NCBI GenBank assembly: GCA_025355965.1
Contig: JANXYR010000047.1
Span: forward strand, 62,001 to 126,000
Direction: 5' to 3'
Length of the DNA: 64,000 bases
Origin: Geobacteraceae bacterium
GTDB lineage: Bacteria; Desulfobacterota; Desulfuromonadia; Geobacterales; Pseudopelobacteraceae
In this document: positions 1-64,000 of the stretch, piece by piece
Layout: each line of letters starts with the position of its first letter
How positions within the stretch are numbered: the stretch's first letter is position 1
Made by a program: the position numbers and the translations under genes
Notes under the pieces: generated by a model
Told to the model about the DNA's origin: nothing
The model's input: only the letters and a program-made list of their open reading frames with translations
Databases searched by the model: none

Positions 1-1
1 C

Positions 2-913
2 TCGCTGGAAGCGATCCTCCACCAGGCTGCAGCACTCAAACCTGCGGCGATGGTGATTGACTCGATTCAGACGGTCTGGACCTCAACTCTGGAGTCGGCC
101 CCCGGCAGTGTCAGCCAGGTGCGGGAATCGGCCGGCAAGTTGATGCTGCTTGCCAAAGGGAGTGATATCCCGATCTTTATCGTCGGCCACGTCACCAAAG
201 ATGGCTCTATTGCCGGCCCGCGCGTGCTGGAGCATATGGTGGACACCGTCCTTTATTTTGAGGGGGACGGCAGCCATCCATTCCGGATACTACGGGCGGT
301 CAAGAACCGTTTTGGCTCGACCAATGAAATCGGTGTGTTCGAGATGAAGCAGGAGGGGCTCTGCGGGGTGGCAAACCCTTCGGAGCTGTTTCTTTCCGAG
401 CGCCCCCTAGGCGTCTCCGGCTCTGTAGTCACCACCTCGCTGGAGGGGAGCCGACCATTGCTGGTTGAACTTCAAGCACTGGTAACGCCGTCATCATACG
501 GCGTCCCACGTAGGACAACGATCGGTGTTGATCATAATCGCCTGGCTTTGCTGGTCGCTGTTCTTGAGAAGAAGGTTGGTCTGCACATGGCCGGACAGGA
601 CATATTTTTAAATGCGGCTGGTGGGGCAAGGCTGAATGAACCGGCAGCCGACCTTGCCATGATCATGGCGGTTGCCTCCAGCCATCTCGACAAAGCGATC
701 CCGCCGGATACTGTTATATTTGGTGAAGTTGGTCTGGCGGGGGAGGTGCGGGCGGTTACGCAGCCGGAATTGCGCATTGCCGAAGCCGAAAAGCTCGGCT
801 TCAAGCGGTGCATTATTCCGGCCGGTAGCATGAAACGTCTTAAAAAGCGGGGTATCCGTCTGGAAGGGGTTTCTACGGTTCAGGGCGCGATGGATGTGAT
901 CTTTGCATCGTAA
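2..913 (+). CDS. radA: DNA repair protein RadA, 3' part (5' end outside window)
   Basis: C-terminal about 300 residues of RadA, a RecA-like ATPase that processes recombination intermediates and drives branch migration. The reading frame is open from base 2, so the gene starts before the window and its zinc finger and Walker A are not visible. Seen: the Walker B region VIDSIQT just after the edge, the RadA-specific KNRFG motif (about base 306), and a C-terminal Lon-protease-like domain with GLHMAGQDIFLN and GEVGLAGEVRAV. The stop is at 911-913. The ATG at base 50 is internal and is not the start. No downstream partner on the same strand; the next gene, srkA, is convergent. Identity is secure. 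Confidence 0.95.
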   Translation, partial: SLEAILHQAAALKPAAMVIDSIQTVWTSTLESAPGSVSQVRESAGKLMLLAKGSDIPIFIVGHVTKDGSIAGPRVLEHMVDTVLYFEGDGSHPFRILRAVKNRFGSTNEIGVFEMKQEGLCGVANPSELFLSERPLGVSGSVVTTSLEGSRPLLVELQALVTPSSYGVPRRTTIGVDHNRLALLVAVLEKKVGLHMAGQDIFLNAAGGARLNEPAADLAMIMAVASSHLDKAIPPDTVIFGEVGLAGEVRAVTQPELRIAEAEKLGFKRCIIPAGSMKRLKKRGIRLEGVSTVQGAMDVIFAS

Positions 914-935
914 TTAATCCTAAATACGGCAGTTA

Positions 936-1065
936 TCACACGAAGCCACAAAGCACACTAAGGAAAAACATATACTTAATCTTGTTTTTTACAGCCACCT
1001 TTTGGGTGAATGGTTCTAAATCGATAAGATCCTGATTTCTTTGTGTTCTTAGTGCCTTTGTGTGA
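936..1065. repeat. Imperfect long inverted repeat between radA and srkA
   Basis: Two 29-base arms, 936-964 and 1037-1065, are reverse complements at 24 of 29 positions, separated by 72 bases of AT-rich spacer. Each arm has a short internal periodicity (units like CACAAAG and CACTAAG, about 8-9 bases apart). The layout and periodicity resemble a second element at 15794-15909. It lies between the convergent ends of radA and srkA. It may act as a bidirectional terminator-like structure or be a copy of a dispersed non-coding repeat. No ORF or transposase is associated with it. Confidence 0.7.
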
Positions 1066-1088
1066 GTCAACTGCTTTTTCTAGGTTAA

Positions 1089-2075
1089 TTACTGTATTTC
1101 TAGAGCAGGCTCAGTGAGCGCGGCCAGCTGTTCGCGCAATTCCAGAATATGTTCACCCCAGTAGCGGGTGGTGTTAAACCAGAAAAAAGTGTGCGGAAAC
1201 AGCGGATCCTGCCAGCGTCGGGCCAGCCAGGCACTGTAATGCAGCATGCGCAACGTACGGAGCGGCTCAATCAGGCGCAGTTCACGGGGGTCAAAATCAT
1301 TGAATTCCCGGTATCCTTCCAATAACGAATCCAGCTGGGCCAACTGGCGGGGGCGTTCCCCGGAAAACATCATCCAGAGATCCTGTACTGCAGGTGCCAT
1401 GCGGGCGTCATCAAAATCGACAAAATGTGGGGCGTTGTCGCGCCAGAGAATGTTACCGGCATGACAATCTCCATGCGTCCTGATGACCCGAACCGGACCG
1501 ACCTCAGTCAGGATGTTATCAATAGCTTCTAGCAGCTGCCCCGTTACAGAGGTATAACTTGCCCGGTATTCAGCAGGTATGAAATGCTCTTCAATTAGGC
1601 GCACGCTGTTTGTGCCGAAACTCTGGCGATCCAGCGCCGTACGATGAACAAACGGCTTGACCGCTCCGGTTCCATGGATCCGCCCGAGCAATCTCCCCAG
1701 TATTTTCAGGTTGTCGAGATTGTCGAATTCCGGGGCATGCCCCCCTTGCCTTGGATACAGCGCAAAGTGAAAGCCGTCATACTGCAATAAACTCTTACCC
1801 TCGGAATTTTTAAGTGGTGCAACGATAGGTAGTTCATGTTCAACAAGTTCAAAGCAGAAGCTGTGTTCCTCCAGAATCTGCCCTTCGCTCCAGCGATGTG
1901 GGCGGTAAAATTTGGCTATCAGCGGTTGTGCTTCATCAATGCCGACCTGATAGACTCGGTTTTCGTAGCTGTTAAGTGCGAATATGCGGCTATCACAGAC
2001 AAAACCCTGACTTTCCACGGCGTCCATGACAAAGGTGGGGGTAAGTCGCTGAAAGGGGTGGTGGCTCTCGGTCAT
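1089..2075 (-). CDS. srkA: Stress response kinase A (YihE/RdoA family)
   Basis: 328-residue aminoglycoside-phosphotransferase-fold Ser/Thr kinase, close to the usual length of SrkA. In E. coli the protein counters stress-induced death pathways in the cytoplasm. Seen: catalytic loop HGDCHAGN at residues 201-208 (Asp203, Asn208) and the metal-binding DFDD at about 220-223. The N-terminal lobe has the family feature NSYENRVYQV. The start ATG follows AGAGGACG, a reasonable ribosome binding site. It is divergent from rsgA, so the two share a 180-base promoter region. The family assignment is firm; the physiological substrate in this organism is unknown. Confidence 0.9.
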   Translation of the reverse strand: MTESHHPFQRLTPTFVMDAVESQGFVCDSRIFALNSYENRVYQVGIDEAQPLIAKFYRPHRWSEGQILEEHSFCFELVEHELPIVAPLKNSEGKSLLQYDGFHFALYPRQGGHAPEFDNLDNLKILGRLLGRIHGTGAVKPFVHRTALDRQSFGTNSVRLIEEHFIPAEYRASYTSVTGQLLEAIDNILTEVGPVRVIRTHGDCHAGNILWRDNAPHFVDFDDARMAPAVQDLWMMFSGERPRQLAQLDSLLEGYREFNDFDPRELRLIEPLRTLRMLHYSAWLARRWQDPLFPHTFFWFNTTRYWGEHILELREQLAALTEPALEIQ

Positions 2076-2151
2076 AAATATACGTCCTCTTGTGCGGCAT
2101 TGCTCAATTGCGCAGATATAATGGGCTCATTTTCCCTGTCGTGCTAGGTTA

Positions 2152-2179
2152 TTGTCTGTTTGTATGCTAGATTTATAAC
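2152..2179 (+). promoter_or_regulatory. Candidate sigma-70 promoter for rsgA-ppaC
   Basis: TTGTCT at 2152-2157 and TATAAC at 2174-2179, separated by 16 bases, lie about 75 bases upstream of the chosen rsgA start. The site is recognised by eye and has not been scored. Confidence 0.4.
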
Positions 2180-2255
2180 CGGCTGTCAAGGTTGGCCATT
2201 TAATCCCGGCAAATTTGGTCGGGATAATCCATTTTTAAAATCGGAACACAATCCA

Positions 2256-3155
2256 ATGAGCAGTTTTACGCCTAACGGTCTGATAGTTGCGCATCACGGC
2301 ATCTCGGTTGAGGTTTTGTTTGACAACGGCCAGCGCAGAATGGTGCGGGTCAAGCGCAACTCCGGGCATGTGGTCGGAGACAACGTTGTTGTTACCGGCG
2401 AGGTTTTGAAACGTTTGCCGCGCCGGACGGAGCTGCAGCGGCGTGATGCCAGGGGTGGGGTACATCTGGTAGGCGCAAACCTCGATGTCCTCGGGATTGT
2501 CGTCGCGCCGCTGTCTCCGGGCGGTTTTATCGACCGGGCGATTGTTGCCGCACAGTCGGCACAGTTGCAGCCGTTTTTAGTCGTCAACAAGTGTGATCTC
2601 GATGGCACTGCTGAACTTCTGGAAGAGCTGAAAAGAGTTTATGGCGGCTCCGTGCAAATATTTCCGATCAGTGCCGCCAAGCGTAGCGGTCTTGCCCCGT
2701 TAGAGGAATTTCTGAGCGAAGGGCATCGCGGTGCCTTTGTCGGCACGACCGGAGTCGGCAAGAGTTCCCTTCTGAATGCGCTCTGCCCGGACATAGATCT
2801 TAAAGTGGGAAGCTTAAGTGAATACAAGGGGATGGGGCGACACACCACAACCGTTTCGACGTTGCACGCTCTCTCAGGTGGTGGTGAGCTGGTGGATACC
2901 CCTGGTTTCCGTGATTTTGGTCTGGTTGACATCACGGTCGAGGAACTGGCCGAATATTTCCCCGGCTTTGAAGCTCACCGGGATGTCGCCTGTAAATTCC
3001 GTAACTGTCGCCACCGTACAGAGCCTGGGTGTGCCGTGCTGGAGCTTGTAGAACAGGGGCGAATCCCGGCAGAGAGATACGCCACCTATATGGAAATCCT
3101 CAAAGAGGTTGAAACCCTTCAGGCCGCCGCCCGCAGCAGGGACTGGAAAAACTAA
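2256..3155 (+). CDS. rsgA: Ribosome small subunit-dependent GTPase A
   Basis: Late-stage 30S assembly GTPase with the circularly permuted G-domain order typical of RsgA. Seen in the 299-residue product: N-terminal OB fold, then G4 NKCD at 111-114, G1 GTTGVGKSS at 163-171, G3 DTPG at 214-217, and a C-terminal zinc-binding set Cys246, Cys251, His253, Cys259. An in-frame start 96 bases upstream exists, but it would add an unconserved leader and sit on the likely promoter, so the ATG at 2256 is preferred. The next gene, ppaC, begins 31 bases after the stop, which suggests cotranscription. Confidence 0.93.
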   Translation: MSSFTPNGLIVAHHGISVEVLFDNGQRRMVRVKRNSGHVVGDNVVVTGEVLKRLPRRTELQRRDARGGVHLVGANLDVLGIVVAPLSPGGFIDRAIVAAQSAQLQPFLVVNKCDLDGTAELLEELKRVYGGSVQIFPISAAKRSGLAPLEEFLSEGHRGAFVGTTGVGKSSLLNALCPDIDLKVGSLSEYKGMGRHTTTVSTLHALSGGGELVDTPGFRDFGLVDITVEELAEYFPGFEAHRDVACKFRNCRHRTEPGCAVLELVEQGRIPAERYATYMEILKEVETLQAAARSRDWKN

Positions 3156-3186
3156 TCGTATCAATCCACATAAGAGTGAGACTGCC

Positions 3187-4833
3187 ATGATAAAAACCAC
3201 TTATGTTATCGGCCATCGCAACCCTGACACCGACTCCATCGCCTCTGCAATCGGCTATGCCGCACTGAAACAACGACAGGGTGACAACAGCGTCATTGCA
3301 GCCATGGCAGGTGCTCCCAACCCCCAGACCCGATATATTCTTAATCGCCTCAAAATTCAGGATCCGCTGTTTCTTGCTGATGTACACCCCAAAGTGCGTG
3401 ACACCCTCAAGCGCCAGCCGGTGACGATCCATCGGCAGGATTCAGCCTACGAAGCGTTGGAACTGTTCAATAAGAGTGGCGTTCGGGTGCTGCCGGTAGT
3501 TGATTGTGAAAACAGGCCATGCGGCATTTTATCGCTGCTGCATCTGTCTGAAAGTTATCTGCTCCCCTGCCAGGATAGGCTGCGCCAGGTTACCACCAGC
3601 CTGGCGAGCCTAGCCAGGACACTTGCTGCACCACTTAAAGCCGAAATCTGTACCGACACTCCAATTACCCTGAACCTCTTCATCGGTGCGATGTTGGAGG
3701 AATCATTCAACAGCAGGATTGATGGTTTTGATCCTCGCGAACTCCTGATCATGACCGGTAATCGCCGTACTATCCAGCAGGCCGCCATAGAACGTGGCGT
3801 TCGGGTATTGGTGATAACCGGCGGACATCAATTGGAAGAGGGTTTACTCGAACTCGCCCAAGAGCGGGGCGTCACCGTGCTGCTGACACCCCATGATACA
3901 GCAACGGCCGCGTGGCTGGCACGACTCTCCACACCGGTAGTCTGCCTTGCCGAACAGGAATTCGTTGAAATTGGCGTTGACAAATCACTTGCCGCCCTTC
4001 GCCAGAAGCTGCTCGGAGCCAATGTATCTGCCGTGTTGGCGCTAGAGGGGGATGGGACACTCGCCGGTGTCGCGACCAAGTCGTCCCTTCTCGCACCACT
4101 TCCCTACAGCCTGATTCTAATGGACCATAACGAGCTGGGGCAGGCTGTGTCGGGGGCCGAGCTGATAGAAATAACCGAAGTTATCGACCACCATAAACTT
4201 GGCAATGGCCACTCAAACTTCCCGATCTCCTTTGTAACCTCACCTGTCGGCAGCACCTGCACCCTGGTGGCCCGGCGCTACCGTGAATGCGACATAGAGC
4301 CTGACCAGCAGATTGCCGCACTGCTGCTGGCTGGGATCCTCTCGGACACGGTTATCCTCAAATCACCTACCACGACCGATGTCGACCACCAGATGGTCGC
4401 CTGGCTGGAGGAGCTTTCAGGGTTGGCAGCGGTTGATTTCGGCCGTGATATTTTTGCCGCCAGCAGTTCTCTGAAAAATTATGGTTCGGCTGACAGGGTC
4501 GTCTCTGCCGACTTCAAGCTTTTTACGCATGATAAATACAGCATCGGGCTTGGGCAGGTCGAGGTAATCGGCTTTGAAGAGTTTTACAGCATGAAAGATG
4601 GGTTGCTGGACGCACTGGCGGAGATCAAACAACGTGACAATCTCTTCATCGCCGGGCTGATGGTGACCGATATTACTACTGAGACAACGCTTTTTCTTGT
4701 GGAGGGGCATACCCGTATTGCCCACGTCATGGAATATCCGCAATTGGAGCCGCACCTGTACGAACTGAAGAATGTCATGTCGCGCAAGAAGCAGATGGTG
4801 CCGCATCTGCTTAAAATTCTGGCCAAGGTCTGA
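3187..4833 (+). CDS. Manganese-dependent inorganic pyrophosphatase with CBS and DRTGG domains
   Basis: Family II pyrophosphatase of the nucleotide-regulated type. It hydrolyses PPi to phosphate in the cytoplasm. Seen in 548 residues: the DHH-family N-terminal motif HRNPDTDS (His10, Asp14, Asp16); a CBS domain from about residue 65; a DRTGG-like segment (MTGNRRTIQQAA to HDTATAA); a further CBS stretch; then the rest of the catalytic core, with DHNELGQAV, the DHH motif IDHHKLGNGH, and a C-terminal DHHA2 domain. Characterised CBS-pyrophosphatases are inhibited by AMP/ADP, and those with a DRTGG domain are activated by diadenosine polyphosphates; this is family knowledge. The ATG at 3187 follows AGAGTGAG. 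The upstream start at 3109 overlaps rsgA and is rejected. Confidence 0.92.
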   Translation: MIKTTYVIGHRNPDTDSIASAIGYAALKQRQGDNSVIAAMAGAPNPQTRYILNRLKIQDPLFLADVHPKVRDTLKRQPVTIHRQDSAYEALELFNKSGVRVLPVVDCENRPCGILSLLHLSESYLLPCQDRLRQVTTSLASLARTLAAPLKAEICTDTPITLNLFIGAMLEESFNSRIDGFDPRELLIMTGNRRTIQQAAIERGVRVLVITGGHQLEEGLLELAQERGVTVLLTPHDTATAAWLARLSTPVVCLAEQEFVEIGVDKSLAALRQKLLGANVSAVLALEGDGTLAGVATKSSLLAPLPYSLILMDHNELGQAVSGAELIEITEVIDHHKLGNGHSNFPISFVTSPVGSTCTLVARRYRECDIEPDQQIAALLLAGILSDTVILKSPTTTDVDHQMVAWLEELSGLAAVDFGRDIFAASSSLKNYGSADRVVSADFKLFTHDKYSIGLGQVEVIGFEEFYSMKDGLLDALAEIKQRDNLFIAGLMVTDITTETTLFLVEGHTRIAHVMEYPQLEPHLYELKNVMSRKKQMVPHLLKILAKV

Positions 4834-4838
4834 GCGAT

Positions 4839-5207
4839 TCAGTCACCTGGTAGAGAGTTCTCCTTGCTTTTACTTCGGGCCTCTTCCTCAACGCTGGTTG
4901 CAATAAAGTAATACCCGGCGGCGATGATGATCGTTATTACAGCAACTGTGAATGCAAGCGTTTCCCCCTGCCACAATCCGGCAAACCATGTATTGAGATC
5001 ATTCGCAACAAGCGCAGCTTTTCCACCCATACGTTCAAGTTCGTAGGCGAACTTCTTGGACTTCTCAAACTCGGCGAAAGGGTCGTTTGGGGTTTCTCCG
5101 GCGGTCAGATAAATCACGGCAGCGCTAACCAGACCGGCCACCATGATGGCGGTGGTGATGGTATAGCAGCGTGTTGCCGGGTCGGTGAATATTGATCTAA
5201 TTTTCAT
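4839..5207 (-). CDS. Small membrane protein of unknown function
   Basis: 122 residues with two predicted transmembrane segments at about 14-36 and 84-105. Between them is a soluble segment with an acidic/aromatic stretch (NDPFAEFEKS) and a conserved-looking ELERMGGKAAL patch. The C-terminus is charged (SVEEEARSKSK). I do not recognise a named family. The start at 5207 is preferred because the longer in-frame version reaches into the likely ovoA promoter and adds no domain. The stop lies 5 bases from the convergent ppaC stop. It is divergent from ovoA, but nothing in the sequence ties it to ovothiol synthesis. Confidence 0.7.
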   Translation of the reverse strand: MKIRSIFTDPATRCYTITTAIMVAGLVSAAVIYLTAGETPNDPFAEFEKSKKFAYELERMGGKAALVANDLNTWFAGLWQGETLAFTVAVITIIIAAGYYFIATSVEEEARSKSKENSLPGD

Positions 5208-5299
5208 AGCATGTATCTGACACCCGTATTTCGATTTGTCAATAGGCGGACACTGCCCATGTTGTGATCCAATGTAATACGCAAAAATAGACCTGTTGA

Positions 5300-5328
5300 T
5301 TGTCTGTATCATGATGTTCAGGTATACT
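5300..5328 (+). promoter_or_regulatory. Candidate sigma-70 promoter for ovoA
   Basis: TTGTCT at 5300-5305, a 17-base spacer and TATACT at 5323-5328, ending 43 bases before the ovoA start codon. Confidence 0.5.
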
Positions 5329-5371
5329 CTATGTGCTATCACTATATGAGGCATACTTAAGGAGACACTTC

Positions 5372-7489
5372 ATGGATCTGCGTAGAACGCATACCACCAT
5401 CCTTAACGAGGGGGACCCGGAGCGGAAAAGGTCCGAAATCCTGGAGTATTTCCACGCGACCTTTGATATCGACGAAAAACTCTACGATACCCTCCGCTAC
5501 GACGATACGTTTTGCCTCCGTGCCGACCGGCTACGCCACCCGCTGATCTTCTATTTCGGGCACACCGCCACCTTCTATATCAACAAACTGATGGTCGCCA
5601 GGGTTATCGACACGCGCATCAATCCCCGTTTTGAATCTATGTTTGCCGTGGGGGTGGACGAGATGTCCTGGGATGATTTGAATGAAGCCCACTACGACTG
5701 GCCGACCCGGAAGCAGGTCAAGGCATACCGTGATCAGGTCCGCGATCTGGTGGACGGTCTGATCCGGCGGTTGCCGCTGACGCTCCCGATCACGTGGGAA
5801 GACCGGTTCTGGGGTATCATGATGGGGATCGAGCACCAGCGTATTCATCTTGAAACATCTTCGGTGTTGATCCGGCAGCTGCCGCTCGATCAGGTGCAGC
5901 AGCTCCCCTTCTGGGAAATCTGCCCCGAATTTGGCGAGCCACCCGTCAATCAGCTCTTGAACGTGGCCGGAGGGATGGTCACACTCGGCAAAACGAAAGA
6001 TCACCCCCTTTACGGCTGGGACAACGAGTATGGCGAGCATATGGCCGAAGTACCGGACTTCAAGGCGGCTCAGTATCTGACCTCCAACCGGGAGTTTCTG
6101 ACATTCGTCGAGGATGCGGGGTACTCTGAACGACAATGGTGGAGCGAGGAGGGGTGGAAGTGGCGCGAATTCAAACAGGCCGGACATCCCCTGTTCTGGC
6201 TCAAAGCGGGTGACGGCTGGAAGCTGCGCACCATGGCCAGCGAGATAGCGATGCCCTGGAACTGGCCGGTGGAGGTCAATTGTCTGGAGGCCAAAGCGTT
6301 CTGCAACTGGATGTCAGTCCGCACCGGTACGCCGATCCGGCTGCCGAGCGAGGATGAATGGAGCCGGATGCGGGATGTCTGCACTATCCCTGATCAGCCG
6401 CAGTGGGAGAAGGCACCGGGCAACATCAACCTGGAATGGTGGGCGTCTTCCTGCCCGATCGACCGTTTCAGTAACGGAGACTTTTTTGATGTGCTCGGTA
6501 ACGTCTGGCAATGGTCTGAAACCCCGATCTATCCGTTCCACGGTTTCGAAATTCACCCCTGGTATGACGACTTCTCAACCCCGACTTTTGACACACGCCA
6601 CAACCTGATCAAGGGGGGATCATGGATTTCGACCGGTAATGAGGCGACGCGTGATTCGCGTTATGCCTTCCGGCGGCACTTTTTCCAGCATGCCGGTTTC
6701 CGCTATGTTGAAAACACAACTCCGGTCATCATTCATGATGACCGGTACGAAAGCGATGCCCTGGCTGCCCAGTATTGCGATGCCCACTACGGCCCGGAGC
6801 ATTTTGGTGTTGCCAATTTTCCGGAGGCGTGTGCAAAAATCTGTCTGGAACTGATGCAGGGACGCAGAGCCGGACATGCCCTTGATCTGGGATGTGCTCT
6901 CGGAAGGGCTTCATTCGAACTTGTGCAGGGTGGTTTTGAAAAAGTGACCGGTTTGGACTTCTCCTCCCGGTTTTTCCGCCTTGCCGCCCGGATGCAGGAA
7001 GAGGGCTCCCTCCGTTATGCGCTGCCTGAAGAGGGTGAGATCGTCTCGTTTCACGAGATAACATTGATGGAGCTGGGCCTGGAGGATAGCCGTAACCGGG
7101 TACAGTTTTATCAAGCCGATGCCTGCAACCTCCCTGAAAAATTCAGTGGCTATGACCTTATTCTGGCCGCCAACCTGATCGACCGGCTTTATTCGCCACG
7201 CCGCTTCCTCGCCACCATTCACGAACGGATGAATCCGGGCGGCCTGCTGGTGCTGACCTCCCCGTATACCTGGCTGGAAGAGTACACGAAAAAAGAGGAG
7301 TGGTTGGGGGGATACCGCGAGGCGGGTGAACCGGTCTGGTCACTGGATGGGCTGAAAGAAACGCTGGCGCCACATTTCCACATGCTGGGCAAGCCGCGTG
7401 ACGTGCCGTTCGTGATCCGTGAGACAAAGCACAAGTTTCAACATACGCTGGCGGAGCTTACGGTCTGGGAATTGGGGGGACGGAAATGA
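5372..7489 (+). CDS. ovoA: 5-histidylcysteine sulfoxide synthase / mercaptohistidine methyltransferase OvoA
   Basis: Bifunctional iron enzyme of ovothiol biosynthesis. It joins cysteine to histidine C5 with oxygen to give the sulfoxide, then methylates the thiolhistidine imidazole. The 705 residues show the three expected domains: an N-terminal DinB_2-like domain supplying the iron-binding histidines (His64 in FGHTATFY, and HxxxH at 155-159 in EHQRIHLE); a central formylglycine-generating-enzyme-like domain (about 190-450, with GGSWISTGNEATRDSRY); and a C-terminal SAM methyltransferase (LDLGCALGRA at about 504-513). Start chosen at 5372 behind AAGGAGACAC. The partner lyase OvoB is not adjacent. 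Identity is strong from domain order and motifs. Confidence 0.92.
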   Translation: MDLRRTHTTILNEGDPERKRSEILEYFHATFDIDEKLYDTLRYDDTFCLRADRLRHPLIFYFGHTATFYINKLMVARVIDTRINPRFESMFAVGVDEMSWDDLNEAHYDWPTRKQVKAYRDQVRDLVDGLIRRLPLTLPITWEDRFWGIMMGIEHQRIHLETSSVLIRQLPLDQVQQLPFWEICPEFGEPPVNQLLNVAGGMVTLGKTKDHPLYGWDNEYGEHMAEVPDFKAAQYLTSNREFLTFVEDAGYSERQWWSEEGWKWREFKQAGHPLFWLKAGDGWKLRTMASEIAMPWNWPVEVNCLEAKAFCNWMSVRTGTPIRLPSEDEWSRMRDVCTIPDQPQWEKAPGNINLEWWASSCPIDRFSNGDFFDVLGNVWQWSETPIYPFHGFEIHPWYDDFSTPTFDTRHNLIKGGSWISTGNEATRDSRYAFRRHFFQHAGFRYVENTTPVIIHDDRYESDALAAQYCDAHYGPEHFGVANFPEACAKICLELMQGRRAGHALDLGCALGRASFELVQGGFEKVTGLDFSSRFFRLAARMQEEGSLRYALPEEGEIVSFHEITLMELGLEDSRNRVQFYQADACNLPEKFSGYDLILAANLIDRLYSPRRFLATIHERMNPGGLLVLTSPYTWLEEYTKKEEWLGGYREAGEPVWSLDGLKETLAPHFHMLGKPRDVPFVIRETKHKFQHTLAELTVWELGGRK

Positions 7490-7522
7490 CAGCGCGGCAG
7501 GGATGCTGCTCTTTTTGATAGA

Positions 7523-9445
7523 TCACGTATTCGACTCGACCTCATAACGGTTACGTCCGTTTTGCTTTGCCCGGTACAGTGCTTCATCAGCCCGTTTAAC
7601 CAGAGAATCGCTGCCATCCCCAGGCCAGAGAGTAGACACTCCGATGCTGATCGTAACTACGCCAACCCCTTCTGGTGGATTTTGAACAAGACTTTTTTGT
7701 AAACGCTCCGCAATTGATGTGGCCTGCCGCAGATCACTCTCCGGCAGAATGGCCAGGAATTCCTCCCCTCCAAAGCGGCCCAGCATATCTGTCTGGCGCA
7801 AGGCGTCCTGAACGGTTGCAGTAACGTGTTTTAGAACGATATCACCCCTGTCATGGCCAAACTGGTCGTTGATCAGCTTGAAGTGATCAATATCCAGCAT
7901 CAGAAGCGCCAGCGGGTGTTCATTACGCTTTGCCCGCTTGATCTCTATTTCCAGTAACTGATACAGTTTGCGCCGGTTATGGCAGCCGGTCAGGTGGTCG
8001 CTTTCTGCCATGCTTACCAACCTGCTCTCTGTCTCCTTCCGTTCGGTAATGTCTATTGAATATTCAATAAAATATTCAATCTTTCCGTCATCGCCGAAGA
8101 TCGGGTAACCATGGACCTCAACATGCCGCGGATTGCCGTTAGAGTCATAATGCAGATGTTCGACAATGACCGGCCCGCCTTTTTCCATGACCAGATTCAT
8201 GGGGCAGGGATGTTCGATGTTCTCACAGGGGGTAATGCTTTTGTGGGTCAGCAGGTGACAGGTCATGTTGCTGGGTAGTTTGCCGTCAGATGCCCGATTG
8301 TTGCAAATGCGGATACGGTATGATGTGGTGTCAACCACGTAAAACGGGTATGGCAGAGCATCGATAGTGGCTTGGAACATGCGGTTAGCCGTTCTCAACT
8401 CTTTGCCCCGGCGCATCAATTGGGTAATAACAAGTTGCACTAACGCAAGCAAGACCAGTGAGCCTGATGACGCTAACAGCATATTTTGAAAATAGGTATC
8501 AATAATGCGACTGCCGCTGAAAGAAGCAAGATATCCAGCTATCGTACCATCGGCCCCCTGAAGCGGCAACAGATGGACAGTATAGAAATGATATATATCC
8601 TGCCTGATAATAGTTGCAGCCTGCTTGCCGAGAACCAAACGATCTTTAAGGCGTGGCCCAGCCTGGTCGGTGAGATGCTGCAGAATGGCGGGCGCGATGT
8701 GCCCTGAGTGTGGTGCCTCGCTGAGTTGCTCCAGCATGAAGGCTGCACCGAACGGTGATGGTGCAAAAGGAGTGCGCTGGGAGCCGTAAACTGTGTTTTC
8801 AACGTCTTTGCGAGCAACCAACAGAAGGTATTCGCCAGGGAAAAGTTGTTCAAGCTCTGATTTTATAGCCTCAAAACTGAGGCTTATTTCAACAGACCCG
8901 ATCAAACGGTTTCCGGACAACAGCGGGAATATATACCTGAAACCGCTACCATGGCGGCCTGATTCAAACGTGATAAGAGGTTTACGTGATTCCTGCACAA
9001 TCCGTATAGCCGGACGAATTGGCAATAATTGATCGCCGAACTCGTTTGGGCTATGCATCCGCAAAAAGCTGGTCCCATCAGCAAAACGGAAATGTATCTG
9101 TTTGAGGTTACTTTCATTCGCAAGACCCTGGTACGCTGGCAACAGTTGCTGATAGAGGGCCTTCCTCAGTTTGGATTTATCCACTTGGCCGCTTCGAGAA
9201 GCCTTGTCAATCAACTGTATGACTTCAGGCTGACTTAGTGCTTGCCGGTGCAGAGTTTGCGCGATCAATTTGTAGGATGCTAAAACTGCATTGTAATTAT
9301 GGTTGGCATGCTCCTGCTGATCTGTCAGGTAGTTGTTGCTCTGGATACTAAAAAGCACGTACAGGCCGGTATTTACGGATGCTGACAGTAACAGGAAGAT
9401 GGTGAGCTGGATTGCGAACCTTTTATGGCGCCTGAAGAGTGACAT
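7523..9445 (-). CDS. Membrane diguanylate cyclase with periplasmic sensor, Cys-rich PAS and GGDEF domains
   Basis: 640-residue inner-membrane enzyme predicted to make c-di-GMP. Order: transmembrane segment at 10-35; a large periplasmic sensor region to about 320 (double-domain type); a second transmembrane segment at about 322-343; a PAS domain at about 353-468; and GGDEF at 475-635. The active-site motif is GGEEF (559-563). The inhibitory I-site RQTD (550-553) is intact, so product feedback is expected. The PAS domain carries Cys395-His396, then HKSITPC and HPCP (about 401-415), a Cys/His set recurrent in Geobacter-type PAS domains. There is no EAL domain. It lies downstream of the 47-residue CxxC gene on the same strand. 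Confidence 0.9.
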   Translation of the reverse strand: MSLFRRHKRFAIQLTIFLLLSASVNTGLYVLFSIQSNNYLTDQQEHANHNYNAVLASYKLIAQTLHRQALSQPEVIQLIDKASRSGQVDKSKLRKALYQQLLPAYQGLANESNLKQIHFRFADGTSFLRMHSPNEFGDQLLPIRPAIRIVQESRKPLITFESGRHGSGFRYIFPLLSGNRLIGSVEISLSFEAIKSELEQLFPGEYLLLVARKDVENTVYGSQRTPFAPSPFGAAFMLEQLSEAPHSGHIAPAILQHLTDQAGPRLKDRLVLGKQAATIIRQDIYHFYTVHLLPLQGADGTIAGYLASFSGSRIIDTYFQNMLLASSGSLVLLALVQLVITQLMRRGKELRTANRMFQATIDALPYPFYVVDTTSYRIRICNNRASDGKLPSNMTCHLLTHKSITPCENIEHPCPMNLVMEKGGPVIVEHLHYDSNGNPRHVEVHGYPIFGDDGKIEYFIEYSIDITERKETESRLVSMAESDHLTGCHNRRKLYQLLEIEIKRAKRNEHPLALLMLDIDHFKLINDQFGHDRGDIVLKHVTATVQDALRQTDMLGRFGGEEFLAILPESDLRQATSIAERLQKSLVQNPPEGVGVVTISIGVSTLWPGDGSDSLVKRADEALYRAKQNGRNRYEVESNT

Positions 9446-9588
9446 CTATTAGCCTTATATGCATTGCTGGTGTGTGTATGTTGATTTTTTAAACCATGTT
9501 TTCAGGATATGGTTTTTTGTTGAACAGGTCAATTCATTTGGGCTGACGTCCTCACTCAAAGGTGTGTGCGTATTATGTCTATGACAAA

Positions 9589-9732
9589 TTATATAATGTC
9601 CGGCAGGTTCATCGGTCGGTGGCACGCACCACAACTGGTGCCCTCCTGCAACTTTACCCAGAGCACACGGTTTTCCGAGTCACACCAGTCGCAACACCAG
9701 AAGTAATAGTCCTCATTTAATCTAATTTTCAT
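9589..9732 (-). CDS. 47-residue protein with CxxC motifs (zinc-ribbon-like)
   Basis: Short ORF of 47 codons plus stop, read on the minus strand. The product contains Cys13-Cys14-x-x-Cys17 (CCDWC) and Cys34-x-x-Cys37 (CGAC), with Trp and charged residues between. Two CxxC pairs 16 residues apart fit a rubredoxin-like or zinc-ribbon knuckle. The ATG is preceded by GAGGGAGA at about 8 bases, a good ribosome binding site. It sits 143 bases upstream of the diguanylate cyclase gene on the same strand and may be cotranscribed with it. I do not recognise a named family; metal binding is inferred from cysteine spacing only. Confidence 0.7.
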   Translation of the reverse strand: MKIRLNEDYYFWCCDWCDSENRVLWVKLQEGTSCGACHRPMNLPDII

Positions 9733-9855
9733 CGTGGTTTCTCCCTCAAATTTTTTTCAGTTATATATGACCTGTATTACAACCGTGTGGAGGTTAGGCA
9801 AAATATTTGTTACTTTCTCCGCCAAAGATACAATTTCTACAAAATCTTTATATGT

Positions 9856-9904
9856 CTGCAACATGTTTGTAACAATTGTATGTTACAAATGGTCGTAATA
9901 TAGT
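9856..9904 (+). promoter_or_regulatory. Pho box and promoter upstream of phoB
   Basis: Two direct repeats, CTGCAAC at 9856-9862 and TTGTAAC at 9867-9873, are spaced by 11 bases, the helical repeat used by PhoB dimers. TGTTACA at 9881-9887 adds an inverted copy of TGTAACA (9868-9874). A -10-like TATAGT lies at 9899-9904, identical to the one before pstS. This supports autoregulation of phoBR. The motif resembles the half-site before pstS more than the E. coli consensus CTGTCAT. Confidence 0.6.
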
Positions 9905-9948
9905 TGGATTTGTCTGGGCTGATTGTGAATAAGGAGCAGGAGAATGAT

Positions 9949-10632
9949 ATGAAGAGAGTGTTGATTGTCGAAGATGAAAAAGATCTGGCTGAATTACTGG
10001 CTTTCAATTTGGAGAAGGAAGGTTATGCTGCCACCTGCGTTCATGATGGCAAACTGGGCCTCGAATGGGCCGGTGCGGAACTCCCTGACCTGATTCTTCT
10101 GGATCTGATGTTGCCGGGAATGTTGGGGACCGAGGTTTGTAAGGCACTTCGTAAGGATCAGCGTACCGCTCATATCCCGATAATCATGATAACGGCAAAA
10201 GGTGATGAGATTGATCGTGTGGTAGGGTTCGAGGTCGGAGCCGATGATTATATTGTTAAGCCGTTCTCCATGCGCGAAGTCGCGCTTCGGGTGAAAGCGG
10301 TCATGAGACGCGTTGACCCTGAAGCGAAAATTCCGGTTTCTGAGCTTCTTTCCATTGGTGATATCATCATCGATAAAAAACGCCATACTGTCATGAGCGC
10401 CGGTATCGAGATTGAATTGACCAGTACCGAGTTCAAACTGCTGCTTCACCTGGCGGAAAAGAAGGAATGTGTGCAGAGCCGTGAACAACTATTGCAGAGG
10501 GTCTGGGGCTACAACAATTCCGGGGACACAAGAACTGTTGATACGCATGTGACACGTCTGCGGGCAAAGCTGGGTGAGCCAAGTGATATCATCAAGACCG
10601 TCCGCGGATTTGGCTATAAGATAGAGGAGTAA
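9949..10632 (+). CDS. phoB: Phosphate regulon response regulator PhoB
   Basis: 227-residue OmpR/PhoB-type regulator. Receiver domain at 1-120: acidic pair Glu8/Asp9 region VEDE, phosphoacceptor Asp52 in LLDLMLPG, and the conserved lysine in DDYIVKPF. The C-terminal winged helix (about 130-225) ends in TVRGFGYKIEE. The start ATG at 9949 lies behind AAGGAGCAGGAG; the upstream GTG/TTG starts are rejected. Followed after 5 bases by phoR and then by the pst genes, so the PhoB assignment rather than another OmpR paralogue is well supported. It probably binds the Pho boxes at 9856 and 12429. Confidence 0.95.
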   Translation: MKRVLIVEDEKDLAELLAFNLEKEGYAATCVHDGKLGLEWAGAELPDLILLDLMLPGMLGTEVCKALRKDQRTAHIPIIMITAKGDEIDRVVGFEVGADDYIVKPFSMREVALRVKAVMRRVDPEAKIPVSELLSIGDIIIDKKRHTVMSAGIEIELTSTEFKLLLHLAEKKECVQSREQLLQRVWGYNNSGDTRTVDTHVTRLRAKLGEPSDIIKTVRGFGYKIEE

Positions 10633-10637
10633 ATACT

Positions 10638-12398
10638 ATGGGATTTCGAACCAAACTGGTGCTTTCCTACGTTTTCCTGATAGCTTTGATGGCAGGAAGC
10701 TTCTATCTGTATTTCAATTATTCCATGCAAAAGGGGATGATTGAGGAGAGTCGGATTAACCTTGCTAACGAAGGGCAGTTGGCCCGTCTACTGGTGACCA
10801 GTGACAAGAATGTTACGTCGCGGCAGCAGCTTGCTGAATCGATTGGGACCGTCATAAAGGCCAGGGTGACACTGATCGCGCCAAACGGCACGGTAGTTGG
10901 CGATTCTGATGTGGGGCAGGCACGGTTGGCGCAGCTGGAGAACCATTTGTACAGACCGGAGGTGCAGGAGGCACTTAAAAACGGTAGCGGCAGCGCCGTA
11001 CGCTATTCGGAAACCCTGCGTACTTCGATGCTTTACTCCACCTTGACATACGGTAACGGGACAACAGAGGGCATCATACGACTTGCCATGCCGCTGGAAT
11101 ACCTGACGTCAACCCGAGACAGTTTGCACGGCATAGTTGGCGGAGCAACAGCAATTACCATACTGATAGCGCTCCTGTTCAGTTATGTCCTCTCCAACCT
11201 GACGTCAAAGCCGTTGCGTGATATGGCCGATGCCGCTGCCCGTATCGGCTATGGCGGCAGTAAGGCCAAAATACCGGTTATTTCAAACGATGAGGTCGGC
11301 ATGCTTGCGGGCGTGTTGAATGATATGTCGGAACGGATAGAAGATCAGGTACAGCACCTTTCAGCCGAAAAACAGCGCCTTGACACCATCTTGCGCAGCA
11401 TGGGCGAAGGAATCATGGTAACCGCTCCGGATGGCGTCATAACCCTTGTTAACCCGTCATTTAGCCGGCTCTTTTCGATAAGCGGTCAAGTAGAGGGGAA
11501 AAAGCTGGTGGAGATTTCGCGTCATCCGGATCTGCTGGAGGCATTCAACGATCTTGCCCAGCCGGATGTGAACGAACTGATACGGGAAATTTCAATCCAG
11601 CCGGATGATTGCACCCTCTTGACGCACTGGGTGCCGCTGAAAGTTGATGGCGTCAGGCAGGGAATTGTTGCGGTCTTCCACGATATCAGTGACCTGAAAA
11701 GGGCTGAAAATATGCGCAGAGATTTTGTTGCCAATGTTTCCCATGAATTGCGAACACCGGTGACAATTATCAAAGGATATGCCGAGACCCTGCTGGACGG
11801 TACTCTGGAATCTGATCCGGTTCGCGCTATGAAATTTGTTGAAATCATCTCCAACCACTCGGATCGTTTGACTAATCTGATTAACGATATCCTCACGCTT
11901 TCAAGTCTTGAAACAAAAGATGCCTTGATAGAGCTTAATCCTCTTGACGTTTCTGGAACGATAGCCAAGGCGTGTCTGCTTCTCCAGGAGCGTGCCGTCC
12001 AAAAGAATATTGCAATAATAAATGAATCTGTTGGTGGCTCTTTGCCGCGTGTAATGGCTGATCAGGGACGACTGGAACAGGTGGTGGTAAACCTGCTGGA
12101 GAATGCCATCAAGTACACTCCTGATGGGGGCTCAATCCGCTTGTTTACCGAAGATGACGGTGAATGTATCAAGGTGACAGTCGCAGACACCGGCATCGGC
12201 ATCCCCTTCAAAGATCTACCGCGAATCTTTGAACGTTTTTACCGGGTAGATGAAGCACGGACCCGTGAGCAGGGTGGCACCGGACTCGGTCTGGCTATTG
12301 TGAAACATATTGTACAGCTTCATGGTGGTCATGTTTCTGTAACAAGTGAGCCGGGACAAGGGTCGATGTTTTCGTTCACGCTTAAAAAAACTCTTTAG
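10638..12398 (+). CDS. phoR: Phosphate regulon sensor histidine kinase PhoR
   Basis: 586-residue membrane kinase partner of PhoB. Two transmembrane segments (about 7-27 and 165-187) flank a 135-residue periplasmic region, longer than in the classical E. coli PhoR, which has almost none. HAMP follows (about 185-240), then PAS (about 245-350), HisKA with phosphoacceptor His369 in NVSHELRTP, and HATPase_c with N-box LLENAIKYTPDGG, G1 VADTGIGIP and G2 GGTGLGLAI. The gene directly follows phoB. Because PhoU and the Pst transporter are encoded next door, the usual Pst-PhoU-PhoR signalling complex is likely. Confidence 0.93.
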   Translation: MGFRTKLVLSYVFLIALMAGSFYLYFNYSMQKGMIEESRINLANEGQLARLLVTSDKNVTSRQQLAESIGTVIKARVTLIAPNGTVVGDSDVGQARLAQLENHLYRPEVQEALKNGSGSAVRYSETLRTSMLYSTLTYGNGTTEGIIRLAMPLEYLTSTRDSLHGIVGGATAITILIALLFSYVLSNLTSKPLRDMADAAARIGYGGSKAKIPVISNDEVGMLAGVLNDMSERIEDQVQHLSAEKQRLDTILRSMGEGIMVTAPDGVITLVNPSFSRLFSISGQVEGKKLVEISRHPDLLEAFNDLAQPDVNELIREISIQPDDCTLLTHWVPLKVDGVRQGIVAVFHDISDLKRAENMRRDFVANVSHELRTPVTIIKGYAETLLDGTLESDPVRAMKFVEIISNHSDRLTNLINDILTLSSLETKDALIELNPLDVSGTIAKACLLLQERAVQKNIAIINESVGGSLPRVMADQGRLEQVVVNLLENAIKYTPDGGSIRLFTEDDGECIKVTVADTGIGIPFKDLPRIFERFYRVDEARTREQGGTGLGLAIVKHIVQLHGGHVSVTSEPGQGSMFSFTLKKTL

Positions 12399-12428
12399 CA
12401 GCAAAGATTTAACCAACCTTTTTCCTCC

Positions 12429-12462
12429 CTGTAACACCGCTGTAACAATTGTCTGCTATAGT
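12429..12462 (+). promoter_or_regulatory. Pho box and promoter upstream of pstS
   Basis: Perfect direct repeat CTGTAAC at 12429-12435 and 12440-12446, start-to-start 11 bases, followed 10 bases later by the -10-like TATAGT (12457-12462). The repeat occupies the -35 position, as in known PhoB-activated promoters. This is the strongest regulatory site in the window and implies induction of pstS under phosphate starvation. Confidence 0.75.
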
Positions 12463-12502
12463 ATTTACAGCTTTGTAACAGACCCCAAAGGAGGAAATAC
12501 CA

Positions 12503-13468
12503 ATGTTCAAGAAGTCAATCCTGACCGCCGCACTGCTGATGGTCACTGTCGTCGCCGCTCACGCTGAAAAAGTAACAGTAGACGCCAAAATCAAGAAGTA
12601 CACCCCCGCCGCCGGTGTCGCCGGCAACCTTGGCAGTATCGGTTCCGATACCCTTAACAACCTGATGACCTACTGGGCCGAGGGTTTCAAAAAGAAATAC
12701 CCTAACGTCAACATGCAGATTGAAGGTAAGGGCTCCAGCACCGCACCTCCCGCACTCATCGCTGGCACCGCCCAGCTCGGTCCCATGTCCCGAGAAATGA
12801 AGAGTTCCGAGATTGAGCAGTTTGAGAAAAAGTATGGCTACAAACCGACCAAGATCGGCGTAGCGCTTGATTCTCTCGCGGTATTCGTTAACAAGGATAA
12901 CCCGATCAAGAGCCTGTCGCTTGACGAAGTGGATGCCATTTTCTCCAAGACCCACAAGCGTGGCCTCGCCGAGATCACCACCTGGGGACAATTGGGTGTG
13001 ACCGGAAAACTGGCCAGCATGCCGATCAGCCTCTACGGTCGTAATTCGGCGTCCGGTACGTATGGCTATTTCAAGGAGCATACCCTGAAGGGTGGCGATT
13101 ATAAAAATAGTGTCAAGGAACAGCCCGGTTCCGCTTCTGTTGTTGAAGGTGTAGCCAAGGATATCGGTGCAATAGGTTATTCCGGTATCGGCTACGCCAC
13201 ATCAGGAGTTCGCGCCGTTGCCCTTTCCGATAAGAAAGGTGGACACGCCGAGGCTGCCAATTACCAGAATGTTCTTTCCGGGAAATATCCTCTCGCCAGA
13301 ATGCTTTATATTTATGTCGCTAAAAAGCCGGGTGAGCCGCTACCAAAGGTTGTAGAAGAGTTTCTCCGTTATGCGCTTTCTAAAGAAGGTCAGGAAATTG
13401 TAGTTAAAGATGGCTATGATCCGTTGACTGCAAAGCTGGTTGAAAATCAGTTGAAGGCGCTGAAGTAA
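12503..13468 (+). CDS. pstS: Periplasmic phosphate-binding protein PstS
   Basis: High-affinity phosphate receptor of the Pst ABC importer. The 321-residue precursor has a signal peptide with likely cleavage after AHA (residue 21). Phosphate-contacting motifs are present: IGSDTLNN (about 46-53) and RNSASGTYGYF further on. The start is preceded by AAAGGAGGAAA. It lies behind its own Pho box and is separated from pstC by a stable hairpin, which fits the common pattern of a binding protein made in excess over the membrane subunits. Confidence 0.95.
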   Translation: MFKKSILTAALLMVTVVAAHAEKVTVDAKIKKYTPAAGVAGNLGSIGSDTLNNLMTYWAEGFKKKYPNVNMQIEGKGSSTAPPALIAGTAQLGPMSREMKSSEIEQFEKKYGYKPTKIGVALDSLAVFVNKDNPIKSLSLDEVDAIFSKTHKRGLAEITTWGQLGVTGKLASMPISLYGRNSASGTYGYFKEHTLKGGDYKNSVKEQPGSASVVEGVAKDIGAIGYSGIGYATSGVRAVALSDKKGGHAEAANYQNVLSGKYPLARMLYIYVAKKPGEPLPKVVEEFLRYALSKEGQEIVVKDGYDPLTAKLVENQLKALK

Positions 13469-13487
13469 TTCTAGCAAGTAAATCTTA

Positions 13488-13526
13488 CCCCTCCCGGCTT
13501 CCTTTCTTCTAGGAGGTTGGGAGGGG
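13488..13526 (+). promoter_or_regulatory. Intercistronic hairpin sequestering the pstC ribosome binding site
   Basis: Arms 13488-13503 and 13511-13526 can pair along 16 positions (13 Watson-Crick, 3 G-U) around the 7-base loop TTCTTCT. The 3' arm contains AGGAGG (13511-13516) and GGGAGGGG, the only Shine-Dalgarno candidates for pstC. No U-tract follows, so it is not an ordinary terminator. Likely roles are to protect the pstS 3' end and to lower translation of pstC. Confidence 0.65.
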
Positions 13527-13542
13527 AGTGGAACAACTACCC

Positions 13543-15771
13543 ATGGCAAAAACCTTTATAGATAAATCCAGGCGCAACGACCGTCTTGCTGAACTGCTGA
13601 TCCGCTTTGGCGGGCTGCTCGTCATCGTTTCGGTCATATGGATCCTGGTGATGATCTCCCGAGTGGCTTTGCCGCTCTTTTACCCTGCTTCTGCCAAAGT
13701 TGCCGCCACAATGAAGTTGCCTGCTGCCATCCAAAACGGCAAAGTTCTGGCGGTCGGGTGCGAAGAGAACCAACAGGGGACCTTCATTCTTGATGAAAAC
13801 GGCACCTTTCATTTCCTGAAGGTTGCTGATGGATCACTCTCTGCCAGTATCAAGGCGCCGGTTATCCCAAGCGGGGCCGTTCGCGTTGTCTCAGCTGAAT
13901 ATCTTGGTAAATCAGCCTACAGCCTGCTCTGGGACACGGGTGCCATAACTTCGGTTACGGTTGCCCTTGCCGCTGCCAAGAATGCTGACGGTAAAACTTC
14001 TCTTTCTCACGATGTTACCCCTTTTGATGACCTCTCTTTTGCCGCCTCCAGCGGGGTTGTGCAGTCGTTTGCCCGCACGGTTGAAGGAAAAGGGACAATG
14101 CGGGTTGATCGGCTGACCGGTGAGCGTTTACGGGTAACGTATCAGCTGGTAGAAAAGGATCTGCTCGGCAATGAAAAACGGAGCAGTGCCACTGCCGAAA
14201 TCAGCGAACCGCTGCCGGGCCGCCTATCTGCCGTTGCCGTCGATACGAAGGGGCATTATCTTTATGCCGGCACCGACAACGGCACGCTGCTGCGCTGGGA
14301 CATTTCCGAGCCGGGACAGATCCGTATTCTGGACAGTGTCCTTGCTTCTGAAGCTCATAAGGCCATCACTTCTCTCGTGCTGCTGCTTGGAGACGTCTCT
14401 GTTGCAGTCGGAGACGCCGGAGGCACTCTGACGACCTGGTTTCCTGTCAAGGTATCAGGTAGTGGTGAAGACAGGCGTTTGACACGCATACATACCCTGC
14501 GCCCCAATATTGGTGCGGTTGCGGCTATTATTCCGTCGCCACGCGACAAGACAATTTTTTCGCTGGCCGCCTCTGAAATTCATGCCGATCATATGACTTC
14601 GGAGCGTAACCTGCTGACCATCAAGAACGGTGCTATGATAATCCATGCCGCTCTTTCGCCCAAAGGGAACACACTGGCCGCTCTTGACGGTACCGGTACG
14701 TTAACAGTGCGGAAAATGGACATCCCGCATCCGGAGATTTCTTTCAGCACGCTGTTCGGCAAGGTCTGGTACGAAGGGTATGACAAACCGGAATATGCTT
14801 GGCAGTCCTCGTCGGCAAGTGATGACTATGAGCCTAAAATGAGCCTTGTGCCGCTGGTCTTCGGCACCATCAAGGCTACATTGTTTGCCATGTTGTTCGC
14901 CGTGCCGCTGGCACTTCTGGCAGCGCTCTATACAAGCCAGTTCATGTCACCAAAGCTGAAAGGGCGCGTCAAACCTGTCGTGGAAATTATGGCCGCTATT
15001 CCCTCGGTGGTGATCGGTTTCCTGGCCGGGCTCTGGCTGGCACCGCTGATCGACAAAAGTATCCTGACGGTATTTCTGAGCATCGTTATTGTGCCGTTGA
15101 TGCTCCTGGTTACGATCTTCTTCTGGAGACGGATCAAAACCGCATCTATGCTGCAGAAAGTCACTCTCGGCAACGAATTCATTGCCATGGTTCCGGTCGT
15201 ACTCATCGGTATCTATTGTGCGTATCTCCTGAGCGGAATCGCCGAGATAAATATGTTTGCCGGCGACTTCAAACAGTGGCTTTACAGTTCGCTGGGGGTC
15301 CGTTACGACCAGCGAAACAGCATTATCATTGCCATTGCGCTTGGCTTTGCCGTAATTCCGATAATCTTTACGATTGCCGAAGATGCCATCTCCAACGTAC
15401 CGCGCAACCTGACCGCCGCTTCACTGGCCCTTGGCGCCAGCCGTTGGCAGACCGCCTGGAGGGTCGTTCTTCCCTCGGCGCTGCCGGGCGTGTTTTCGGC
15501 TGTCATGATCGGCTTCGGTCGCGCCATCGGAGAAACCATGATCGTGCTGATGGCCACCGGCAATACACCCATCTTGAGCTGGAGCCTGTTCAACGGCCTT
15601 CGCTCCCTGTCGGCCAACATTGCGGTCGAGATACCGGAGGCGCCTTTTAACAGCTCACTCTACAGGGTGTTGTTTCTTTCGGCGGTACTGTTGTTCATCT
15701 TCACCTTTATCATCAACACGGTGGCTGAAGCGCTGCGCCAGAGGTTCAGGAAAAAATACGGGCGATATTGA
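13543..15771 (+). CDS. pstC: Phosphate ABC transporter permease PstC, long form
   Basis: 742-residue membrane subunit, more than twice the length of E. coli PstC (about 320). Residues about 25-45 form the first transmembrane helix. A periplasmic domain of about 390 residues follows, with propeller-like repeats (YLYAGTDNGTLLRWD, VAVGDAGGTLTTWF, LAALDGTGTLTVRK). The C-terminal 300 residues are the usual permease core, with the EAA loop ASLALGASRWQTAW and GRAIGETMIVLMATG. An in-frame GTG at 13528 abuts the GGGAGGGG run; ATG 13543 is preferred but not certain. Long PstC forms with such a domain are known in Proteobacteria. The AGGAGG is in the hairpin at 13488-13526. Confidence 0.9.
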   Translation: MAKTFIDKSRRNDRLAELLIRFGGLLVIVSVIWILVMISRVALPLFYPASAKVAATMKLPAAIQNGKVLAVGCEENQQGTFILDENGTFHFLKVADGSLSASIKAPVIPSGAVRVVSAEYLGKSAYSLLWDTGAITSVTVALAAAKNADGKTSLSHDVTPFDDLSFAASSGVVQSFARTVEGKGTMRVDRLTGERLRVTYQLVEKDLLGNEKRSSATAEISEPLPGRLSAVAVDTKGHYLYAGTDNGTLLRWDISEPGQIRILDSVLASEAHKAITSLVLLLGDVSVAVGDAGGTLTTWFPVKVSGSGEDRRLTRIHTLRPNIGAVAAIIPSPRDKTIFSLAASEIHADHMTSERNLLTIKNGAMIIHAALSPKGNTLAALDGTGTLTVRKMDIPHPEISFSTLFGKVWYEGYDKPEYAWQSSSASDDYEPKMSLVPLVFGTIKATLFAMLFAVPLALLAALYTSQFMSPKLKGRVKPVVEIMAAIPSVVIGFLAGLWLAPLIDKSILTVFLSIVIVPLMLLVTIFFWRRIKTASMLQKVTLGNEFIAMVPVVLIGIYCAYLLSGIAEINMFAGDFKQWLYSSLGVRYDQRNSIIIAIALGFAVIPIIFTIAEDAISNVPRNLTAASLALGASRWQTAWRVVLPSALPGVFSAVMIGFGRAIGETMIVLMATGNTPILSWSLFNGLRSLSANIAVEIPEAPFNSSLYRVLFLSAVLLFIFTFIINTVAEALRQRFRKKYGRY

Positions 15772-15793
15772 ACCAAGCAGTTAAAGCACGAAT

Positions 15794-15909
15794 AACACAG
15801 AGCAACGGAGCAACAGAGAAATCAAAATCAGAAAAAAAGTGAATCAATAAAGTGGTTTTTAAATAATTATATCCTCCGGTTTTACTCTGTTGCTCCGTTG
15901 CTCTGTGTT
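15794..15909. repeat. Perfect 25-bp inverted repeat between pstC and pstA
   Basis: Arms 15794-15818 and 15885-15909 are exact reverse complements over 25 bases, with a 66-base AT-rich spacer. Within an arm there is a period of 8-9 bases (GAGCAACG, GAGCAACA). It sits inside the pst operon between pstC and pstA, and the right arm ends 35 bases before the pstA start. It resembles the 936-1065 element in architecture. It could form a long stem in the pst mRNA. No coding capacity. Confidence 0.85.
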
Positions 15910-15943
15910 TCAATATCTTTCTAGATTGAAAGGCTTATTTAAG

Positions 15944-17539
15944 ATGAAAAAATTCTGGAACACAGGCGAACCATACGTTCTTGCAACCGGTGCCGCCCTG
16001 GCCATCATACTGGTCATGTCCTTGACGCTGGTCGGGACAGTTATGACCAATGGGCTCGGTTACTTCTGGCCGCGGGCACTTGTCAAGTTTGAGCTAAAAG
16101 ACGGTTCGCTCTCGCTCGGCCAGGTCACCGGGCATGAGAAGAATCCTATCAGCGGTGTCCGCCGCATCCAACTGAAGGTCGGTAACCGTGATGTTTTCGG
16201 TCAGGATTTCCGCTGGATTGACGAGAAAGATATTGCTTCCCGCAGTGAGCCGGTTGATGCGGTGCTTCTTGAACGTCGTGAACATGGCAATTATTTCGGG
16301 TTTCTGAGCGGAGTCACTGCAGAAGGGATAAACCTGACGGCTGCAACGCCGTATGATAAATTGCACCAGGGGTTGAAGCTGGTGTCGGATAAGCTTGATG
16401 ACAGCAGCAAGATCAAGTGGCAGATGTCGAAGCTGAACAACAGTGCTGAGCGTTACCGCTTGAAACTGCTGAAACTCGAATACGGCGGCAAAGAAAAGAA
16501 CTCCGCTGCAATCAGTGAACTTACCGCTGCCCGCGAAAAAGCTCTGGCCGAATTTACCCGCTTGAACGAGCAGGCCACCGCCACCCAGACCGGAATAGGG
16601 CAGATAACCGCCCAGTTCAGTGATGTTGCCGGCGGGGTCAAAGATATTTCTCTGGTAGATATTGTTGCGCTGCAACGTCCTAATGGTATGTCGTTCTTTG
16701 CCAAGTGCGGAGCTTATATTGAGCGTGTCCGCGAACTGCTGCTGGATGACCCGCGTGAATCAAACACCGAAGGGGGACTCTTTCCGGCTATCTTCGGCAC
16801 GGTCATGATGGTGCTGCTGATGAGCATTTTTTCGCTTCCTTTCGGTGTTATCGCTGCCATTTATCTGCGCGAATATGCCAGAGATAACTTGATGACACGC
16901 ATGGTACGTATAGCGGTCAATAATCTGGCCGGTGTTCCATCAATTGTGTACGGTGTCTTTGGCCTCGGTTTCTTTGTCTATGGTATCGGCGGCAGTATTG
17001 ACTCTCTGTTCTTTCCGGAACGGCTGCCGACACCGACGTTCGGTACCGGTGGTATTCTTTGGTCGAGCCTGACTCTGGCGCTCCTGACCGTACCGGTGGT
17101 AATTGTCGCTACCGAGGAGTCACTCGCCTCAATTCCGAAAGGGATTCGTGAGGGTTCGCTTGCGCTGGGTGCCACCAAGTTCCAGACACTTACCAGGAAT
17201 CTGCTCCCGATGGCAACTCCCGGTATCATGACCGGACTGATTCTCTCTATGGCACGGGCAGCCGGAGAGGTCGCGCCATTGATGATTATTGGTGTGGTCA
17301 AGCTGGCGCCAACACTCCCCTTTGATTCCAATTTTCCATTTTTCCATATGGATCGAAAATTCATGCACTTAGGATTTCATATCTACGATGTCGGTTTTCA
17401 ATCTCCCAACGTAGAAGCTGCCAAACCGATGGTCTACGTTACTACCATGCTGTTGCTTGCAATAGTTATCGTAGCCAGCAGTGCCGCCATCTATCTGCGC
17501 AACCGGATGCGCAGCAAATACACAACTTCGACGTTTTAA
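15944..17539 (+). CDS. pstA: Phosphate ABC transporter permease PstA, long form
   Basis: 531-residue second permease of the Pst importer. Like PstC here it is extended: after the first transmembrane helix (about 15-37) there is a periplasmic insert of about 220 residues with a coiled-coil-prone stretch (about 150-225). The permease core then has the EAA loop EGSLALGATKFQTL and ARAAGEVAPLMIIG. The start at 15944 is preferred over an upstream in-frame start at 15890, which would lie inside the inverted repeat. pstB starts 16 bases after the stop. Confidence 0.92.
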   Translation: MKKFWNTGEPYVLATGAALAIILVMSLTLVGTVMTNGLGYFWPRALVKFELKDGSLSLGQVTGHEKNPISGVRRIQLKVGNRDVFGQDFRWIDEKDIASRSEPVDAVLLERREHGNYFGFLSGVTAEGINLTAATPYDKLHQGLKLVSDKLDDSSKIKWQMSKLNNSAERYRLKLLKLEYGGKEKNSAAISELTAAREKALAEFTRLNEQATATQTGIGQITAQFSDVAGGVKDISLVDIVALQRPNGMSFFAKCGAYIERVRELLLDDPRESNTEGGLFPAIFGTVMMVLLMSIFSLPFGVIAAIYLREYARDNLMTRMVRIAVNNLAGVPSIVYGVFGLGFFVYGIGGSIDSLFFPERLPTPTFGTGGILWSSLTLALLTVPVVIVATEESLASIPKGIREGSLALGATKFQTLTRNLLPMATPGIMTGLILSMARAAGEVAPLMIIGVVKLAPTLPFDSNFPFFHMDRKFMHLGFHIYDVGFQSPNVEAAKPMVYVTTMLLLAIVIVASSAAIYLRNRMRSKYTTSTF

Positions 17540-17555
17540 CTAATAAGGGATCACT

Positions 17556-18337
17556 ATGGAACAAACCCAGGAACAAAGCGGAAACGCACCAATTCTTTCA
17601 GTTACGGATCTGAACCTTCACTACGGTAATGCTCATGCTTTGAAAGGCGTCAATCTTGACATGGCCCGCCATCAGGTGACCGCCTTTATGGACCGTCCGG
17701 TTGTGGCAAGTCCACGCTGTTGCGCTGTTTCAATCGCATGAACGATCTGGTGGAGAGTGCCCGGATTGACGGTAGTATTCTCTTTAACGGTGCTGAGGTT
17801 AATGAATCTTCCACCGATGTTATCTCGCTGCGGCGGAGGATAGGCATGGTTTTCCAACAGTCCAATCCATTTCCGAAGTCGATCTACGAGAATATTGTCT
17901 ATGGTCTCCGCATCGCCGGTGTCAATGACAAGGCGACTTTGGACGAGGTGGTTGAGCGTAGTCTGAAAAGCGCCGCTATCTGGAACGAGGTTAAGGATCG
18001 GCTCAATGATTCGGCCTTGGGGCTTTCCGGCGGCCAGGCCCAGCGCATCTGTATCGCCCGTGCAATTGCGGTCAATCCGGAAATAATACTGATGGATGAG
18101 CCCTGCTCGGCGCTTGATCCGATTTCGACCCTCAAAATAGAGGAGTTGATTGAAGAACTTAAAAGCAAGTATACTATCGTCATCGTTACCCATAATATGC
18201 AGCAGGCTGCGAGGGTGTCTGATGTAACCGCTTTCTTTTATCTTGGAGAGTTGATTGAAGCAGGGGGAACCCGCAAGATTTTTACAAACCCGGAGAAAAA
18301 GCAGACTGAAGACTACATAACCGGAAGATTCGGCTAG
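17556..18337 (+). pseudogene. pstB: Phosphate ABC transporter ATPase PstB, frameshifted in Walker A
   Basis: Reading from ATG 17556 gives a normal PstB N-terminus up to VTAF, then runs out of frame and stops at 17739-17741. The remainder continues in the next frame to 18337. Restoring one base between 17689 and 17690 gives the expected Walker A series GPSGCGKST, then the Q-loop QQSNPFP, signature LSGGQAQR, Walker B IILMDEP and H-loop VTHN. Everything outside that single position looks intact, and neighbours pstA and phoU are normal. The site is not a homopolymer or a classical slippery heptamer. A sequencing error, a recent mutation or recoding are all possible. As written, the ATPase cannot be made. 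Confidence 0.88.
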
Positions 18338-18346
18338 GAGATAAGA

Positions 18347-19018
18347 ATGGAGCGCGATCACATTAGTACCGCATTCGACATTGAGTTGAATGAATTGAAA
18401 CAGAGCCTTCTTGTCATGGGTGGCAAGGTTGAGCTGATGATAGCCAACTCGGTCAAGTCGCTTGTCGACAGGGACACAGCATTGGCGGAGCGTACTATTG
18501 CATTTGATCATGAGATCAATGCTGCCGAGATGTCGATTGACGAGCGCTGCCTGGAACTGTTGGCACTGCGCCAACCGGCCGCCCGAGATCTGCGCTTTAT
18601 AACAATTGCGCTGAAGATTGTCACCGATCTGGAACGGATGGGGGACCAGTGTGCCAACATCGCCAAACGTGTCCGTGAGTTGAATGAAGAGCCGCCGCTT
18701 AAGCCGTATATTGATATTCCCCGCATGGCCCACTGGGCCGAGGTGATGGTCAAGGAAGCGCTGGACGCCTTTGTGCGTGGCGACGCAGATCTGGCCGTAA
18801 AGGTTTGCAAGGACGACAGTTTTGTGGATGACCTTAACATTCAGATACAGAGAGAACTTCTGACTTATATGATTGAAGATCCAACGGCGATCTCACGTGC
18901 CATGAAGCTAAACTACATCTCAAAATCATTGGAACGCATTGCCGATCACGCCACCAACGTAGCGGAAATGGTTATCTTCATGGTCAAAGGAAAGGATATC
19001 CGGCATACGATTGCCTGA
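18347..19018 (+). CDS. phoU: Phosphate signalling complex protein PhoU
   Basis: 223-residue all-helical protein made of two PhoU repeats. Each repeat carries the metal-binding style motif: LKIVTDLERMGDQCANIAKR in the first and NYISKSLERIADHATNVAE in the second. PhoU links the transport state of PstSCAB to the PhoR kinase and limits phosphate uptake. The start follows GGAGATAAG, 9 bases after the pstB stop. Last gene of the pst operon. Confidence 0.95.
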   Translation: MERDHISTAFDIELNELKQSLLVMGGKVELMIANSVKSLVDRDTALAERTIAFDHEINAAEMSIDERCLELLALRQPAARDLRFITIALKIVTDLERMGDQCANIAKRVRELNEEPPLKPYIDIPRMAHWAEVMVKEALDAFVRGDADLAVKVCKDDSFVDDLNIQIQRELLTYMIEDPTAISRAMKLNYISKSLERIADHATNVAEMVIFMVKGKDIRHTIA

Positions 19019-19038
19019 TACAGGCGACTATCCTCCTT

Positions 19039-19066
19039 TTGACATATTGACTAATGGTAGTATTAG
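19039..19066 (+). promoter_or_regulatory. Candidate promoter for the parvulin gene and folD
   Basis: TTGACA at 19039-19044 and TATTAG at 19061-19066 with a 16-base spacer, about 70 bases before the start at 19137. The -35 is perfect and the -10 is poor. Confidence 0.35.
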
Positions 19067-19136
19067 TGTCAAAAAGAGACATCAAGATGTATCAGCAGGT
19101 AAAATCCCTGCAGACCACACAACAAAGGAGTTTAGA

Positions 19137-19418
19137 ATGGCTAAAGCATCTGCCCGTCACATTCTGGTAGCAACCAAAGAAGCATGCGAAGCGTTAAAAG
19201 TAAAAATCGAAGCGGGAGAAGATTTTGCGGCCTGTGCCCGCGAGAATTCACAGTGCCCGTCAAGTAGAGATGGAGGTAATCTTGGTGAATTCAGCCCAGG
19301 ACAGATGGTAAAGGAATTTGATACCGTTGTATTTTCCGGTGAAGTCGGGAAAGTCCTTGGACCCGTACAGACTCAGTTCGGCTATCATTTGATTGAAGTC
19401 ACGAATCGCACCGCATAA
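19137..19418 (+). CDS. Small parvulin-type peptidyl-prolyl isomerase
   Basis: 93-residue single-domain PpiC-like rotamase without signal peptide, so cytoplasmic. Seen: ARHILV at the start, the acidic/Ser stretch [13 protein letters not shown], and the C-terminal [14 protein letters not shown], which together define parvulins. The start at 19137 is chosen because AAAGGAG lies at the right spacing; a longer in-frame ORF from 19011 overlaps phoU and adds an unconserved leader. folD begins 14 bases downstream. Comparable in size to E. coli PpiC. Confidence 0.9.
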
Positions 19419-19432
19419 AGGGAACCCGCGTT

Positions 19433-20305
19433 ATGAAGTTACTGGATGGAAAAATATGTGCTGAAAGTCTGGTGGCTGACATATCCAAACGAGTTGCCGG
19501 GTATGTTGACTCAGGTTTGCGCAAACCGCATATGACCGTTATACTGGTCGGTGAACATGCCCCCAGTGAATCATACGTGAAATCGAAGATCAAATCATGC
19601 GAAAGTGCCGGCTTTGAAAGCGCCCTGCTTCGTTTCCCGGAAAGTATCGCCGAGTCTGAGCTGCTGGCAAAAATTGCCGAGATTAACGTCGATCATGCCA
19701 CTGATGGTCTGATCGTGCAGCTGCCGGTACCGAAGCATATCAATCCACAGAATATCATTAATGCGATTGATCCGGCAAAGGACATTGACGGTTTTCATCC
19801 CACAAATTTCGGCCGCATGACCTTGGGGCAGAAAGCTTTCAGACCGGCTACCGCTTACGGTATCTGCAAGCTACTTCAATTTTACGAAATACCTGTCAAA
19901 GGGAAGCATTGTGTTGTTATCGGTCGTTCGAACATCGTTGGCAAACCTATTTCTATCATGCTTTCCAATGATTTTGAAATCGGAAATGCAACAGTCACGC
20001 TTGCACATATCGAGACCCCCCGTGAGCTGCTGTTGGATGAAACAAGGCGTGCGGATATTATTGTCGTTGCGGTCGGTATTCCTGGGTTTGTTACCGAGGA
20101 TATGGTCAAAGAGGGTGCCGTGGTGATCGATGTCGGTATCAACCGCCTTGAAAGCGGCAAGCTGGTGGGTGACGTGGATTTTGAAAATGTCAGCAAAAAG
20201 TGTTCTTGGATAACACCGGTACCTGGTGGTGTCGGAAGGATGACTGTGGCGGCTCTGATGATTAATACGCTGATGGCGTATCAGAATAATTTTGATCTGG
20301 TCTGA
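19433..20305 (+). CDS. folD: Methylenetetrahydrofolate dehydrogenase / cyclohydrolase FolD
   Basis: 290-residue bifunctional enzyme interconverting 5,10-methylene- and 10-formyl-tetrahydrofolate using NADP. Seen: [12 protein letters not shown] with the catalytic Tyr and Lys region (about 45-56), [10 protein letters not shown], the dinucleotide-binding [11 protein letters not shown], and the C-terminal signature PGGVGRMT, where the usual proline before MT is arginine (a tolerated variant position in FolD homologues). Followed by a strong bidirectional terminator shared with convergent slyD. Confidence 0.95.
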
Positions 20306-20321
20306 TCTGTATCTTCATAAG

Positions 20322-20365
20322 TTTAAACAAAAAAAACGACCGGTTGGCCGTTTTTTTTGTTTAAA
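20322..20365. terminator. Bidirectional intrinsic terminator between folD and slyD
   Basis: Arms 20325-20341 and 20346-20362 pair at 16 of 17 positions with loop GGTT. Flanking TTT and AAA extend the stem. The A8 and T8 runs give a U-tract in both directions. Confidence 0.85.
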
Positions 20366-20400
20366 TATTGTTGGCTCTAAAACTAACAAATTGCTGTGTC

Positions 20401-20919
20401 TTACTGAATGCTTACCAGCTCGATCTCAAAAGTTACGTCTTCGCCAGCCAGCGGATGGTTGGCATCAAAAGTGACCTGATCTTCCCTGGTTTCGAGAACA
20501 ACGACATCCAGCTCTTCGTCATCTTCGTTGGAAAGGCTAAGTTCGTCGCCTACTTCAGGGACAAGATCTTCCGGAAGATCACTGCGTGGTACGGTGAAGA
20601 TCTTTTCTTTGTCATACTCACCAAATGCGTCAGCAGCTGCAATTTTAACGGTCTTTTTCTCACCTGGTGTCATGCCGACTATGGCTGAATCGATCTGTGG
20701 GAAGAGAATCTCTTCACCAAGAACAAAGGTCATTGGACCGCTTTCGTGGCCGCCACATCCGCACTCATCATCTCCACAACCACCATCGTCGCAGCTGTCA
20801 TCACAGCAGCCGTCATCACCACATTCCAGATCTTCAAGAGTCGAGTCGAATACAGTTCCATCTTCGAGTGTTCCGGTAAAGTTGATTGTTACAGTGTTGC
20901 CTTTTTCTGCTTGTGCCAT
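20401..20919 (-). CDS. FKBP-type peptidyl-prolyl isomerase (SlyD-like) with Cys/Asp/Gly-rich insert
   Basis: 172-residue SlyD-family isomerase/chaperone. FKBP half: NFTGTLEDGTVFDST (about 13-27) and PMTFVLGEEILFPQID (62-77). IF (insert-in-flap) domain: about 90-145, with DAFGEYDKEKIFTVPR. The C-terminus is short and lacks the His/Cys-rich tail of E. coli SlyD. Instead, residues 32-59, inside the FKBP domain, hold an insert with Cys33, 38, 39, 43, 48, 53, 55, His58 and many Asp, a likely metal-binding loop. The start at 20919 follows GAGAGG. Downstream it shares a terminator with folD. Confidence 0.9.
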   Translation of the reverse strand: MAQAEKGNTVTINFTGTLEDGTVFDSTLEDLECGDDGCCDDSCDDGGCGDDECGCGGHESGPMTFVLGEEILFPQIDSAIVGMTPGEKKTVKIAAADAFGEYDKEKIFTVPRSDLPEDLVPEVGDELSLSNEDDEELDVVVLETREDQVTFDANHPLAGEDVTFEIELVSIQ

Positions 20920-20943
20920 TGGATTGCCTCTCATTGTTTGTAT

Positions 20944-20972
20944 AGTACTCTGATACGATCTATCAGAGTACT
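20944..20972. promoter_or_regulatory. Perfect 12-bp palindrome upstream of slyD-like gene
   Basis: AGTACTCTGATA at 20944-20955 and its exact reverse complement at 20961-20972, separated by CGATC. It starts 25 bases upstream of the isomerase start codon. Either an operator for a dimeric repressor or a 5' leader hairpin; no ligand-binding RNA family is recognised. Confidence 0.55.
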
Positions 20973-21120
20973 GGAGAGTTGACCATTCGTCCAGAAAAAT
21001 CTGCAGCTGACAAAATTACGTCATTTATGGCGCGGGAAAATAACAAAATATTGTTTAATACGTAATTAGTGATAAGATTGGACGGGTGGGGTTTAAATCC
21101 ATTTTTAAGGAGTAAGTGTC

Positions 21121-21531
21121 ATGAGCGTGTTTAAGGAGTTTAAGGAATTTGCTGTTAAGGGAAATGTTGTTGACATGGCAATAGGTATCATCATCGGTGC
21201 GGCTTTTGGTAAAATAATTTCATCCCTTGTCGCCGACGTGATTATGCCGCCTGTTGGCGTAGTTCTAGGAGGAGTCGATTTTTCCAATTTGTCGATAGTC
21301 GTTAAAGATGCCATTGACAAAAAACCGGCTGTACTAATCAGCTACGGGAAATTTCTTCAGACGGTCATTGATTTCACTATTATCGCCTTTGCAATGTTTA
21401 TGGCGGTAAAAGCCATGAATACCCTTAAGAAAAATGAAGCAGCTGCTTCTGTTGAGCCGGCAGCGATACCTAATCAAGAGGTGTTGCTCGCGGAAATCCG
21501 GGATTTGCTCAAGGATAAAAGGGTTCATTAA
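21121..21531 (+). CDS. mscL: Large-conductance mechanosensitive channel MscL
   Basis: 136-residue inner-membrane tension-gated channel subunit. Seen: the N-terminal amphipathic segment [21 protein letters not shown]1 to DVIMPP (about 15-45), a periplasmic loop, TM2 [18 protein letters not shown] (about 80-100), and a cytoplasmic C-terminal helix with [11 protein letters not shown]. The start follows AAGGAGTAAGTGTC. Convergent with ftsZ and separated from it by a perfect stem-loop terminator. Confidence 0.96.
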
Positions 21532-21592
21532 TGCCATGTATTGCTGAGTAGATTAAATTTGACTCGTGCGCAAGTTATTGCGGTTACAATAA

Positions 21593-21630
21593 CAGAAAAG
21601 GGGCATGCCGTATGGCATGCCCCTTTTCTG
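21593..21630. terminator. Bidirectional terminator between mscL and ftsZ
   Basis: Perfect 17-bp stem (21593-21609 with 21614-21630) and a 4-base loop GTAT. AAAA and TTTT blocks lie near the base of the stem on both sides. It ends transcription of mscL and of the whole dcw cluster. Confidence 0.85.
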
Positions 21631-21648
21631 AATCAATGGCAAATGGCT

Positions 21649-22818
21649 CTAATCTACTGATTTACGCAAAAAAGTCGGAATGTCATACTGATCTTCATCA
21701 TCTTCAATAAAAGAAACGGCCGGACGAATGCGTGTGACATTTTCGGTTTTTTCACGATCACGTTGAAAAGTTGGCCGATCCAGAGATGTGGTACTGGCAA
21801 CATGTTTTTCTGCCAATGACAGGCCGCTTCTGCGGACATCACGACTTTTTTCAGTATCAAAACGATCGCCAAAACCGGTGGCAATAACAGTTACCTTGAT
21901 GTTATCGCCCATATCGTCATCACGAACAACACCGATCTTGATGTTGGCATCTTCATGGACTTTCTCGTGAACAATACGGTTAACAGTGTTGTAGTCGTCC
22001 ATAGTCATTGAGGGAGAACCGGTGATGTTGACAAGTACACCTTTGGCCCCAGAGATGTCATTATCTTCCAGCAACGGGCTGGATATGGCGTTGTTGACAG
22101 CATCGGCAGCGCGATTATCTCCACTTCCCATGCCAATGCCCATCATGGCCATGCCGCGAACGCTCATGACGGTCTTCACATCGGCAAAGTCAAGGTTCAT
22201 TAAACCAGTTGAGGTGATCAGTTCGGAAATACCCTGAACCGCCTGGCGCAGAACATCGTCTGATGGTTTAAATGCATCGAACAGGGACATGTTTTTGCTG
22301 GCCAAGCTTATAAGGCGATCATTAGGGATGATGATCAGAGAGTCGACATGTTTTTTGAGTTCTGCGATCCCTTGTTCAGCGAGTATCGAACGCGCTTTGC
22401 CTTCATAAGTAAAAGGCTTGGTGACGACCCCGACAGTCAGGACACCGGTTTCACGAGCTGCCTCAGCAATAACAGGTGCTGCACCGGTTCCGGTACCGCC
22501 ACCCATGCCGGCAGCGATGAAAACCAGATCCGCTCCTTTGATGGCTTCTACCAGTTGTTCCTTGTTTTCAAGAGCTGCCGCCGTTCCAACCTCTGGCTTT
22601 GAACCGGCACCGAGTCCTTTGGTTAACTCACGGCCAAGCTGGAGCTTGACCGGTGCCTTTGATGTTCTTAGCGACTGAGCATCTGTGTTGGCGACAATAA
22701 AATCCACTTTATGTATGGAGCTGGATATCATTGTGTTAACGGCATTACCCCCTCCGCCACCGACTCCGATAACTTTAATTACTGCACTCTGCTCAATGGT
22801 CTCATCAAATTCAAACAT
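21649..22818 (-). CDS. ftsZ: Cell division GTPase FtsZ
   Basis: 389-residue tubulin homologue that forms the Z ring. Seen: GVGGGGGNAVN at 18-28, the tubulin signature GGGTGTG at 106-112, and the T7-loop region. The conserved C-terminal peptide YDIPTFLRK, which binds FtsA/ZipA-type partners, is at the very end. The start at 22818 is taken because GGGGGG lies 7 bases upstream; the longer ORF start at 22890 sits in the promoter region. Last gene of the dcw cluster, separated from ftsA by 252 bases with a terminator, so it probably has its own promoter. Confidence 0.97.
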   Translation of the reverse strand: MFEFDETIEQSAVIKVIGVGGGGGNAVNTMISSSIHKVDFIVANTDAQSLRTSKAPVKLQLGRELTKGLGAGSKPEVGTAAALENKEQLVEAIKGADLVFIAAGMGGGTGTGAAPVIAEAARETGVLTVGVVTKPFTYEGKARSILAEQGIAELKKHVDSLIIIPNDRLISLASKNMSLFDAFKPSDDVLRQAVQGISELITSTGLMNLDFADVKTVMSVRGMAMMGIGMGSGDNRAADAVNNAISSPLLEDNDISGAKGVLVNITGSPSMTMDDYNTVNRIVHEKVHEDANIKIGVVRDDDMGDNIKVTVIATGFGDRFDTEKSRDVRRSGLSLAEKHVASTTSLDRPTFQRDREKTENVTRIRPAVSFIEDDEDQYDIPTFLRKSVD

Positions 22819-22868
22819 GCATTGCCCCCCTATATAATTTATGGCTAGATTTGATTGTCGATTTTGGA

Positions 22869-22897
22869 AATGTAACCTCAATTTCACCAAGAATCAA
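22869..22897 (-). promoter_or_regulatory. Candidate sigma-70 promoter for ftsZ
   Basis: On the minus strand, TTGATT (22897-22892), a 17-base spacer and TACATT (22874-22869), about 50 bases upstream of the ftsZ start. The adjacent 22898-23005 is AT-rich with no gene. Confidence 0.4.
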
Positions 22898-23005
22898 AAG
22901 AAAAAATAATATATTTTTGCTTTAAAAAAGGTGTCTATAAAAAACAGAGTGTTAGAGGATTGTTTACTAAAACGGTTGTCAGAGGTAGTGGTTTTAATTA
23001 AAGAA

Positions 23006-23042
23006 CAGGCCGTTTACCCAATTAGATAGGGTAAACGGCCTG
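23006..23042 (-). terminator. Stem-loop downstream of ftsA
   Basis: Perfect 14-bp stem (23006-23019 with 23029-23042), loop of 9 bases, followed on the minus strand by TTCTTTAATT. It starts 28 bases past the ftsA stop and partly isolates ftsZ from upstream transcription. Confidence 0.65.
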
Positions 23043-23069
23043 AAGTTAAAGAACAATATGAAGTCAGTG

Positions 23070-24308
23070 TTAGAAAAATTCGCTGAACCAGCTCTTCATC
23101 CGTCCGAAAACGGATCCAAACAGGTTTGCTTCCGGTTTGCCGGTTGGGAACTCGCGTGAACCGGAGTTGCGGCTACCGTAAACAACAAGGCCGACTCCAG
23201 TGGCGTATACCGGAGATTTTACGACATCGTTCAAGCCGCCTATTTTTTGCGGGAGTCCTCGCCGTACCGGCAGATTGAAAATCTGCTCAGCCAATTCCGG
23301 TATCCCTTCCAGGATGCTGGAGCCGCCTGTGATAACGACACCTGACGCGATCGAATCTTCAAGTCCGGATTTAATGATCTCACGGTTGACGAGCGAGAAT
23401 ATTTCCTCCATGCGTGGACCCAGTATTTCACATAATACGTTGCGTGAAAGTTCGCGGGGCTTGCGTCCACCAACGCTGGGCACTTCAATCTTGTCCTCTT
23501 TGCCAACCAGTGAAGCCAGGCAACAACCGTATTTCTGCTTGATTTTTTCAGCCTCGGCAAACGGAGTGCGAAGTCCTACGGCAATATCGTTTGTAAGCTG
23601 ATTGCCCCCAAGAGAGATAACGGATGTATATTTGATCGCCCCATCAGCAAAAATGGCAATGTCAGTTGTCCCCCCACCGATATCTACCATGCAGACACCC
23701 AGCTCTTTCTCGTCTTCGGAAAGGACCGCATGGGATGACGCCAACTGTTCCAGTACGATGTCAGCCACATCCAGCCCCGCCCGGTTGCAGGATTTGACAA
23801 TGTTTTGGGCGCTGGCTACGGCTCCGGTGACGATATGCACCTTGGCCTCAAGCCTGACGCCGCTCATGCCAAGCGGTTCACGGATGCCGTCTTGTTCGTC
23901 AATGATGAATTCCTGCGGCAAGATATGTAGCACTTCACGATCCATCGGAATATTGATCGCTTTTGCGGCATCAATAACCCGGCGCACATCCTCTTGCGAA
24001 ACCTCACGGTTCTTGATGGCGATTACTCCGTTGGAGTTCAGCCCTTTGATATGTCCACCGGCGATGCCGGCATAAACCGACTTGATCTCACAGCCGGCCA
24101 TCAATTCTGCTTCCTCAATGGCTTTCCTGATGGCTCCAACGGTACTTTCAATATTGATGACTACGCCTTTGCGTAGGCCGCTGGAAGGACTGGTTCCGAT
24201 GCCGACGATATCGATACCCTCTTCCGTGACATTGCCGACAATGGCGCAAATCTTGGTTGTACCGATGTCGAGGCCGACAATCAGATTATCCCGTTTTGTT
24301 GCTGACAT
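23070..24308 (-). CDS. ftsA: Cell division protein FtsA
   Basis: 412-residue actin-fold protein that anchors FtsZ to the membrane. Seen: phosphate-1 motif VGLDIGTTKICAIVG at the N-terminus, the SHS2/1C region, phosphate-2 VDIGGGTTDIAIF, adenosine motif VITGGSSILEGI, and a C-terminal amphipathic helix (SVFGRMKSWFSEFF) expected to insert into the membrane. It lies 36 bases downstream of ftsQ in the usual ftsQ-ftsA-ftsZ order. Confidence 0.96.
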   Translation of the reverse strand: MSATKRDNLIVGLDIGTTKICAIVGNVTEEGIDIVGIGTSPSSGLRKGVVINIESTVGAIRKAIEEAELMAGCEIKSVYAGIAGGHIKGLNSNGVIAIKNREVSQEDVRRVIDAAKAINIPMDREVLHILPQEFIIDEQDGIREPLGMSGVRLEAKVHIVTGAVASAQNIVKSCNRAGLDVADIVLEQLASSHAVLSEDEKELGVCMVDIGGGTTDIAIFADGAIKYTSVISLGGNQLTNDIAVGLRTPFAEAEKIKQKYGCCLASLVGKEDKIEVPSVGGRKPRELSRNVLCEILGPRMEEIFSLVNREIIKSGLEDSIASGVVITGGSSILEGIPELAEQIFNLPVRRGLPQKIGGLNDVVKSPVYATGVGLVVYGSRNSGSREFPTGKPEANLFGSVFGRMKSWFSEFF

Positions 24309-24344
24309 ACCACTACCCCCTGCTGAAAAACAAAAATGTGAGAA

Positions 24345-25169
24345 CTAGCTTTTTTTGACAACTATTTTATCGTTGAAATCGAGATCAATATAATGAATTG
24401 ACGGCAACTGTACCATAAGATTCTTGTAGATACGTGCGAACCGCTCAATTTTTGAGGTAAAGTCTCCCGCGCCGATCTTTATCGGAAGTGAACCGGCAGC
24501 GGTAAACAGTGTAAAACCATATCCCTTATCGTAATGAATCTCTGATACATCCGCAAGGATAAATGCGCCCTTTTCATGTAATATCTTCAGGAGATCGCAG
24601 GTTGCTACAAGCGCATCTTTGGTTCCCTTAGGGTCTCTTTCCAGTTCTTCCTCGCTGAAACCGGTGACAACCGGAAAGTCGAGCTTGTCTCCCTGGTTGA
24701 GAACTTTAAAGACTTTCCCCTTACTGTCAAGATAGTAAATGAACCCCATGTTGATTATTGCGACCGGTTCACGTTCAGTAATGACGATAGAAACAGTATC
24801 CGGGAAATACCGGTTAATGCGCACCGTTTCCACCCAGGGATTCTGCAAAATATGCTCTCCCATGCGTTTCAGGTTCATTCGGAGGAGATCTTTACCCGGC
24901 TCTAAGCCGGCCAAACCAAGTATTTCATCTCTGGTCAGGTGTTTTACGTTTGTTACTTCAATAGATTTGAGAGAGAACATGGTTACCGTCGTTATGGCCC
25001 GATAACAACCAAACAGGATGCAATACACAAGCGTAATAGCAAACAGTCCAGTAGCAATGCCCTTCAGCTGGCGCAGATACTTCTTGAGGTCCAGTGGTGC
25101 GCGCTGGATCTTTATTTTATTGGGCGCCACCTTCCTGCGCTTGTATGATGAATTTGTGAAGTCACGCAT
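24345..25169 (-). CDS. ftsQ: Cell division protein FtsQ
   Basis: 274-residue bitopic divisome protein. A basic cytoplasmic tail (about 1-34) precedes one transmembrane helix (about 37-58). The POTRA domain starts around SLKSIEVTNVKHLTRDEIL, followed by the FtsQ beta domain with PWVETVRINRYFPDTVSIVITEREPVA-like sequence (seen in the translation, about 110-140). It bridges the FtsA/FtsZ ring to FtsB/FtsL. The start lies 4 bases after the ddl stop, indicating tight coupling. Confidence 0.93.
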   Translation of the reverse strand: MRDFTNSSYKRRKVAPNKIKIQRAPLDLKKYLRQLKGIATGLFAITLVYCILFGCYRAITTVTMFSLKSIEVTNVKHLTRDEILGLAGLEPGKDLLRMNLKRMGEHILQNPWVETVRINRYFPDTVSIVITEREPVAIINMGFIYYLDSKGKVFKVLNQGDKLDFPVVTGFSEEELERDPKGTKDALVATCDLLKILHEKGAFILADVSEIHYDKGYGFTLFTAAGSLPIKIGAGDFTSKIERFARIYKNLMVQLPSIHYIDLDFNDKIVVKKS

Positions 25170-25173
25170 TCAG

Positions 25174-26100
25174 TTAGTTAACCTTGGTTGAAAGAGCTGC
25201 TGATTCAATAATACGCGAAACAAGTGCCTCAAACGGCAGCCCGGCTCCTTTTGCGGCAATCTCCGGAAAAAGTGAGAGTGCTGTCATTCCCGGCAGGGTG
25301 TTGACTTCCAGTACGTAACTCTCTCCAGCCTCTGTTACCAGCAGATCTACGCGACTATAACCTTTGCACCCCAAGGCGCGGTGGCCCGCCAGACCGATCT
25401 GCTGAACCTTTTCATACACCTCCGGTGCCAGACGTGCAGGGAATAAGTGTTCGGCCATGCCGTCCGTGTATTTTGCTTCAAAGTCGTAAAATTCATTTTT
25501 AGGAACAATCTCGATAGCTCCTATCGGACGGTCGTCCAGTATGCCGATCTGTACCTCCTGCCCCTTGATATACTGCTCAACCAATATCTCGTCATCATGG
25601 TGGAAAGCAAGTTCAAGCGCTTTTGCCAGCTGGCTTTCCTGCTTGACAATTGAGACGCCGACTGAGGAGCCTTCCTGAACCGGTTTGACAACCAACGGCA
25701 GGGCGAACGGAAGGTCAGCCATCTTCACGGCTTCACCGCGTCGGTAGCAGCAAAAGGGTGCCGTCAGGATGCCACTGGCGGCAAAGGTTTGCTTGCTGTA
25801 GCGCTTATGCATGGCCAGAGCGCTGGCCAGTACGCCGGACCCGGTGTATGGAATCTGCAGCAGTTCCAGCAGACCCTGTACGCAGCCGTCTTCACCATAG
25901 CGGCCATGAAGGGCGATGAAGGCAACCTCAACCCCTTCTCGCCTCAGAACATCAGCCAGGTCACGCCCGACATCAATAGCCACGGCATTGTACCCTTGTG
26001 CAACGAGTGCCCGGTGAACTGCGGTGCCGCTTTTCAGGGAGACCTCGCGCTCGGCTGAAAGTCCGCCGAGCAGTACGCCGATTTTTTTTGATTTCATCAT
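25174..26100 (-). CDS. ddl: D-alanine--D-alanine ligase
   Basis: 308-residue ATP-grasp enzyme that makes the D-Ala-D-Ala dipeptide for peptidoglycan. Seen: N-terminal [30 protein letters not shown], the ATP-grasp [11 protein letters not shown], and C-terminal [13 protein letters not shown]. Two adjacent ATG codons (26100 and 26097) are possible starts, with AGGAAAGG upstream. It follows murB by 30 bases. Confidence 0.95.
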
Positions 26101-26130
26101 ACTGCAAACCTTTCCTATAGCGATCCCGAA

Positions 26131-27018
26131 CTAAACTTCGCCCACTATCCGTACCTCTTCCTCAAGCGTCACGCCGGATGTCTCAAAAACAGCATTTTTC
26201 ACAATCGCCGCAAGAGCCAAAAAATCAGCTGCTGTTGCGCTCCCAATGTTGACAAGAAAATTGCTGTGTACCTCGGAAACCGCTGCGTCGCCGACTTTTC
26301 TGCCGCGCATTCCGGCCGCGTCGATCAACCGCCAGGCGGCCTGTCCGTTCGGATTTTTAAAGAACGATCCAGCGCTGGGATGTCCAACATTATGCTTTGT
26401 ACGCCGCAGTTCCAGATCTTTGCGGATCTCTTCTTCAGTTTGAGTTGGATCGCGTTCCTCCAGCTTAAACGTTGCTGCCAGCACGATATCGCCATCATCC
26501 AATTTTAGATGACGGTAACCGTAATCCAGCTCCTCCATGCGGAAATCACGGATTGTGTCCCCCCGTAGCACTGTCAGGTGATCGGTCCTATCCAGAAGCC
26601 CCTTGCCATAGGCACCGGCATTCATCTTTATCGCCCCGCCGATTGTGCCCGGAATGCCTGAGATGAATCCGATGCCTCCCAGTCCCAGCTGCTGGGCAAA
26701 ACGAACCACCGCCAGATTTTCTACGCCAGCCTCTGCCTTAATAAGTAAACCTTCGATTGCGGTCATCCGGTCGAATCGTTCCAGCGAGATTACTGCCCCA
26801 CGAACCCCCTTGTCTCGCACCAGCAGGTTGTACCCCCTGCCTGTCGGCATCCATGGGATATTCCGATTACGTAACCAGGATAGTAGAAGTTGCAGATCCT
26901 CTGCATCCTCAGGAATTGCATAAAGATCAGCCGGACCTCCCACCTTAAGCGAGGTATGGAAGCTCATTGGTTCACACTGCAGCAGTCGGCCGCGTATTTC
27001 TGGCGCTTCAATCTTCAG
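26131..27018 (-). CDS. murB: UDP-N-acetylenolpyruvoylglucosamine reductase MurB
   Basis: FAD-dependent enzyme that reduces UDP-GlcNAc-enolpyruvate to UDP-MurNAc. Seen: [18 protein letters not shown] near the N-terminus, [29 protein letters not shown], and [11 protein letters not shown]. The first ATG (26967) would cut off [12 protein letters not shown], which resembles the conserved MurB segment before HTS. Upstream, the frame stays open into murC with no ATG, GTG or TTG. I therefore propose a non-standard start, CTG at 27018 (CTGA overlap with the murC stop) or ATT at 27012, behind GGAGAGG. The product would be 295 residues from CTG; the minimum from ATG is 278. Confidence 0.9.
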
Positions 27019-28394
27019 CTTTCCTCTCCAATAATTCGAATCAGTGCTTCTCCCTGCTGCCAGATGTTTCCGGCCCCAAGAGTGATAACAATGTCACCTT
27101 CGCGGACGATACCGGCCAGATGCTCGGGAACCAGCTCTCGATTGGCGATCCAGGTCACATCCTTCTGGCCGTGGCGGCGGATCTCGTGTGCAAGTCGTTC
27201 CGCTGTGGCACCTTCGATAGGCTGTTCTCCTGCGGCATATACGTCAGTTAAAATCAGTACGTCGGCATCGTAGAAAGCGGTTACAAAATCTTTGAACAGT
27301 TCGTGGGTACGACTGTAGCGATGCGGCTGGAATGCAGCCACAATACGGCGCTCCGGCCATCCCTGTCTCGCCGCTGCCAGAGTTGCCTTGATTTCGGCAG
27401 GGTGATGACCGTAGTCGTCTACTACCATAATCCCCTTTGGCTCCCCCTTAACGGTGAAGCGTCGCCCAACGCCGCTGAAGGTAGCAAATCCTTCCTGGAT
27501 TGCGCTGAATGGCACATCCAGCTCAAGTGCGACGGCGATGCAGGCCATAGCGTTCAGGACATTATGCGGCCCAGGCATCGGGAAGGTGATTTCACCCAAC
27601 CGGTAGCCTTTAAAGTGGGCGACAAACGAAGTCTGAAAGCCATCATGCTTGATATGAGTTGCCCGGATGTCAGCTTGAGCCGAGAGTCCGTAGGTCATGT
27701 ACCGTTTTTTAACCCGTGGCAGAATTTCACGGATATTCTTGTCATCCAGACAGAGGACCGCCAGACCATAAAAGGGAACCTTGTTGATAAACTCGACAAA
27801 AGTATCCTTGATCTCTTCGATGCCTGAATAATGGTCGAGGTGGTCGGCGTCGATATTGGTTACAACGGCAATTGTTGGCGAAAGGAGCAGAAAGGAGCCG
27901 TCCGACTCGTCCGCCTCGGCGAGCAGAAATTTACCCTGTCCGATCTGAGCGTTTGTGCCAATGGCATTCAGTTTGCCGCCTATCACAACTGTCGGATCGA
28001 TGCCAGCATGCCCAAGGATGGCCGCTGCCATTGAGGTTGTGGTCGTTTTCCCGTGAGTGCCGGCGATGGCGATGCCGTACTTCATTCGCATTAGTTCAGC
28101 CAGCATTTCAGCACGAGGGATGACCGGAACGTGAAGTTTTTTGGCTTCGATCACTTCGGGGTTGTCGTCATGCACGGCGGAGGATATCACCACTACATCG
28201 ACATTCTTCAGGTTTTCGGCACTGTGGCCGACTCCTATTTCAGCACCCAATCCGGACAGGCGCTCGGTGATGTCAGAACCGCGCAGATCAGAACCGGAAA
28301 CCTTGTAACCAAGGTTGAGGAGTACTTCAGCGATCCCGCTCATGCCGATGCCGCCGATACCGACGAAGTGAATTTTATCAATATTTCCGTACAT
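27015..28394 (-). CDS. murC: UDP-N-acetylmuramate--L-alanine ligase
   Basis: 459-residue Mur ligase adding the first amino acid (L-Ala) to UDP-MurNAc. Seen: N-terminal Rossmann [16 protein letters not shown]-loop [12 protein letters not shown], the central domain with HLDHYSG, and the C-terminal [10 protein letters not shown] typical of MurC. It lies between murG and murB and overlaps the proposed murB start. Confidence 0.96.
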
Positions 28395-28411
28395 GTATCT
28401 ACCTTCTCTAG

Positions 28412-29506
28412 CTAGTTTATTTTCATCATTTCATTAACGATGATTCTGGCGGCATCCAACCGTGCCAGACTGAAGGCCAAATCTCCGGTGCGGCGCACAA
28501 GGTCAAGGTCTCCTGACAGTGTGCGTATGGACTCAGCCAGCGTTATGCCTGTAAGTTCTTGCTCCAACATCATGAAACAGGCATCCTTTTTAAGAAGCGC
28601 TTCGGCGTTACGACGCTGGTGATCATCCACAGCGTGAGGAAAGGGGATGAACAGACATGCCTTACTGCAGGCGGTTACTTCGGCAATAGTTGTCGCTCCA
28701 GCCCTGCAGATGATCAGATCGGCTTTGGCATACTCAGCCGCCATGTCAGTAATAAAAGCTGTAACCTTTGCCTCAAAGCCCATAGCACGGTAGGCAGCCG
28801 TTACTTCGGCGCAATCTTTTTCACCGGTCTGGTGCGTTATAATCATATTAGGCCGACTTTTCTTTATCAGCGGGAGCGCTTCAATCATAGCGGTATTGAT
28901 TGCGTGTGCACCTTGGCTACCACCGAAAACAAAGAGGTTAAAACAGGGTTCAGGGTGCAGGCAGGGTACAGTAAAGTGGTTACTGTCCCCTATTGAATCC
29001 AAAATCTGTCTTCGCAGCGGGTTGCCGGTTAGCATGGTCGGTGCGGAAGAAAAATATCGGGCAGATTCTTCCAATGTTATGAAAACCTTGCTGGCAAACC
29101 TGGCAAGCAGGCGATTAGTCAAGCCTGGAATTGCATTCTGCTCGTGAATAAAACGGGGAATCGCCATGCCACGGGCGGCCAGCACCATCGGCAGAGATGC
29201 ATAGCCCCCCACGCCAAGAACCATATCCGGGCGAAAGTCTTTTAGTATTTTTCTCGATTGGGAGTAGCCATATGCCATCATGGCCAGACCCTTTAGCTGG
29301 CTGAAAGCCCCTTTGCCGCGAATTCCGGCTGCTGAAATCAGCTCCAATCGATAGCCTGCTGCAGGTACGGCCCGTGCCTCTATGCCGCGCTCTGTCCCGA
29401 CAAACAGTACCTCGTTGGCCGGGTCGCGCGACAGAAACTCTTCGGCAATAGCGATTCCTGGAAAAAGATGCCCGCCGGTGCCGCCACCGGCAACAATCAG
29501 TTTCAT
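28412..29506 (-). CDS. murG: Undecaprenyldiphospho-muramoylpentapeptide beta-N-acetylglucosaminyltransferase MurG
   Basis: 364-residue GT28 enzyme converting lipid I to lipid II on the cytoplasmic face. Seen: [40 protein letters not shown], and [10 protein letters not shown] with [10 protein letters not shown]. Just before FGGSQG is a short segment ([12 protein letters not shown]) encoded by a run of CAGGGT-type repeats at about 28943-28970, probably an insertion in a surface linker. The start overlaps the ftsW stop by 4 bases (ATGA). Confidence 0.95.
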
Positions 29507-30630
29507 TTTTCCTCCTTGAGGCTGATGGAGGATATCTTCAGTCCCGATGATATGTTTAGCAGAATACCTACGGCAAACAGGCTGATAATGAGAGAACTGC
29601 CCCCGTAGCTTATAAAAGGTAGTGCCAGCCCCTTGGTCGGGAGTAGTCCGGTTACGACACCCATATTGACCGTTGCCTCAATCCCGAACAACACGGCAAT
29701 TCCGAGCGCCAGGAAGCGTCCAAACGTGTCCGGAGCGGCAACAGCTATACGCATGGCCCGTTGTACCAGCAGGAAGAACATGCCGATGATGACAACCACA
29801 CCAAGGAAGCCAAGTTCCTCGCCGACAACCGAGAGGATAAAGTCGGTATGCGCTTCCGGGAGATAGAATAGCTTCTGTTTTCCTTCGCCCAGTCCCTGAC
29901 CGAAGAGTCCACCCGTTCCTAGAGCCAGCCAAGATTGGATAATCTGAAAACCGCTGTTCTGTGGGTCTTGCCACGGGTCGAGAAATGCCAGGATACGCCG
30001 TTTGCGATAGGCGACATTCATTACCAGAAAATAGATGAACGGCATCGACATCAGCACTATTGAAATTATGTAGACTAGCCGTGTCCCGGCGGCAAAAAGC
30101 ATAATGACAGCAACCGCTGCCAGGGTAAGAGCCGAGCCCATATCCGGCTGTTTAAGCAGGAGGCCAAGCATTACGACCAGGATTAGCATATATGAAACAA
30201 AGCCGGGGCCGAGCTGCTTGATCTTGTCCTGTTTTCTGTCCAGTGAATAGGCCATGTACATGATCAGAGCAATCTTGGCAATCTCCGCCGGTTGAAGATT
30301 AAAGCCGGGCAGTCTGATCCAGCGAGAAGCTCCCCCGGCGCTGCCACCTATTCCGGGGATTAATACCAGTACCAGGAGCACGATGCATCCAAGCAGTATC
30401 GGTGCGGCCAGTTTGCGCCAGAACTGGTAGTTGATCTGCATTGTCCAGATCATGAGACCAAAGCCCAGCAGAGCGAACAGTCCCTGCCGTTTGAGGAAGA
30501 AGAAACCGTCATGAAAGCGTTTGGCAGCCATAATGGAAGAAGCTGAATAGACCATTACCACCCCGAAACAGGTCAGGGCAATGGCCATCAGCATGATCAC
30601 CAGATCATATTCTTCCAGTTTCTTTAACAT
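29503..30630 (-). CDS. ftsW: Lipid II polymerase FtsW (SEDS family)
   Basis: 375-residue polytopic membrane protein, the septal glycosyltransferase acting with FtsI. Seen: VMVYSASS early, the SEDS signature region PAEIAKIALIMYMAYS, KQPDMGSAL, a large extracytoplasmic loop with FGQGLGEGKQKLFYLPEAHTDFI (positions from about base 29850), and FISYGGSSL near the C-terminus. It is coupled to murD (adjacent, 0 bases) and murG (4-base overlap). Confidence 0.95.
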   Translation of the reverse strand: MLKKLEEYDLVIMLMAIALTCFGVVMVYSASSIMAAKRFHDGFFFLKRQGLFALLGFGLMIWTMQINYQFWRKLAAPILLGCIVLLVLVLIPGIGGSAGGASRWIRLPGFNLQPAEIAKIALIMYMAYSLDRKQDKIKQLGPGFVSYMLILVVMLGLLLKQPDMGSALTLAAVAVIMLFAAGTRLVYIISIVLMSMPFIYFLVMNVAYRKRRILAFLDPWQDPQNSGFQIIQSWLALGTGGLFGQGLGEGKQKLFYLPEAHTDFILSVVGEELGFLGVVVIIGMFFLLVQRAMRIAVAAPDTFGRFLALGIAVLFGIEATVNMGVVTGLLPTKGLALPFISYGGSSLIISLFAVGILLNISSGLKISSISLKEEK

Positions 30631-31971
30631 TTAGAGTGCCTTTACCGCAGTAATAAATCGCTGTGCCCGTTCTTCATAATCTCGGAACATGTCGAAGCTT
30701 GAACAGGCTGGTGACATCAGAACTGTGTCTCCCGAAGTCGTTATCTCTGACGAAATCCGTACCGCATCCTCCAGGGTTGTCGCCCGGTGTGTGTCGGTCA
30801 ATTTTCCCAACTCCTGTTCCATCCGTTCAGCTGCTTCACCGATAAGTATAAGGTGCCGCACACGCTCCTTTATCAACGGTACCAGCGGGGCGTAAGAACC
30901 GCCTTTGTCCTTGCCGCCGGCTATGAGTGTGATGTTCGTAAAACTTTCCAGCGCTTTCTCGACACTTCCGACATTGGTTGCCTTACTGTCCTCGTAATAG
31001 CAGACTCCGTTCACCTCACGGACAAACTCCATGCGGTGGTGCAGTGACTCAAAGCAAAGAATAGTCTCAAAAGTTTCATCAGGACGGCAGCCGAGCAGGA
31101 GTGCACACGCCGCAGCGGCCATGATGTTTTCCAGATTATGAACGCCCTGCAACCTGATAGCGGCGGTGGGAAAACATTCCTCGTGGCCATCATGACGATA
31201 GGTGATAACACCGTCCCTGTAGAAAATCCCCTCTTCGAGTTCAACCTTTCGGCTGAACGGAAACAAAGATGCCTTAAGAGCTTGGGCATGCTGCCAGACC
31301 AGCGGATCATCCCGGTTGACTACGGCAAAATCTTCTTCGGTCTGATTTTCGAAAATGCGCAGCTTGGCGTTTATGTAGGCCTTATAATTCGGGTAGCGAT
31401 CAAGATGGTCTTCGCTCAGATTCAAAAGCGCCGCCACGGTTGGGCGGAACGAGTTGATCCACTCCAGCTGGAATGAGCTGATCTCGGCCACAACCTGATC
31501 CACGATTTTGTGTGACTCAGCTACTTCAATCAGCGGGTTGCCAATGTTGCCGCCGACAAAGGTGTGATAGCCGTTATGTTTGAAGATCGCTCCCAGAATT
31601 GTGGTGGTAGTTGTTTTGCCGTTGGTGCCGGTGATTGCTGCCAGTGGAGCATTGATGAAACGCCACGCCAGTTCGATTTCACTGATGATCTCCACTCCAG
31701 TTCGCTGCGCTGCAACCAGTTGGGGCATCTCCATCGGTACGCCGGGAGATACAACGATTAAGTCGCTGGCCAGGAAGGTTGCTTCGTCGTGCCGCTCCAG
31801 TTCCCGGACGATATCGTATCCCGCCAGCTCTGCTAGCTGCTCTGCCAGCGCCGTCTCGCTTCGCATGTCGGTGACGGTTACCCGCGCGCCCTTTAAAGCC
31901 AGGAAACGGGCGCAGGCGACGCCGGTTTTGGCCAGCCCAACGACCAATATATTTTTATTGTGAATATCCAT
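30631..31971 (-). CDS. murD: UDP-N-acetylmuramoyl-L-alanine--D-glutamate ligase
   Basis: 446-residue Mur ligase adding D-Glu. Seen: N-terminal Rossmann [17 protein letters not shown]-loop [13 protein letters not shown], and [17 protein letters not shown]. The C-terminal domain has [14 protein letters not shown] and [11 protein letters not shown], the last typical of MurD. 8 bases downstream of mraY. Confidence 0.96.
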
Positions 31972-31979
31972 GAGAATAC

Positions 31980-33056
31980 CTACCTCATCTTCAGTGTCGA
32001 AATCGCCACCAGTGCCAGAATAATGCTGATGATCCAGAAACGGACGATTATCTTCGGCTCTGCCACACCCTTCAGTTCAAAATGGTGATGGATGGGCGCC
32101 ATGCGGAAGATGCGTTTGCCGCGATACTTGTAGGAGCCGACCTGAAAGATTACCGAAAGCGCTTCGACAACAAAGATGCCCCCGACTATGACCAATAGTA
32201 TCTCTTGTTTTGTCAGGACCGCTATTGTTCCCAATGTCCCCCCCAGTGAGAGCGACCCGACGTCTCCCATAAAAACCTCGGCCGGATACGAGTTGTACCA
32301 GAGGAAGCCGAGACCGGCCCCAACCATGGCACCGCACAATACGGCAAGTTCACCGGCACCAACGACGCGAGGAATCTGGAGGTAGGCTGACAGGGTTGCG
32401 TGTCCGGCGATGTAGGAGAAGAGCATGTAGGTAGCGGCATTGATTGCCACCGGTCCGATGGCTAGGCCGTCGAGTCCGTCGGTCAGGTTGACGGCGTTAC
32501 TGGCGCCGACGATGACCAGAGTGGCAAACGGGATGAACCAGATCCAGAGGTCCGGGTGAAAGTTTTTGAATAACGGGAAATAGAGCAGTTCACTGAACCC
32601 TGGATTGATAAAGAGATAAACAGCCACCAAACCGCCAAGCAAAGTCTGCCAGAATAACTTCTGGCGGGCAGAGAGTCCCTTGGTATCTTTCTTGACTACC
32701 TTTTTGTAATCGTCCACAAAACCTATCAAGCCGTACCCGATCGTAATGAAAAGCGTGAGCCAGATGTACTGATTGGTAAGATCGGCCCAGAGCAGGGTCG
32801 GTATGACGATTGCGGCCAGAATAATCACTCCACCCATGGTGGGTGTCCCCTGTTTCTGCAGGTGTGATTCCGGGCCGTCGGTACGGATGACCTGGCGAGC
32901 TTGCAGCGACTCCAGCTTGCGGATGATCCAGGGGCCGAGTATAAAACAGACGACCAGCGCCGTGATCATGGCGTAGATGGTACGGAAAGTCAGATACTTG
33001 AATATATTGAAGAGCTTGATGTTGGCAGCAAGCGGATAAAAAATGTGGTAGAGCAT
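31980..33056 (-). CDS. mraY: Phospho-N-acetylmuramoyl-pentapeptide transferase MraY
   Basis: 358-residue ten-transmembrane enzyme that makes lipid I. Seen: [13 protein letters not shown], the catalytic Asp pair in [41 protein letters not shown], and the terminal [12 protein letters not shown] histidine motif. Start 3 bases after murF. Confidence 0.97.
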
Positions 33057-33059
33057 GGG

Positions 33060-34454
33060 CTATTCCCCTTTTGCGTGCTGCATCATGTCCTTTAATTCTG
33101 TTGCTACCTTTTCCATCGCCATCCCGCGTGACCCTTTAAACATTATAACGTCACCGGCGGTTATGGACCCGAACAGCTGTTCGGCAATCTCCCTGTGGCT
33201 CGTGCAGCAGATAACATTTTTTGCAGGCATATCAGACAAAAAGGCCCCCTCGGCGGCGTATTTTATCATCCTGTCGCCGGTCAGGTAGAGCCGGTCAACA
33301 CTCTGGCCTGCAACGGCACCGATACCCCGGTGCGCCTCTGCCTCGTACTCTCCAAGTTCCAGCATATCACCCAGTACAGCGATGCGATGCCCTACGGCAG
33401 CTATCTGATTCAGAGCTTCCAGTGCGGCCCTTGTTGAGGCGGGGTTGGCGTTGTAGCTGTCGTCAACCAGTGTGATGCCGTTCAGTTGCTCGATCCGGAA
33501 GCGCCCGTTGTACGGGGTAAATGCTTCCAGCCCGGCAACGATTGTCGGCAGGTCAACCTTCTCCAGGAGCGCAGCGGTTGCGGCAAGGGCGTTATATATA
33601 TTATGTCGGCCATAGGCTTTCAGGTGAACGGTGGTTTCGCCTTGTGGTGTCACAAGCTGAAACTGCTGTCCTTTTAGTCCCAAGTGTTTGATTTCCCGGG
33701 CGCGTACTTCGCCCCGGTCAATACCGAAGCTGATCCGCCGGGCGGATGCGTTCTGGGAGAGGGAGGCTACACGTGAATCATCAGCGTTAACAACAGCCAA
33801 GCCGCCGTCACTGATGTGATACAGTAATTCACCCTTGGCAGCTGCTACCGCCTCGACCGTTCCCATACTCTGTAGATGAGCCGGCAGAGCGTTCAGAATT
33901 ATTCCGACGCGAGGGTTGGTTATCGATGCCAGGCGGTCGATCTCGCCCGGTTCGCTCATTCCCATCTCCAAGACGGCCCAGCGATGTTCAGAACGGAGCT
34001 GGAACAACATCTGAGGCAGGCCGATCAAATTGTTGAGGTTTCCCGAAGTTTTTAAACCCGGTCCGGTAAGAGCCAAAATAGTCGCAAGCATTTCCTTAAC
34101 GGTTGTTTTGCCGTTGCTGCCGGTCACTGCGATGATCGGGATATTGAACCGTCTCCGCCACTTCGCCGCCAGGTCACCCAGCGCTCGAAGGCTGCTTTTG
34201 ACGGCGATGCAGGATAGGGACTCCGGGAGCGAGTGCCCTTTAAGCCAATGCTCCTCGGCCAGAATCGCAGTGATTCCCTTCTCAGCAACTTCATGGATGA
34301 AAGCGTGCCCATCGAAACGCTCTCCGCGCAACGGAACGAAAAGCTGGCCAGGGGAGACGCTCCGCGAGTCAGTTGATATGGCTGTTACGTTTCCGTTGGC
34401 AGTGCCGACGACCCGACCCCCCGTGGCAAGGGCTATTTCATTTATGGTAAACAT
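33060..34454 (-). CDS. murF: UDP-N-acetylmuramoyl-tripeptide--D-alanyl-D-alanine ligase
   Basis: 464-residue Mur ligase that adds the D-Ala-D-Ala dipeptide supplied by Ddl. Seen: P-loop ITVTGSNGKTTVKEM-like VTGSNGKTTVK, EMGMSEPGEI, NADDSRV, and the C-terminal DDSYNANPAS and LGDMLELGEY. Its start shares one base with the murE stop (TAATG type), implying coupled translation. Confidence 0.95.
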   Translation of the reverse strand: MFTINEIALATGGRVVGTANGNVTAISTDSRSVSPGQLFVPLRGERFDGHAFIHEVAEKGITAILAEEHWLKGHSLPESLSCIAVKSSLRALGDLAAKWRRRFNIPIIAVTGSNGKTTVKEMLATILALTGPGLKTSGNLNNLIGLPQMLFQLRSEHRWAVLEMGMSEPGEIDRLASITNPRVGIILNALPAHLQSMGTVEAVAAAKGELLYHISDGGLAVVNADDSRVASLSQNASARRISFGIDRGEVRAREIKHLGLKGQQFQLVTPQGETTVHLKAYGRHNIYNALAATAALLEKVDLPTIVAGLEAFTPYNGRFRIEQLNGITLVDDSYNANPASTRAALEALNQIAAVGHRIAVLGDMLELGEYEAEAHRGIGAVAGQSVDRLYLTGDRMIKYAAEGAFLSDMPAKNVICCTSHREIAEQLFGSITAGDVIMFKGSRGMAMEKVATELKDMMQHAKGE

Positions 34455-35977
34455 TATGCAATTTTCTCCGCAAAGGCAGCTGATGCCTCTTCCCGGTCAT
34501 CAAAATGTTCTTTAACTGTCCCTATAATCTGATAATCTTCATGTCCCTTGCCGGCCAGAAGAACTATGTCGCCGGGATGTGCCAGTTTGATCGCCAGTCG
34601 GATCGCCTCATGGCGATTTTCCAAAAGAGTAAAGCCCTTTTCCTCTAAACTTTCTGTCAGTTCATCAGGTCGGTATTCCCGGAGAGACAGCGGAGTGATG
34701 CCGGCCTTGATCTGCTTCAGGATTGCCGCTGGATCTTCGGTTCGTGGATTGTCGGAGGTGACGATCGCCAGATCGCTCATGCTGGCCGCGATATTGCCCA
34801 TGATAGGGCGCTTGCCATTGTCGCGGTCTCCGCCGCAACCGAAGACTGTGATTATTCTGCCGGTGGCTATTTCCCTCACTGTTTCAAGTACATTCTCCAG
34901 AGCGTCTCCCGTATGGGCATAATCGACCAGACAGGTAATACCGTGACGGTTATCTATCTTCTCCATGCGCCCAGGAACAGTATTATGCCCCTCTATCCCC
35001 GCCTTTATGGCTGAGAGAGGAAGGGCAAGTGCAATTCCGGCAGCTACCGCCGCCAAGATGTTTGAGAGATTAAAACGCCCCAGAAGAGCCGATGCAAATG
35101 GAAATTCGCCCTTTGGGGTATGCAGGACTCCGCTGATACCCCTTACAGAAAGATGCACTTCTTCAGGACGCACATCCCAATCCATACCCATTCCAAACGT
35201 CACCACAGGGCAGGCGGCGGCCGCTTTTACACGAACTCCGTAGGGATCATCCATGTTGACAACCGCCAGGCGGGTTGCCTTTGCGCTATCCGGCTTCAAA
35301 AGCTCGGAAAACAGCCTGATCTTTGCAGCCAGGTACTGCTCCATATCTCCGTGATAATCCAGATGATCGCGGGTCAGGTTGCTGAAAATGCCGACATCAA
35401 AGTGACATCCATCAACCCGCTTTTGCTCCAGTGCATGTGAAGATACTTCCATCACAAAAGCCTCTGCCCCGGCGTCCGACAACTCACGAAACGCACATTG
35501 CAGTTCGGTTGATTCCGGTGTGGTGTGAGAGGCACCAATGGTTTTTGAACCAAAGCGGTAACTGATCGTGCCGAGTACCGCCGCTGGTTGCCCGGCCGCC
35601 GCCAGAATCGCCTCTATTAGATAAGTGGTAGTTGTTTTGCCGTTGGTGCCGGTAATACCGATCAGCGGTTTTGTCGCGGTAGGATCGCCATTGAAATGAG
35701 CGGCGATATTCCCCATCGCTGCGCGCCCGTCAGCCACCCTGACCCATGGGAGTCCGGTCGGAGCAAATGTTGCATCCTCAAGAACAACCGCTGCTGCGCC
35801 TGCCGCTACGGCGTTTTTGATATAGCGGTGTCCATCCGCCTGCGAACCGTGCAGTGCGAAAAAAAGAGCCCCAGGAAGCACCGCACGTGAGTCACATGTC
35901 AGTGAACTGATGCAGGTAGTCGTGTCTCCATGAGTTTCTGAATCGGGCAGTTTTTCGAGCAGTTCATGAAGCTTCAT
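34454..35977 (-). CDS. murE: UDP-MurNAc-L-Ala-D-Glu--meso-diaminopimelate ligase MurE
   Basis: 507-residue Mur ligase adding the third residue. Seen: [24 protein letters not shown], and the C-terminal substrate motif TSDNPRTEDP. DNPR in this position marks meso-diaminopimelate rather than lysine specificity, so the wall is of the Gram-negative A1gamma type. It is separated from ftsI by 136 bases with hairpins, the only sizeable gap inside the mur block. Confidence 0.96.
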   Translation of the reverse strand: MKLHELLEKLPDSETHGDTTTCISSLTCDSRAVLPGALFFALHGSQADGHRYIKNAVAAGAAAVVLEDATFAPTGLPWVRVADGRAAMGNIAAHFNGDPTATKPLIGITGTNGKTTTTYLIEAILAAAGQPAAVLGTISYRFGSKTIGASHTTPESTELQCAFRELSDAGAEAFVMEVSSHALEQKRVDGCHFDVGIFSNLTRDHLDYHGDMEQYLAAKIRLFSELLKPDSAKATRLAVVNMDDPYGVRVKAAAACPVVTFGMGMDWDVRPEEVHLSVRGISGVLHTPKGEFPFASALLGRFNLSNILAAVAAGIALALPLSAIKAGIEGHNTVPGRMEKIDNRHGITCLVDYAHTGDALENVLETVREIATGRIITVFGCGGDRDNGKRPIMGNIAASMSDLAIVTSDNPRTEDPAAILKQIKAGITPLSLREYRPDELTESLEEKGFTLLENRHEAIRLAIKLAHPGDIVLLAGKGHEDYQIIGTVKEHFDDREEASAAFAEKIA

Positions 35978-36028
35978 GTACTCTCCTGTAACCCTGACGA
36001 ACAGGATAAGTGCGTTAACTAAGTTTAT

Positions 36029-36097
36029 TTTCTGCCTGATAACCGCAGAAAAAAACTTCTAACTTACTAAAAACAGTAAAACCTGCCGGGAGGCAGG
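36029..36097 (-). terminator. Tandem hairpins in the ftsI-murE gap
   Basis: Reading on the minus strand, downstream of ftsI there is a CCTGCC/GGCAGG stem (36097-36092 with 36087-36082) followed by TTTTACTGTTTTT, a weak intrinsic terminator. Next is a TTTTCTGC/GCAGAAAA stem (36029-36036 with 36046-36053). It probably gives partial termination or an attenuation point within the dcw operon. Confidence 0.45.
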
Positions 36098-36112
36098 CAG
36101 ACGATTTCAGGA

Positions 36113-38080
36113 TCAAGCTGAAGGGGTAAATTTTATCCATACCTCATCGACTCCCCGGATCGTATGTCCGGAAGGGGGGCTTTGCTCGGCTGCCCGTCCG
36201 CTTCCAATGAGCCGAATATTTATCCCGCGCTTCTCCATTACCTGCAGGACCCGACGCATACTCATCCCGCGAAAATTCGGCATGATCGCACCCTCAGCAG
36301 GCATATCCTCAACATTTCCGCCGGGCAATGGCTCAACTGTCTGGACTGAAGTTTGATTTGCTTCAACCGGTTTAGCAACAGCAGTTGTTGGCTGGTTCGG
36401 TTGTATTTTGAGATATGCCAATGAATTCTGCGCGATTCCCCGAAATGCCGGAGCGGCGACGATACCTCCGTATTTGACACCTTGAGGTTCATCTATAATC
36501 ACTGCGATCGTCAATTTGGGTTTTTCTGCCGGGACAAACCCTACAAATGAGCCGATGCGCTTGGAAGGCGAGTAAGTACGGGTGATCGGATCAACTTTCT
36601 GTGCAGTCCCTGTTTTTCCGGCTACACGAAAACCGTCGAGCGCCGCTTTAGTGCCGGTGCCACCGTCACCGGTGACAGTTTCCATCATTTTTGTAATTTT
36701 CTGGGCGGTTTCCGGAGAAACAACTCGCCGCACGAGCTGTGGTTCAAATCGTTGTACAACCGCACCGTTTTCATCGAGAATCTGCTCCACCAGGTACGGA
36801 CGCATCAGATTACCGCCATTAGCAATTGCAGAAAGAGCTGAAACCAGCTGAACCGTCGACAGGGATACACCTTGTCCAAAGGAGATAGTCGCAAGGTCGA
36901 CACCGTACCAGTGACGTTTCAGGTTTCCGGAGGCTTCACCAGGCAGGTCAATGCCGGTGCGCCCTCCAAATCCGAAGTTGCGCAGATAGGATGACAACGT
37001 ATCTTCCCCCATCCTGACCGCAATCTTCGCAGTGCCGATATTGCTGGAATATTTTATGATTTCTGATACGGACAGTCGTGATTGAGGATGGTCGTCATGT
37101 ATGGTCCGGTCGGCAATCCGGTATGTACCGTTTTCACAGTTATACACATCTGTTGCTTTGACAGTCCCTGAATCGATGGCTGCCGCGATTGTAAAAATTT
37201 TGAAGGTCGAGCCTGGCTCAAAGCTGTCTGCTACAACGTGATTGCGTAATTGGGCAAGTGAGTAGCGCGAATAGGCGTTCGGGTTGAAAGTGGGGTAGTT
37301 TGCCATGGCCAACACTTTGCCGGTGTCTGATTCCATCACCAGTGCCATGCCACCCTTTGCATTGTTTTCAGTCACGGCTTTGGCCAGCTCTTTTTCGGCG
37401 ATAAACTGAATGGTTTTGTCAAGGGTCAGGACTATGCTTTTGCCGGGTGACGAATCCTTGATAACTGTATTCATTATGGCAATATTTCTACCAAGTGCGT
37501 CCCGCTCGGTAATCATATAACCGGTATTGCCCAAAATAGTGCTGTCGTATTTCAGCTCGATCCCCTCCAGGCCGTTAGGATCGTGCCCAGTGAAACCAAC
37601 CACATGTGCAGCGATCTCCATATTGGGGTAAAAGCGCTTGGATTCCGGCACAAGACCTATCCCTGGCAACCTCATGTTCTTGACGCGGGTCGCTGCTTCC
37701 GGAGCTAGCCAGCGCTCTATCCATACGAAAGATTTGTTGACGGTAAGCTTGGCTACCAATTCATTTTTCGGGATGCCCAGAAGCGGAGCTAGCACTCCAG
37801 CCGTTCCATCAACGTCCTTGATGCGACGTGGTTCGGCATAACAGGAATCCATGTGGATCGATTCTGCAAGAGTGGTTCCGTTGCGATCAAGAATGCTGCC
37901 GCGGGCCGGAGTGAGGTCAACCTTATGCTGATGCTGTTTGTCAGCTTTTTTAACAAGGTTTTCGTGCTGGAGAATTTGAAGATAGAACGCGCGCCCGACC
38001 ACATTAAGGAACAGCAGGCCAAAAACAGTCCCTATCATTATGATCCGAATACGTGCCCATTTTTCCCGTTCGTCTTTCAT
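36113..38080 (-). CDS. ftsI: Septal peptidoglycan transpeptidase FtsI (PBP with PASTA domain)
   Basis: 655-residue class B penicillin-binding protein. One transmembrane helix (about 11-33), a pedestal domain with ARGSILDRNG, then the transpeptidase with catalytic Ser291 in PGSTFKIF (S-x-x-K), SSN at 345-347, and KTGTAQK further on. After a Pro/Val-rich linker the C-terminus holds one PASTA domain (MPNFRGMSMRRVLQ to EVWIKF). A PASTA domain is absent from E. coli FtsI but common in deltaproteobacterial and Gram-positive versions. Its start overlaps the ftsL stop (ATGA). Confidence 0.95.
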   Translation of the reverse strand: MKDEREKWARIRIIMIGTVFGLLFLNVVGRAFYLQILQHENLVKKADKQHQHKVDLTPARGSILDRNGTTLAESIHMDSCYAEPRRIKDVDGTAGVLAPLLGIPKNELVAKLTVNKSFVWIERWLAPEAATRVKNMRLPGIGLVPESKRFYPNMEIAAHVVGFTGHDPNGLEGIELKYDSTILGNTGYMITERDALGRNIAIMNTVIKDSSPGKSIVLTLDKTIQFIAEKELAKAVTENNAKGGMALVMESDTGKVLAMANYPTFNPNAYSRYSLAQLRNHVVADSFEPGSTFKIFTIAAAIDSGTVKATDVYNCENGTYRIADRTIHDDHPQSRLSVSEIIKYSSNIGTAKIAVRMGEDTLSSYLRNFGFGGRTGIDLPGEASGNLKRHWYGVDLATISFGQGVSLSTVQLVSALSAIANGGNLMRPYLVEQILDENGAVVQRFEPQLVRRVVSPETAQKITKMMETVTGDGGTGTKAALDGFRVAGKTGTAQKVDPITRTYSPSKRIGSFVGFVPAEKPKLTIAVIIDEPQGVKYGGIVAAPAFRGIAQNSLAYLKIQPNQPTTAVAKPVEANQTSVQTVEPLPGGNVEDMPAEGAIMPNFRGMSMRRVLQVMEKRGINIRLIGSGRAAEQSPPSGHTIRGVDEVWIKFTPSA

Positions 38081-38418
38081 TTGACGTAAATGACCTGTTG
38101 CTTGGTCGGCAATGCCATGCCCAGTTCGTTCTTGGCAATAGCTTCAATGCGAGCCGGGGCTTTTAATGAAGCGGCTTCAAGTTTAAGGCGCTTCTGTTCC
38201 TGCCCGGCTTCGCTCAGTTGGCGGCTTATCTCGGATATCTGCAAATTCAGGTCAACCAGTTTGAAGCGTGACCAGACGTGAAAAACTGAGACCATTGTAA
38301 ACAGTACCATGCAGATCATGAGGTACTTAAATATATCAATTCGGTGTGGCGTTACTTCAAGCCCACCAAGGGCACGCGGTGCAGCGACTTTTGTGTAGTC
38401 GGTTCTTGCTTGTGCCAT
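38077..38418 (-). CDS. ftsL: Cell division protein FtsL
   Basis: 113-residue bitopic protein: cytoplasmic tail, one transmembrane helix (about 27-48), then a periplasmic coiled coil (LVDLNLQISEISRQLSEAG onward). The identification rests on size, topology and position between rsmH and ftsI, because FtsL sequences are poorly conserved. It overlaps ftsI by 4 bases. Confidence 0.88.
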   Translation of the reverse strand: MAQARTDYTKVAAPRALGGLEVTPHRIDIFKYLMICMVLFTMVSVFHVWSRFKLVDLNLQISEISRQLSEAGQEQKRLKLEAASLKAPARIEAIAKNELGMALPTKQQVIYVK

Positions 38419-38441
38419 AATGAAATTACCTCGTGTGTGAA

Positions 38442-39377
38442 CTAAAGCTTTACTACTGCCCGTAACTTGGCGCTACGCGCCCTTGGATTCTCTTCTGTTT
38501 CAGCTTGCGTTGCAGCTATCGGTCGGCTCGTCAAAACCTTTACACGTGGCTGTTTACCACAGACACAGACCGGCATCTGTCGCGGACAGGTGCACCCTTC
38601 GGCATATTCCCGAAAAATATGTTTAACAATCCGGTCTTCCAACGAGTGGAACGAGATGATAACACCTCGCCCACCTGGCTTCAGGAGGTCCAAGGCTGCC
38701 CGCATACCCTTCTCCAAGCTGTCCAATTCGCTATTGACTGCAACGCGGAGAGCCTGAAAGGCGCGTGTGGCCGGGTGGATCCGCTCATCCCACTTTGCCT
38801 TGGGAACTGCCCCTTTGATAATATCTACCAGCCGGAACGTAGTTGCTATCGGACTCTCTGCACGCTCCTTAACGATGAATAAAGCGATCCTTTTTGCCCA
38901 GCGCTCTTCGCCATACTCGCTGAGAATTCGTTCCAGTTCCGACTCCGGAAGTTTGTTAACAAGATCTGCGGCAGTTTCGCCATTACTGGTGTCCATTCGC
39001 ATATCCAGCGGGGCATCCTGTTGAAAGCTGAAGCCGCGCTCTCGCGTATCTAGTTGGTGCGATGAAACCCCCAGATCGAGGATGAAACCGTCCAGCGCAG
39101 TTATGCCAAGATTGCTCAGGTGCTTAGTGACGTCAGCAAAGTCCCCATGCAGAAGCCGGATATGTTCACCGTGAACGGCCAGCCGCGCTCCTGCTGCGGC
39201 CAGTGCTGCCTGATCCCGGTCGATGCCGATCAACAGTGCTCCTGGCGCCTTTTCAAGGATCAGTGCGGCGTGGCCACCGCCACCCAACGTGCCGTCCAGA
39301 TATGTTTTGCCGTCAGTCGGTTCCAAAAAATGGATAACTTCATCCGACAGAACCGATAGATGATGAAACTCTGCCAC
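38442..39377 (-). CDS. rsmH: 16S rRNA m4C1402 methyltransferase RsmH
   Basis: 311-residue SAM-dependent enzyme. Seen: [16 protein letters not shown] (SAM binding), [10 protein letters not shown], and [15 protein letters not shown]. The late [22 protein letters not shown] with four cysteines is typical of the family. N4-methylation of C1402 tunes the ribosomal P site. It directly follows mraZ with a one-base overlap. Confidence 0.96.
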
Positions 39378-39853
39378 TACAGACCAAGCTCTGCGGCTGC
39401 TTCAGTGCCGCTAGGGAAGTTTTTCATGTTCTGTGCGCGAACCTTGTCCCATTCACTCATGCTCCAGATCTCAATCCTGTCCAACGTACCTACAAACTGA
39501 ATATCCCGATCAAGGGCTGCGTCCCTGCGAAACGTTGGCGGGATCAGGAACCTCCCCAGTTTGTCGGCGCAACATTCCTGGGCCGGTGCAATAATAGTGT
39601 GCATGATACTTTTGCGCTGTTCGGAGGTTAGACCCCGACTGCCGCGGAAATTTTCTTCAAAAGAAAACCACTCCTTGTAGGGGAAAATAAGGAGGCCGGA
39701 GCTGTACAGGCCATCCCCCAGACCGATCGGAGCCGAATTAGTCAGGAAAAAGCGCTCGTCTCCATGTGTCCCGACGAGGGTTTCCCGGAATTTGGCTGGC
39801 AGGCTGGTACGCCCCTTGGCGTCTATGGTTGTCCCGAAAATGCCCCTGAACAT
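39377..39853 (-). CDS. mraZ: Transcriptional regulator MraZ
   Basis: 158-residue DNA-binding protein with two AbrB/SpoVT-like swapped-hairpin domains, seen as [14 protein letters not shown] and [13 protein letters not shown]. The start is taken at 39853 (MFRGIFG, behind AGAGAG). The much longer upstream ORF runs through the promoter and operator and is rejected. First gene of the dcw cluster. In E. coli and mycoplasmas MraZ binds 10-bp-spaced repeats before its own gene; such repeats are present here at 39871-39900. Confidence 0.96.
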
Positions 39854-39870
39854 GGTACTCTCTCTGGTAT

Positions 39871-39900
39871 TATTTTCCACAATATTCCACTTTTTTCCAC
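39871..39900 (-). promoter_or_regulatory. MraZ operator, three 10-bp repeats
   Basis: On the minus strand three direct units each begin GTGGAA and follow each other every 10 bases (39900-39891, 39890-39881, 39880-39871). Spacing and GTGG core match the known MraZ box type. It lies between the -10 hexamer and the mraZ start, so binding would block early transcription. Confidence 0.8.
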
Positions 39901-39910
39901 AGTAATGGAA

Positions 39911-39939
39911 CTTATACCGTCGGTCAAGGGCTGTGTCAA
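39911..39939 (-). promoter_or_regulatory. dcw cluster promoter
   Basis: Minus strand TTGACA (39939-39934), exact 17-base spacer, TATAAG (39916-39911). Near-consensus sigma-70 promoter 58 bases upstream of mraZ and directly before the MraZ repeats. Confidence 0.8.
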
Positions 39940-40044
39940 TATAAAATATGAATTTTGTAGGGGAAAATTGTGCGTGCGGGATGGGAAATTTCTGATATAT
40001 TTCGGGGTAGAGTGTCCAGAATTTAGTAGCTGCAGGAGAAGAGT

Positions 40045-41211
40045 ATGAGGGTTTCACCGCAGATTGCCAACGTCCATTCCCCTCCCATTTCTGAAGTGAA
40101 ACGGTGGGTTGCCGGGCGGCCGCACGACGGCCGGGAGTTGATTGATCTCTGTCAGGCGGTGCCCGATTATGCCCCCGCTCCGGAGTTGACGGAGCACCTC
40201 TCCCGGTTGCTGGCTGATCCGTTGGTGTCAAAGTACTCGCCCGACGAGGGGCTGCCGCAGGTACGTGAGGCGATCTGCGGCTATTACGGCAGGAAATACG
40301 GTGCGCAGCTGTCTCCGGACAATTTTTGTCTGACGATCGGTGCCAGTCAGGCCTTCTGGCTGGCGATCGTCACTCTCTGCCGCGCCGGTGACGAGATAAT
40401 CGTGCAGACCCCTTATTACTTCGATCATCCTATGGCCCTCGATATTCTGGGCATCTGCAGCGTGTATGCCCCCTATGTTGAGGCAGAGGGGGGTGTTCCT
40501 AACACCGCCACGATCGCAAGTCTGATCACCGACCGGACCAAGGCGATTCTGGTGGTATCCCCCAGCAACCCGACCGGTGTCATTACTCCACCGGATAAGA
40601 TTCGGGAGCTGTTTGACCTTGCCCGGCGCAACAACATCGCTCTGATTCTGGATGAAACCTACAATGAATTTATTCCCGCAGGGCTTCGTCCGCATGATCT
40701 CTTCTCCGACCCCGCCTGGGGGGACCATTTCGTACAGATAGCCTCATTCGGCAAAACCTATGCCCTGACCGGTTACCGCGCCGGAATGCTCGCCGCGTCC
40801 GGTGAGTTTATCGGTCATGCCCTCAAGGCGCAGGACAGCATGGCGGTCTGCCAGCCGCGTATTACGCAGCATGCCGTCAAGTTCGGCGTTGAAAACCTCG
40901 ACCCCTGGGTTGAAGCTAACCGAGATATGATGGGTCGTCGGCATGACCTGTTCCACGCCGAATTTTTGCGTCCGGGCAACCGGTTTCGGATCGCCGCCAG
41001 TGGTGCCTTTTTCGCCTGGGTGCGCCATCCGTTTGTCGGCTACAGCGGTCGCGAGGCGGCGAAACGACTGGTGGACAAAGCCGCCATCCTCTGTCTGCCA
41101 GGCGAGGTTTTCGGCCCCGGCCTGGATGGTTACCTGCGGCTGGCATTCGGGAATATACGGGAGGAGGCTATTCCCGAGGCGGTGGGGCGGTTTCGTAAGA
41201 TGGGGAACTGA
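40045..41211 (+). CDS. Class I/II PLP-dependent aminotransferase
   Basis: 388-residue fold-type I enzyme. Seen: NPTG at 175-178, DETY at 203-206, and the PLP-binding Lys237 in ASFGKTYALTGYRAG. Substrate cannot be read from the sequence; aromatic or branched 2-oxo acids are typical for this group. It is divergent from mraZ with a 190-base shared control region. The start follows GGAGAAGAG. It is not linked to other amino acid genes here. Confidence 0.85.
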   Translation: MRVSPQIANVHSPPISEVKRWVAGRPHDGRELIDLCQAVPDYAPAPELTEHLSRLLADPLVSKYSPDEGLPQVREAICGYYGRKYGAQLSPDNFCLTIGASQAFWLAIVTLCRAGDEIIVQTPYYFDHPMALDILGICSVYAPYVEAEGGVPNTATIASLITDRTKAILVVSPSNPTGVITPPDKIRELFDLARRNNIALILDETYNEFIPAGLRPHDLFSDPAWGDHFVQIASFGKTYALTGYRAGMLAASGEFIGHALKAQDSMAVCQPRITQHAVKFGVENLDPWVEANRDMMGRRHDLFHAEFLRPGNRFRIAASGAFFAWVRHPFVGYSGREAAKRLVDKAAILCLPGEVFGPGLDGYLRLAFGNIREEAIPEAVGRFRKMGN

Positions 41212-41308
41212 TTTTTTTAATGAGTGCACTGATCATTTCAATTTGATATAACGTGACAAACAGACGTAAGGACATATATTTAAACCAAAGAAATAATGAG
41301 GAGGAGTT

Positions 41309-41893
41309 ATGAGAAAAAATATTATGGTATTGCTTGGCCTGATTCTGGTTTTAAGTATTACCGGCTGCGGCTACAACAGCATGCAGGCCAGTGAAGAGGC
41401 GGTCTTTGCCGCCTGGGGGGATGTCGAGGCATCGTACCAGAGACGATCCGACCTGATCCCGAATCTGGTGGAGGTGGTTAAGGGGTATGCCAAACACGAG
41501 GCCGAGACACTGAAGGCTGTTACCGAAGCGCGTGCCAAGGTTGGTTCAATGCAGCTCTCAAAGGATATGCTGAAGAGTCCGGAGGCGATGGCAAAATTCC
41601 AGGAGGCGCAAGGGCAGCTCTCAGGGTCTTTGTCCCGTCTGATGGTTGTGGTGGAGCGCTATCCTGATCTCAAGGCAAATCAAAATTTTATGGACTTGCA
41701 GAATCAGCTTGAGGGGACAGAGAACAGGATCAATGTGGCGAGGGTGCGCTATAACAAGGCTGTACAGGATTTCAACACCAGCATCAGAACCTTTCCCAAC
41801 AGCCTGACCAATTCATTGCTGCTCCATCTGGGGCGCAAAGAGCCTTTTAAGGCTGATGAAGGGGCAAAGACAGCGCCGAAAGTGAAGTTCTAG
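41309..41893 (+). CDS. LemA family lipoprotein
   Basis: 194-residue LemA-type protein. A signal peptide ends in the lipobox ITGC (Cys20), so it should be lipid-anchored. The LemA core is clear: [19 protein letters not shown], then heptad-like helices with [32 protein letters not shown]-type sequence (from about base 41636). The function of LemA proteins is not settled; they repeatedly co-occur with TPM-domain genes, as here. The start follows GAGGAG. Confidence 0.9.
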
Positions 41894-41927
41894 ATCGGCC
41901 TTGCATTCATGTAAGCACAGGGTAATC

Positions 41928-42794
41928 ATGAAAACATTTTGCGTCATAGTGATGGTGATGCTGCTCCCACAGCTGGTTTTTGCGCTTGAAGTGCCGCAGC
42001 TTCGTGGTCGTGTGAACGACTACGCAAACATGCTTTCTCCCGGTGCATCACAGCGGCTGGAACAGGCGCTTGCCGATTTCGAAAGAAGCGACTCTACACA
42101 AATAGTCGTGCTTACCATTAATTCTCTGGAAGGTGAAAGCCTGGAGGGATACTCCATCAAGGTTGCAGAGGCGTGGCGAATCGGGCAGACAAAGCTGGAT
42201 AACGGCGCAATCATCCTGATTGCAAAGCAGGAGCGCAAGATCAGGATCGAGGTGGGTCGCGGTTTGGAAGGGGTACTGACTGACCTTGTCTCCGGAAGGA
42301 TTATTCGGGGTGATATTTCTCCATATTTCAAGAAAAATGATTATGACGCCGGCATATCGGCTGGCGTTTCTTCCGTAATGCAGGTCGTCAGGGGGGAATA
42401 CAAGGCTCAACCGCGCGACCTGAAGCATGGTAAAAAGAGCGCCGAACCGGTTTATGCCATGCTTGTTTTTCTGCTGGTAGCGGTTGTTTTTCTCGGATCG
42501 TTTTCAAAATTTCTGGGTGGCGCCGCCGGTGCTGCAGGGCTGTCGCTGATCGGATTTTTAACATTTCCGGGGCTCGGGGTTCTTATTCTGGCGCTTCTCG
42601 GCGCTGCAGGTTTTGGCCTCGGCCTTCTGGTCACGTTCCTGTTCGGCGGTGGCGGTCGTGGCTCCGGTGGAGGATTCGGCGGGCCGTTTATCGGTGGGGG
42701 ATTTGGAGGCGGCTCGTCTGGCGGAGGTGGCTTTGACGTTTTCTCCGGCGGCGGGGGAAGCTTTGGCGGTGGTGGAGCATCGGGAGATTGGTAG
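41928..42794 (+). CDS. TPM domain membrane protein with Gly-rich tail (YgcG type)
   Basis: 288-residue protein: signal peptide ending in VFA, a TPM domain (about 25-150, with RVNDYANMLSPGA and DNGAIILIAKQERKIRIEVGRGLEG-type core), two transmembrane stretches (about 175-235), and a C-terminal low-complexity tail of Gly, Ser and Phe ending in SGDW. This tail is usual for the family. Second gene of a lemA-TPM-TPM set. TPM domains have been called phosphatases in plants, but a bacterial role is unproven. ATG at 41928 is preferred to the TTG at 41901. Confidence 0.88.
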   Translation: MKTFCVIVMVMLLPQLVFALEVPQLRGRVNDYANMLSPGASQRLEQALADFERSDSTQIVVLTINSLEGESLEGYSIKVAEAWRIGQTKLDNGAIILIAKQERKIRIEVGRGLEGVLTDLVSGRIIRGDISPYFKKNDYDAGISAGVSSVMQVVRGEYKAQPRDLKHGKKSAEPVYAMLVFLLVAVVFLGSFSKFLGGAAGAAGLSLIGFLTFPGLGVLILALLGAAGFGLGLLVTFLFGGGGRGSGGGFGGPFIGGGFGGGSSGGGGFDVFSGGGGSFGGGGASGDW

Positions 42795-43430
42795 ATGACA
42801 GGTAAAAAAGCCGATAATTTTTTCAGCAAACCTGAAAAGCAGCAGATCAGCATCCTGGTTAAAAAGGCCGAACACAAAACGTCCGGCGAAATTGCGGTCA
42901 TGGTGGTGGATGGAAGTGACAGTTATCGGGAAGCCGAAATTCTGGGCGCACTTCTGCTGTCGGCTTTCATCGCCCTTGTTGTTACCGTTTCGCTGCACCA
43001 TGTTACGGTCTGGTCATATATTCCGGCTGTGATCATCTTCTGGTTTCCGGCACTGTATCTCATGCGTGGCTTTCCGCACTTCAAACTCGCGTTTGCGGGA
43101 AAGAAACGACTGGATGAGGCGGTTCGCGCGCGAGCGATTCGCGCTTTTTTTGAGAAAAAGCTTTACCGTACCAGGGGGGATACCGGCATTCTGATCTTTA
43201 TCTCCATTTTGGAACGCAAGGTCTGGATTCTGGGTGATCGCGGGATAAATGAGCGGATTGACCCACAGTTCTGGCTGGGGCTTGCGGGGGAGCTGGCGGG
43301 TAAAATCAGGGAAGGCGATGCCTTTGGCGGGCTTTGCACTGTCATCGAAAAATTGGGCAGGATACTCGATGATCATTTCCCACAAGAAGCTGATGACACT
43401 AACGAACTTCCTGATGAAGTAATAGTTTAA
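42795..43430 (+). CDS. TPM domain protein, second copy
   Basis: 211 residues, beginning on the base after the previous stop, so translation is coupled. An N-terminal TPM-like segment (KKAEHKTSGEIAVMVVD) is interrupted by a two-helix transmembrane hairpin (about 52-92), then resumes with RGDTGILIFISILERKVWILGDRGINE. No signal peptide and no Gly-rich tail. It probably acts with the LemA and YgcG-type proteins in the envelope; the biochemical role is unknown. Confidence 0.82.
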   Translation: MTGKKADNFFSKPEKQQISILVKKAEHKTSGEIAVMVVDGSDSYREAEILGALLLSAFIALVVTVSLHHVTVWSYIPAVIIFWFPALYLMRGFPHFKLAFAGKKRLDEAVRARAIRAFFEKKLYRTRGDTGILIFISILERKVWILGDRGINERIDPQFWLGLAGELAGKIREGDAFGGLCTVIEKLGRILDDHFPQEADDTNELPDEVIV

Positions 43431-43484
43431 AGCGAAACCTCTCGGTAGCTGTGGCAATTAATGAAATTTCAAAGGAGAAATGCC

Positions 43485-45407
43485 ATGTGGAAAAACTGGA
43501 ATGTGGGAACTAAAATCGGACTGGGATTCGCTGTTATGCTGGTAATGCTCGGTTTGGTCGGCTACACAGGTTATGCAAGCCTCTTGAAGGTCACTGATCG
43601 TAGCGAAAAGACAAATGACATGCTAGTGATAGAAAAGAATCTTCTCGAAGCACGTCGGCACGAAAAGAACCTTATCATCCGCAAGGAAGCCGACTATCGC
43701 GATAAGACACTGAAGGCTGTCGCCGAGGTAAAAAAACTGGCGCTTGCTACCAAGGAGCGCTTCCGGAATGCTGGCAATAAAAAACTGATGGATGATGTTG
43801 TCTCCGCCACTACGGAGTACGAAACTGCCTTCAACCGCTTGGCAGCGCTTGTCCTGGCAGGTGGTGAACCTACACCGGAACTGGCGGAGCTTGATAAAAA
43901 GATGGTGGCTGCGGCGCGCTTTGCCCAAGAACAGTGCGAAGTTGCCGTTAAGGACCAAAAAGTGGAGATGGGTGATGCTGTTGCAGCAGCTCGGCGTGAG
44001 ATAGCCATCTTTTCCGGAATGGCCTTGTTATTGGGCGCACTGTTCGCCGTCTTCATCACCCGCGGGATTACCGTCCCGGTCAGGAGGCTTCTGGCATCGG
44101 CAAGTGATATCGCGGACGGCAACCTGCTTGTTGATCATTTGGAATACGGCTCTGATGAGATGGGGCGGCTTGCGGATGCGCTTCGTAAGATGGTTGAACA
44201 CCTGAGCAAAATCATCAGCGATGTAACCGGTACATCTTCTAATGTGGCCGTTGCCGCTCACAAGTTTCACTCCATCGCCGAGCGGATCGCTGCCGGTTCT
44301 GAAGAGGTGGCGGCTCAAACTACAACCGTGGCCACTGCCGGTGAAGAGATGTCCGCTACCTCTGGCGATATCGCCCAGAACTGCCAACTGGCTTCCGAGG
44401 GGGCTCAACGCGCCTCGGAATCTGCTCATAAGGGGTCAGAAGTGGTGGAAAAAACCGTTGCAGTAATGGGCCTGATAGCAGAGAAGGTGCAGGAATCGGC
44501 CCGAACGGTTGAGAGCCTGGGCGCACGTAGCGACCAGATTGGCGCCATTATCGGTACCATCGAGGATATTGCCGACCAGACTAACCTGCTGGCGCTTAAT
44601 GCAGCCATTGAGGCTGCCCGTGCAGGTGAACAGGGGAGAGGCTTTGCCGTAGTTGCTGATGAGGTGCGTGCCTTGGCCGAACGCACCACCCGAGCGACCA
44701 AAGAAATTGGCGGCATGATCAAGGCTATCCAGAGTGAAACCAAAGGCGCTGTTGCCGCCATGGAGCAGGGGGTGCATCAGGTTGAAGCCGGCACAATTGA
44801 AGCGGCTCATTCAGGCGAGGCGTTGCGCGACATTCTGGAGCAGGTTAATGCCGTAGCCATACAGGTCAGTCAGATTGCGACCGCCGCAGAGGAACAGACC
44901 GCCACCAACTCAGAAATTTCAAACAATATTCATCGGATCACCTCGATTATCCAGTCAACTGCCAGTGAAGCTCACGAGTCGGCTAAATCTGCCAGTCAAA
45001 TGAACGTACTTGCCGAAGAGTTGATGGGTGGCCTCGCTAAATTCAAAATGGATGATAGTGTGTTGCTGTCGATCTACAAGGCAAAGAGCGCCCATATGAT
45101 CTTCATCGGTAAGGTCAAGTCGCATTTGGACGGGACAGCACGCATCGATCCCAATGCTCTTCCGACTCACCTCACCTGTGCATTTGGCCAGTGGTGTCAG
45201 ACCAAAGGGCATGAAAGCTGCGGGAATAATAGCAATTTCCGAGAGATAGATATCCCGCATACCAGAGTACATGAACTAGGCAAGCAGGCCATCAATTCTT
45301 TCAATTCAGGTGATAAGAATAAGGCAATGCAACAGTGCGAAGAAATGGTGTCAAGCTCGGAAGTTCTAATGGTAATCCTCGATAAACTGGCGGTAGATTT
45401 TAAATAA
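43485..45407 (+). CDS. Methyl-accepting chemotaxis protein with C-terminal zinc-binding (CZB) domain
   Basis: 640 residues: TM1 (about 8-30), a helical-bundle periplasmic sensor, TM2 (about 180-200), HAMP, and an MCP signalling domain with the canonical hairpin tip [32 protein letters not shown] (from about base 44589). The last 120 residues are a CZB domain with the Cys-x-Phe-Gly-x-Trp motif in CAFGQWC and spaced histidines ([14 protein letters not shown]). CZB domains in other bacteria bind zinc and sense oxidants such as HOCl. The start is at 43485 because AAAGGAGAAA precedes it. Confidence 0.92.
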
Positions 45408-45437
45408 TAAGAATTTTCAAGACATAACTTTAATATA

Positions 45438-47978
45438 ATGACAATGGTGCATCAGAGAGGGAACAAAAAAATGGTTCTGAAAAAGAAGCGCACAAAAATA
45501 AACTCGCCAGGCTTGACTGAACTCCCACCACTGCCGCTTGATGTTCCCAGTTTGATACGGGATTATAGGCACTATTTTACCTATACTCTCGGCCAAAATA
45601 AGTATTGTCATTCAGTCAGTTATTTTTACAAGGCGCTGGCGCTAACAGTCCGTGACCGTCTGATGGAACGCTGGAAGAAGACTCGCTACAGTTATGTTGA
45701 GTCAAAATGCAAACAGGGATATTACCTATCGCTGGAATTTTTGATGGGGAGGACTCTTGGTAACGCCATGCTTAACGTAGGCATGGCCGATGCCGCTACG
45801 CAGGCGATGCATCAGCTTGGCATTAATCTGGAAGAACTGGCCGAAGCTGAGATTGATGCCGGGTTGGGTAATGGGGGACTCGGGCGTTTGGCAGCCTGCT
45901 TTCTGGATAGCTGTGCCACGTTGCAACTGCCGGTTATGGGATACGGGATCCGTTATGAATATGGCATGTTTCGCCAACGAATCGAGGATGGCCGCCAGAT
46001 AGAGGAACCGGACCACTGGCTGCGTGACGGCAATCCTTGGGAACAGGAACGGCCGGAATTTACCCAGCGTGTCCGCTTCGGAGGGAGGACAGAACGCCAT
46101 AGTACCGAGTCTGGCGAGCAGCGCGTTCGCTGGATCGGCAGCCGCGATGTATTGGCGGTCCCCTACGATATTCCGATTCCCGGTTATCATAATGGTACGG
46201 TAAACACCCTGAGACTCTGGAAAGCCGCCGCCACTGATGCCTTCGATTTGGGTGAATTCAATGCCGGAGACTATGCCGAATCAGTTGCTACCAAAAATGA
46301 AGCCGAAAATATCACGATGGTGCTTTACCCGAACGATGCCAGTGAAAATGGCAAGGTGCTCCGTCTGCGTCAGCAGTATTTTCTCGCTTCGGCCTCTCTT
46401 CAGGATGTTGTCGAACGCTGGGTGATGGTACGCAAAGGTGACTTCAGTGGATTCGCTGCCAACAACTGCTTCCAGCTGAACGACACTCATCCGAGTTGTG
46501 CTGTGCCCGAGCTGATGCGCATCCTGATGGACGATCGGGGAATGAGCTGGGATCAAGCATGGAGCGTTACAAGCCGGACGATGGCATACACCAACCATAC
46601 TCTGCTTCCCGAAGCGCTCGAAAAATGGCCTCTGTCGCTTTTTGGTCAGCTTCTCCCCCGGATACTGGAGATAATTTTGGAGATCAATGCCCGTTTTATT
46701 GCCGAGATTTCCAATCGTTGGCCGGGTGATACTGAACGGATGAGGCGCATGTCCATTGTTGAAGAGGGTGCTGTTCCACAGATAAGAATGGCATATCTGG
46801 CTATTGTGGGAAGCTTTTCCGTCAACGGCGTTGCTGCTCTGCACTCTCAACTGTTAGTACAGGGGCTGTTTCGTGATTTTTATGAGCTCTGGCCGCTTAA
46901 GTTTAACAACAAGACAAACGGCGTGACCCCCAGGCGCTGGATTGCCCACTGTAATCCGGGTCTCAGTCAACTTGTAACCGAAAAGATTGGCGATGGCTGG
47001 GTGGCCGATCTGCAACAGATCAAGAAAATTACCGAACTTGCCGATGACCCTGAATTCCAGCGCCGTTGGTACGAAGTCAAACAGGCCAACAAAGTGCGCC
47101 TGTCTGACCTTGTTCACGCTAAATGTGACGTTGTGTTCAATTCGGAAGGGTTGTTTGATGTCCAGGTCAAGCGGATTCATGAATATAAACGGCAACTGCT
47201 CAACATATTGCATGTCATCCATCTTTATGACCGAATCAAGCGAGGGGACACGGCAGGGTGGACCAATCGCTGTGTGTTGATCGGAGGGAAAGCAGCGCCC
47301 GGTTACGCGATGGCAAAACTGATCATCAAGCTGATCAACAACGTCGCCGGCGTGGTAAATTCGGATCCGGCTGTCGGTGATTTGCTCAAGGTGGCGTTTC
47401 TTCCCAACTACAATGTTAGCGCCATGGAGGTTATCTGCCCCGGTACCGATCTTTCAGAGCAGTTGTCTACCGCTGGCAAGGAAGCTTCCGGGACCGGAAA
47501 TATGAAGTTTATGATGAATGGTGCCATAACCATCGGCACACTGGATGGTGCGAACATCGAAATCCGTGAAGAGGTGGGAGAAGACAGCTTTTTCATGTTC
47601 GGCCTGACGAGCGAAGAGGTCGATGAATTGCGCTGGAATTATGATCCACATGCGACAATCATCCACGACAACGATTTGCAGAGGGTTATGAATCTTATCA
47701 GTTGCGGGCACTTCAATCTGTTCGACGCTGGCCTCTTTGATCCGATAATTAATGCGATCAGCTCCCCGCAAGACCCATGGATGGTTGCTGCTGATTTTCG
47801 CAGCTTCGTTGATGCCCAGCAGCAAGTGGCAACAGCATATCAGGATCGCGCACGCTGGACCCGCATGAGCATTCTCAACACCGCCAGCAGCGGCAAATTT
47901 TCCACAGACAGGACGATCAGCGATTATAACGAGGAAATCTGGCATCTGAAGGCGATGTCGATTTGTGATGCGGAATAA
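45438..47978 (+). CDS. glgP: Glycogen/alpha-glucan phosphorylase
   Basis: 846-residue GT35 enzyme releasing glucose 1-phosphate from alpha-1,4-glucans. Seen: GLGNGGLGRLAACFLDS, NDTHPSCAVPELMRIL, NGVTPRRWI, KRIHEYKRQ, and the PLP-lysine region EASGTGNMKFMMNGA. Length matches the E. coli type. It stands alone between a chemoreceptor and the tRNA nucleotidyltransferase; other glycogen genes are not in the window. Confidence 0.96.
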   Translation: MTMVHQRGNKKMVLKKKRTKINSPGLTELPPLPLDVPSLIRDYRHYFTYTLGQNKYCHSVSYFYKALALTVRDRLMERWKKTRYSYVESKCKQGYYLSLEFLMGRTLGNAMLNVGMADAATQAMHQLGINLEELAEAEIDAGLGNGGLGRLAACFLDSCATLQLPVMGYGIRYEYGMFRQRIEDGRQIEEPDHWLRDGNPWEQERPEFTQRVRFGGRTERHSTESGEQRVRWIGSRDVLAVPYDIPIPGYHNGTVNTLRLWKAAATDAFDLGEFNAGDYAESVATKNEAENITMVLYPNDASENGKVLRLRQQYFLASASLQDVVERWVMVRKGDFSGFAANNCFQLNDTHPSCAVPELMRILMDDRGMSWDQAWSVTSRTMAYTNHTLLPEALEKWPLSLFGQLLPRILEIILEINARFIAEISNRWPGDTERMRRMSIVEEGAVPQIRMAYLAIVGSFSVNGVAALHSQLLVQGLFRDFYELWPLKFNNKTNGVTPRRWIAHCNPGLSQLVTEKIGDGWVADLQQIKKITELADDPEFQRRWYEVKQANKVRLSDLVHAKCDVVFNSEGLFDVQVKRIHEYKRQLLNILHVIHLYDRIKRGDTAGWTNRCVLIGGKAAPGYAMAKLIIKLINNVAGVVNSDPAVGDLLKVAFLPNYNVSAMEVICPGTDLSEQLSTAGKEASGTGNMKFMMNGAITIGTLDGANIEIREEVGEDSFFMFGLTSEEVDELRWNYDPHATIIHDNDLQRVMNLISCGHFNLFDAGLFDPIINAISSPQDPWMVAADFRSFVDAQQQVATAYQDRARWTRMSILNTASSGKFSTDRTISDYNEEIWHLKAMSICDAE

Positions 47979-48050
47979 TCCGGTTTCCGTAGTGAGGGGA
48001 ACTTTTTCGATCTTCCCATTGGAAGTTAATTCAAAATTTGTCTGGTGACC

Positions 48051-50693
48051 ATGGAAGTTATCACAACCCATACAAATGCCGATTTCGATTGTCTGGGTGC
48101 CATGACGGCGGCGCTGAAACTCTATCCCGGCGCGGTCCTGTCATTCCCAGGATCGCAGGAGAAAGGGGTGCGTGATTTCGTCCAGCGCCATCCGGAGTAC
48201 CTGCCGCACTTCACTCGTGCCAAAGATATCGACCTCGAATCAATCACCTGCCTGATCATTGTAGATTGCCAGCAGGCCACGCGCATTGGCCGCTTTGCAG
48301 AAATTCTCGGGCGTCCCGGCCTGGGAGTTCATGTCTATGATCACCATCCGGTAACGGATGAAAGTATCATTCCGACCGGTGGAAAGATTGCCGCCTGCGG
48401 TTCCGCTTCGACCCTCCTTGCAACTTCTCTGATGGAACAGTGTCTTGTGTTGACACCTGAAGAGGCGACCCTGATTATGCTCGGTATCCATGAAGATACC
48501 GGGCGCCTGTTGTTTGCGTCGTCAACGCCGGATGATTACCGTGTAGCCGGCTGGCTGCTGGGGCAGGGGGGGCGTCTCAACATTGTTAGTGATGCGCTGA
48601 CTCCGGAGTTGACAAAGGCACAGATGGGGCTTTTGAAACAGCTGCTGACGACCATCAAAACCAGTACGGTGAATGGGATCGTCATCTCGATTGCATATGC
48701 TTCCTGCGATCATTACATCGGTGATATTGCTTCGCTGGCTCACCTGATGCGGGATATGGAAAATATGGACGCCCTGTTTCTGGCGGTGGCTATGGAAGAT
48801 CATGTTTATCTGGTAGCCCGTAGCCATATCCCAGAAATAGATGCCGGCGAAATTATGAAGGAGTTCGAGGGGGGAGGCCATGCCACTGCCGCTTCGGCTG
48901 TAGTACACGACAAACCGTTGAAACAGGTGTTAGAGCGGCTGGATGGGCTGTTGCGGCTTTCCGTCAGGACAGAGGCAACAGCTGGGAGCATTATGTCAAC
49001 GCCGGTCAAGACTATGCCGGACTCGGTCAGCATTGCCGGGGCCCGCGAATTTCTGACACGCTATAATTGTAACGCCATGCCGGTTATGGCCGGTGAGACT
49101 ATGGTCGGCGTTGTCTCGCGTAAGACAGTTGAAAAAGCATTGCACCACGGGCTGGGCGAATCGCCGGTGACAGACTTCATGCATACGGAGTTCCTATCCG
49201 CAACATCAGATACCCCTCTCGCAGATATCCAATCCTACATGGTGACCGGCAATCGCCGTTTCGTTCCGGTTTTTGTCGGGACACGTCTGACCGGAGCGGT
49301 GACGCGGACCGATCTGATGCGTTATATCTATGGCGGTCGTCGTGGGCAGGCCGGCGTGCTCTATGATCTTGATTCCCTGGAGGTTCCGACTCGGACCCGA
49401 TCAGTTGCAGGATTGCTCGGCAAAAGGCTTTCTGCGAAAACCCGTGATACGCTCCATAAGTTGGGCGAAGTTGGAGACAGGCTCGGGCTGTCAGTTTATG
49501 CGGTCGGCGGCTTTGTTCGCGACCTGCTGCTTGGGGTGGATAACCTGGATATTGATGTAACCGCTGAAGGAGATGGCGTTTTCTTCGCGGAATGTTTTGC
49601 AGCTCAGTATGGTGGCAGGGCGCGAAGCCACGAGAAATTCGGTACGGCGGTGCTGGTTCTGCCCGATGGACGCAAGATCGACGTAGCCAGTACGCGCCTG
49701 GAATATTACGAATCCCCTGGTGTCTTGCCGACCGTTGAGCGGGCTTCACTTCGGCATGACCTTTACCGGCGAGATTTTACTGTAAATACCTTGGCGCTGT
49801 GCATCAACAGCGACCGTTTCGGTCAAATGACGGATCATTTCGGTGGCCAGCAGGACCTACAGGAAAAGGTTGTCAGGGTGCTGCATAACCTCTCTTTTGT
49901 TGAAGATCCGACTCGAGTGTTCAGGGCCATCCGCTTTGAACAGCGCCTCGGATTTCACATCGCTCCACATACTGAAAACCTGATTCGTAGTGCGGTACGG
50001 ATGCATCTTCTTGAAAAACTGGGAGGGGAGCGTCTGTTGAGTGAGCTGGTTCAGATTATGTGCGAAAAGGTGCCGACTGCGGCCATTGGGCGCATGTCTT
50101 CTCTAGGGCTTCTACCTTTCATTCATCCAGCGCTCAAGCTGGTTCCGGCCACGGAGCGGGTGTTGCAGGAGACGGAACAAGTGATGGCTTGGTTCCGGCT
50201 GCTCTATCTGGAGGATCGTTGTGAGCCGTGGCAGGTATATTTTCTGGCATTGTGCGATGGGCTCAAACCGGATGAGTTTAACGATGCCTGCACCCGTCTG
50301 GCCATTCCAGGGCGTCTTGCTTTGCGGCTCTGCAGCCAGCGCCACCTGGTCTTCACAACACTGAATGCAATCAAGCGGCGTCTGAAACAGGCAGACGAAG
50401 TGCGTAACAGCCAGCTATATGACTGGTTCAGCGGTTTTACGCTGGAGATGCTGCTTTATATGGCGGCCCGGGCCAGTAGCGAGCAGGTCAGGCGATTCGT
50501 GTCGCTATATTTAACCAGACTGCGAACAGTTTCTCCGTTTTTGGACGGTGAATACCTTCTTGGATTAGGACTGGAACCAGGGCCGTTGTTTGGGCGCATG
50601 ATGGGGCGGTTGCTTCATGCGCGTCTCGATGGTGAAGTGAACAGCCGGGAGGAAGAGGAGGCCCTCGTAAAATTGCTGACTCAGGCAGGGTAA
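48051..50693 (+). CDS. DHH-CBS-tRNA nucleotidyltransferase fusion protein
   Basis: About 880 residues with three modules: DHH/DHHA1 phosphoesterase-like (1-300: THTNADFDCLGA, YDHHP at about 97-101, EGGGHATAAS at about 273-282); a CBS pair (about 312-430); and a poly(A) polymerase/CCA-adding head (GGFVRDLLLG, catalytic DID at about 500, RRDFTVNTLAL). Related enzymes in Geobacter and cyanobacteria include A-adding tRNA nucleotidyltransferases that work with a separate CC-adding enzyme. Sequence alone does not say whether this one adds CCA, CC or A. A GTG 6 bases upstream is an alternative start; neither has a clear ribosome binding site. Confidence 0.88.
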   Translation: MEVITTHTNADFDCLGAMTAALKLYPGAVLSFPGSQEKGVRDFVQRHPEYLPHFTRAKDIDLESITCLIIVDCQQATRIGRFAEILGRPGLGVHVYDHHPVTDESIIPTGGKIAACGSASTLLATSLMEQCLVLTPEEATLIMLGIHEDTGRLLFASSTPDDYRVAGWLLGQGGRLNIVSDALTPELTKAQMGLLKQLLTTIKTSTVNGIVISIAYASCDHYIGDIASLAHLMRDMENMDALFLAVAMEDHVYLVARSHIPEIDAGEIMKEFEGGGHATAASAVVHDKPLKQVLERLDGLLRLSVRTEATAGSIMSTPVKTMPDSVSIAGAREFLTRYNCNAMPVMAGETMVGVVSRKTVEKALHHGLGESPVTDFMHTEFLSATSDTPLADIQSYMVTGNRRFVPVFVGTRLTGAVTRTDLMRYIYGGRRGQAGVLYDLDSLEVPTRTRSVAGLLGKRLSAKTRDTLHKLGEVGDRLGLSVYAVGGFVRDLLLGVDNLDIDVTAEGDGVFFAECFAAQYGGRARSHEKFGTAVLVLPDGRKIDVASTRLEYYESPGVLPTVERASLRHDLYRRDFTVNTLALCINSDRFGQMTDHFGGQQDLQEKVVRVLHNLSFVEDPTRVFRAIRFEQRLGFHIAPHTENLIRSAVRMHLLEKLGGERLLSELVQIMCEKVPTAAIGRMSSLGLLPFIHPALKLVPATERVLQETEQVMAWFRLLYLEDRCEPWQVYFLALCDGLKPDEFNDACTRLAIPGRLALRLCSQRHLVFTTLNAIKRRLKQADEVRNSQLYDWFSGFTLEMLLYMAARASSEQVRRFVSLYLTRLRTVSPFLDGEYLLGLGLEPGPLFGRMMGRLLHARLDGEVNSREEEEALVKLLTQAG

Positions 50694-50738
50694 AGATATA
50701 ACAATATATGTATAATCAGATAGTTATTAAAAACCGGC

Positions 50739-50768
50739 TTGACTGAATACGCTGTTATCTGCTAATAA
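50739..50768 (+). promoter_or_regulatory. Candidate promoter for the 130-residue exported protein
   Basis: TTGACT at 50739-50744 and TAATAA at 50763-50768 with an 18-base spacer, 40 bases before the gene. Confidence 0.35.
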
Positions 50769-50807
50769 TATTGTGCAAAAGAAATATTGATATGAGGGTA
50801 ATATGTT

Positions 50808-51200
50808 ATGAAGCTATTTAAAAAATTTGTTGCGGTAATGACGCTTGTTTCAATTTTTTCAACAGCTTCTTCGGTGTTTGCTGCTGATGAACCGATAAGA
50901 GAAGTCTTTACAGATGCATTTTACGGTGCTGCCATCGGTGGTCTTGTTGGTGGCGCGTTAATGGTATTCACGCATAAGCCGCTTGATAATCTCAATTACA
51001 TAGCATACGGCGCTGCATCGGGTGTTCTGGCTGGTACAGCGTACGGATTGGCTAAATCAGCTCGCGCTTTTGCTGAAGTTGAAAACGGACGCATCAAAGT
51101 TGCATTTCCGACAATTACGCCAGAGTTGATAGTTTCACCTTCATCAAAACAGACAATAGTTGCATGGAAGGCGGAATTGATTCGGGGCTCCTTCAACTAA
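50808..51200 (+). CDS. Small exported protein with glycine-rich hydrophobic segments
   Basis: 130 residues, no named family recognised. A signal peptide with likely cleavage after VFA (residue 25). Two Gly/Ala-rich hydrophobic stretches follow (about 38-54 and 63-82) with GxxxG spacing, resembling glycine-zipper membrane proteins. The C-terminal 45 residues are soluble, beta-prone. It is a single-gene unit: candidate promoter upstream and a clear terminator 29 bases after the stop. Envelope location is inferred from the signal peptide. Confidence 0.75.
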   Translation: MKLFKKFVAVMTLVSIFSTASSVFAADEPIREVFTDAFYGAAIGGLVGGALMVFTHKPLDNLNYIAYGAASGVLAGTAYGLAKSARAFAEVENGRIKVAFPTITPELIVSPSSKQTIVAWKAELIRGSFN

Positions 51201-51228
51201 TAGACGTCTTCATACAGCATGTAATAAG

Positions 51229-51262
51229 AAAAACCCGCTGTTAAGCTATAGCGGGTTTTTTT
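51229..51262 (+). terminator. Intrinsic terminator after the exported protein gene
   Basis: Stem of 11 bp (51229-51239 with 51250-51260), 10-base loop, GC-rich core ACCCGCT/AGCGGGT and a T7 tract. Confidence 0.85.
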
Positions 51263-51316
51263 GTACCTTGCGGCATAGCTGCAATAATCAGACACAATTT
51301 TTTCCGGGAGGATACT

Positions 51317-51631
51317 ATGTCAGAGTTCAAAGAAGTTACAGTTGTCAAGAAGGCCAATATTTATTTTGGCGGTCAGGTTGTCAGCCATACGGTACTGTTT
51401 GCTGATGGCACAAAAAAAACACTTGGTGTTATGCAGGCAGGAGAATACGAATTTTCCACTGGTGCCGCAGAGATCATGGAGATTCTTTCCGGAGAGCTGG
51501 AGTGGCAGTTGAAGGGCGAGCGCGAGTGGCAGAAAATAGTGGGCGGAGAAGCGTTTGACGTTCCTGCAAATTCTGTTTTTCTGATGAAGGTGCCGGTTGT
51601 GACTGATTATTGCTGTTCCTTTGTCGGCTGA
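51317..51631 (+). CDS. ppnP: Pyrimidine/purine nucleoside phosphorylase PpnP
   Basis: 104-residue cupin-fold protein of the former DUF1255/YaiE family, which phosphorolyses several nucleosides. Seen: NIYFGGQVVSHTV, LGVMQAGEYEFSTG, EIMEILSGELEW and FDVPANSVFLMKV, aligning well with E. coli PpnP. The start follows GGGAGGATACT. Its 3' end overlaps the start of gluQ by 11 bases in another frame. Confidence 0.93.
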   Translation: MSEFKEVTVVKKANIYFGGQVVSHTVLFADGTKKTLGVMQAGEYEFSTGAAEIMEILSGELEWQLKGEREWQKIVGGEAFDVPANSVFLMKVPVVTDYCCSFVG

Positions 51632-52565
51632 CAACCGGGAAGGTCATAGCGACCGTCACGTTGTCGGACGATTTGCCCCCTCTCCCACCGGCGCACTTCA
51701 CACCGGTTCACTGGTGGCCGCAGTCGGTAGTTATCTGATGGCTAAACATTCCGGCGGACGCTGGTTGTTGCGTCTCGATGATCTGGACACGCAGCGTCAG
51801 ATTCCAGGAATGGCAGATGACATCATGCGGACATTGGAGTCGTTCGGCCTGCTGTGGGATGGCGAGGTTGCCCGGCAAAGCGGCCATCTGAAAGAGTACC
51901 AATATTTTTTTGAGTCGCTGCAACAAGCCGGGATGGTCTATCAATGTGGCTGCTCCCGCAAGGAAATTGCCAGAAGCGCCTCAGCTCCTCATAACGAGGA
52001 CGATTGCATACCATATCTCGGCACATGTCGGGGAGGCGCAAAAGAGGATATGGTCACCCGTTCCTGGCGGGTTATAGTGCCGGAAGAAGAAATCTGTTTC
52101 TCAGATCATCGAAAGGGGCGTCTTTGTCAGATGCTTCCTGCCGTCTGCGGAGATTTTATCCTGAAAAGGGGCGACGGCGAGTTTGCTTATCAACTGGCGG
52201 TTGTTGTTGATGATTATCTGGCTGGTGTGAATCAGGTGGTGCGCGGGGAAGATCTGCTTGCTTCTACACCCCGCCAGATATATCTGCAGCGGTTACTCGG
52301 TTTTCCGGAGCCTGAATATTGCCACCTGCCGCTCGTGGTCGGTCCTGATGGTTCTAAACTGAGCAAACGCGATCATCTGATCTCACATCAGTTGGGCAAT
52401 GTTGTCGGCAGGGATCAGGAACTGCTTATTGCGACATTACGTTTTCTCGGGCAGAACCTACCACAGGAACTTGTCGATTGTTCCTGCAGCGACATCCTCG
52501 AATGGAGTGTCAGCCATTTTAAAAGGGTCCAAATCCCCGATCATGGTGACGCAGTGGCAGCCTAA
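51621..52565 (+). CDS. gluQ: Glutamyl-Q tRNA(Asp) synthetase GluQRS
   Basis: 314-residue truncated glutamyl-tRNA synthetase lacking the anticodon-binding half. It charges glutamate onto queuosine at the wobble base of tRNA-Asp. Seen: FAPSPTGALHTGSL (HIGH region), zinc-type cysteines in CGCSRKEI and YLGTC, and GSKLSKRDH (KMSKS). No ATG lies upstream of the HIGH motif; TTG at 51621 is the only standard start in frame and overlaps ppnP, implying translational coupling. Confidence 0.92.
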   Translation: MSADNREGHSDRHVVGRFAPSPTGALHTGSLVAAVGSYLMAKHSGGRWLLRLDDLDTQRQIPGMADDIMRTLESFGLLWDGEVARQSGHLKEYQYFFESLQQAGMVYQCGCSRKEIARSASAPHNEDDCIPYLGTCRGGAKEDMVTRSWRVIVPEEEICFSDHRKGRLCQMLPAVCGDFILKRGDGEFAYQLAVVVDDYLAGVNQVVRGEDLLASTPRQIYLQRLLGFPEPEYCHLPLVVGPDGSKLSKRDHLISHQLGNVVGRDQELLIATLRFLGQNLPQELVDCSCSDILEWSVSHFKRVQIPDHGDAVAA

Positions 52566-52742
52566 GATTTACTTGGGTCCCGCTTCATAACCCCACCAAC
52601 TTCGAATTATCGTCGGTTTTAGTCAATAGAGTTCACTTGAGTTTACACCTTGATTATACGGTAGTTGCATGGTATTTGTATCAATCGTAAACACTAAATG
52701 CAGTGTGGCTTTCACACAATAAAGCACCCGAGGGGGGACGAA

Positions 52743-53720
52743 ATGGAAAAGCTGAAGGTTCATTACAGTGAATTAGGGTTGTCCAACACGAAAGAGATGT
52801 TCAGCAAGGCGATGGCCGGTAAATATGCCATTCCAGCTTACAACTTTAACAACCTCGAACAGCTTCAGGCAATTGTTACCGCCTGTGTTGAAACCACCTC
52901 TCCAGTTATTATTCAGGTCTCCAAAGGCGCGCGCAGTTACGCAAACGAAACCATGCTCCGTTATATGGCTATGGGGGCTGTGCAGATGGCCCGTGAAGCC
53001 GGTTCTAATATTCCGATCTGTCTGCATCTTGATCACGGTGATACTTTCGAGCTTTGCAAGTCTTGCGTAGACAGCGGTTTTTCATCAGTCATGATTGACG
53101 GTTCCCACCTTCCATTTGAAGAAAATATGGCACTTGCCAAAAAAGTTGTCGACTATGCCCATCAGTTCGGCGTCTCTGTTGAAGCAGAGTTGGGCGTTCT
53201 GGCTGGTATCGAGGATGAAGTTTCATCGGAACACTCCACCTATACCAAGCCGGAAGAGGTTGAAGAGTTTGTGAAAAAAACCGGTGTTGACTCTTTGGCG
53301 ATTTCTATCGGGACCAGCCATGGGGCATTTAAATTCAAGCCAGGCCTGCCGGTTCCGCCGCTCCGTTTTGATATTCTGGATGAGTGTGAAAAACGTATTC
53401 CCGGTTTTCCGATCGTTCTTCATGGCGCCTCATCAGTGGTTCAGGAGTACGTAGAATTGATTAACAAGTATGGCGGTAATCTTGAAGGGGCGCTTGGTGT
53501 TCCGGAAGAACAGCTGCGTCAAGCCGCAGCGAGTGCTGTCTGCAAGATTAATATTGATTCCGACGGCAGGTTGGCGGTAACTGCAAAAATACGTGAATAC
53601 TTTGCCAAAGACCCCAAAGAATTCGATCCGCGCAAATATCTGGGTGAAGCTCGTAAAGAGTTGATCAAGTTGGTAAAGCATAAGAACGAGGCTGTCCTCG
53701 GTTCGGCTGGTAAAGCCTGA
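52743..53720 (+). CDS. fba: Class II fructose-bisphosphate aldolase
   Basis: 325-residue zinc-dependent aldolase of glycolysis and gluconeogenesis. Seen: IPAYNFNNLEQ, zinc-site HLDHGDTFE, VEAELGVLAG, the SIGTSHGAFKF region and LHGASSV. The C-terminus KINIDSDGRLA carries the Asn-Asp substrate-binding pair region. Start at 52743 behind GAGGGGGGA; the 52698 start is upstream of that site and rejected. The 177 bases before it contain no gene and no obvious regulator site. Confidence 0.95.
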   Translation: MEKLKVHYSELGLSNTKEMFSKAMAGKYAIPAYNFNNLEQLQAIVTACVETTSPVIIQVSKGARSYANETMLRYMAMGAVQMAREAGSNIPICLHLDHGDTFELCKSCVDSGFSSVMIDGSHLPFEENMALAKKVVDYAHQFGVSVEAELGVLAGIEDEVSSEHSTYTKPEEVEEFVKKTGVDSLAISIGTSHGAFKFKPGLPVPPLRFDILDECEKRIPGFPIVLHGASSVVQEYVELINKYGGNLEGALGVPEEQLRQAAASAVCKINIDSDGRLAVTAKIREYFAKDPKEFDPRKYLGEARKELIKLVKHKNEAVLGSAGKA

Positions 53721-53748
53721 ATTATATAAGCAGCAGCGGAGGTGACGA

Positions 53749-54123
53749 ATGAGTACCCGCAAATTTTCTCGTGTACAATTCAATGTCGAGGCTACCATCA
53801 AGATTGCAGATCGACAGTTTCAGGGCGCGGTGGAAAATCTCAGCATGACCGGTATGTTCCTGGTAACCAACGAGCAGTTACCTGAGGGTAAAATAGCCGA
53901 AATCACTATTGTTCTTACAGGCACTCTTCCGGAAATAGCGGTGAATTTCACTGGTGTCGTAACCCGTATAGCCGAGGATGGAGTTGGGTTTACCTTCGAG
54001 AAGATGGATCTTGATTCGTACATGCATCTTAAAAATATTATCGCCTATAATATTGATGATGCCGAAAAGGTTATGGAAGAGATCGGACATTCCATAGACG
54101 AAAAATTTGCCTCGGATAAATAG
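53749..54123 (+). CDS. PilZ domain protein
   Basis: 124-residue stand-alone PilZ protein, a c-di-GMP receptor type. Both binding signatures are present: RxxxR at Arg4-Arg8 (RKFSR) and N-x-S-x-x-G at Asn30-Gly35 (NLSMTG). The end is helical and acidic. Start follows GCGGAGGTGA. It is 28 bases after fba and may be read through from it. Target unknown; the window also encodes a diguanylate cyclase (7523-9445), so a c-di-GMP circuit is possible. Confidence 0.9.
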   Translation: MSTRKFSRVQFNVEATIKIADRQFQGAVENLSMTGMFLVTNEQLPEGKIAEITIVLTGTLPEIAVNFTGVVTRIAEDGVGFTFEKMDLDSYMHLKNIIAYNIDDAEKVMEEIGHSIDEKFASDK

Positions 54124-54198
54124 TTTTCACCGGTAAAATCTGGATGAGGAACTAATATGGTCCCCAATTTAGTTGGGTACTGAATTAAGGAAGGCATT

Positions 54199-56175
54199 AT
54201 GAAAAGGCGTTCAACCCTGTTTTCTGTCGGCGGTTTTATACTTGGCGTTGCTGCTCCTGTTGGCTGGATCGCTATAAGGCTGCTTTTTTATTATGATGCC
54301 GGGCTTGGTTTCTTTGAACAGATATTCAATGATATCGTAAAAGACAGCGAGCATATTGCTATTTACAGCTATATTGGGGGCGGCACGGCTATAGTTCTTG
54401 CGGTTCTTGGCTACATGATAGGCAGGAACGGTGATGATCTGCATGAGCGGGCCACAGAACTGGATTTACTTCATAAAGAGGTTGGTGAACAGAAAGAAAT
54501 TTTTGAAAATCGCTACATGGTTTTGGACAGAAATATTAAGAACTTTCATCAGATTAGCAGCAAGATCCAAAAATCACTCAATCTTGATGAGGTATTGCTG
54601 CTCTGTGCTGAGGGGTTGCACGACGTTCTGGGCTACGAGCGCGTCAATATTTTAATGGCTGAAGATGGCAAAAGACTCCGTTTCTTTGCTGCTGTCGGGA
54701 CGGAGGGTTTTGATCCCTCTGACGTTGTCATGCCGATAGATTCCAGTATCGGTGTTATTGCAAAGTGCATTAATGATCGTAAGGTGTATCTGATTGATGA
54801 TATGTCGCGCTACCCTGAAGATTATCATTTGCAGCCTCCTCATAACAGCCTGTCTCCGCTACGTTCCAAAAGTTTTATATTATGTCCGATAGTCGTAAAG
54901 AATGATGTTATCGGGGTTTTCGGGATCGATAATAAAAACAGCCACCGCGCTCTTAATGACTCTGATGTTGATACCATTTTACTTTTTGCGGACCAGGTTG
55001 CATCCGCAATAACCCGTATCAATCTGTTGACATCAATTGATACCTTGACGTCAGAGATGGAGAGTTCGTTTAAATTCCTGTTAGCGAATCGCGACAAGTA
55101 TTCTAGAGATGTCGGCAATCTGCGGGAGGGTGTAGATTCTGTTGCTGACGGGACTTCTATCATCGCATCTGCTTCTGAAGGTGTGATGGCCTCGATTGAT
55201 GAAACCAGTTCGGCTGTTAACGAAATTTCAGTTGCTATTGAACAGGTTACCAGAAATCTGGACCATCTGGCGGGGGTTGTCCACCAGTCTGCATCAGCAA
55301 TGGAGCAGATTCACTGTACCATAGGTAATGTTGAACAGAATGCGGCCATTTCACACGAAGTCTCGCAGCAGGTAAAAGAGAAGGCCGAAGATAGCCGGGC
55401 CGTAGTTACGGAAACAATCACAGCTCTCGACGAAATTAAACATTCGGTTGGTCTTTCATTTGACGCAATTCAGCGTTTGGCCGAGAACAGTACTCGTATT
55501 GAAAATATTGTAAGTGTTATTAACGACATCACGAAGCGCACTAATCTCCTGGCGCTGAATGCTTCCATTATTGCCGCCCAGGCCGGTGAATACGGGAAGA
55601 GCTTTGGAGTTGTGGCCGATGAAATCCGCAATCTGTCGCTCCAGACCGGCCATTCAACAAGTGAAATTACCTCCATAATTGAAGAGATCATGAGTGAATC
55701 AAAAACTGCCGCCAATAATATCAGAGTAAGCAAGGATCTTGTGGAACGTGGTGTTGAATTGGGACATACGACTGGGGAGTCGCTCAAGGCGATCTTCGAT
55801 AGTTCCAACTGCTCACTTGATATGACCAAGCAAATCAAACAGGCAACACAGGAGCAGGTAGTCAGCGTCCAGCTTGTAGCACGATCTATGGAAGAGATCA
55901 GCTCCATGACTTCACAAATATTTGCTGCTTCGACGGATCAGGCCAAGGCTACTAAAAGTATTGCCAGATCCATTGAAACAATCAAGGATATGACCCATGA
56001 AATGGTAAACTCTACATCACGTCAGGTAGATGATGGCAAATTGATTAGTCGAAATGTGGAATCCGTTGGTACCATGGTTACCGAAATGTTCGATAATATG
56101 GAGATGCGCAGAGCGCAGAGCGCAGAAGTTGTTAAGGAGCTTGAACAGATGAAAGGTTTGACCTGTCCAATCTGA
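54199..56175 (+). CDS. Membrane chemoreceptor-like protein with GAF domain
   Basis: 658 residues: two transmembrane helices (about 7-31 and 53-73) around a very short periplasmic loop, a coiled linker, a GAF domain (about 125-275), and an MCP signalling domain (about 300-650). Sensing is therefore cytoplasmic. The signalling tip reads LALNASIIAAQAGEYGKSFGVVADEIRNLS (starting near base 55551), where the usual EAARAGE is IAAQAGE, a variant seen in Geobacter-group receptors. No CheR-binding pentapeptide at the C-terminus. Ligand unknown. Confidence 0.88.
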   Translation: MKRRSTLFSVGGFILGVAAPVGWIAIRLLFYYDAGLGFFEQIFNDIVKDSEHIAIYSYIGGGTAIVLAVLGYMIGRNGDDLHERATELDLLHKEVGEQKEIFENRYMVLDRNIKNFHQISSKIQKSLNLDEVLLLCAEGLHDVLGYERVNILMAEDGKRLRFFAAVGTEGFDPSDVVMPIDSSIGVIAKCINDRKVYLIDDMSRYPEDYHLQPPHNSLSPLRSKSFILCPIVVKNDVIGVFGIDNKNSHRALNDSDVDTILLFADQVASAITRINLLTSIDTLTSEMESSFKFLLANRDKYSRDVGNLREGVDSVADGTSIIASASEGVMASIDETSSAVNEISVAIEQVTRNLDHLAGVVHQSASAMEQIHCTIGNVEQNAAISHEVSQQVKEKAEDSRAVVTETITALDEIKHSVGLSFDAIQRLAENSTRIENIVSVINDITKRTNLLALNASIIAAQAGEYGKSFGVVADEIRNLSLQTGHSTSEITSIIEEIMSESKTAANNIRVSKDLVERGVELGHTTGESLKAIFDSSNCSLDMTKQIKQATQEQVVSVQLVARSMEEISSMTSQIFAASTDQAKATKSIARSIETIKDMTHEMVNSTSRQVDDGKLISRNVESVGTMVTEMFDNMEMRRAQSAEVVKELEQMKGLTCPI

Positions 56176-56245
56176 ATTTGACGGCTGGATTTGATAGAGA
56201 AAAATAAATATCTGGATTTAAATATTTGGCTCTGATAGATTCAAG

Positions 56246-56392
56246 AACTGCCACGACGGCTACCCAATCCGGGAGTTGATCTAATATTGGCAGTTAGTAA
56301 TTAAGTACATACCGCACGGATTCGGAAGCGAACCGGGACGGAAGGGGTGGCCCCCACAGAGAGGTATTTGATATTATATCGCTCTGATCCGT
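56246..56392 (+). ncRNA. Structured leader RNA upstream of panB (candidate pan motif)
   Basis: Stem AACTGCCA/TGGCAGTT (56246-56253 with 56288-56295) encloses a hairpin GGCTACCC-AATCC-GGGAG in which A56262 is bulged. A second domain is closed by ACGGAT/ATCCGT (56316-56321 with 56387-56392). It contains TTCG-GAAG-CGAA, GGGG-TGG-CCCC and CAGAG/CTCTG stems. A terminator follows. The pan RNA motif (tandem stem-loops with bulged adenosines, found before panB in deltaproteobacteria among others) is the obvious candidate, but I cannot verify its consensus here. Confidence 0.5.
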
Positions 56393-56397
56393 TCACG

Positions 56398-56426
56398 ACG
56401 CGCCCTCCGGCGCGTTTTTGTTTTTT
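56398..56426 (+). terminator. Intrinsic terminator in the panB leader
   Basis: ACGCGCC/GGCGCGT stem (56398-56404 with 56409-56415), loop CTCC, then TTTTTGTTTTTT. It lies 37 bases before the panB start, so it should control read-through into panBCD or end a small RNA. Confidence 0.8.
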
Positions 56427-56462
56427 ACGCACGTATCCTTTTTACCAGGGCTGGGGAGCCAC

Positions 56463-57263
56463 ATGAGAAAGAAAACTACAATTCCTGATATATTGAAAAT
56501 GAAGCAGAACGGACAGCGCATTACGGTCCTGACCGCCTACGATTTTCCCTTTACACGCCTTGTTGATGCTGGGGGAGTCGATATCATTCTGGTGGGTGAT
56601 TCAGCCGGTGTGGTTGTTGCCGGTCATGACACGACCCTGCCGGTCACCATGGATGAGATGCTTTATCACGTGCGGGCTGTAAAACGTGCCGATCCCAAGG
56701 CCATCGTAGTCGCAGATATGCCTTTTATGTCGTATCAGATAGGCATTGAGGATGCCTGCCGAAATTGTGGCCGCATGATCAAAGAGGGGGGTGCCGAAGC
56801 TGTCAAGGTAGAAGGTGGCAGCAACATGGCTCATGTCATACGGGCCGTTTCATCGATTGATATTCCGGTTATGGCTCACATCGGTTTGACGCCGCAGTCA
56901 GTTCACCGTATGGGTGGCTACAAGGTCCAGGGTAGAAACGACCAGGCTGAGCGAATCATGGATGACGCCTTTGCAGTGCAGCATGCCGGTGCTTTTGCTG
57001 TTGTACTGGAGGGGATACCGGCGTTGCTGGCGGCAGAGATAAGCGCTGAACTCACTATTCCGACAATTGGTATCGGTGCTGGTCCTTCCTGCGATGGTCA
57101 GGTACTGGTGATTCACGATATTCTCGGACTATGTGAAAAATATTCGCCCAAGTTTGTCAAGCGCTATGCTGATCTGGCACCGCTCATTTCTGCTGCAGTC
57201 GAGCAGTATGTTGCCGAGGTCCGGAGCGGAGAATTTCCAACAGAAGAACATTCTTTTTCATGA
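56463..57263 (+). CDS. panB: 3-methyl-2-oxobutanoate hydroxymethyltransferase
   Basis: 266-residue TIM-barrel enzyme making ketopantoate from 2-oxoisovalerate and methylene-THF. Seen: [68 protein letters not shown] and [14 protein letters not shown]. The start at 56463 has GGGGAG upstream; an earlier in-frame start overlaps the terminator U-tract. Forms an operon with panC (7-base gap) and panD. Folate for the reaction links it loosely to folD at 19433. Confidence 0.95.
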
Positions 57264-57270
57264 GGGTCAG

Positions 57271-58122
57271 ATGAAAATAATCAATAGCATCGTACATATG
57301 CAGGCACTTGCGATCGCCCCGGAAAGGGGAGAAAGGCGTATAGCTTTTGTTCCTACCATGGGGTTTCTTCACGAGGGGCATGCATCGTTATTGCGGGAGG
57401 GGCGCAAAAGGGGAGATGTATTGGTCCTCTCTATTTTTGTCAATCCGATCCAGTTCGGGAAGAATGAAGATCTGGACAGCTATCCGAGAGACATGGATCG
57501 TGATTTTCAGCTGGCCGAAGCGTGTGGTGTTGATATCGTGTTCATTCCGACAGTTGCAGAGATGTACCCGGACGGTTTTCAGACCGGAGTCACTGTACGG
57601 GATATCTCCTTGCCACTTTGTGGTGCCAGTCGCCCGGGACATTTTGACGGTGTGGCAACAGTTGTTACAAAGCTGTTCAATATTGTCCGTCCAGATGTGG
57701 CGCTCTTTGGCTGCAAGGATTTTCAGCAGCTGGCAGTTATCCGCCGTATGACCGCAGATCTGAACATGCCGGTTGAGATCGTCGGCATGCCGATTGTGCG
57801 CGAGGCGGATGGATTGGCGATGAGTTCGAGAAATGCTTACCTGTCGCCGTCTGAGCGGCAGAGTGCGCTCAGTCTCTTCCGTGCGATCAAACGGGCGCGT
57901 GAGTTGTTTGCATCCGGTGAACATTCAATAGCTGTTCTGGAGAAGGAGACGTGTGCAGTCATTGAACAGGAATCAACTGCTGCAATTGACTACGTCGAGT
58001 TCCGTGATGGAGCTACTTTACATAAGCTGGAAGTTGCCGACGGCAACACCCTGCTGGCACTGGCTGTAAAAATTGGACAAACAAGATTGATAGATAATAC
58101 CGTACTTGGAGAGGAGTTATAA
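57271..58122 (+). CDS. panC: Pantothenate synthetase
   Basis: 283-residue ATP-dependent ligase joining pantoate and beta-alanine. Seen: [10 protein letters not shown] (HIGH-type His34, His37), [47 protein letters not shown], and the KMSKS-like MSSRN. The start at 57271 follows GAGGGTCAG. panD starts 2 bases after the stop. Confidence 0.95.
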
Positions 58123-58124
58123 CC

Positions 58125-58520
58125 ATGCAGAGAATTATGTTGAAGAGCAAAATCCACCGGGCCACAGTTACCGGCGCTGACCTGCACTACGAAGGGAGCG
58201 TCACCATCGATCGTGATCTGATGGATGCCGCCGACATTGTTTCCTACGAGAAGGTTGCGGTCTGGAATGTAACCAATGGCAACCGTCTGGAAACTTATGC
58301 AATTGAAGGAGAACGCGGTTCAGGGGTAATATGTCTGAACGGTGCTGCAGCGCGTCTGATGGCACCCAAAGATCTTGTTATCATTGCCAGTTTTGTTAAT
58401 ATGGAAAATGCCGAAGCGATAAAATACGAGCCGAAGCTGGTGTTTGTTGATGAACAAAATTGTATGCTGCCTACGCGCAAAGAAGAGGCCGGACAGGCAA
58501 AACTGAAGTGCGTTCATTAG
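58125..58520 (+). CDS. panD: Aspartate 1-decarboxylase
   Basis: 131-residue pyruvoyl enzyme making beta-alanine from aspartate. Self-cleavage site Gly24-Ser25 is present in HYEGSVTID, as are Lys9, the Tyr58-type region [11 protein letters not shown] and the C-terminal NGAAARL with DLVIIASF. Third gene of panBCD, so the operon covers all steps from 2-oxoisovalerate and aspartate to pantothenate except ketopantoate reductase (panE), which is not here. Confidence 0.96.
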
Positions 58521-58547
58521 CAGATTGGTTTGATAATTGAGCAAAAT

Positions 58548-58580
58548 AAGAGGCTAAAACCCAGCGGTTTTTAGCCTCTT
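58548..58580. terminator. Terminator between panD and nuoL
   Basis: Stem AAGAGGCTAAAA-CC with GG-TTTTTAGCCTCTT (58548-58562 with 58566-58580, one bulge). On the minus strand TTATTTTG follows, so it most clearly ends the nuo operon just after nuoL. Confidence 0.7.
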
Positions 58581-58586
58581 AACCAT

Positions 58587-60479
58587 TCAGGTCAGCAACC
58601 AGACGGCATACCCCAGCATCGCAGCTGTTCCGGCCGCCAGGGCGATCAGCGACGTAGCCACACGTCCGGTACTCCACGCGGCGGGAAGCTCTCCCAGCCG
58701 CATCATGAAGCGTGACAGCCTGTCAAGGGTGCCGTCAATGGTGGCCTCGTCAATCCCTTTCCACAAAAAACGACTCAAGCAGACAAAGGGACGGATGAAT
58801 ATCAAACGGTAGGCATTATCCAGATACCAGCCGTCCAGCAGGAATCGGCTAAAGGGATTTCCTCTCTCTTCCCGTCTCACCGATTCTAAATAGCGCCGAC
58901 CGGTGTAGCGCGACAAAGCGAGCCCCAAACCGAGCATGCTGGCTGTGGCTGCAGTGATCTGCAGAAAGATCTCAGTTGTGTATGCCGCATGGGCTGGTGG
59001 TGCAAAACCGGGGATTTTGCCAAGAAAGCCTGACAGCAGTCCGTGCCCCCCCAAATATTCCGGAAGATTTAAAATTCCACCGAAAAGCCCAATCAAAGCC
59101 AGCGGGATGAGAGTGATGGACATGATCGGTTCGACTCTGTTTACCGGCCGGTGGCTGAGCGGCGTCGAAGTCCCACCATGAAATACTACGAACAGCATGC
59201 GAAACGTATAAAAGGAGGTCAGTAAGGCAGTTACGAGCCCAATAAAAAACAGGGTGCCGTAGAATATGCCGCCCTTTTCAAAAACCGCCCCTAGAATAGC
59301 ATCTTTGCTAAAAAAACCACCACTACCTGGAAAGCCAGCCAGGCAGAGAGTGCCGGCCAGAAACGGCCAATAAATTGCTGGCATTTCTTTTTTTAGCCCA
59401 CCCATGCGAAAGATATTTTGCTGATGATGCATGGCGGTGATAACAGATCCAGCGCCGAGGAACAGTAGCGCCTTGAAAAAAGCGTGCGTTAACAGGTGGA
59501 AGGTTGAAGCGGTTAGGGCCCCCGCCCCGACTCCGAGTACCATGTAGCCTATCTGGCTGATGGTGGAGTAGGCCAGAATGCGTTTTAGGTCGTGTTGGGC
59601 GCAAGCACATGTGGCAGCGTATAAGGCGGTTACACCGCCTGTAACTGCGATGACTGACAAGGTCAGAGGAGAGGAACCGATCAACGGGAACATGCGCGCT
59701 AACAGGTAGACCCCTGCGGTAACCATTGTTGCGGCGTGGATTTGAGCTGATACCGGTGTTGGGCCAGCCATTGCATCAGGCAGCCAGACAGAGAGCGGCA
59801 GCTGGGCTGATTTGCCAGTCGCGCCGATCAGCAGCAGAATTCCCAGAGCCGTGATGATGCTGCCAGGCATCAGTAAGCCCATGCTGTTTAAATTGGTTAT
59901 GGAGACCGTGCCGAATATCTGAAACATCCAGACCATGGCGATGCCCAGTGCGGTGTCGCCGATTCTGGTAACGATAAATGCCTTGCGCCCGGCGGTGGCG
60001 TTCTTCTCGTCCGTATACCAGAAGCCGATCAGGGCGTAGGAACAGAAGCCGACCCCTTCCCACCCCAGGTAGAGCAGTGGAAGGTTTTCGGCCAGTATCA
60101 GGGTCAGCATGGCAAAAACAAAGATGTTCAACAGGGCGAAATAGCGAGCGGGGGACCGATCATCCTTCATGTAGCCGACCGAATAGAGATGGATCAGGCC
60201 GCAGACGAAGGTGATCATCAGGGTCAGCGACAGGGACAACTGGTCCGGATACAGGGCAATGGGGGCTTTGAAATCAAAATCTGAGAGCCAGGAGGCGTAC
60301 TCGATTTTAACCGGGCCAGTGAAGTTGAGAAGGGCAAGAGAGGAACAAATAAAGGCGCACCAGATGGCAGCACAGGCCACTGTTTCCACTATGTAGCGCG
60401 GAAGTTTACGGCCGAACAGGGCGTTAAAAAGGCCACCTGAAAGTGGCAGCAGCAGTATGAGGGCGAGGTACAGTTTCAT
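58587..60479 (-). CDS. nuoL: NADH-quinone oxidoreductase subunit L
   Basis: 630-residue antiporter-like proton-pumping subunit. Seen: LYLGWEGVGFCSYALIGFWY with the TM5 glutamate, ATGKSAQLPLSVWLPDAMAGPTPVSAQIHAATMV (from about base 59840) with the TM7 lysine, and STISQIGYMVLGVG. The long C-terminal amphipathic helix region is present. It is the last gene of this operon; nuoM and nuoN, which normally follow, are replaced by a terminator and convergent panD. Confidence 0.95.
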   Translation of the reverse strand: MKLYLALILLLPLSGGLFNALFGRKLPRYIVETVACAAIWCAFICSSLALLNFTGPVKIEYASWLSDFDFKAPIALYPDQLSLSLTLMITFVCGLIHLYSVGYMKDDRSPARYFALLNIFVFAMLTLILAENLPLLYLGWEGVGFCSYALIGFWYTDEKNATAGRKAFIVTRIGDTALGIAMVWMFQIFGTVSITNLNSMGLLMPGSIITALGILLLIGATGKSAQLPLSVWLPDAMAGPTPVSAQIHAATMVTAGVYLLARMFPLIGSSPLTLSVIAVTGGVTALYAATCACAQHDLKRILAYSTISQIGYMVLGVGAGALTASTFHLLTHAFFKALLFLGAGSVITAMHHQQNIFRMGGLKKEMPAIYWPFLAGTLCLAGFPGSGGFFSKDAILGAVFEKGGIFYGTLFFIGLVTALLTSFYTFRMLFVVFHGGTSTPLSHRPVNRVEPIMSITLIPLALIGLFGGILNLPEYLGGHGLLSGFLGKIPGFAPPAHAAYTTEIFLQITAATASMLGLGLALSRYTGRRYLESVRREERGNPFSRFLLDGWYLDNAYRLIFIRPFVCLSRFLWKGIDEATIDGTLDRLSRFMMRLGELPAAWSTGRVATSLIALAAGTAAMLGYAVWLLT

Positions 60480-60480
60480 A

Positions 60481-60789
60481 TTACCCCCTCATCTCGCTGA
60501 ACATATCTGTGTTAACCGTCTTCCGTCGTCGATGCAGATATACAACCATCGCCAGTGCCAGTGACACCTCCGCAGAGGTCAGCGCCATGATGAAAACCGC
60601 GAACAGTTGGCCGTCGGGATTGCCCCATCGGGCCGAACCGGCTACAAAGACAAGCATTACGGCATTCAGCATGACTTCGATACTGACCAGCATCATGATC
60701 AAGTTGGCGCGCCAGGCTAAAAGGCCTCCCATACCGATGAAGAACAGCAGCGCGGCCAGAATCAGGATATGTTCAAGTGGGACGATCAT
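60481..60789 (-). CDS. nuoK: NADH-quinone oxidoreductase subunit K
   Basis: 102-residue three-helix membrane subunit. Seen: GMGGLLAWRANLIMMLVSIEVMLNAVML with the conserved membrane glutamate, and TSAEVSLALAMVVYLHRR with the second. Overlaps nuoJ by 4 bases. Its start codon lies 9 bases beyond the palindromic repeat that forms the nuoJ 3' end, so the ribosome binding site is affected by that element. Confidence 0.95.
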   Translation of the reverse strand: MIVPLEHILILAALLFFIGMGGLLAWRANLIMMLVSIEVMLNAVMLVFVAGSARWGNPDGQLFAVFIMALTSAEVSLALAMVVYLHRRRKTVNTDMFSEMRG

Positions 60790-61343
60790 AACGGCAACCC
60801 CTCACCCGGCCTTTGGCCACCCTCTCCCTCAGGGAGAGGGGTTGGGGGTGAGGGGGCAGGTGATTTCCCCAGGTAAAGCGCACCCACCAGGGCAAATAAT
60901 AGCTGCAGCGAAACAAGCTCTACCGCCAGACCATGCTCCTGAAACAGGTGGCGGGCAACCTCCCGGATCTGCATGGCTGCGGGGTATATGCTCGCTGTTG
61001 CTTGGCGAGAGGCAATTATGGTAACCAGCGAAGCGATGCTGACAGCCGATAGCAGCAGTGCCGGCAGCCATTCACGCCAGCCAGGCGACATTCCCTTTTC
61101 AGGGTGGCCCAGATCAAGCATCATGATCACGAACAGGAACAGTACCATGATGGCGCCAGCATAGATGATCACCTCGAATGCAGCTACCAGTGGAGCCATC
61201 AACAGGAAGAAGATGGTCGCCATGCTGAACAGGGAGGTGACCAGATACAAAATGGCGTGGACCGGGTGCTTTTCGGTGATAGCGAGAAGCGTACCGATAA
61301 CTGCGACAGCGGCCAGAATGTAGAAGATGGTTTGTTCTATCAT
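60786..61343 (-). CDS. nuoJ: NADH-quinone oxidoreductase subunit J
   Basis: 185-residue five-helix membrane subunit. Seen: [23 protein letters not shown], the conserved TM3 glycine/tyrosine [21 protein letters not shown], and the terminal helix ending [13 protein letters not shown]. The last about 22 residues are Pro/Gly/Glu-rich and derive from a palindromic repeat (60798-60855), unlike a normal NuoJ end. Overlaps nuoI by 4 bases. Confidence 0.92.
60798..60855. repeat. Compound palindromic repeat inside the 3' end of nuoJ
   Basis: Outer arms CCCCTCACCC (60798-60807) and GGGTGAGGGG (60846-60855) are exact complements. Inside lie GGCC-TTT-GGCC (60808-60818) and an 8-bp stem CCCTCTCC/GGAGAGGG (60820-60827 with 60833-60840). 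The sequence has the look of the widespread CCCTCACCCC...CTCTCCC dispersed repeats of Proteobacteria. Confidence 0.8.
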
Positions 61344-61870
61344 GGCAGCAGAGACCTGGCATCAACCGGTTTTGTTTCTTCCGTCCCGGATCCGCGTGGC
61401 TGAGATATACCAATCCCGGCGTGACGGTAGAAGTTGTAGGTTGCATCCTTACCACAGCCGTCAATCAGCAAATCTTCTTTTTCGTAGAGCAGATCCATAA
61501 TGTCCCGTTTGCAGATTTCATAGTCAGACGTCATCTGGATTGCCATGGTCGGGCATGCTTCCGCACAGAGACCGCAGAAGATGCAGCGCGAGAAGTTGAT
61601 CCTGAACCAGGCCGCATAACGGCGGCCATCCTTACTTTCGGTTGATTGCATTGAAATGCAGTCAACCGGGCAGGCAGCAGAACAGAGGTAGCAGGCAACA
61701 CAGCGCTCGCCGCCGTCCGGATCTCGCGTGAGGACTATTCGAGCCCGATAGCGGGGGTAGGGGGGGCGTTTTTCTTCCGGATACTGGATAGTTACCGGCT
61801 TGCGCAGCATGTGGGCGAGCGTGACACGAAAACCGCCCAATATAGCCTGTATGTCGGAAACTATCTGCAT
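61340..61870 (-). CDS. nuoI: NADH-quinone oxidoreductase subunit I (2x[4Fe-4S])
   Basis: 176-residue ferredoxin-like subunit passing electrons toward the quinone site. Two cluster motifs are intact: [15 protein letters not shown] and [12 protein letters not shown]. The N-terminus has [19 protein letters not shown], typical of NuoI. The start has GGAG upstream. A 74-base gap with a palindrome separates it from the ankyrin gene. Confidence 0.95.
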
Positions 61871-61891
61871 GAGTCATATACTCCGGAAACG

Positions 61892-61918
61892 CAGAGACGC
61901 CCCGCAGGAGCGTCTCTG
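61892..61918. repeat. Palindrome between the ankyrin gene and nuoI
   Basis: CAGAGACGC (61892-61900) and GCGTCTCTG (61910-61918) pair perfectly over 9 bp around a 9-base GC-rich loop. No U-tract follows on the minus strand, so it looks like a dispersed palindromic repeat rather than a terminator. Confidence 0.65.
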
Positions 61919-61944
61919 TCATCGTCAATATAGTCGCAGTCCGA

Positions 61945-62367
61945 TCAGGCGTGACCAAATTTGGCGCGTTCGGCCTTCTTTAGTAGCGCAGATGCCAGAG
62001 GGTGACAGTTATTCTCAGCATACAGGCTGGCGGTATTGCCTGCTGGAGTTTTAATAGTTGGATTTGCACCACTATCGAGAAGTGCCTGTACCGTTTTGTT
62101 GCAGCCGTAAATAGCTGCCAGCATCAGTGGCGTGTGACCTTCAAGGTCCCGAGCATTGGTATCGGCCCCTTTTTCGATCAACATTTTGGCAATTTCGGTG
62201 TGCCCGTTAGCGGCAGCATAGTGGAGCGCCGTTTTGCCTTTGTCGCTACCGGCTGTGATGTCGGCACCACGATGTAGCAGGTCCTGGACAAAATCCTTTA
62301 GCCCCTCTTTGGAAGCACTGATCAGTGGGGTGTGGCCATGACGGTCTTTTGCATTTACACTTTCCAT
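61945..62367 (-). CDS. Ankyrin repeat protein encoded inside the nuo operon
   Basis: 140 residues made almost wholly of four ankyrin repeats (HGHTPLISASKEG, GKTALHYAAANGH, EGHTPLMLAAIYG, AGNTASLYAENN). No signal peptide or membrane helix, so cytoplasmic. A strong ribosome binding site GGGAGGAG precedes the ATG. It lies in line between nuoH and nuoI, 53 bases after nuoH, and must be cotranscribed with them. Ankyrin repeats mediate protein contacts; a role in complex I assembly is conceivable but purely inferred. Confidence 0.9.
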   Translation of the reverse strand: MESVNAKDRHGHTPLISASKEGLKDFVQDLLHRGADITAGSDKGKTALHYAAANGHTEIAKMLIEKGADTNARDLEGHTPLMLAAIYGCNKTVQALLDSGANPTIKTPAGNTASLYAENNCHPLASALLKKAERAKFGHA

Positions 62368-62420
62368 GTTTTACTCCTCCCTTTTAGGTACATGATAGGG
62401 CGTAATTGCCCGTGTAAGTA

Positions 62421-63410
62421 TTACTTTAAAGCGAGCCACCAGCCGGTGGCCAGTATGTTCAGTAACGCTAGTGGCGTCAAAACTTTCCACCCCAGATGCA
62501 TCAGTTGGTCATAGCGCAGCCGAGGCAGTGTTCCTCGCATCCAGATAAAAAAGAAAGCAATAGCGAGTGTTTTTAGGGAAAACCAAACAGCTGGAGGGAA
62601 CAGTGGACCATGCCATCCCCCCAGAAAAAAAGTAGCTGCCAGTCCGCCCAGCACAACGATGTTAATGTACTCACCGACAAAAAACAAGCCAAAGCGCATG
62701 CCGGAATATTCAGTATGGAAGCCGGCTACAAGTTCCCCCTCGGCTTCGGGGAGGTCAAACGGTATACGCTTGCATTCGGCGGTAATACTGAGCAGAAAGA
62801 TGATAAACGCTAGCGGTTGGTAGACTATAAACGGCACAGATTCTTGTGCCGCAACGATATCGGTCAGATTGAACGAGTGTGACAGCATCACGATTGGAAC
62901 TAGTGAAAGTCCCATTGACAGTTCATAAGATATCAATTGCGCCAATCCGCGAATACCCCCCAACAATGCGTATTTTGAATTTGAGGCCCAGCCGCCGATC
63001 GCAACGCCATAGACAGCGATTGATGAGAGCGCCAGAAAGAAGAGTAAGCCCACGTTCAGATCGGCTACAACTAGCGGCAGGGTGCGTCCGTATATTGTCA
63101 GCGGCGCACCGAAAGGGATAACGGAAAAGATTAAAATTGCGGGTATGGCAGCCATGGCCGGAGCCAGATAAAACAACCAGCGGTCGGCGCCACTTGGAAC
63201 TACATCTTCTTTAGTGAGGAGTTTTATCAGGTCTGCCAGCGGTTGCAGCAGCCCGTAAGGGCCAACACGATTGGGTCCTTTGCGGTCCTGAACCCAGGCC
63301 AAAACTTTCCTCTCTGCGAATACCAGATAGGCGGCCAAGGTAAGGATTACAAAGAAAACCAGAGCCAGTTTGACGGCGAAAAGCGTTATGTCCAGAGTAA
63401 ATGCTGTCAT
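62421..63410 (-). CDS. nuoH: NADH-quinone oxidoreductase subunit H
   Basis: 329-residue membrane subunit forming the quinone channel. Seen: ERKVLAWVQDRKGPNRVGPYGLLQPLADLIKLL (from about base 63300), the E-rich loop TAECKRIPFDLPEAEGELVAGFHTEYSG, and WMRGTLPRLRYDQLM. The start at 63410 is preferred (MTAFTLD); the 63500 start adds an unconserved leader. It is the first gene of the operon: upstream is only the divergent engB, with no nuoA-G. Confidence 0.95.
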   Translation of the reverse strand: MTAFTLDITLFAVKLALVFFVILTLAAYLVFAERKVLAWVQDRKGPNRVGPYGLLQPLADLIKLLTKEDVVPSGADRWLFYLAPAMAAIPAILIFSVIPFGAPLTIYGRTLPLVVADLNVGLLFFLALSSIAVYGVAIGGWASNSKYALLGGIRGLAQLISYELSMGLSLVPIVMLSHSFNLTDIVAAQESVPFIVYQPLAFIIFLLSITAECKRIPFDLPEAEGELVAGFHTEYSGMRFGLFFVGEYINIVVLGGLAATFFLGGWHGPLFPPAVWFSLKTLAIAFFFIWMRGTLPRLRYDQLMHLGWKVLTPLALLNILATGWWLALK

Positions 63411-63548
63411 GGGAACCCGTTGGAAACAGGTAAGAGAAAAACACGACCGAAAACTAATAACAGCATTTTTTATATACCATAAATTAGTAGTGAACACCAC
63501 GCGCTATTTTTAAAATATTGTGAAAAATGCCAGATGAAAATTAAGCGC

Positions 63549-63578
63549 TTGAATCTAAAGGGTCCGGAACACTATAAT
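63549..63578 (+). promoter_or_regulatory. Candidate promoter for engB
   Basis: TTGAAT at 63549-63554, an 18-base spacer and a perfect TATAAT at 63573-63578, 24 bases before the engB start codon. Confidence 0.55.
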
Positions 63579-63602
63579 GCCAGCTCCAAGGAGAGCTTAT
63601 TC

Positions 63603-64000
63603 ATGAATGTATTTCAGGCTGATTTCATAAAAAGTGCTGCAAAACCGAAAGATTATCCGCCGCCAGGGCTGCCGGAGGTGGCCTTTGTAGGCCGTTCCAA
63701 TGTCGGCAAATCTTCGCTGATCAATGTGCTGTCGGGACGTAAGGGGCTGGTGCGTACCAGCTCAACCCCCGGTCGGACACAGCTGATCAATTTTTTTGAC
63801 ATTAACAGCATACTGACTCTGGTGGACCTCCCAGGTTACGGTTATGCTAAAGCTCCACCAGCGCTGCGTAAACAGTGGGGTCCGATGATCGAGGCCTATC
63901 TTGCCTCACGCGAATCTTTGAAGGCGGTAGTGCTGATCCTCGACATTCGTCGAGTGCCGTCCGACGGCGATCTACAGATGCTGCGCTGGCTCGAGATGTA
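63603..64000 (+). CDS. engB: Ribosome biogenesis GTPase EngB (YihA/YsxC), 5' part
   Basis: The first 132 codons are present; the gene runs off the window. Seen: G1 [13 protein letters not shown]2 region with [15 protein letters not shown]3 [11 protein letters not shown], and the [18 protein letters not shown] segment preceding G4. EngB is an essential GTPase for 50S subunit assembly. The start ATG at 63603 follows AAGGAGAG at ideal spacing. Divergent from nuoH. Confidence 0.94.

Follow-up and report, generated by a model that had tools for sequence, protein, structure and literature searches.

The nuoH, nuoI, nuoJ, nuoK and nuoL genes near one end of the window, as we call the whole 64,000-nucleotide stretch of DNA analysed here, very probably (we estimate about 90%) encode the proximal membrane module of a complete second NADH:quinone oxidoreductase (complex I) of the NuoBCD-fusion type, the genes of which once formed one operon and now lie at four loci. 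The genome, that of a Geobacteraceae bacterium, carries a contiguous complex I operon, nuo-1, on contig C86, and this second set, nuo-2, in four pieces: nuoA-nuoBCD on C60, nuoE-cytc-nuoF-nuoG on C77, nuoHIJKL on C22 (the contig of the window), and nuoM-nuoN on C61. The nuo-2 set appears and disappears as a unit, and it has been lost jointly several times in related species.

All five nuo genes of the window have open frames on the minus strand and were named by NCBIfam and Pfam matches, which bears out the initial annotation in its view that the subunits are intact. nuoH (62421..63410; PF00146, 424 bits), the membrane anchor of the Q module, precedes nuoI (61340..61870; NF004536, 281 bits), which has two 4Fe-4S motifs (CxxCxxCxxxCP twice), nuoJ (60786..61343; PF00499, 118 bits), nuoK (60481..60789; NF004319, 103 bits), and nuoL (58587..60479; TIGR01974, 633 bits), an antiporter-like proton pump subunit for which the top-scoring solved chain is 3rko_L (393 bits). 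The listed reading frame of nuoH has a GTG farther upstream; position 63410 is an ATG common to the aligned carriers, i.e., genomes with the dispersed set. The C-terminal tail of NuoJ is of low complexity in this genome. Between nuoH and nuoI sits a sixth gene that had been overlooked, ank (61945..62367, minus strand), encoding a 140-residue ankyrin-repeat protein (Ank_2, E = 2.5e-30). Two plus-strand genes outside the system flank the locus: engB (63534..64000, continuing beyond the window), divergent from nuoH, and panD (58125..58520; Asp_decarbox), convergent with nuoL. This layout, with no nuo genes other than nuoH-I-J-K-L, agrees in exact coordinates and profile matches with what was first described. 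engB is a GTPase gene by Pfam, and its name follows the initial annotation; hemW, sixA, murA, mfd, dtd and others are in part likewise working names for neighbors. Pfam matches back DUF4337, CbiC, CbiD and panD, as well as c5 (a menaquinone gene) and the cytochrome.

A conserved TATGGTATATA element upstream of nuoH (63471..63481, minus strand, position counted by hand) is a probable -10 region. Promoter-like sites are kept before nuoA in 13 of 13 genomes and before nuoE in 10 of 10, counting genomes with the start covered; judged by eye, these two sites are alike and the nuoH site is different. No conserved promoter-like site was found before nuoM when upstream regions were compared by eye, and a common operator before all four nuo-2 pieces was not seen in the part of the upstream alignments inspected, also by eye. 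Control of nuo genes by HgtR in Geobacter may provide a lead on regulation. At the opposite end of the locus, 3' of nuoL, the gap before panD contains a strong hairpin (58548..58580, minus strand, hand-counted; -22.9 kcal/mol, z = -3.9); it fits the terminator proposed there earlier but is not among the sites of a simple terminator scan of the window. The window holds 8 terminator-like sites compared to 5.7 in shuffled sequences, and 5 sites in a promoter scan compared to 4.7, which is no excess.

The nuoA-G, nuoM and nuoN genes, initially reported as absent, are indeed absent from the engB-panD locus but are present on other contigs. The whole-genome search that the initial annotation had proposed, for these genes and for a second nuoHIJKL, returned the contiguous nuo-1 and, outside it, a single additional copy of every subunit gene missing here (A, BCD, E, F, G, M and N). 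Every subunit of nuo-2 is thus present, at separate loci on four contigs of the draft assembly, and each of the missing subunits matches a segment of the single operon of relatives, in favor of the split-operon reading given at the outset. The NuoBCD fusion on C60 scores 1525 bits with NF009808. On C77, NuoE (NF005722, 193 bits; cut-off, 141) and NuoG (TIGR01973, 484 bits; cut-off, 470) exceed the family thresholds, NuoF (TIGR01959, 535 bits) is slightly below its cut-off of 559, and the Pfam domains of all three exceed theirs. The N module is complete, with NuoE, NuoF and NuoG carrying FMN and Fe-S motifs as judged by eye; so is the Q module, with NuoB, C, D and I carrying their Fe-S cysteines (41, 42, 107 and 136 in the B domain of NuoBCD). 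Profile searches account for the whole membrane arm (NuoA, H, J, K, L, M and N).

Twelve genomes of other families have nuo-2 at one locus in the same gene order. ank lies between nuoH and nuoI in 10 of these outgroup operons and at 15 dispersed-type loci (from 11 searched genomes and four named records). Of the 37 genomes of the genus, 15 have the dispersed form, which makes a single group in 13 of 13 gene trees (FastTree) with support of 0.90 to 1.00, except for nuoJ at 0.04. A one-piece nuo-2 also exists within the genus, in 11 genomes; it was considered as the ancestral form and rejected, as in the concatenated tree it groups with another family (G044 is its sister) and it has no ank. It seems to have arrived later, so that the ancestral state is argued solely from the other families. 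Two genomes have intermediate arrangements. G001 has A-BCD, FG and an unbroken run from nuoH to nuoN, with nuoE outside the stretch examined. In G005, M-N-c16-c5 lies next to nuoL as an inverted block; inversion between nuoL and nuoM accounts for a later break there. G021 has M-N-L in that order on one strand, with nuoH-K and nuoE outside the stretch examined. The cultured relative Pelotalea chapellei DSM 13688 has engB|H-ank-I-J-K-L-M-N. A check of synteny in relatives, as had been suggested, found engB, nuoH, ank, nuoI, J, K, L and the pan genes on a single stretch in six genomes (G000, the present one, and G028, G035, G017, G019 and G029), some with additional inserted genes.

Among the 35 genomes of a nine-gene tree, dispersed-type NuoBCD, F, L and M are present all or none, except in G002 (76% complete), in which F and M were not found. 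The tree covers 35 of the 37 genomes of the genus, with G024 and G034 omitted for want of a long mfd; in draft G024 (66% complete) BCD was the sole piece matched, and draft G034 gave no M match. Apart from these three drafts, the pieces are inherited together. The tree implies eight changes between presence and absence, at least five of them on well-supported branches; it was built quickly, its branch support is limited to SH-aLRT, many of its forks are open, and outgroup G039 drew a long-branch warning. Some of its markers flank the nuo loci and are thus exposed to local recombination. The count of losses would be too high if recombination between species has spread an emptied locus. Shuffled labels gave a mean of 11.1 changes, and 10 of 500 shuffles were as low as eight, indicating that the label is somewhat clustered. 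Approximately unbiased (AU) tests reject both carriers (p = 3.8e-10) and noncarriers (p = 2.8e-59) as a single clade. Presence of BCD, F and M, taken from genus-wide genome searches, agrees in five of five independent pairs on well-supported branches for BCD and in four to five of five for F and M; the corresponding sign-test values are p = 0.0625 and p = 0.0625 to 0.125, where five pairs cannot give 0.05.

A trace of loss is present in G015, the sister of this genome, where a near copy of TATGGTATATA precedes a lone ank, and the nuoE promoter with about nine nuoE-like codons, found by eye, precedes a lone cytc. The promoter and first codons are a deletion scar; loss is recorded at the engB-panD locus and at one other. 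A nucleotide search for nuo remnants in 80 loci (L213 to L292, the mfd loci of carriers included) returned only genuine nuoM, in carriers G028 and G029; the G015 remnant is below the length that this search can detect. Outside G015 and G006, loss is probable from the stranded ank and cytc genes, from gene order in the outgroups and from the tree. In all 20 genomes checked among those that lack the dispersed set, ank stands alone next to engB, and 10 of these have no nuo-2 of any form; cytc stands alone next to cbiX in 14 of the 20, eight of these without any nuo-2. Neither gene is confined to genomes with the nuo-2 complex I, and all the lone-gene genomes may retain nuo-1; the two are passengers left where complex I genes once stood. 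These counts exclude a protein of G005 that had been flagged as a cytochrome on a chance CxxCH and a weak cytc match in G011 that is a different cytochrome.

Isolated between engB and panD and preceded by a promoter-like element, nuoHIJKL might be taken for an alternative membrane module with partners other than those of complex I, as was entertained at first; such partners might be a hydrogenase or formate dehydrogenase, and a separate locus elsewhere in the genome, C54, encodes antiporter-like subunits and a distant NuoD homolog. Yet three antiporter-like subunits are already encoded at C54 itself, the nuo-2 pieces match a single operon in relatives and appear and vanish jointly, and the genome holds one cognate copy of each missing subunit, so that other partners are not needed; we consider this reading very unlikely. 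An assembly artefact or contamination, by which a contiguous operon was wrongly broken or joined or a foreign set was brought in, has a negligible chance of being the explanation. The draft assembly comprises 86 contigs, and its contamination is estimated at 2.2%, but each nuo-2 piece lies inside its contig with genes on either side, and the engB-to-pan arrangement recurs in the six genomes listed above. Moreover, nuo-1 stays compact in carriers, with a D-to-M distance of 10.5 to 10.9 kb in 10 of 15 (in the other five, D and M are on different contigs or were not both found), and it occurs together with the dispersed set in many relatives.

That nuo-2 is a decaying paralogue, redundant beside the contiguous nuo-1, is also highly improbable, despite the relatives left without a second set after repeated loss. 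By the initial annotation, a complete second operon, with this one unexpressed, would make the present genes a decaying paralogue; such an operon exists in nuo-1, but nuo-2 is under constraint. dN/dS is 0.02 to 0.30 in all 13 genes, indicating purifying selection, with 0.024 to 0.295 in six carrier pairs and 0.023 to 0.221 in four one-piece pairs, some genes being missing from some pairs. The frames are open, the redox motifs of nuo-2 are intact, and the promoter-like sites of nuoA and nuoE are kept wherever the start is covered. NuoBCD of G019, G026 and G029 has an in-frame stop at codon 5, which precedes the probable start and leaves the gene unbroken; these three sequences were left out of the concatenated tree, the dN/dS calculation and the gene trees. 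Where nuo-2 has been lost, little is left of it.

A split second complex I thus remains our preferred reading. The ancestral operon very probably read A-BCD-E-(cytc)-F-G-H-(ank)-I-J-K-L-M-N and was split into four places roughly along the modules of the enzyme: A-BCD, EFG, HIJKL and MN. The four transcription units are presumably expressed together, and their products would assemble into a single NADH-oxidising, menaquinone-reducing proton pump; the nuoA and nuoE promoters, very near the start codon, may give leaderless mRNAs. More speculatively, breakage near module borders and separate promoters for the soluble parts might have made the arms separately tunable, with selection repeatedly removing the dispersed enzyme as a unit (in some lineages swapped for a horizontally acquired one-piece operon) and the ankyrin protein and small cytochrome c kept for work of their own, marking the emptied sites. 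Separate promoters for each piece, co-expression, and roles of ank and the cytochrome independent of the nuo-2 complex I are predicted.

The cohesion and break-up of operons is an old question, mostly argued from distant genomes. In cyanobacteria, the genes for the NDH-1 (ndh) subunits are generally spread over a number of small clusters in different parts of the chromosome; here the dispersal is within one genus, with sister families that have the genes in one piece. The top-scoring solved chains for NuoCD, NuoL and NuoG come from structures 7awt, 3rko and 7p63, which we take to be Escherichia coli NDH-1. Nuo-2 differs from that enzyme in the fusion of B to CD, in a NuoG that is shorter by about 300 residues, and in the dispersal of its genes; in NuoG, the four cysteines of the motif that follows the third iron-sulfur domain, presumably those of cluster N7, align with the solved chain.

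The NuoBCD fusion is shared with the complex I of Desulfococcus multivorans, which is encoded in a single cluster (PMC5109826), whereas nuo-2 is dispersed. Chloroflexus aurantiacus is described as having, besides a complete nuoA-N cluster, a second and loosely arranged set in which nuoE and nuoF are 800 genes apart (PMC3150298). By that account, its second set is without nuoG and has nuoM doubled, whereas nuo-2 has every subunit once, is cut near module borders, and comes with visible intermediates and joint losses. Two complex I enzymes have been described as ancestral in the Geobacteraceae, with a whole 14-gene complex lost from Pelobacter carbinolicus (PMC2923632); no dispersed set is described in the available part of that paper, and in the genus studied here each loss must have taken out more than one locus. 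Complex I sets in split form are already known, and what is new is that their break-up, their joint loss and the passengers left stranded are all on record: one genus and its one-piece sister families display intermediates, several losses and replacements, and a deletion scar for one large enzyme.

The nuo locus at 58587-63410 of the window lies on the minus strand and encodes intact nuoH, I, J, K, and L; engB is divergent from these genes and panD is convergent with them, and the nuoL-panD interval contains a hairpin. The initial annotation had listed nuoHIJKL only, and it was right about the five intact subunits but overlooked a sixth gene, ank, which occupies the nuoH-nuoI gap on the same strand and encodes a 140-residue ankyrin-repeat protein. 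The 3' end of nuoJ (60786-60870) is a low-complexity, P/E/G-rich tail that varies from relative to relative, as though a dispersed repeat had extended into the end of the gene.

The window corresponds to positions 62001-126000 of contig C22 in its source genome, G000 (3.35 Mb in 86 contigs, 99.9% complete), which has a contiguous complex I operon, nuo-1, on contig C86. In nuo-1, B, C, and E were assigned by eye from position and sequence, and the NuoL is only 40% identical to that of the window. Outside nuo-1 there is one further set, comprising nuoA and a fused nuoBCD on C60, nuoE-nuoF-nuoG on C77, and nuoM-nuoN on C61, each piece internal to its own contig. The nuoA-G and nuoM-N genes described as absent are missing from the window locus but present in the genome, in agreement with the split-operon option, and together with HIJKL on C22 they add up to a full NuoBCD-type complex I, nuo-2. 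Its cofactor motif regions look intact, and among solved structures NuoCD, NuoL, and NuoG are best matched by chains of E. coli complex I. Between nuoE and nuoF is a gene (10927-11214 of stretch L031, minus strand, on C77) for a 95-residue c-type cytochrome with one CxxCH (Cytochrome_CBB3, E = 3.4e-15). A membrane complex encoded at C54:25000-37500 (L011 and L012) includes three antiporter-like subunits and a distant homolog of NuoD, and by eye it resembles hydrogenase 4 or formate hydrogenlyase.

NuoBCD, NuoL, NuoF, and NuoM were searched for in 58 genomes: G000, 36 others of its genus, and 21 of three other families. Twelve other-family genomes (G038, G039, G041, G046-G051, G053, G055, and G057) have A-BCD-E-F-G-H-I-J-K-L-M-N at a single locus, counting G047, in which the stretch examined ends just short of nuoA, and 10 of the 12 have ank between H and I. 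As for the remaining nine, contig ends interrupt the locus in G043, G044, G052, and G054, large inserts are present in G042, G037 and G040 gave no match of this nuo-2 type, and G045 and G056 lie outside the loci compared. The 37 genomes of the genus comprise 15 carriers of a nuo-2 dispersed over separate loci (G024 counted on NuoBCD alone), 11 with a one-piece nuo-2 that is without ank and groups with another family, and 11 with neither. Contig ends interrupt the locus in three of the one-piece genomes (G011, G014, and G027), and G003 is without L and M; there (L143, on its contig C36), nuoN directly follows nuoK, and nuoL and nuoM are unmatched. Two NuoBCD matches above 70% identity were found in none of the genomes. 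Of the 35 genomes with both nuoE and nuoF on one stretch, 17 have the cytochrome gene between them, namely, 7 of 10 dispersed genomes and, in other families, ten genomes that are one-piece or cut. Several carriers also have other genes inserted within nuo-2, in nuoF-nuoG gaps (L102, L106, L108, L109, L111, and L112; one example is a 265- to 268-residue ORF, hydrolase-like by eye) and in nuoK-nuoL gaps (L117, L123, L124, and L127).

Several gene orders bear on how the operon came apart. H to N is still a single piece in G001, with A-BCD and FG located elsewhere, and P. chapellei and three other named records, of which only this piece was looked at, read engB|H-ank-I-J-K-L-M-N. The H-to-N piece is bracketed (L159, L163, and L124) by c5, a menaquinone biosynthesis protein gene (PF02621 in the G000 copy), beyond nuoN and by c9, presumably another gene of that pathway, on the far side of engB. 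G005 has the block M-N-c16-c5 next to nuoL in inverted orientation, with an N-L spacing of ~6.6 kb; M-N has the same inverted sense in G035 and G010, ~20 and ~36 kb from nuoL, respectively; and in G000 and others M-N is on a separate contig, still a few kb from c5 and with mfd nearby, while panDCB adjoins nuoL. These arrangements fit an inversion that would have had one end between nuoL and nuoM and been followed by further moves; G021, with M-N-L on one strand and H-K not nearby, is not simply explained by it. For the control operon nuo-1, the D-to-M distance is 10.5 to 10.9 kb in 10 of 15 carriers, and in the remaining five D and M are on different contigs or were not both found.

Over the 12 nuo genes and ank, dN/dS is 0.024 to 0.295 in six carrier pairs and, similarly, 0.023 to 0.221 in four one-piece pairs, with the gene set incomplete in some pairs and dS high in some. 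The dispersed type forms one group in each of 13 gene trees (support, 0.90 to 1.00; nuoJ, 0.04). Wherever the start region is present in carriers, a -35/-10-like pair, its spacer 16 to 17 bases long by visual count of a few rows, ends 6 to 8 bases before the ATG of nuoA (13/13) and nuoE (10/10), and both mRNAs are predicted to be leaderless. Such a pair was not seen in one-piece genomes; the exception is G044, where TACAAT precedes nuoA by six bases. Across the G000 stretches, a comparable site occurs at 4 of 159 ORFs of at least 150 residues, nuoE included, a count from which nuoA is excluded by its length and in which ORFs shared by the window and L033, where these overlap, appear twice.

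Most genomes examined in the genus that are without the dispersed set retain passenger genes. At the engB-panD locus, where the initial annotation had suggested comparing synteny, all 20 genomes examined (of 22; 10 with no nuo-2 and 10 one-piece) have ank alone, 82 to 94% identical to that of the window, with no nuo match at the site. Pan genes lie beyond the lone ank in 17, in seven of which panC or panB matched and panD did not; a contig end truncates the locus in G022, and G008 and G009 differ. At the cbiX site, in a second set of 20 genomes (11 with no nuo-2 and 9 one-piece), 14 have a lone cytochrome, in some cases with other genes between it and hemW; this is not the case in G025, G008, G014, G009, and G011, and G022 is cut. 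The genes mfd and DUF4337, which flank nuoM-nuoN in carrier G017, are direct neighbors in 5 of 22 (G018, G032, G007, G033, and G022); in the other 17 the stretch has different neighbors or ends there.

A deletion scar is visible in G015, the sister of G000 (support, 1.00 in one tree and 100 in the nine-gene tree), where the nuoE promoter is followed by some nine codons resembling nuoE, shortly afterwards by a stop, and next by the cytochrome; the nuoH promoter element, in turn, leads into the ank leader. G006 likewise retains the nuoE promoter. This scar and the outgroup gene order point to loss as the direction of change. In the ank tree, lone and operon genes are interspersed, and the lone ank genes are constrained (dN/dS, 0.012 to 0.135 in six pairs; 0.040 for G015 versus G000), as are the lone cytochromes (0.033 to 0.216 in four pairs; 0.095 for G015 versus G000, with dS saturated).

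On a quick nine-gene tree of 35 genus genomes, the distribution of carriers and non-carriers takes eight changes, at least five on starred branches; shuffled labels gave a mean of 11.1, with 10 of 500 shuffles as low as eight. AU tests reject carriers (P = 3.8e-10) and non-carriers (P = 2.8e-59) as single clades. Alternatively to separate losses, emptied loci may have spread between species by recombination. Across five independent pairs NuoBCD tracks NuoL in all five and NuoF and NuoM do so in four to five, the exception being G002, which is 76% complete; since there are only five pairs, P is 0.0625 at best, short of significance.

Among the literature matches listed, titles and abstract openings (subscription papers mostly outside) mention neither a dispersed complex I in Geobacterales nor stranded ank or cytochrome genes, and the accessible portions of PMC3543383 and PMC3879981 add nothing further on known arrangements of this sort. 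We regard nuo-2 as an ordinary enzyme whose arrangement is unusual and informative. A loosely arranged complex I set is described in Chloroflexus aurantiacus (PMC3150298), a cluster that omits EFG, with genes resembling EFG at another place, in PMC12142623, NuoBCD within a single cluster in PMC5109826, two ancestral complexes in Geobacteraceae, one of them lost, in PMC2923632, and two complex I isozymes of one bacterium that differ in role in PMC4859585.
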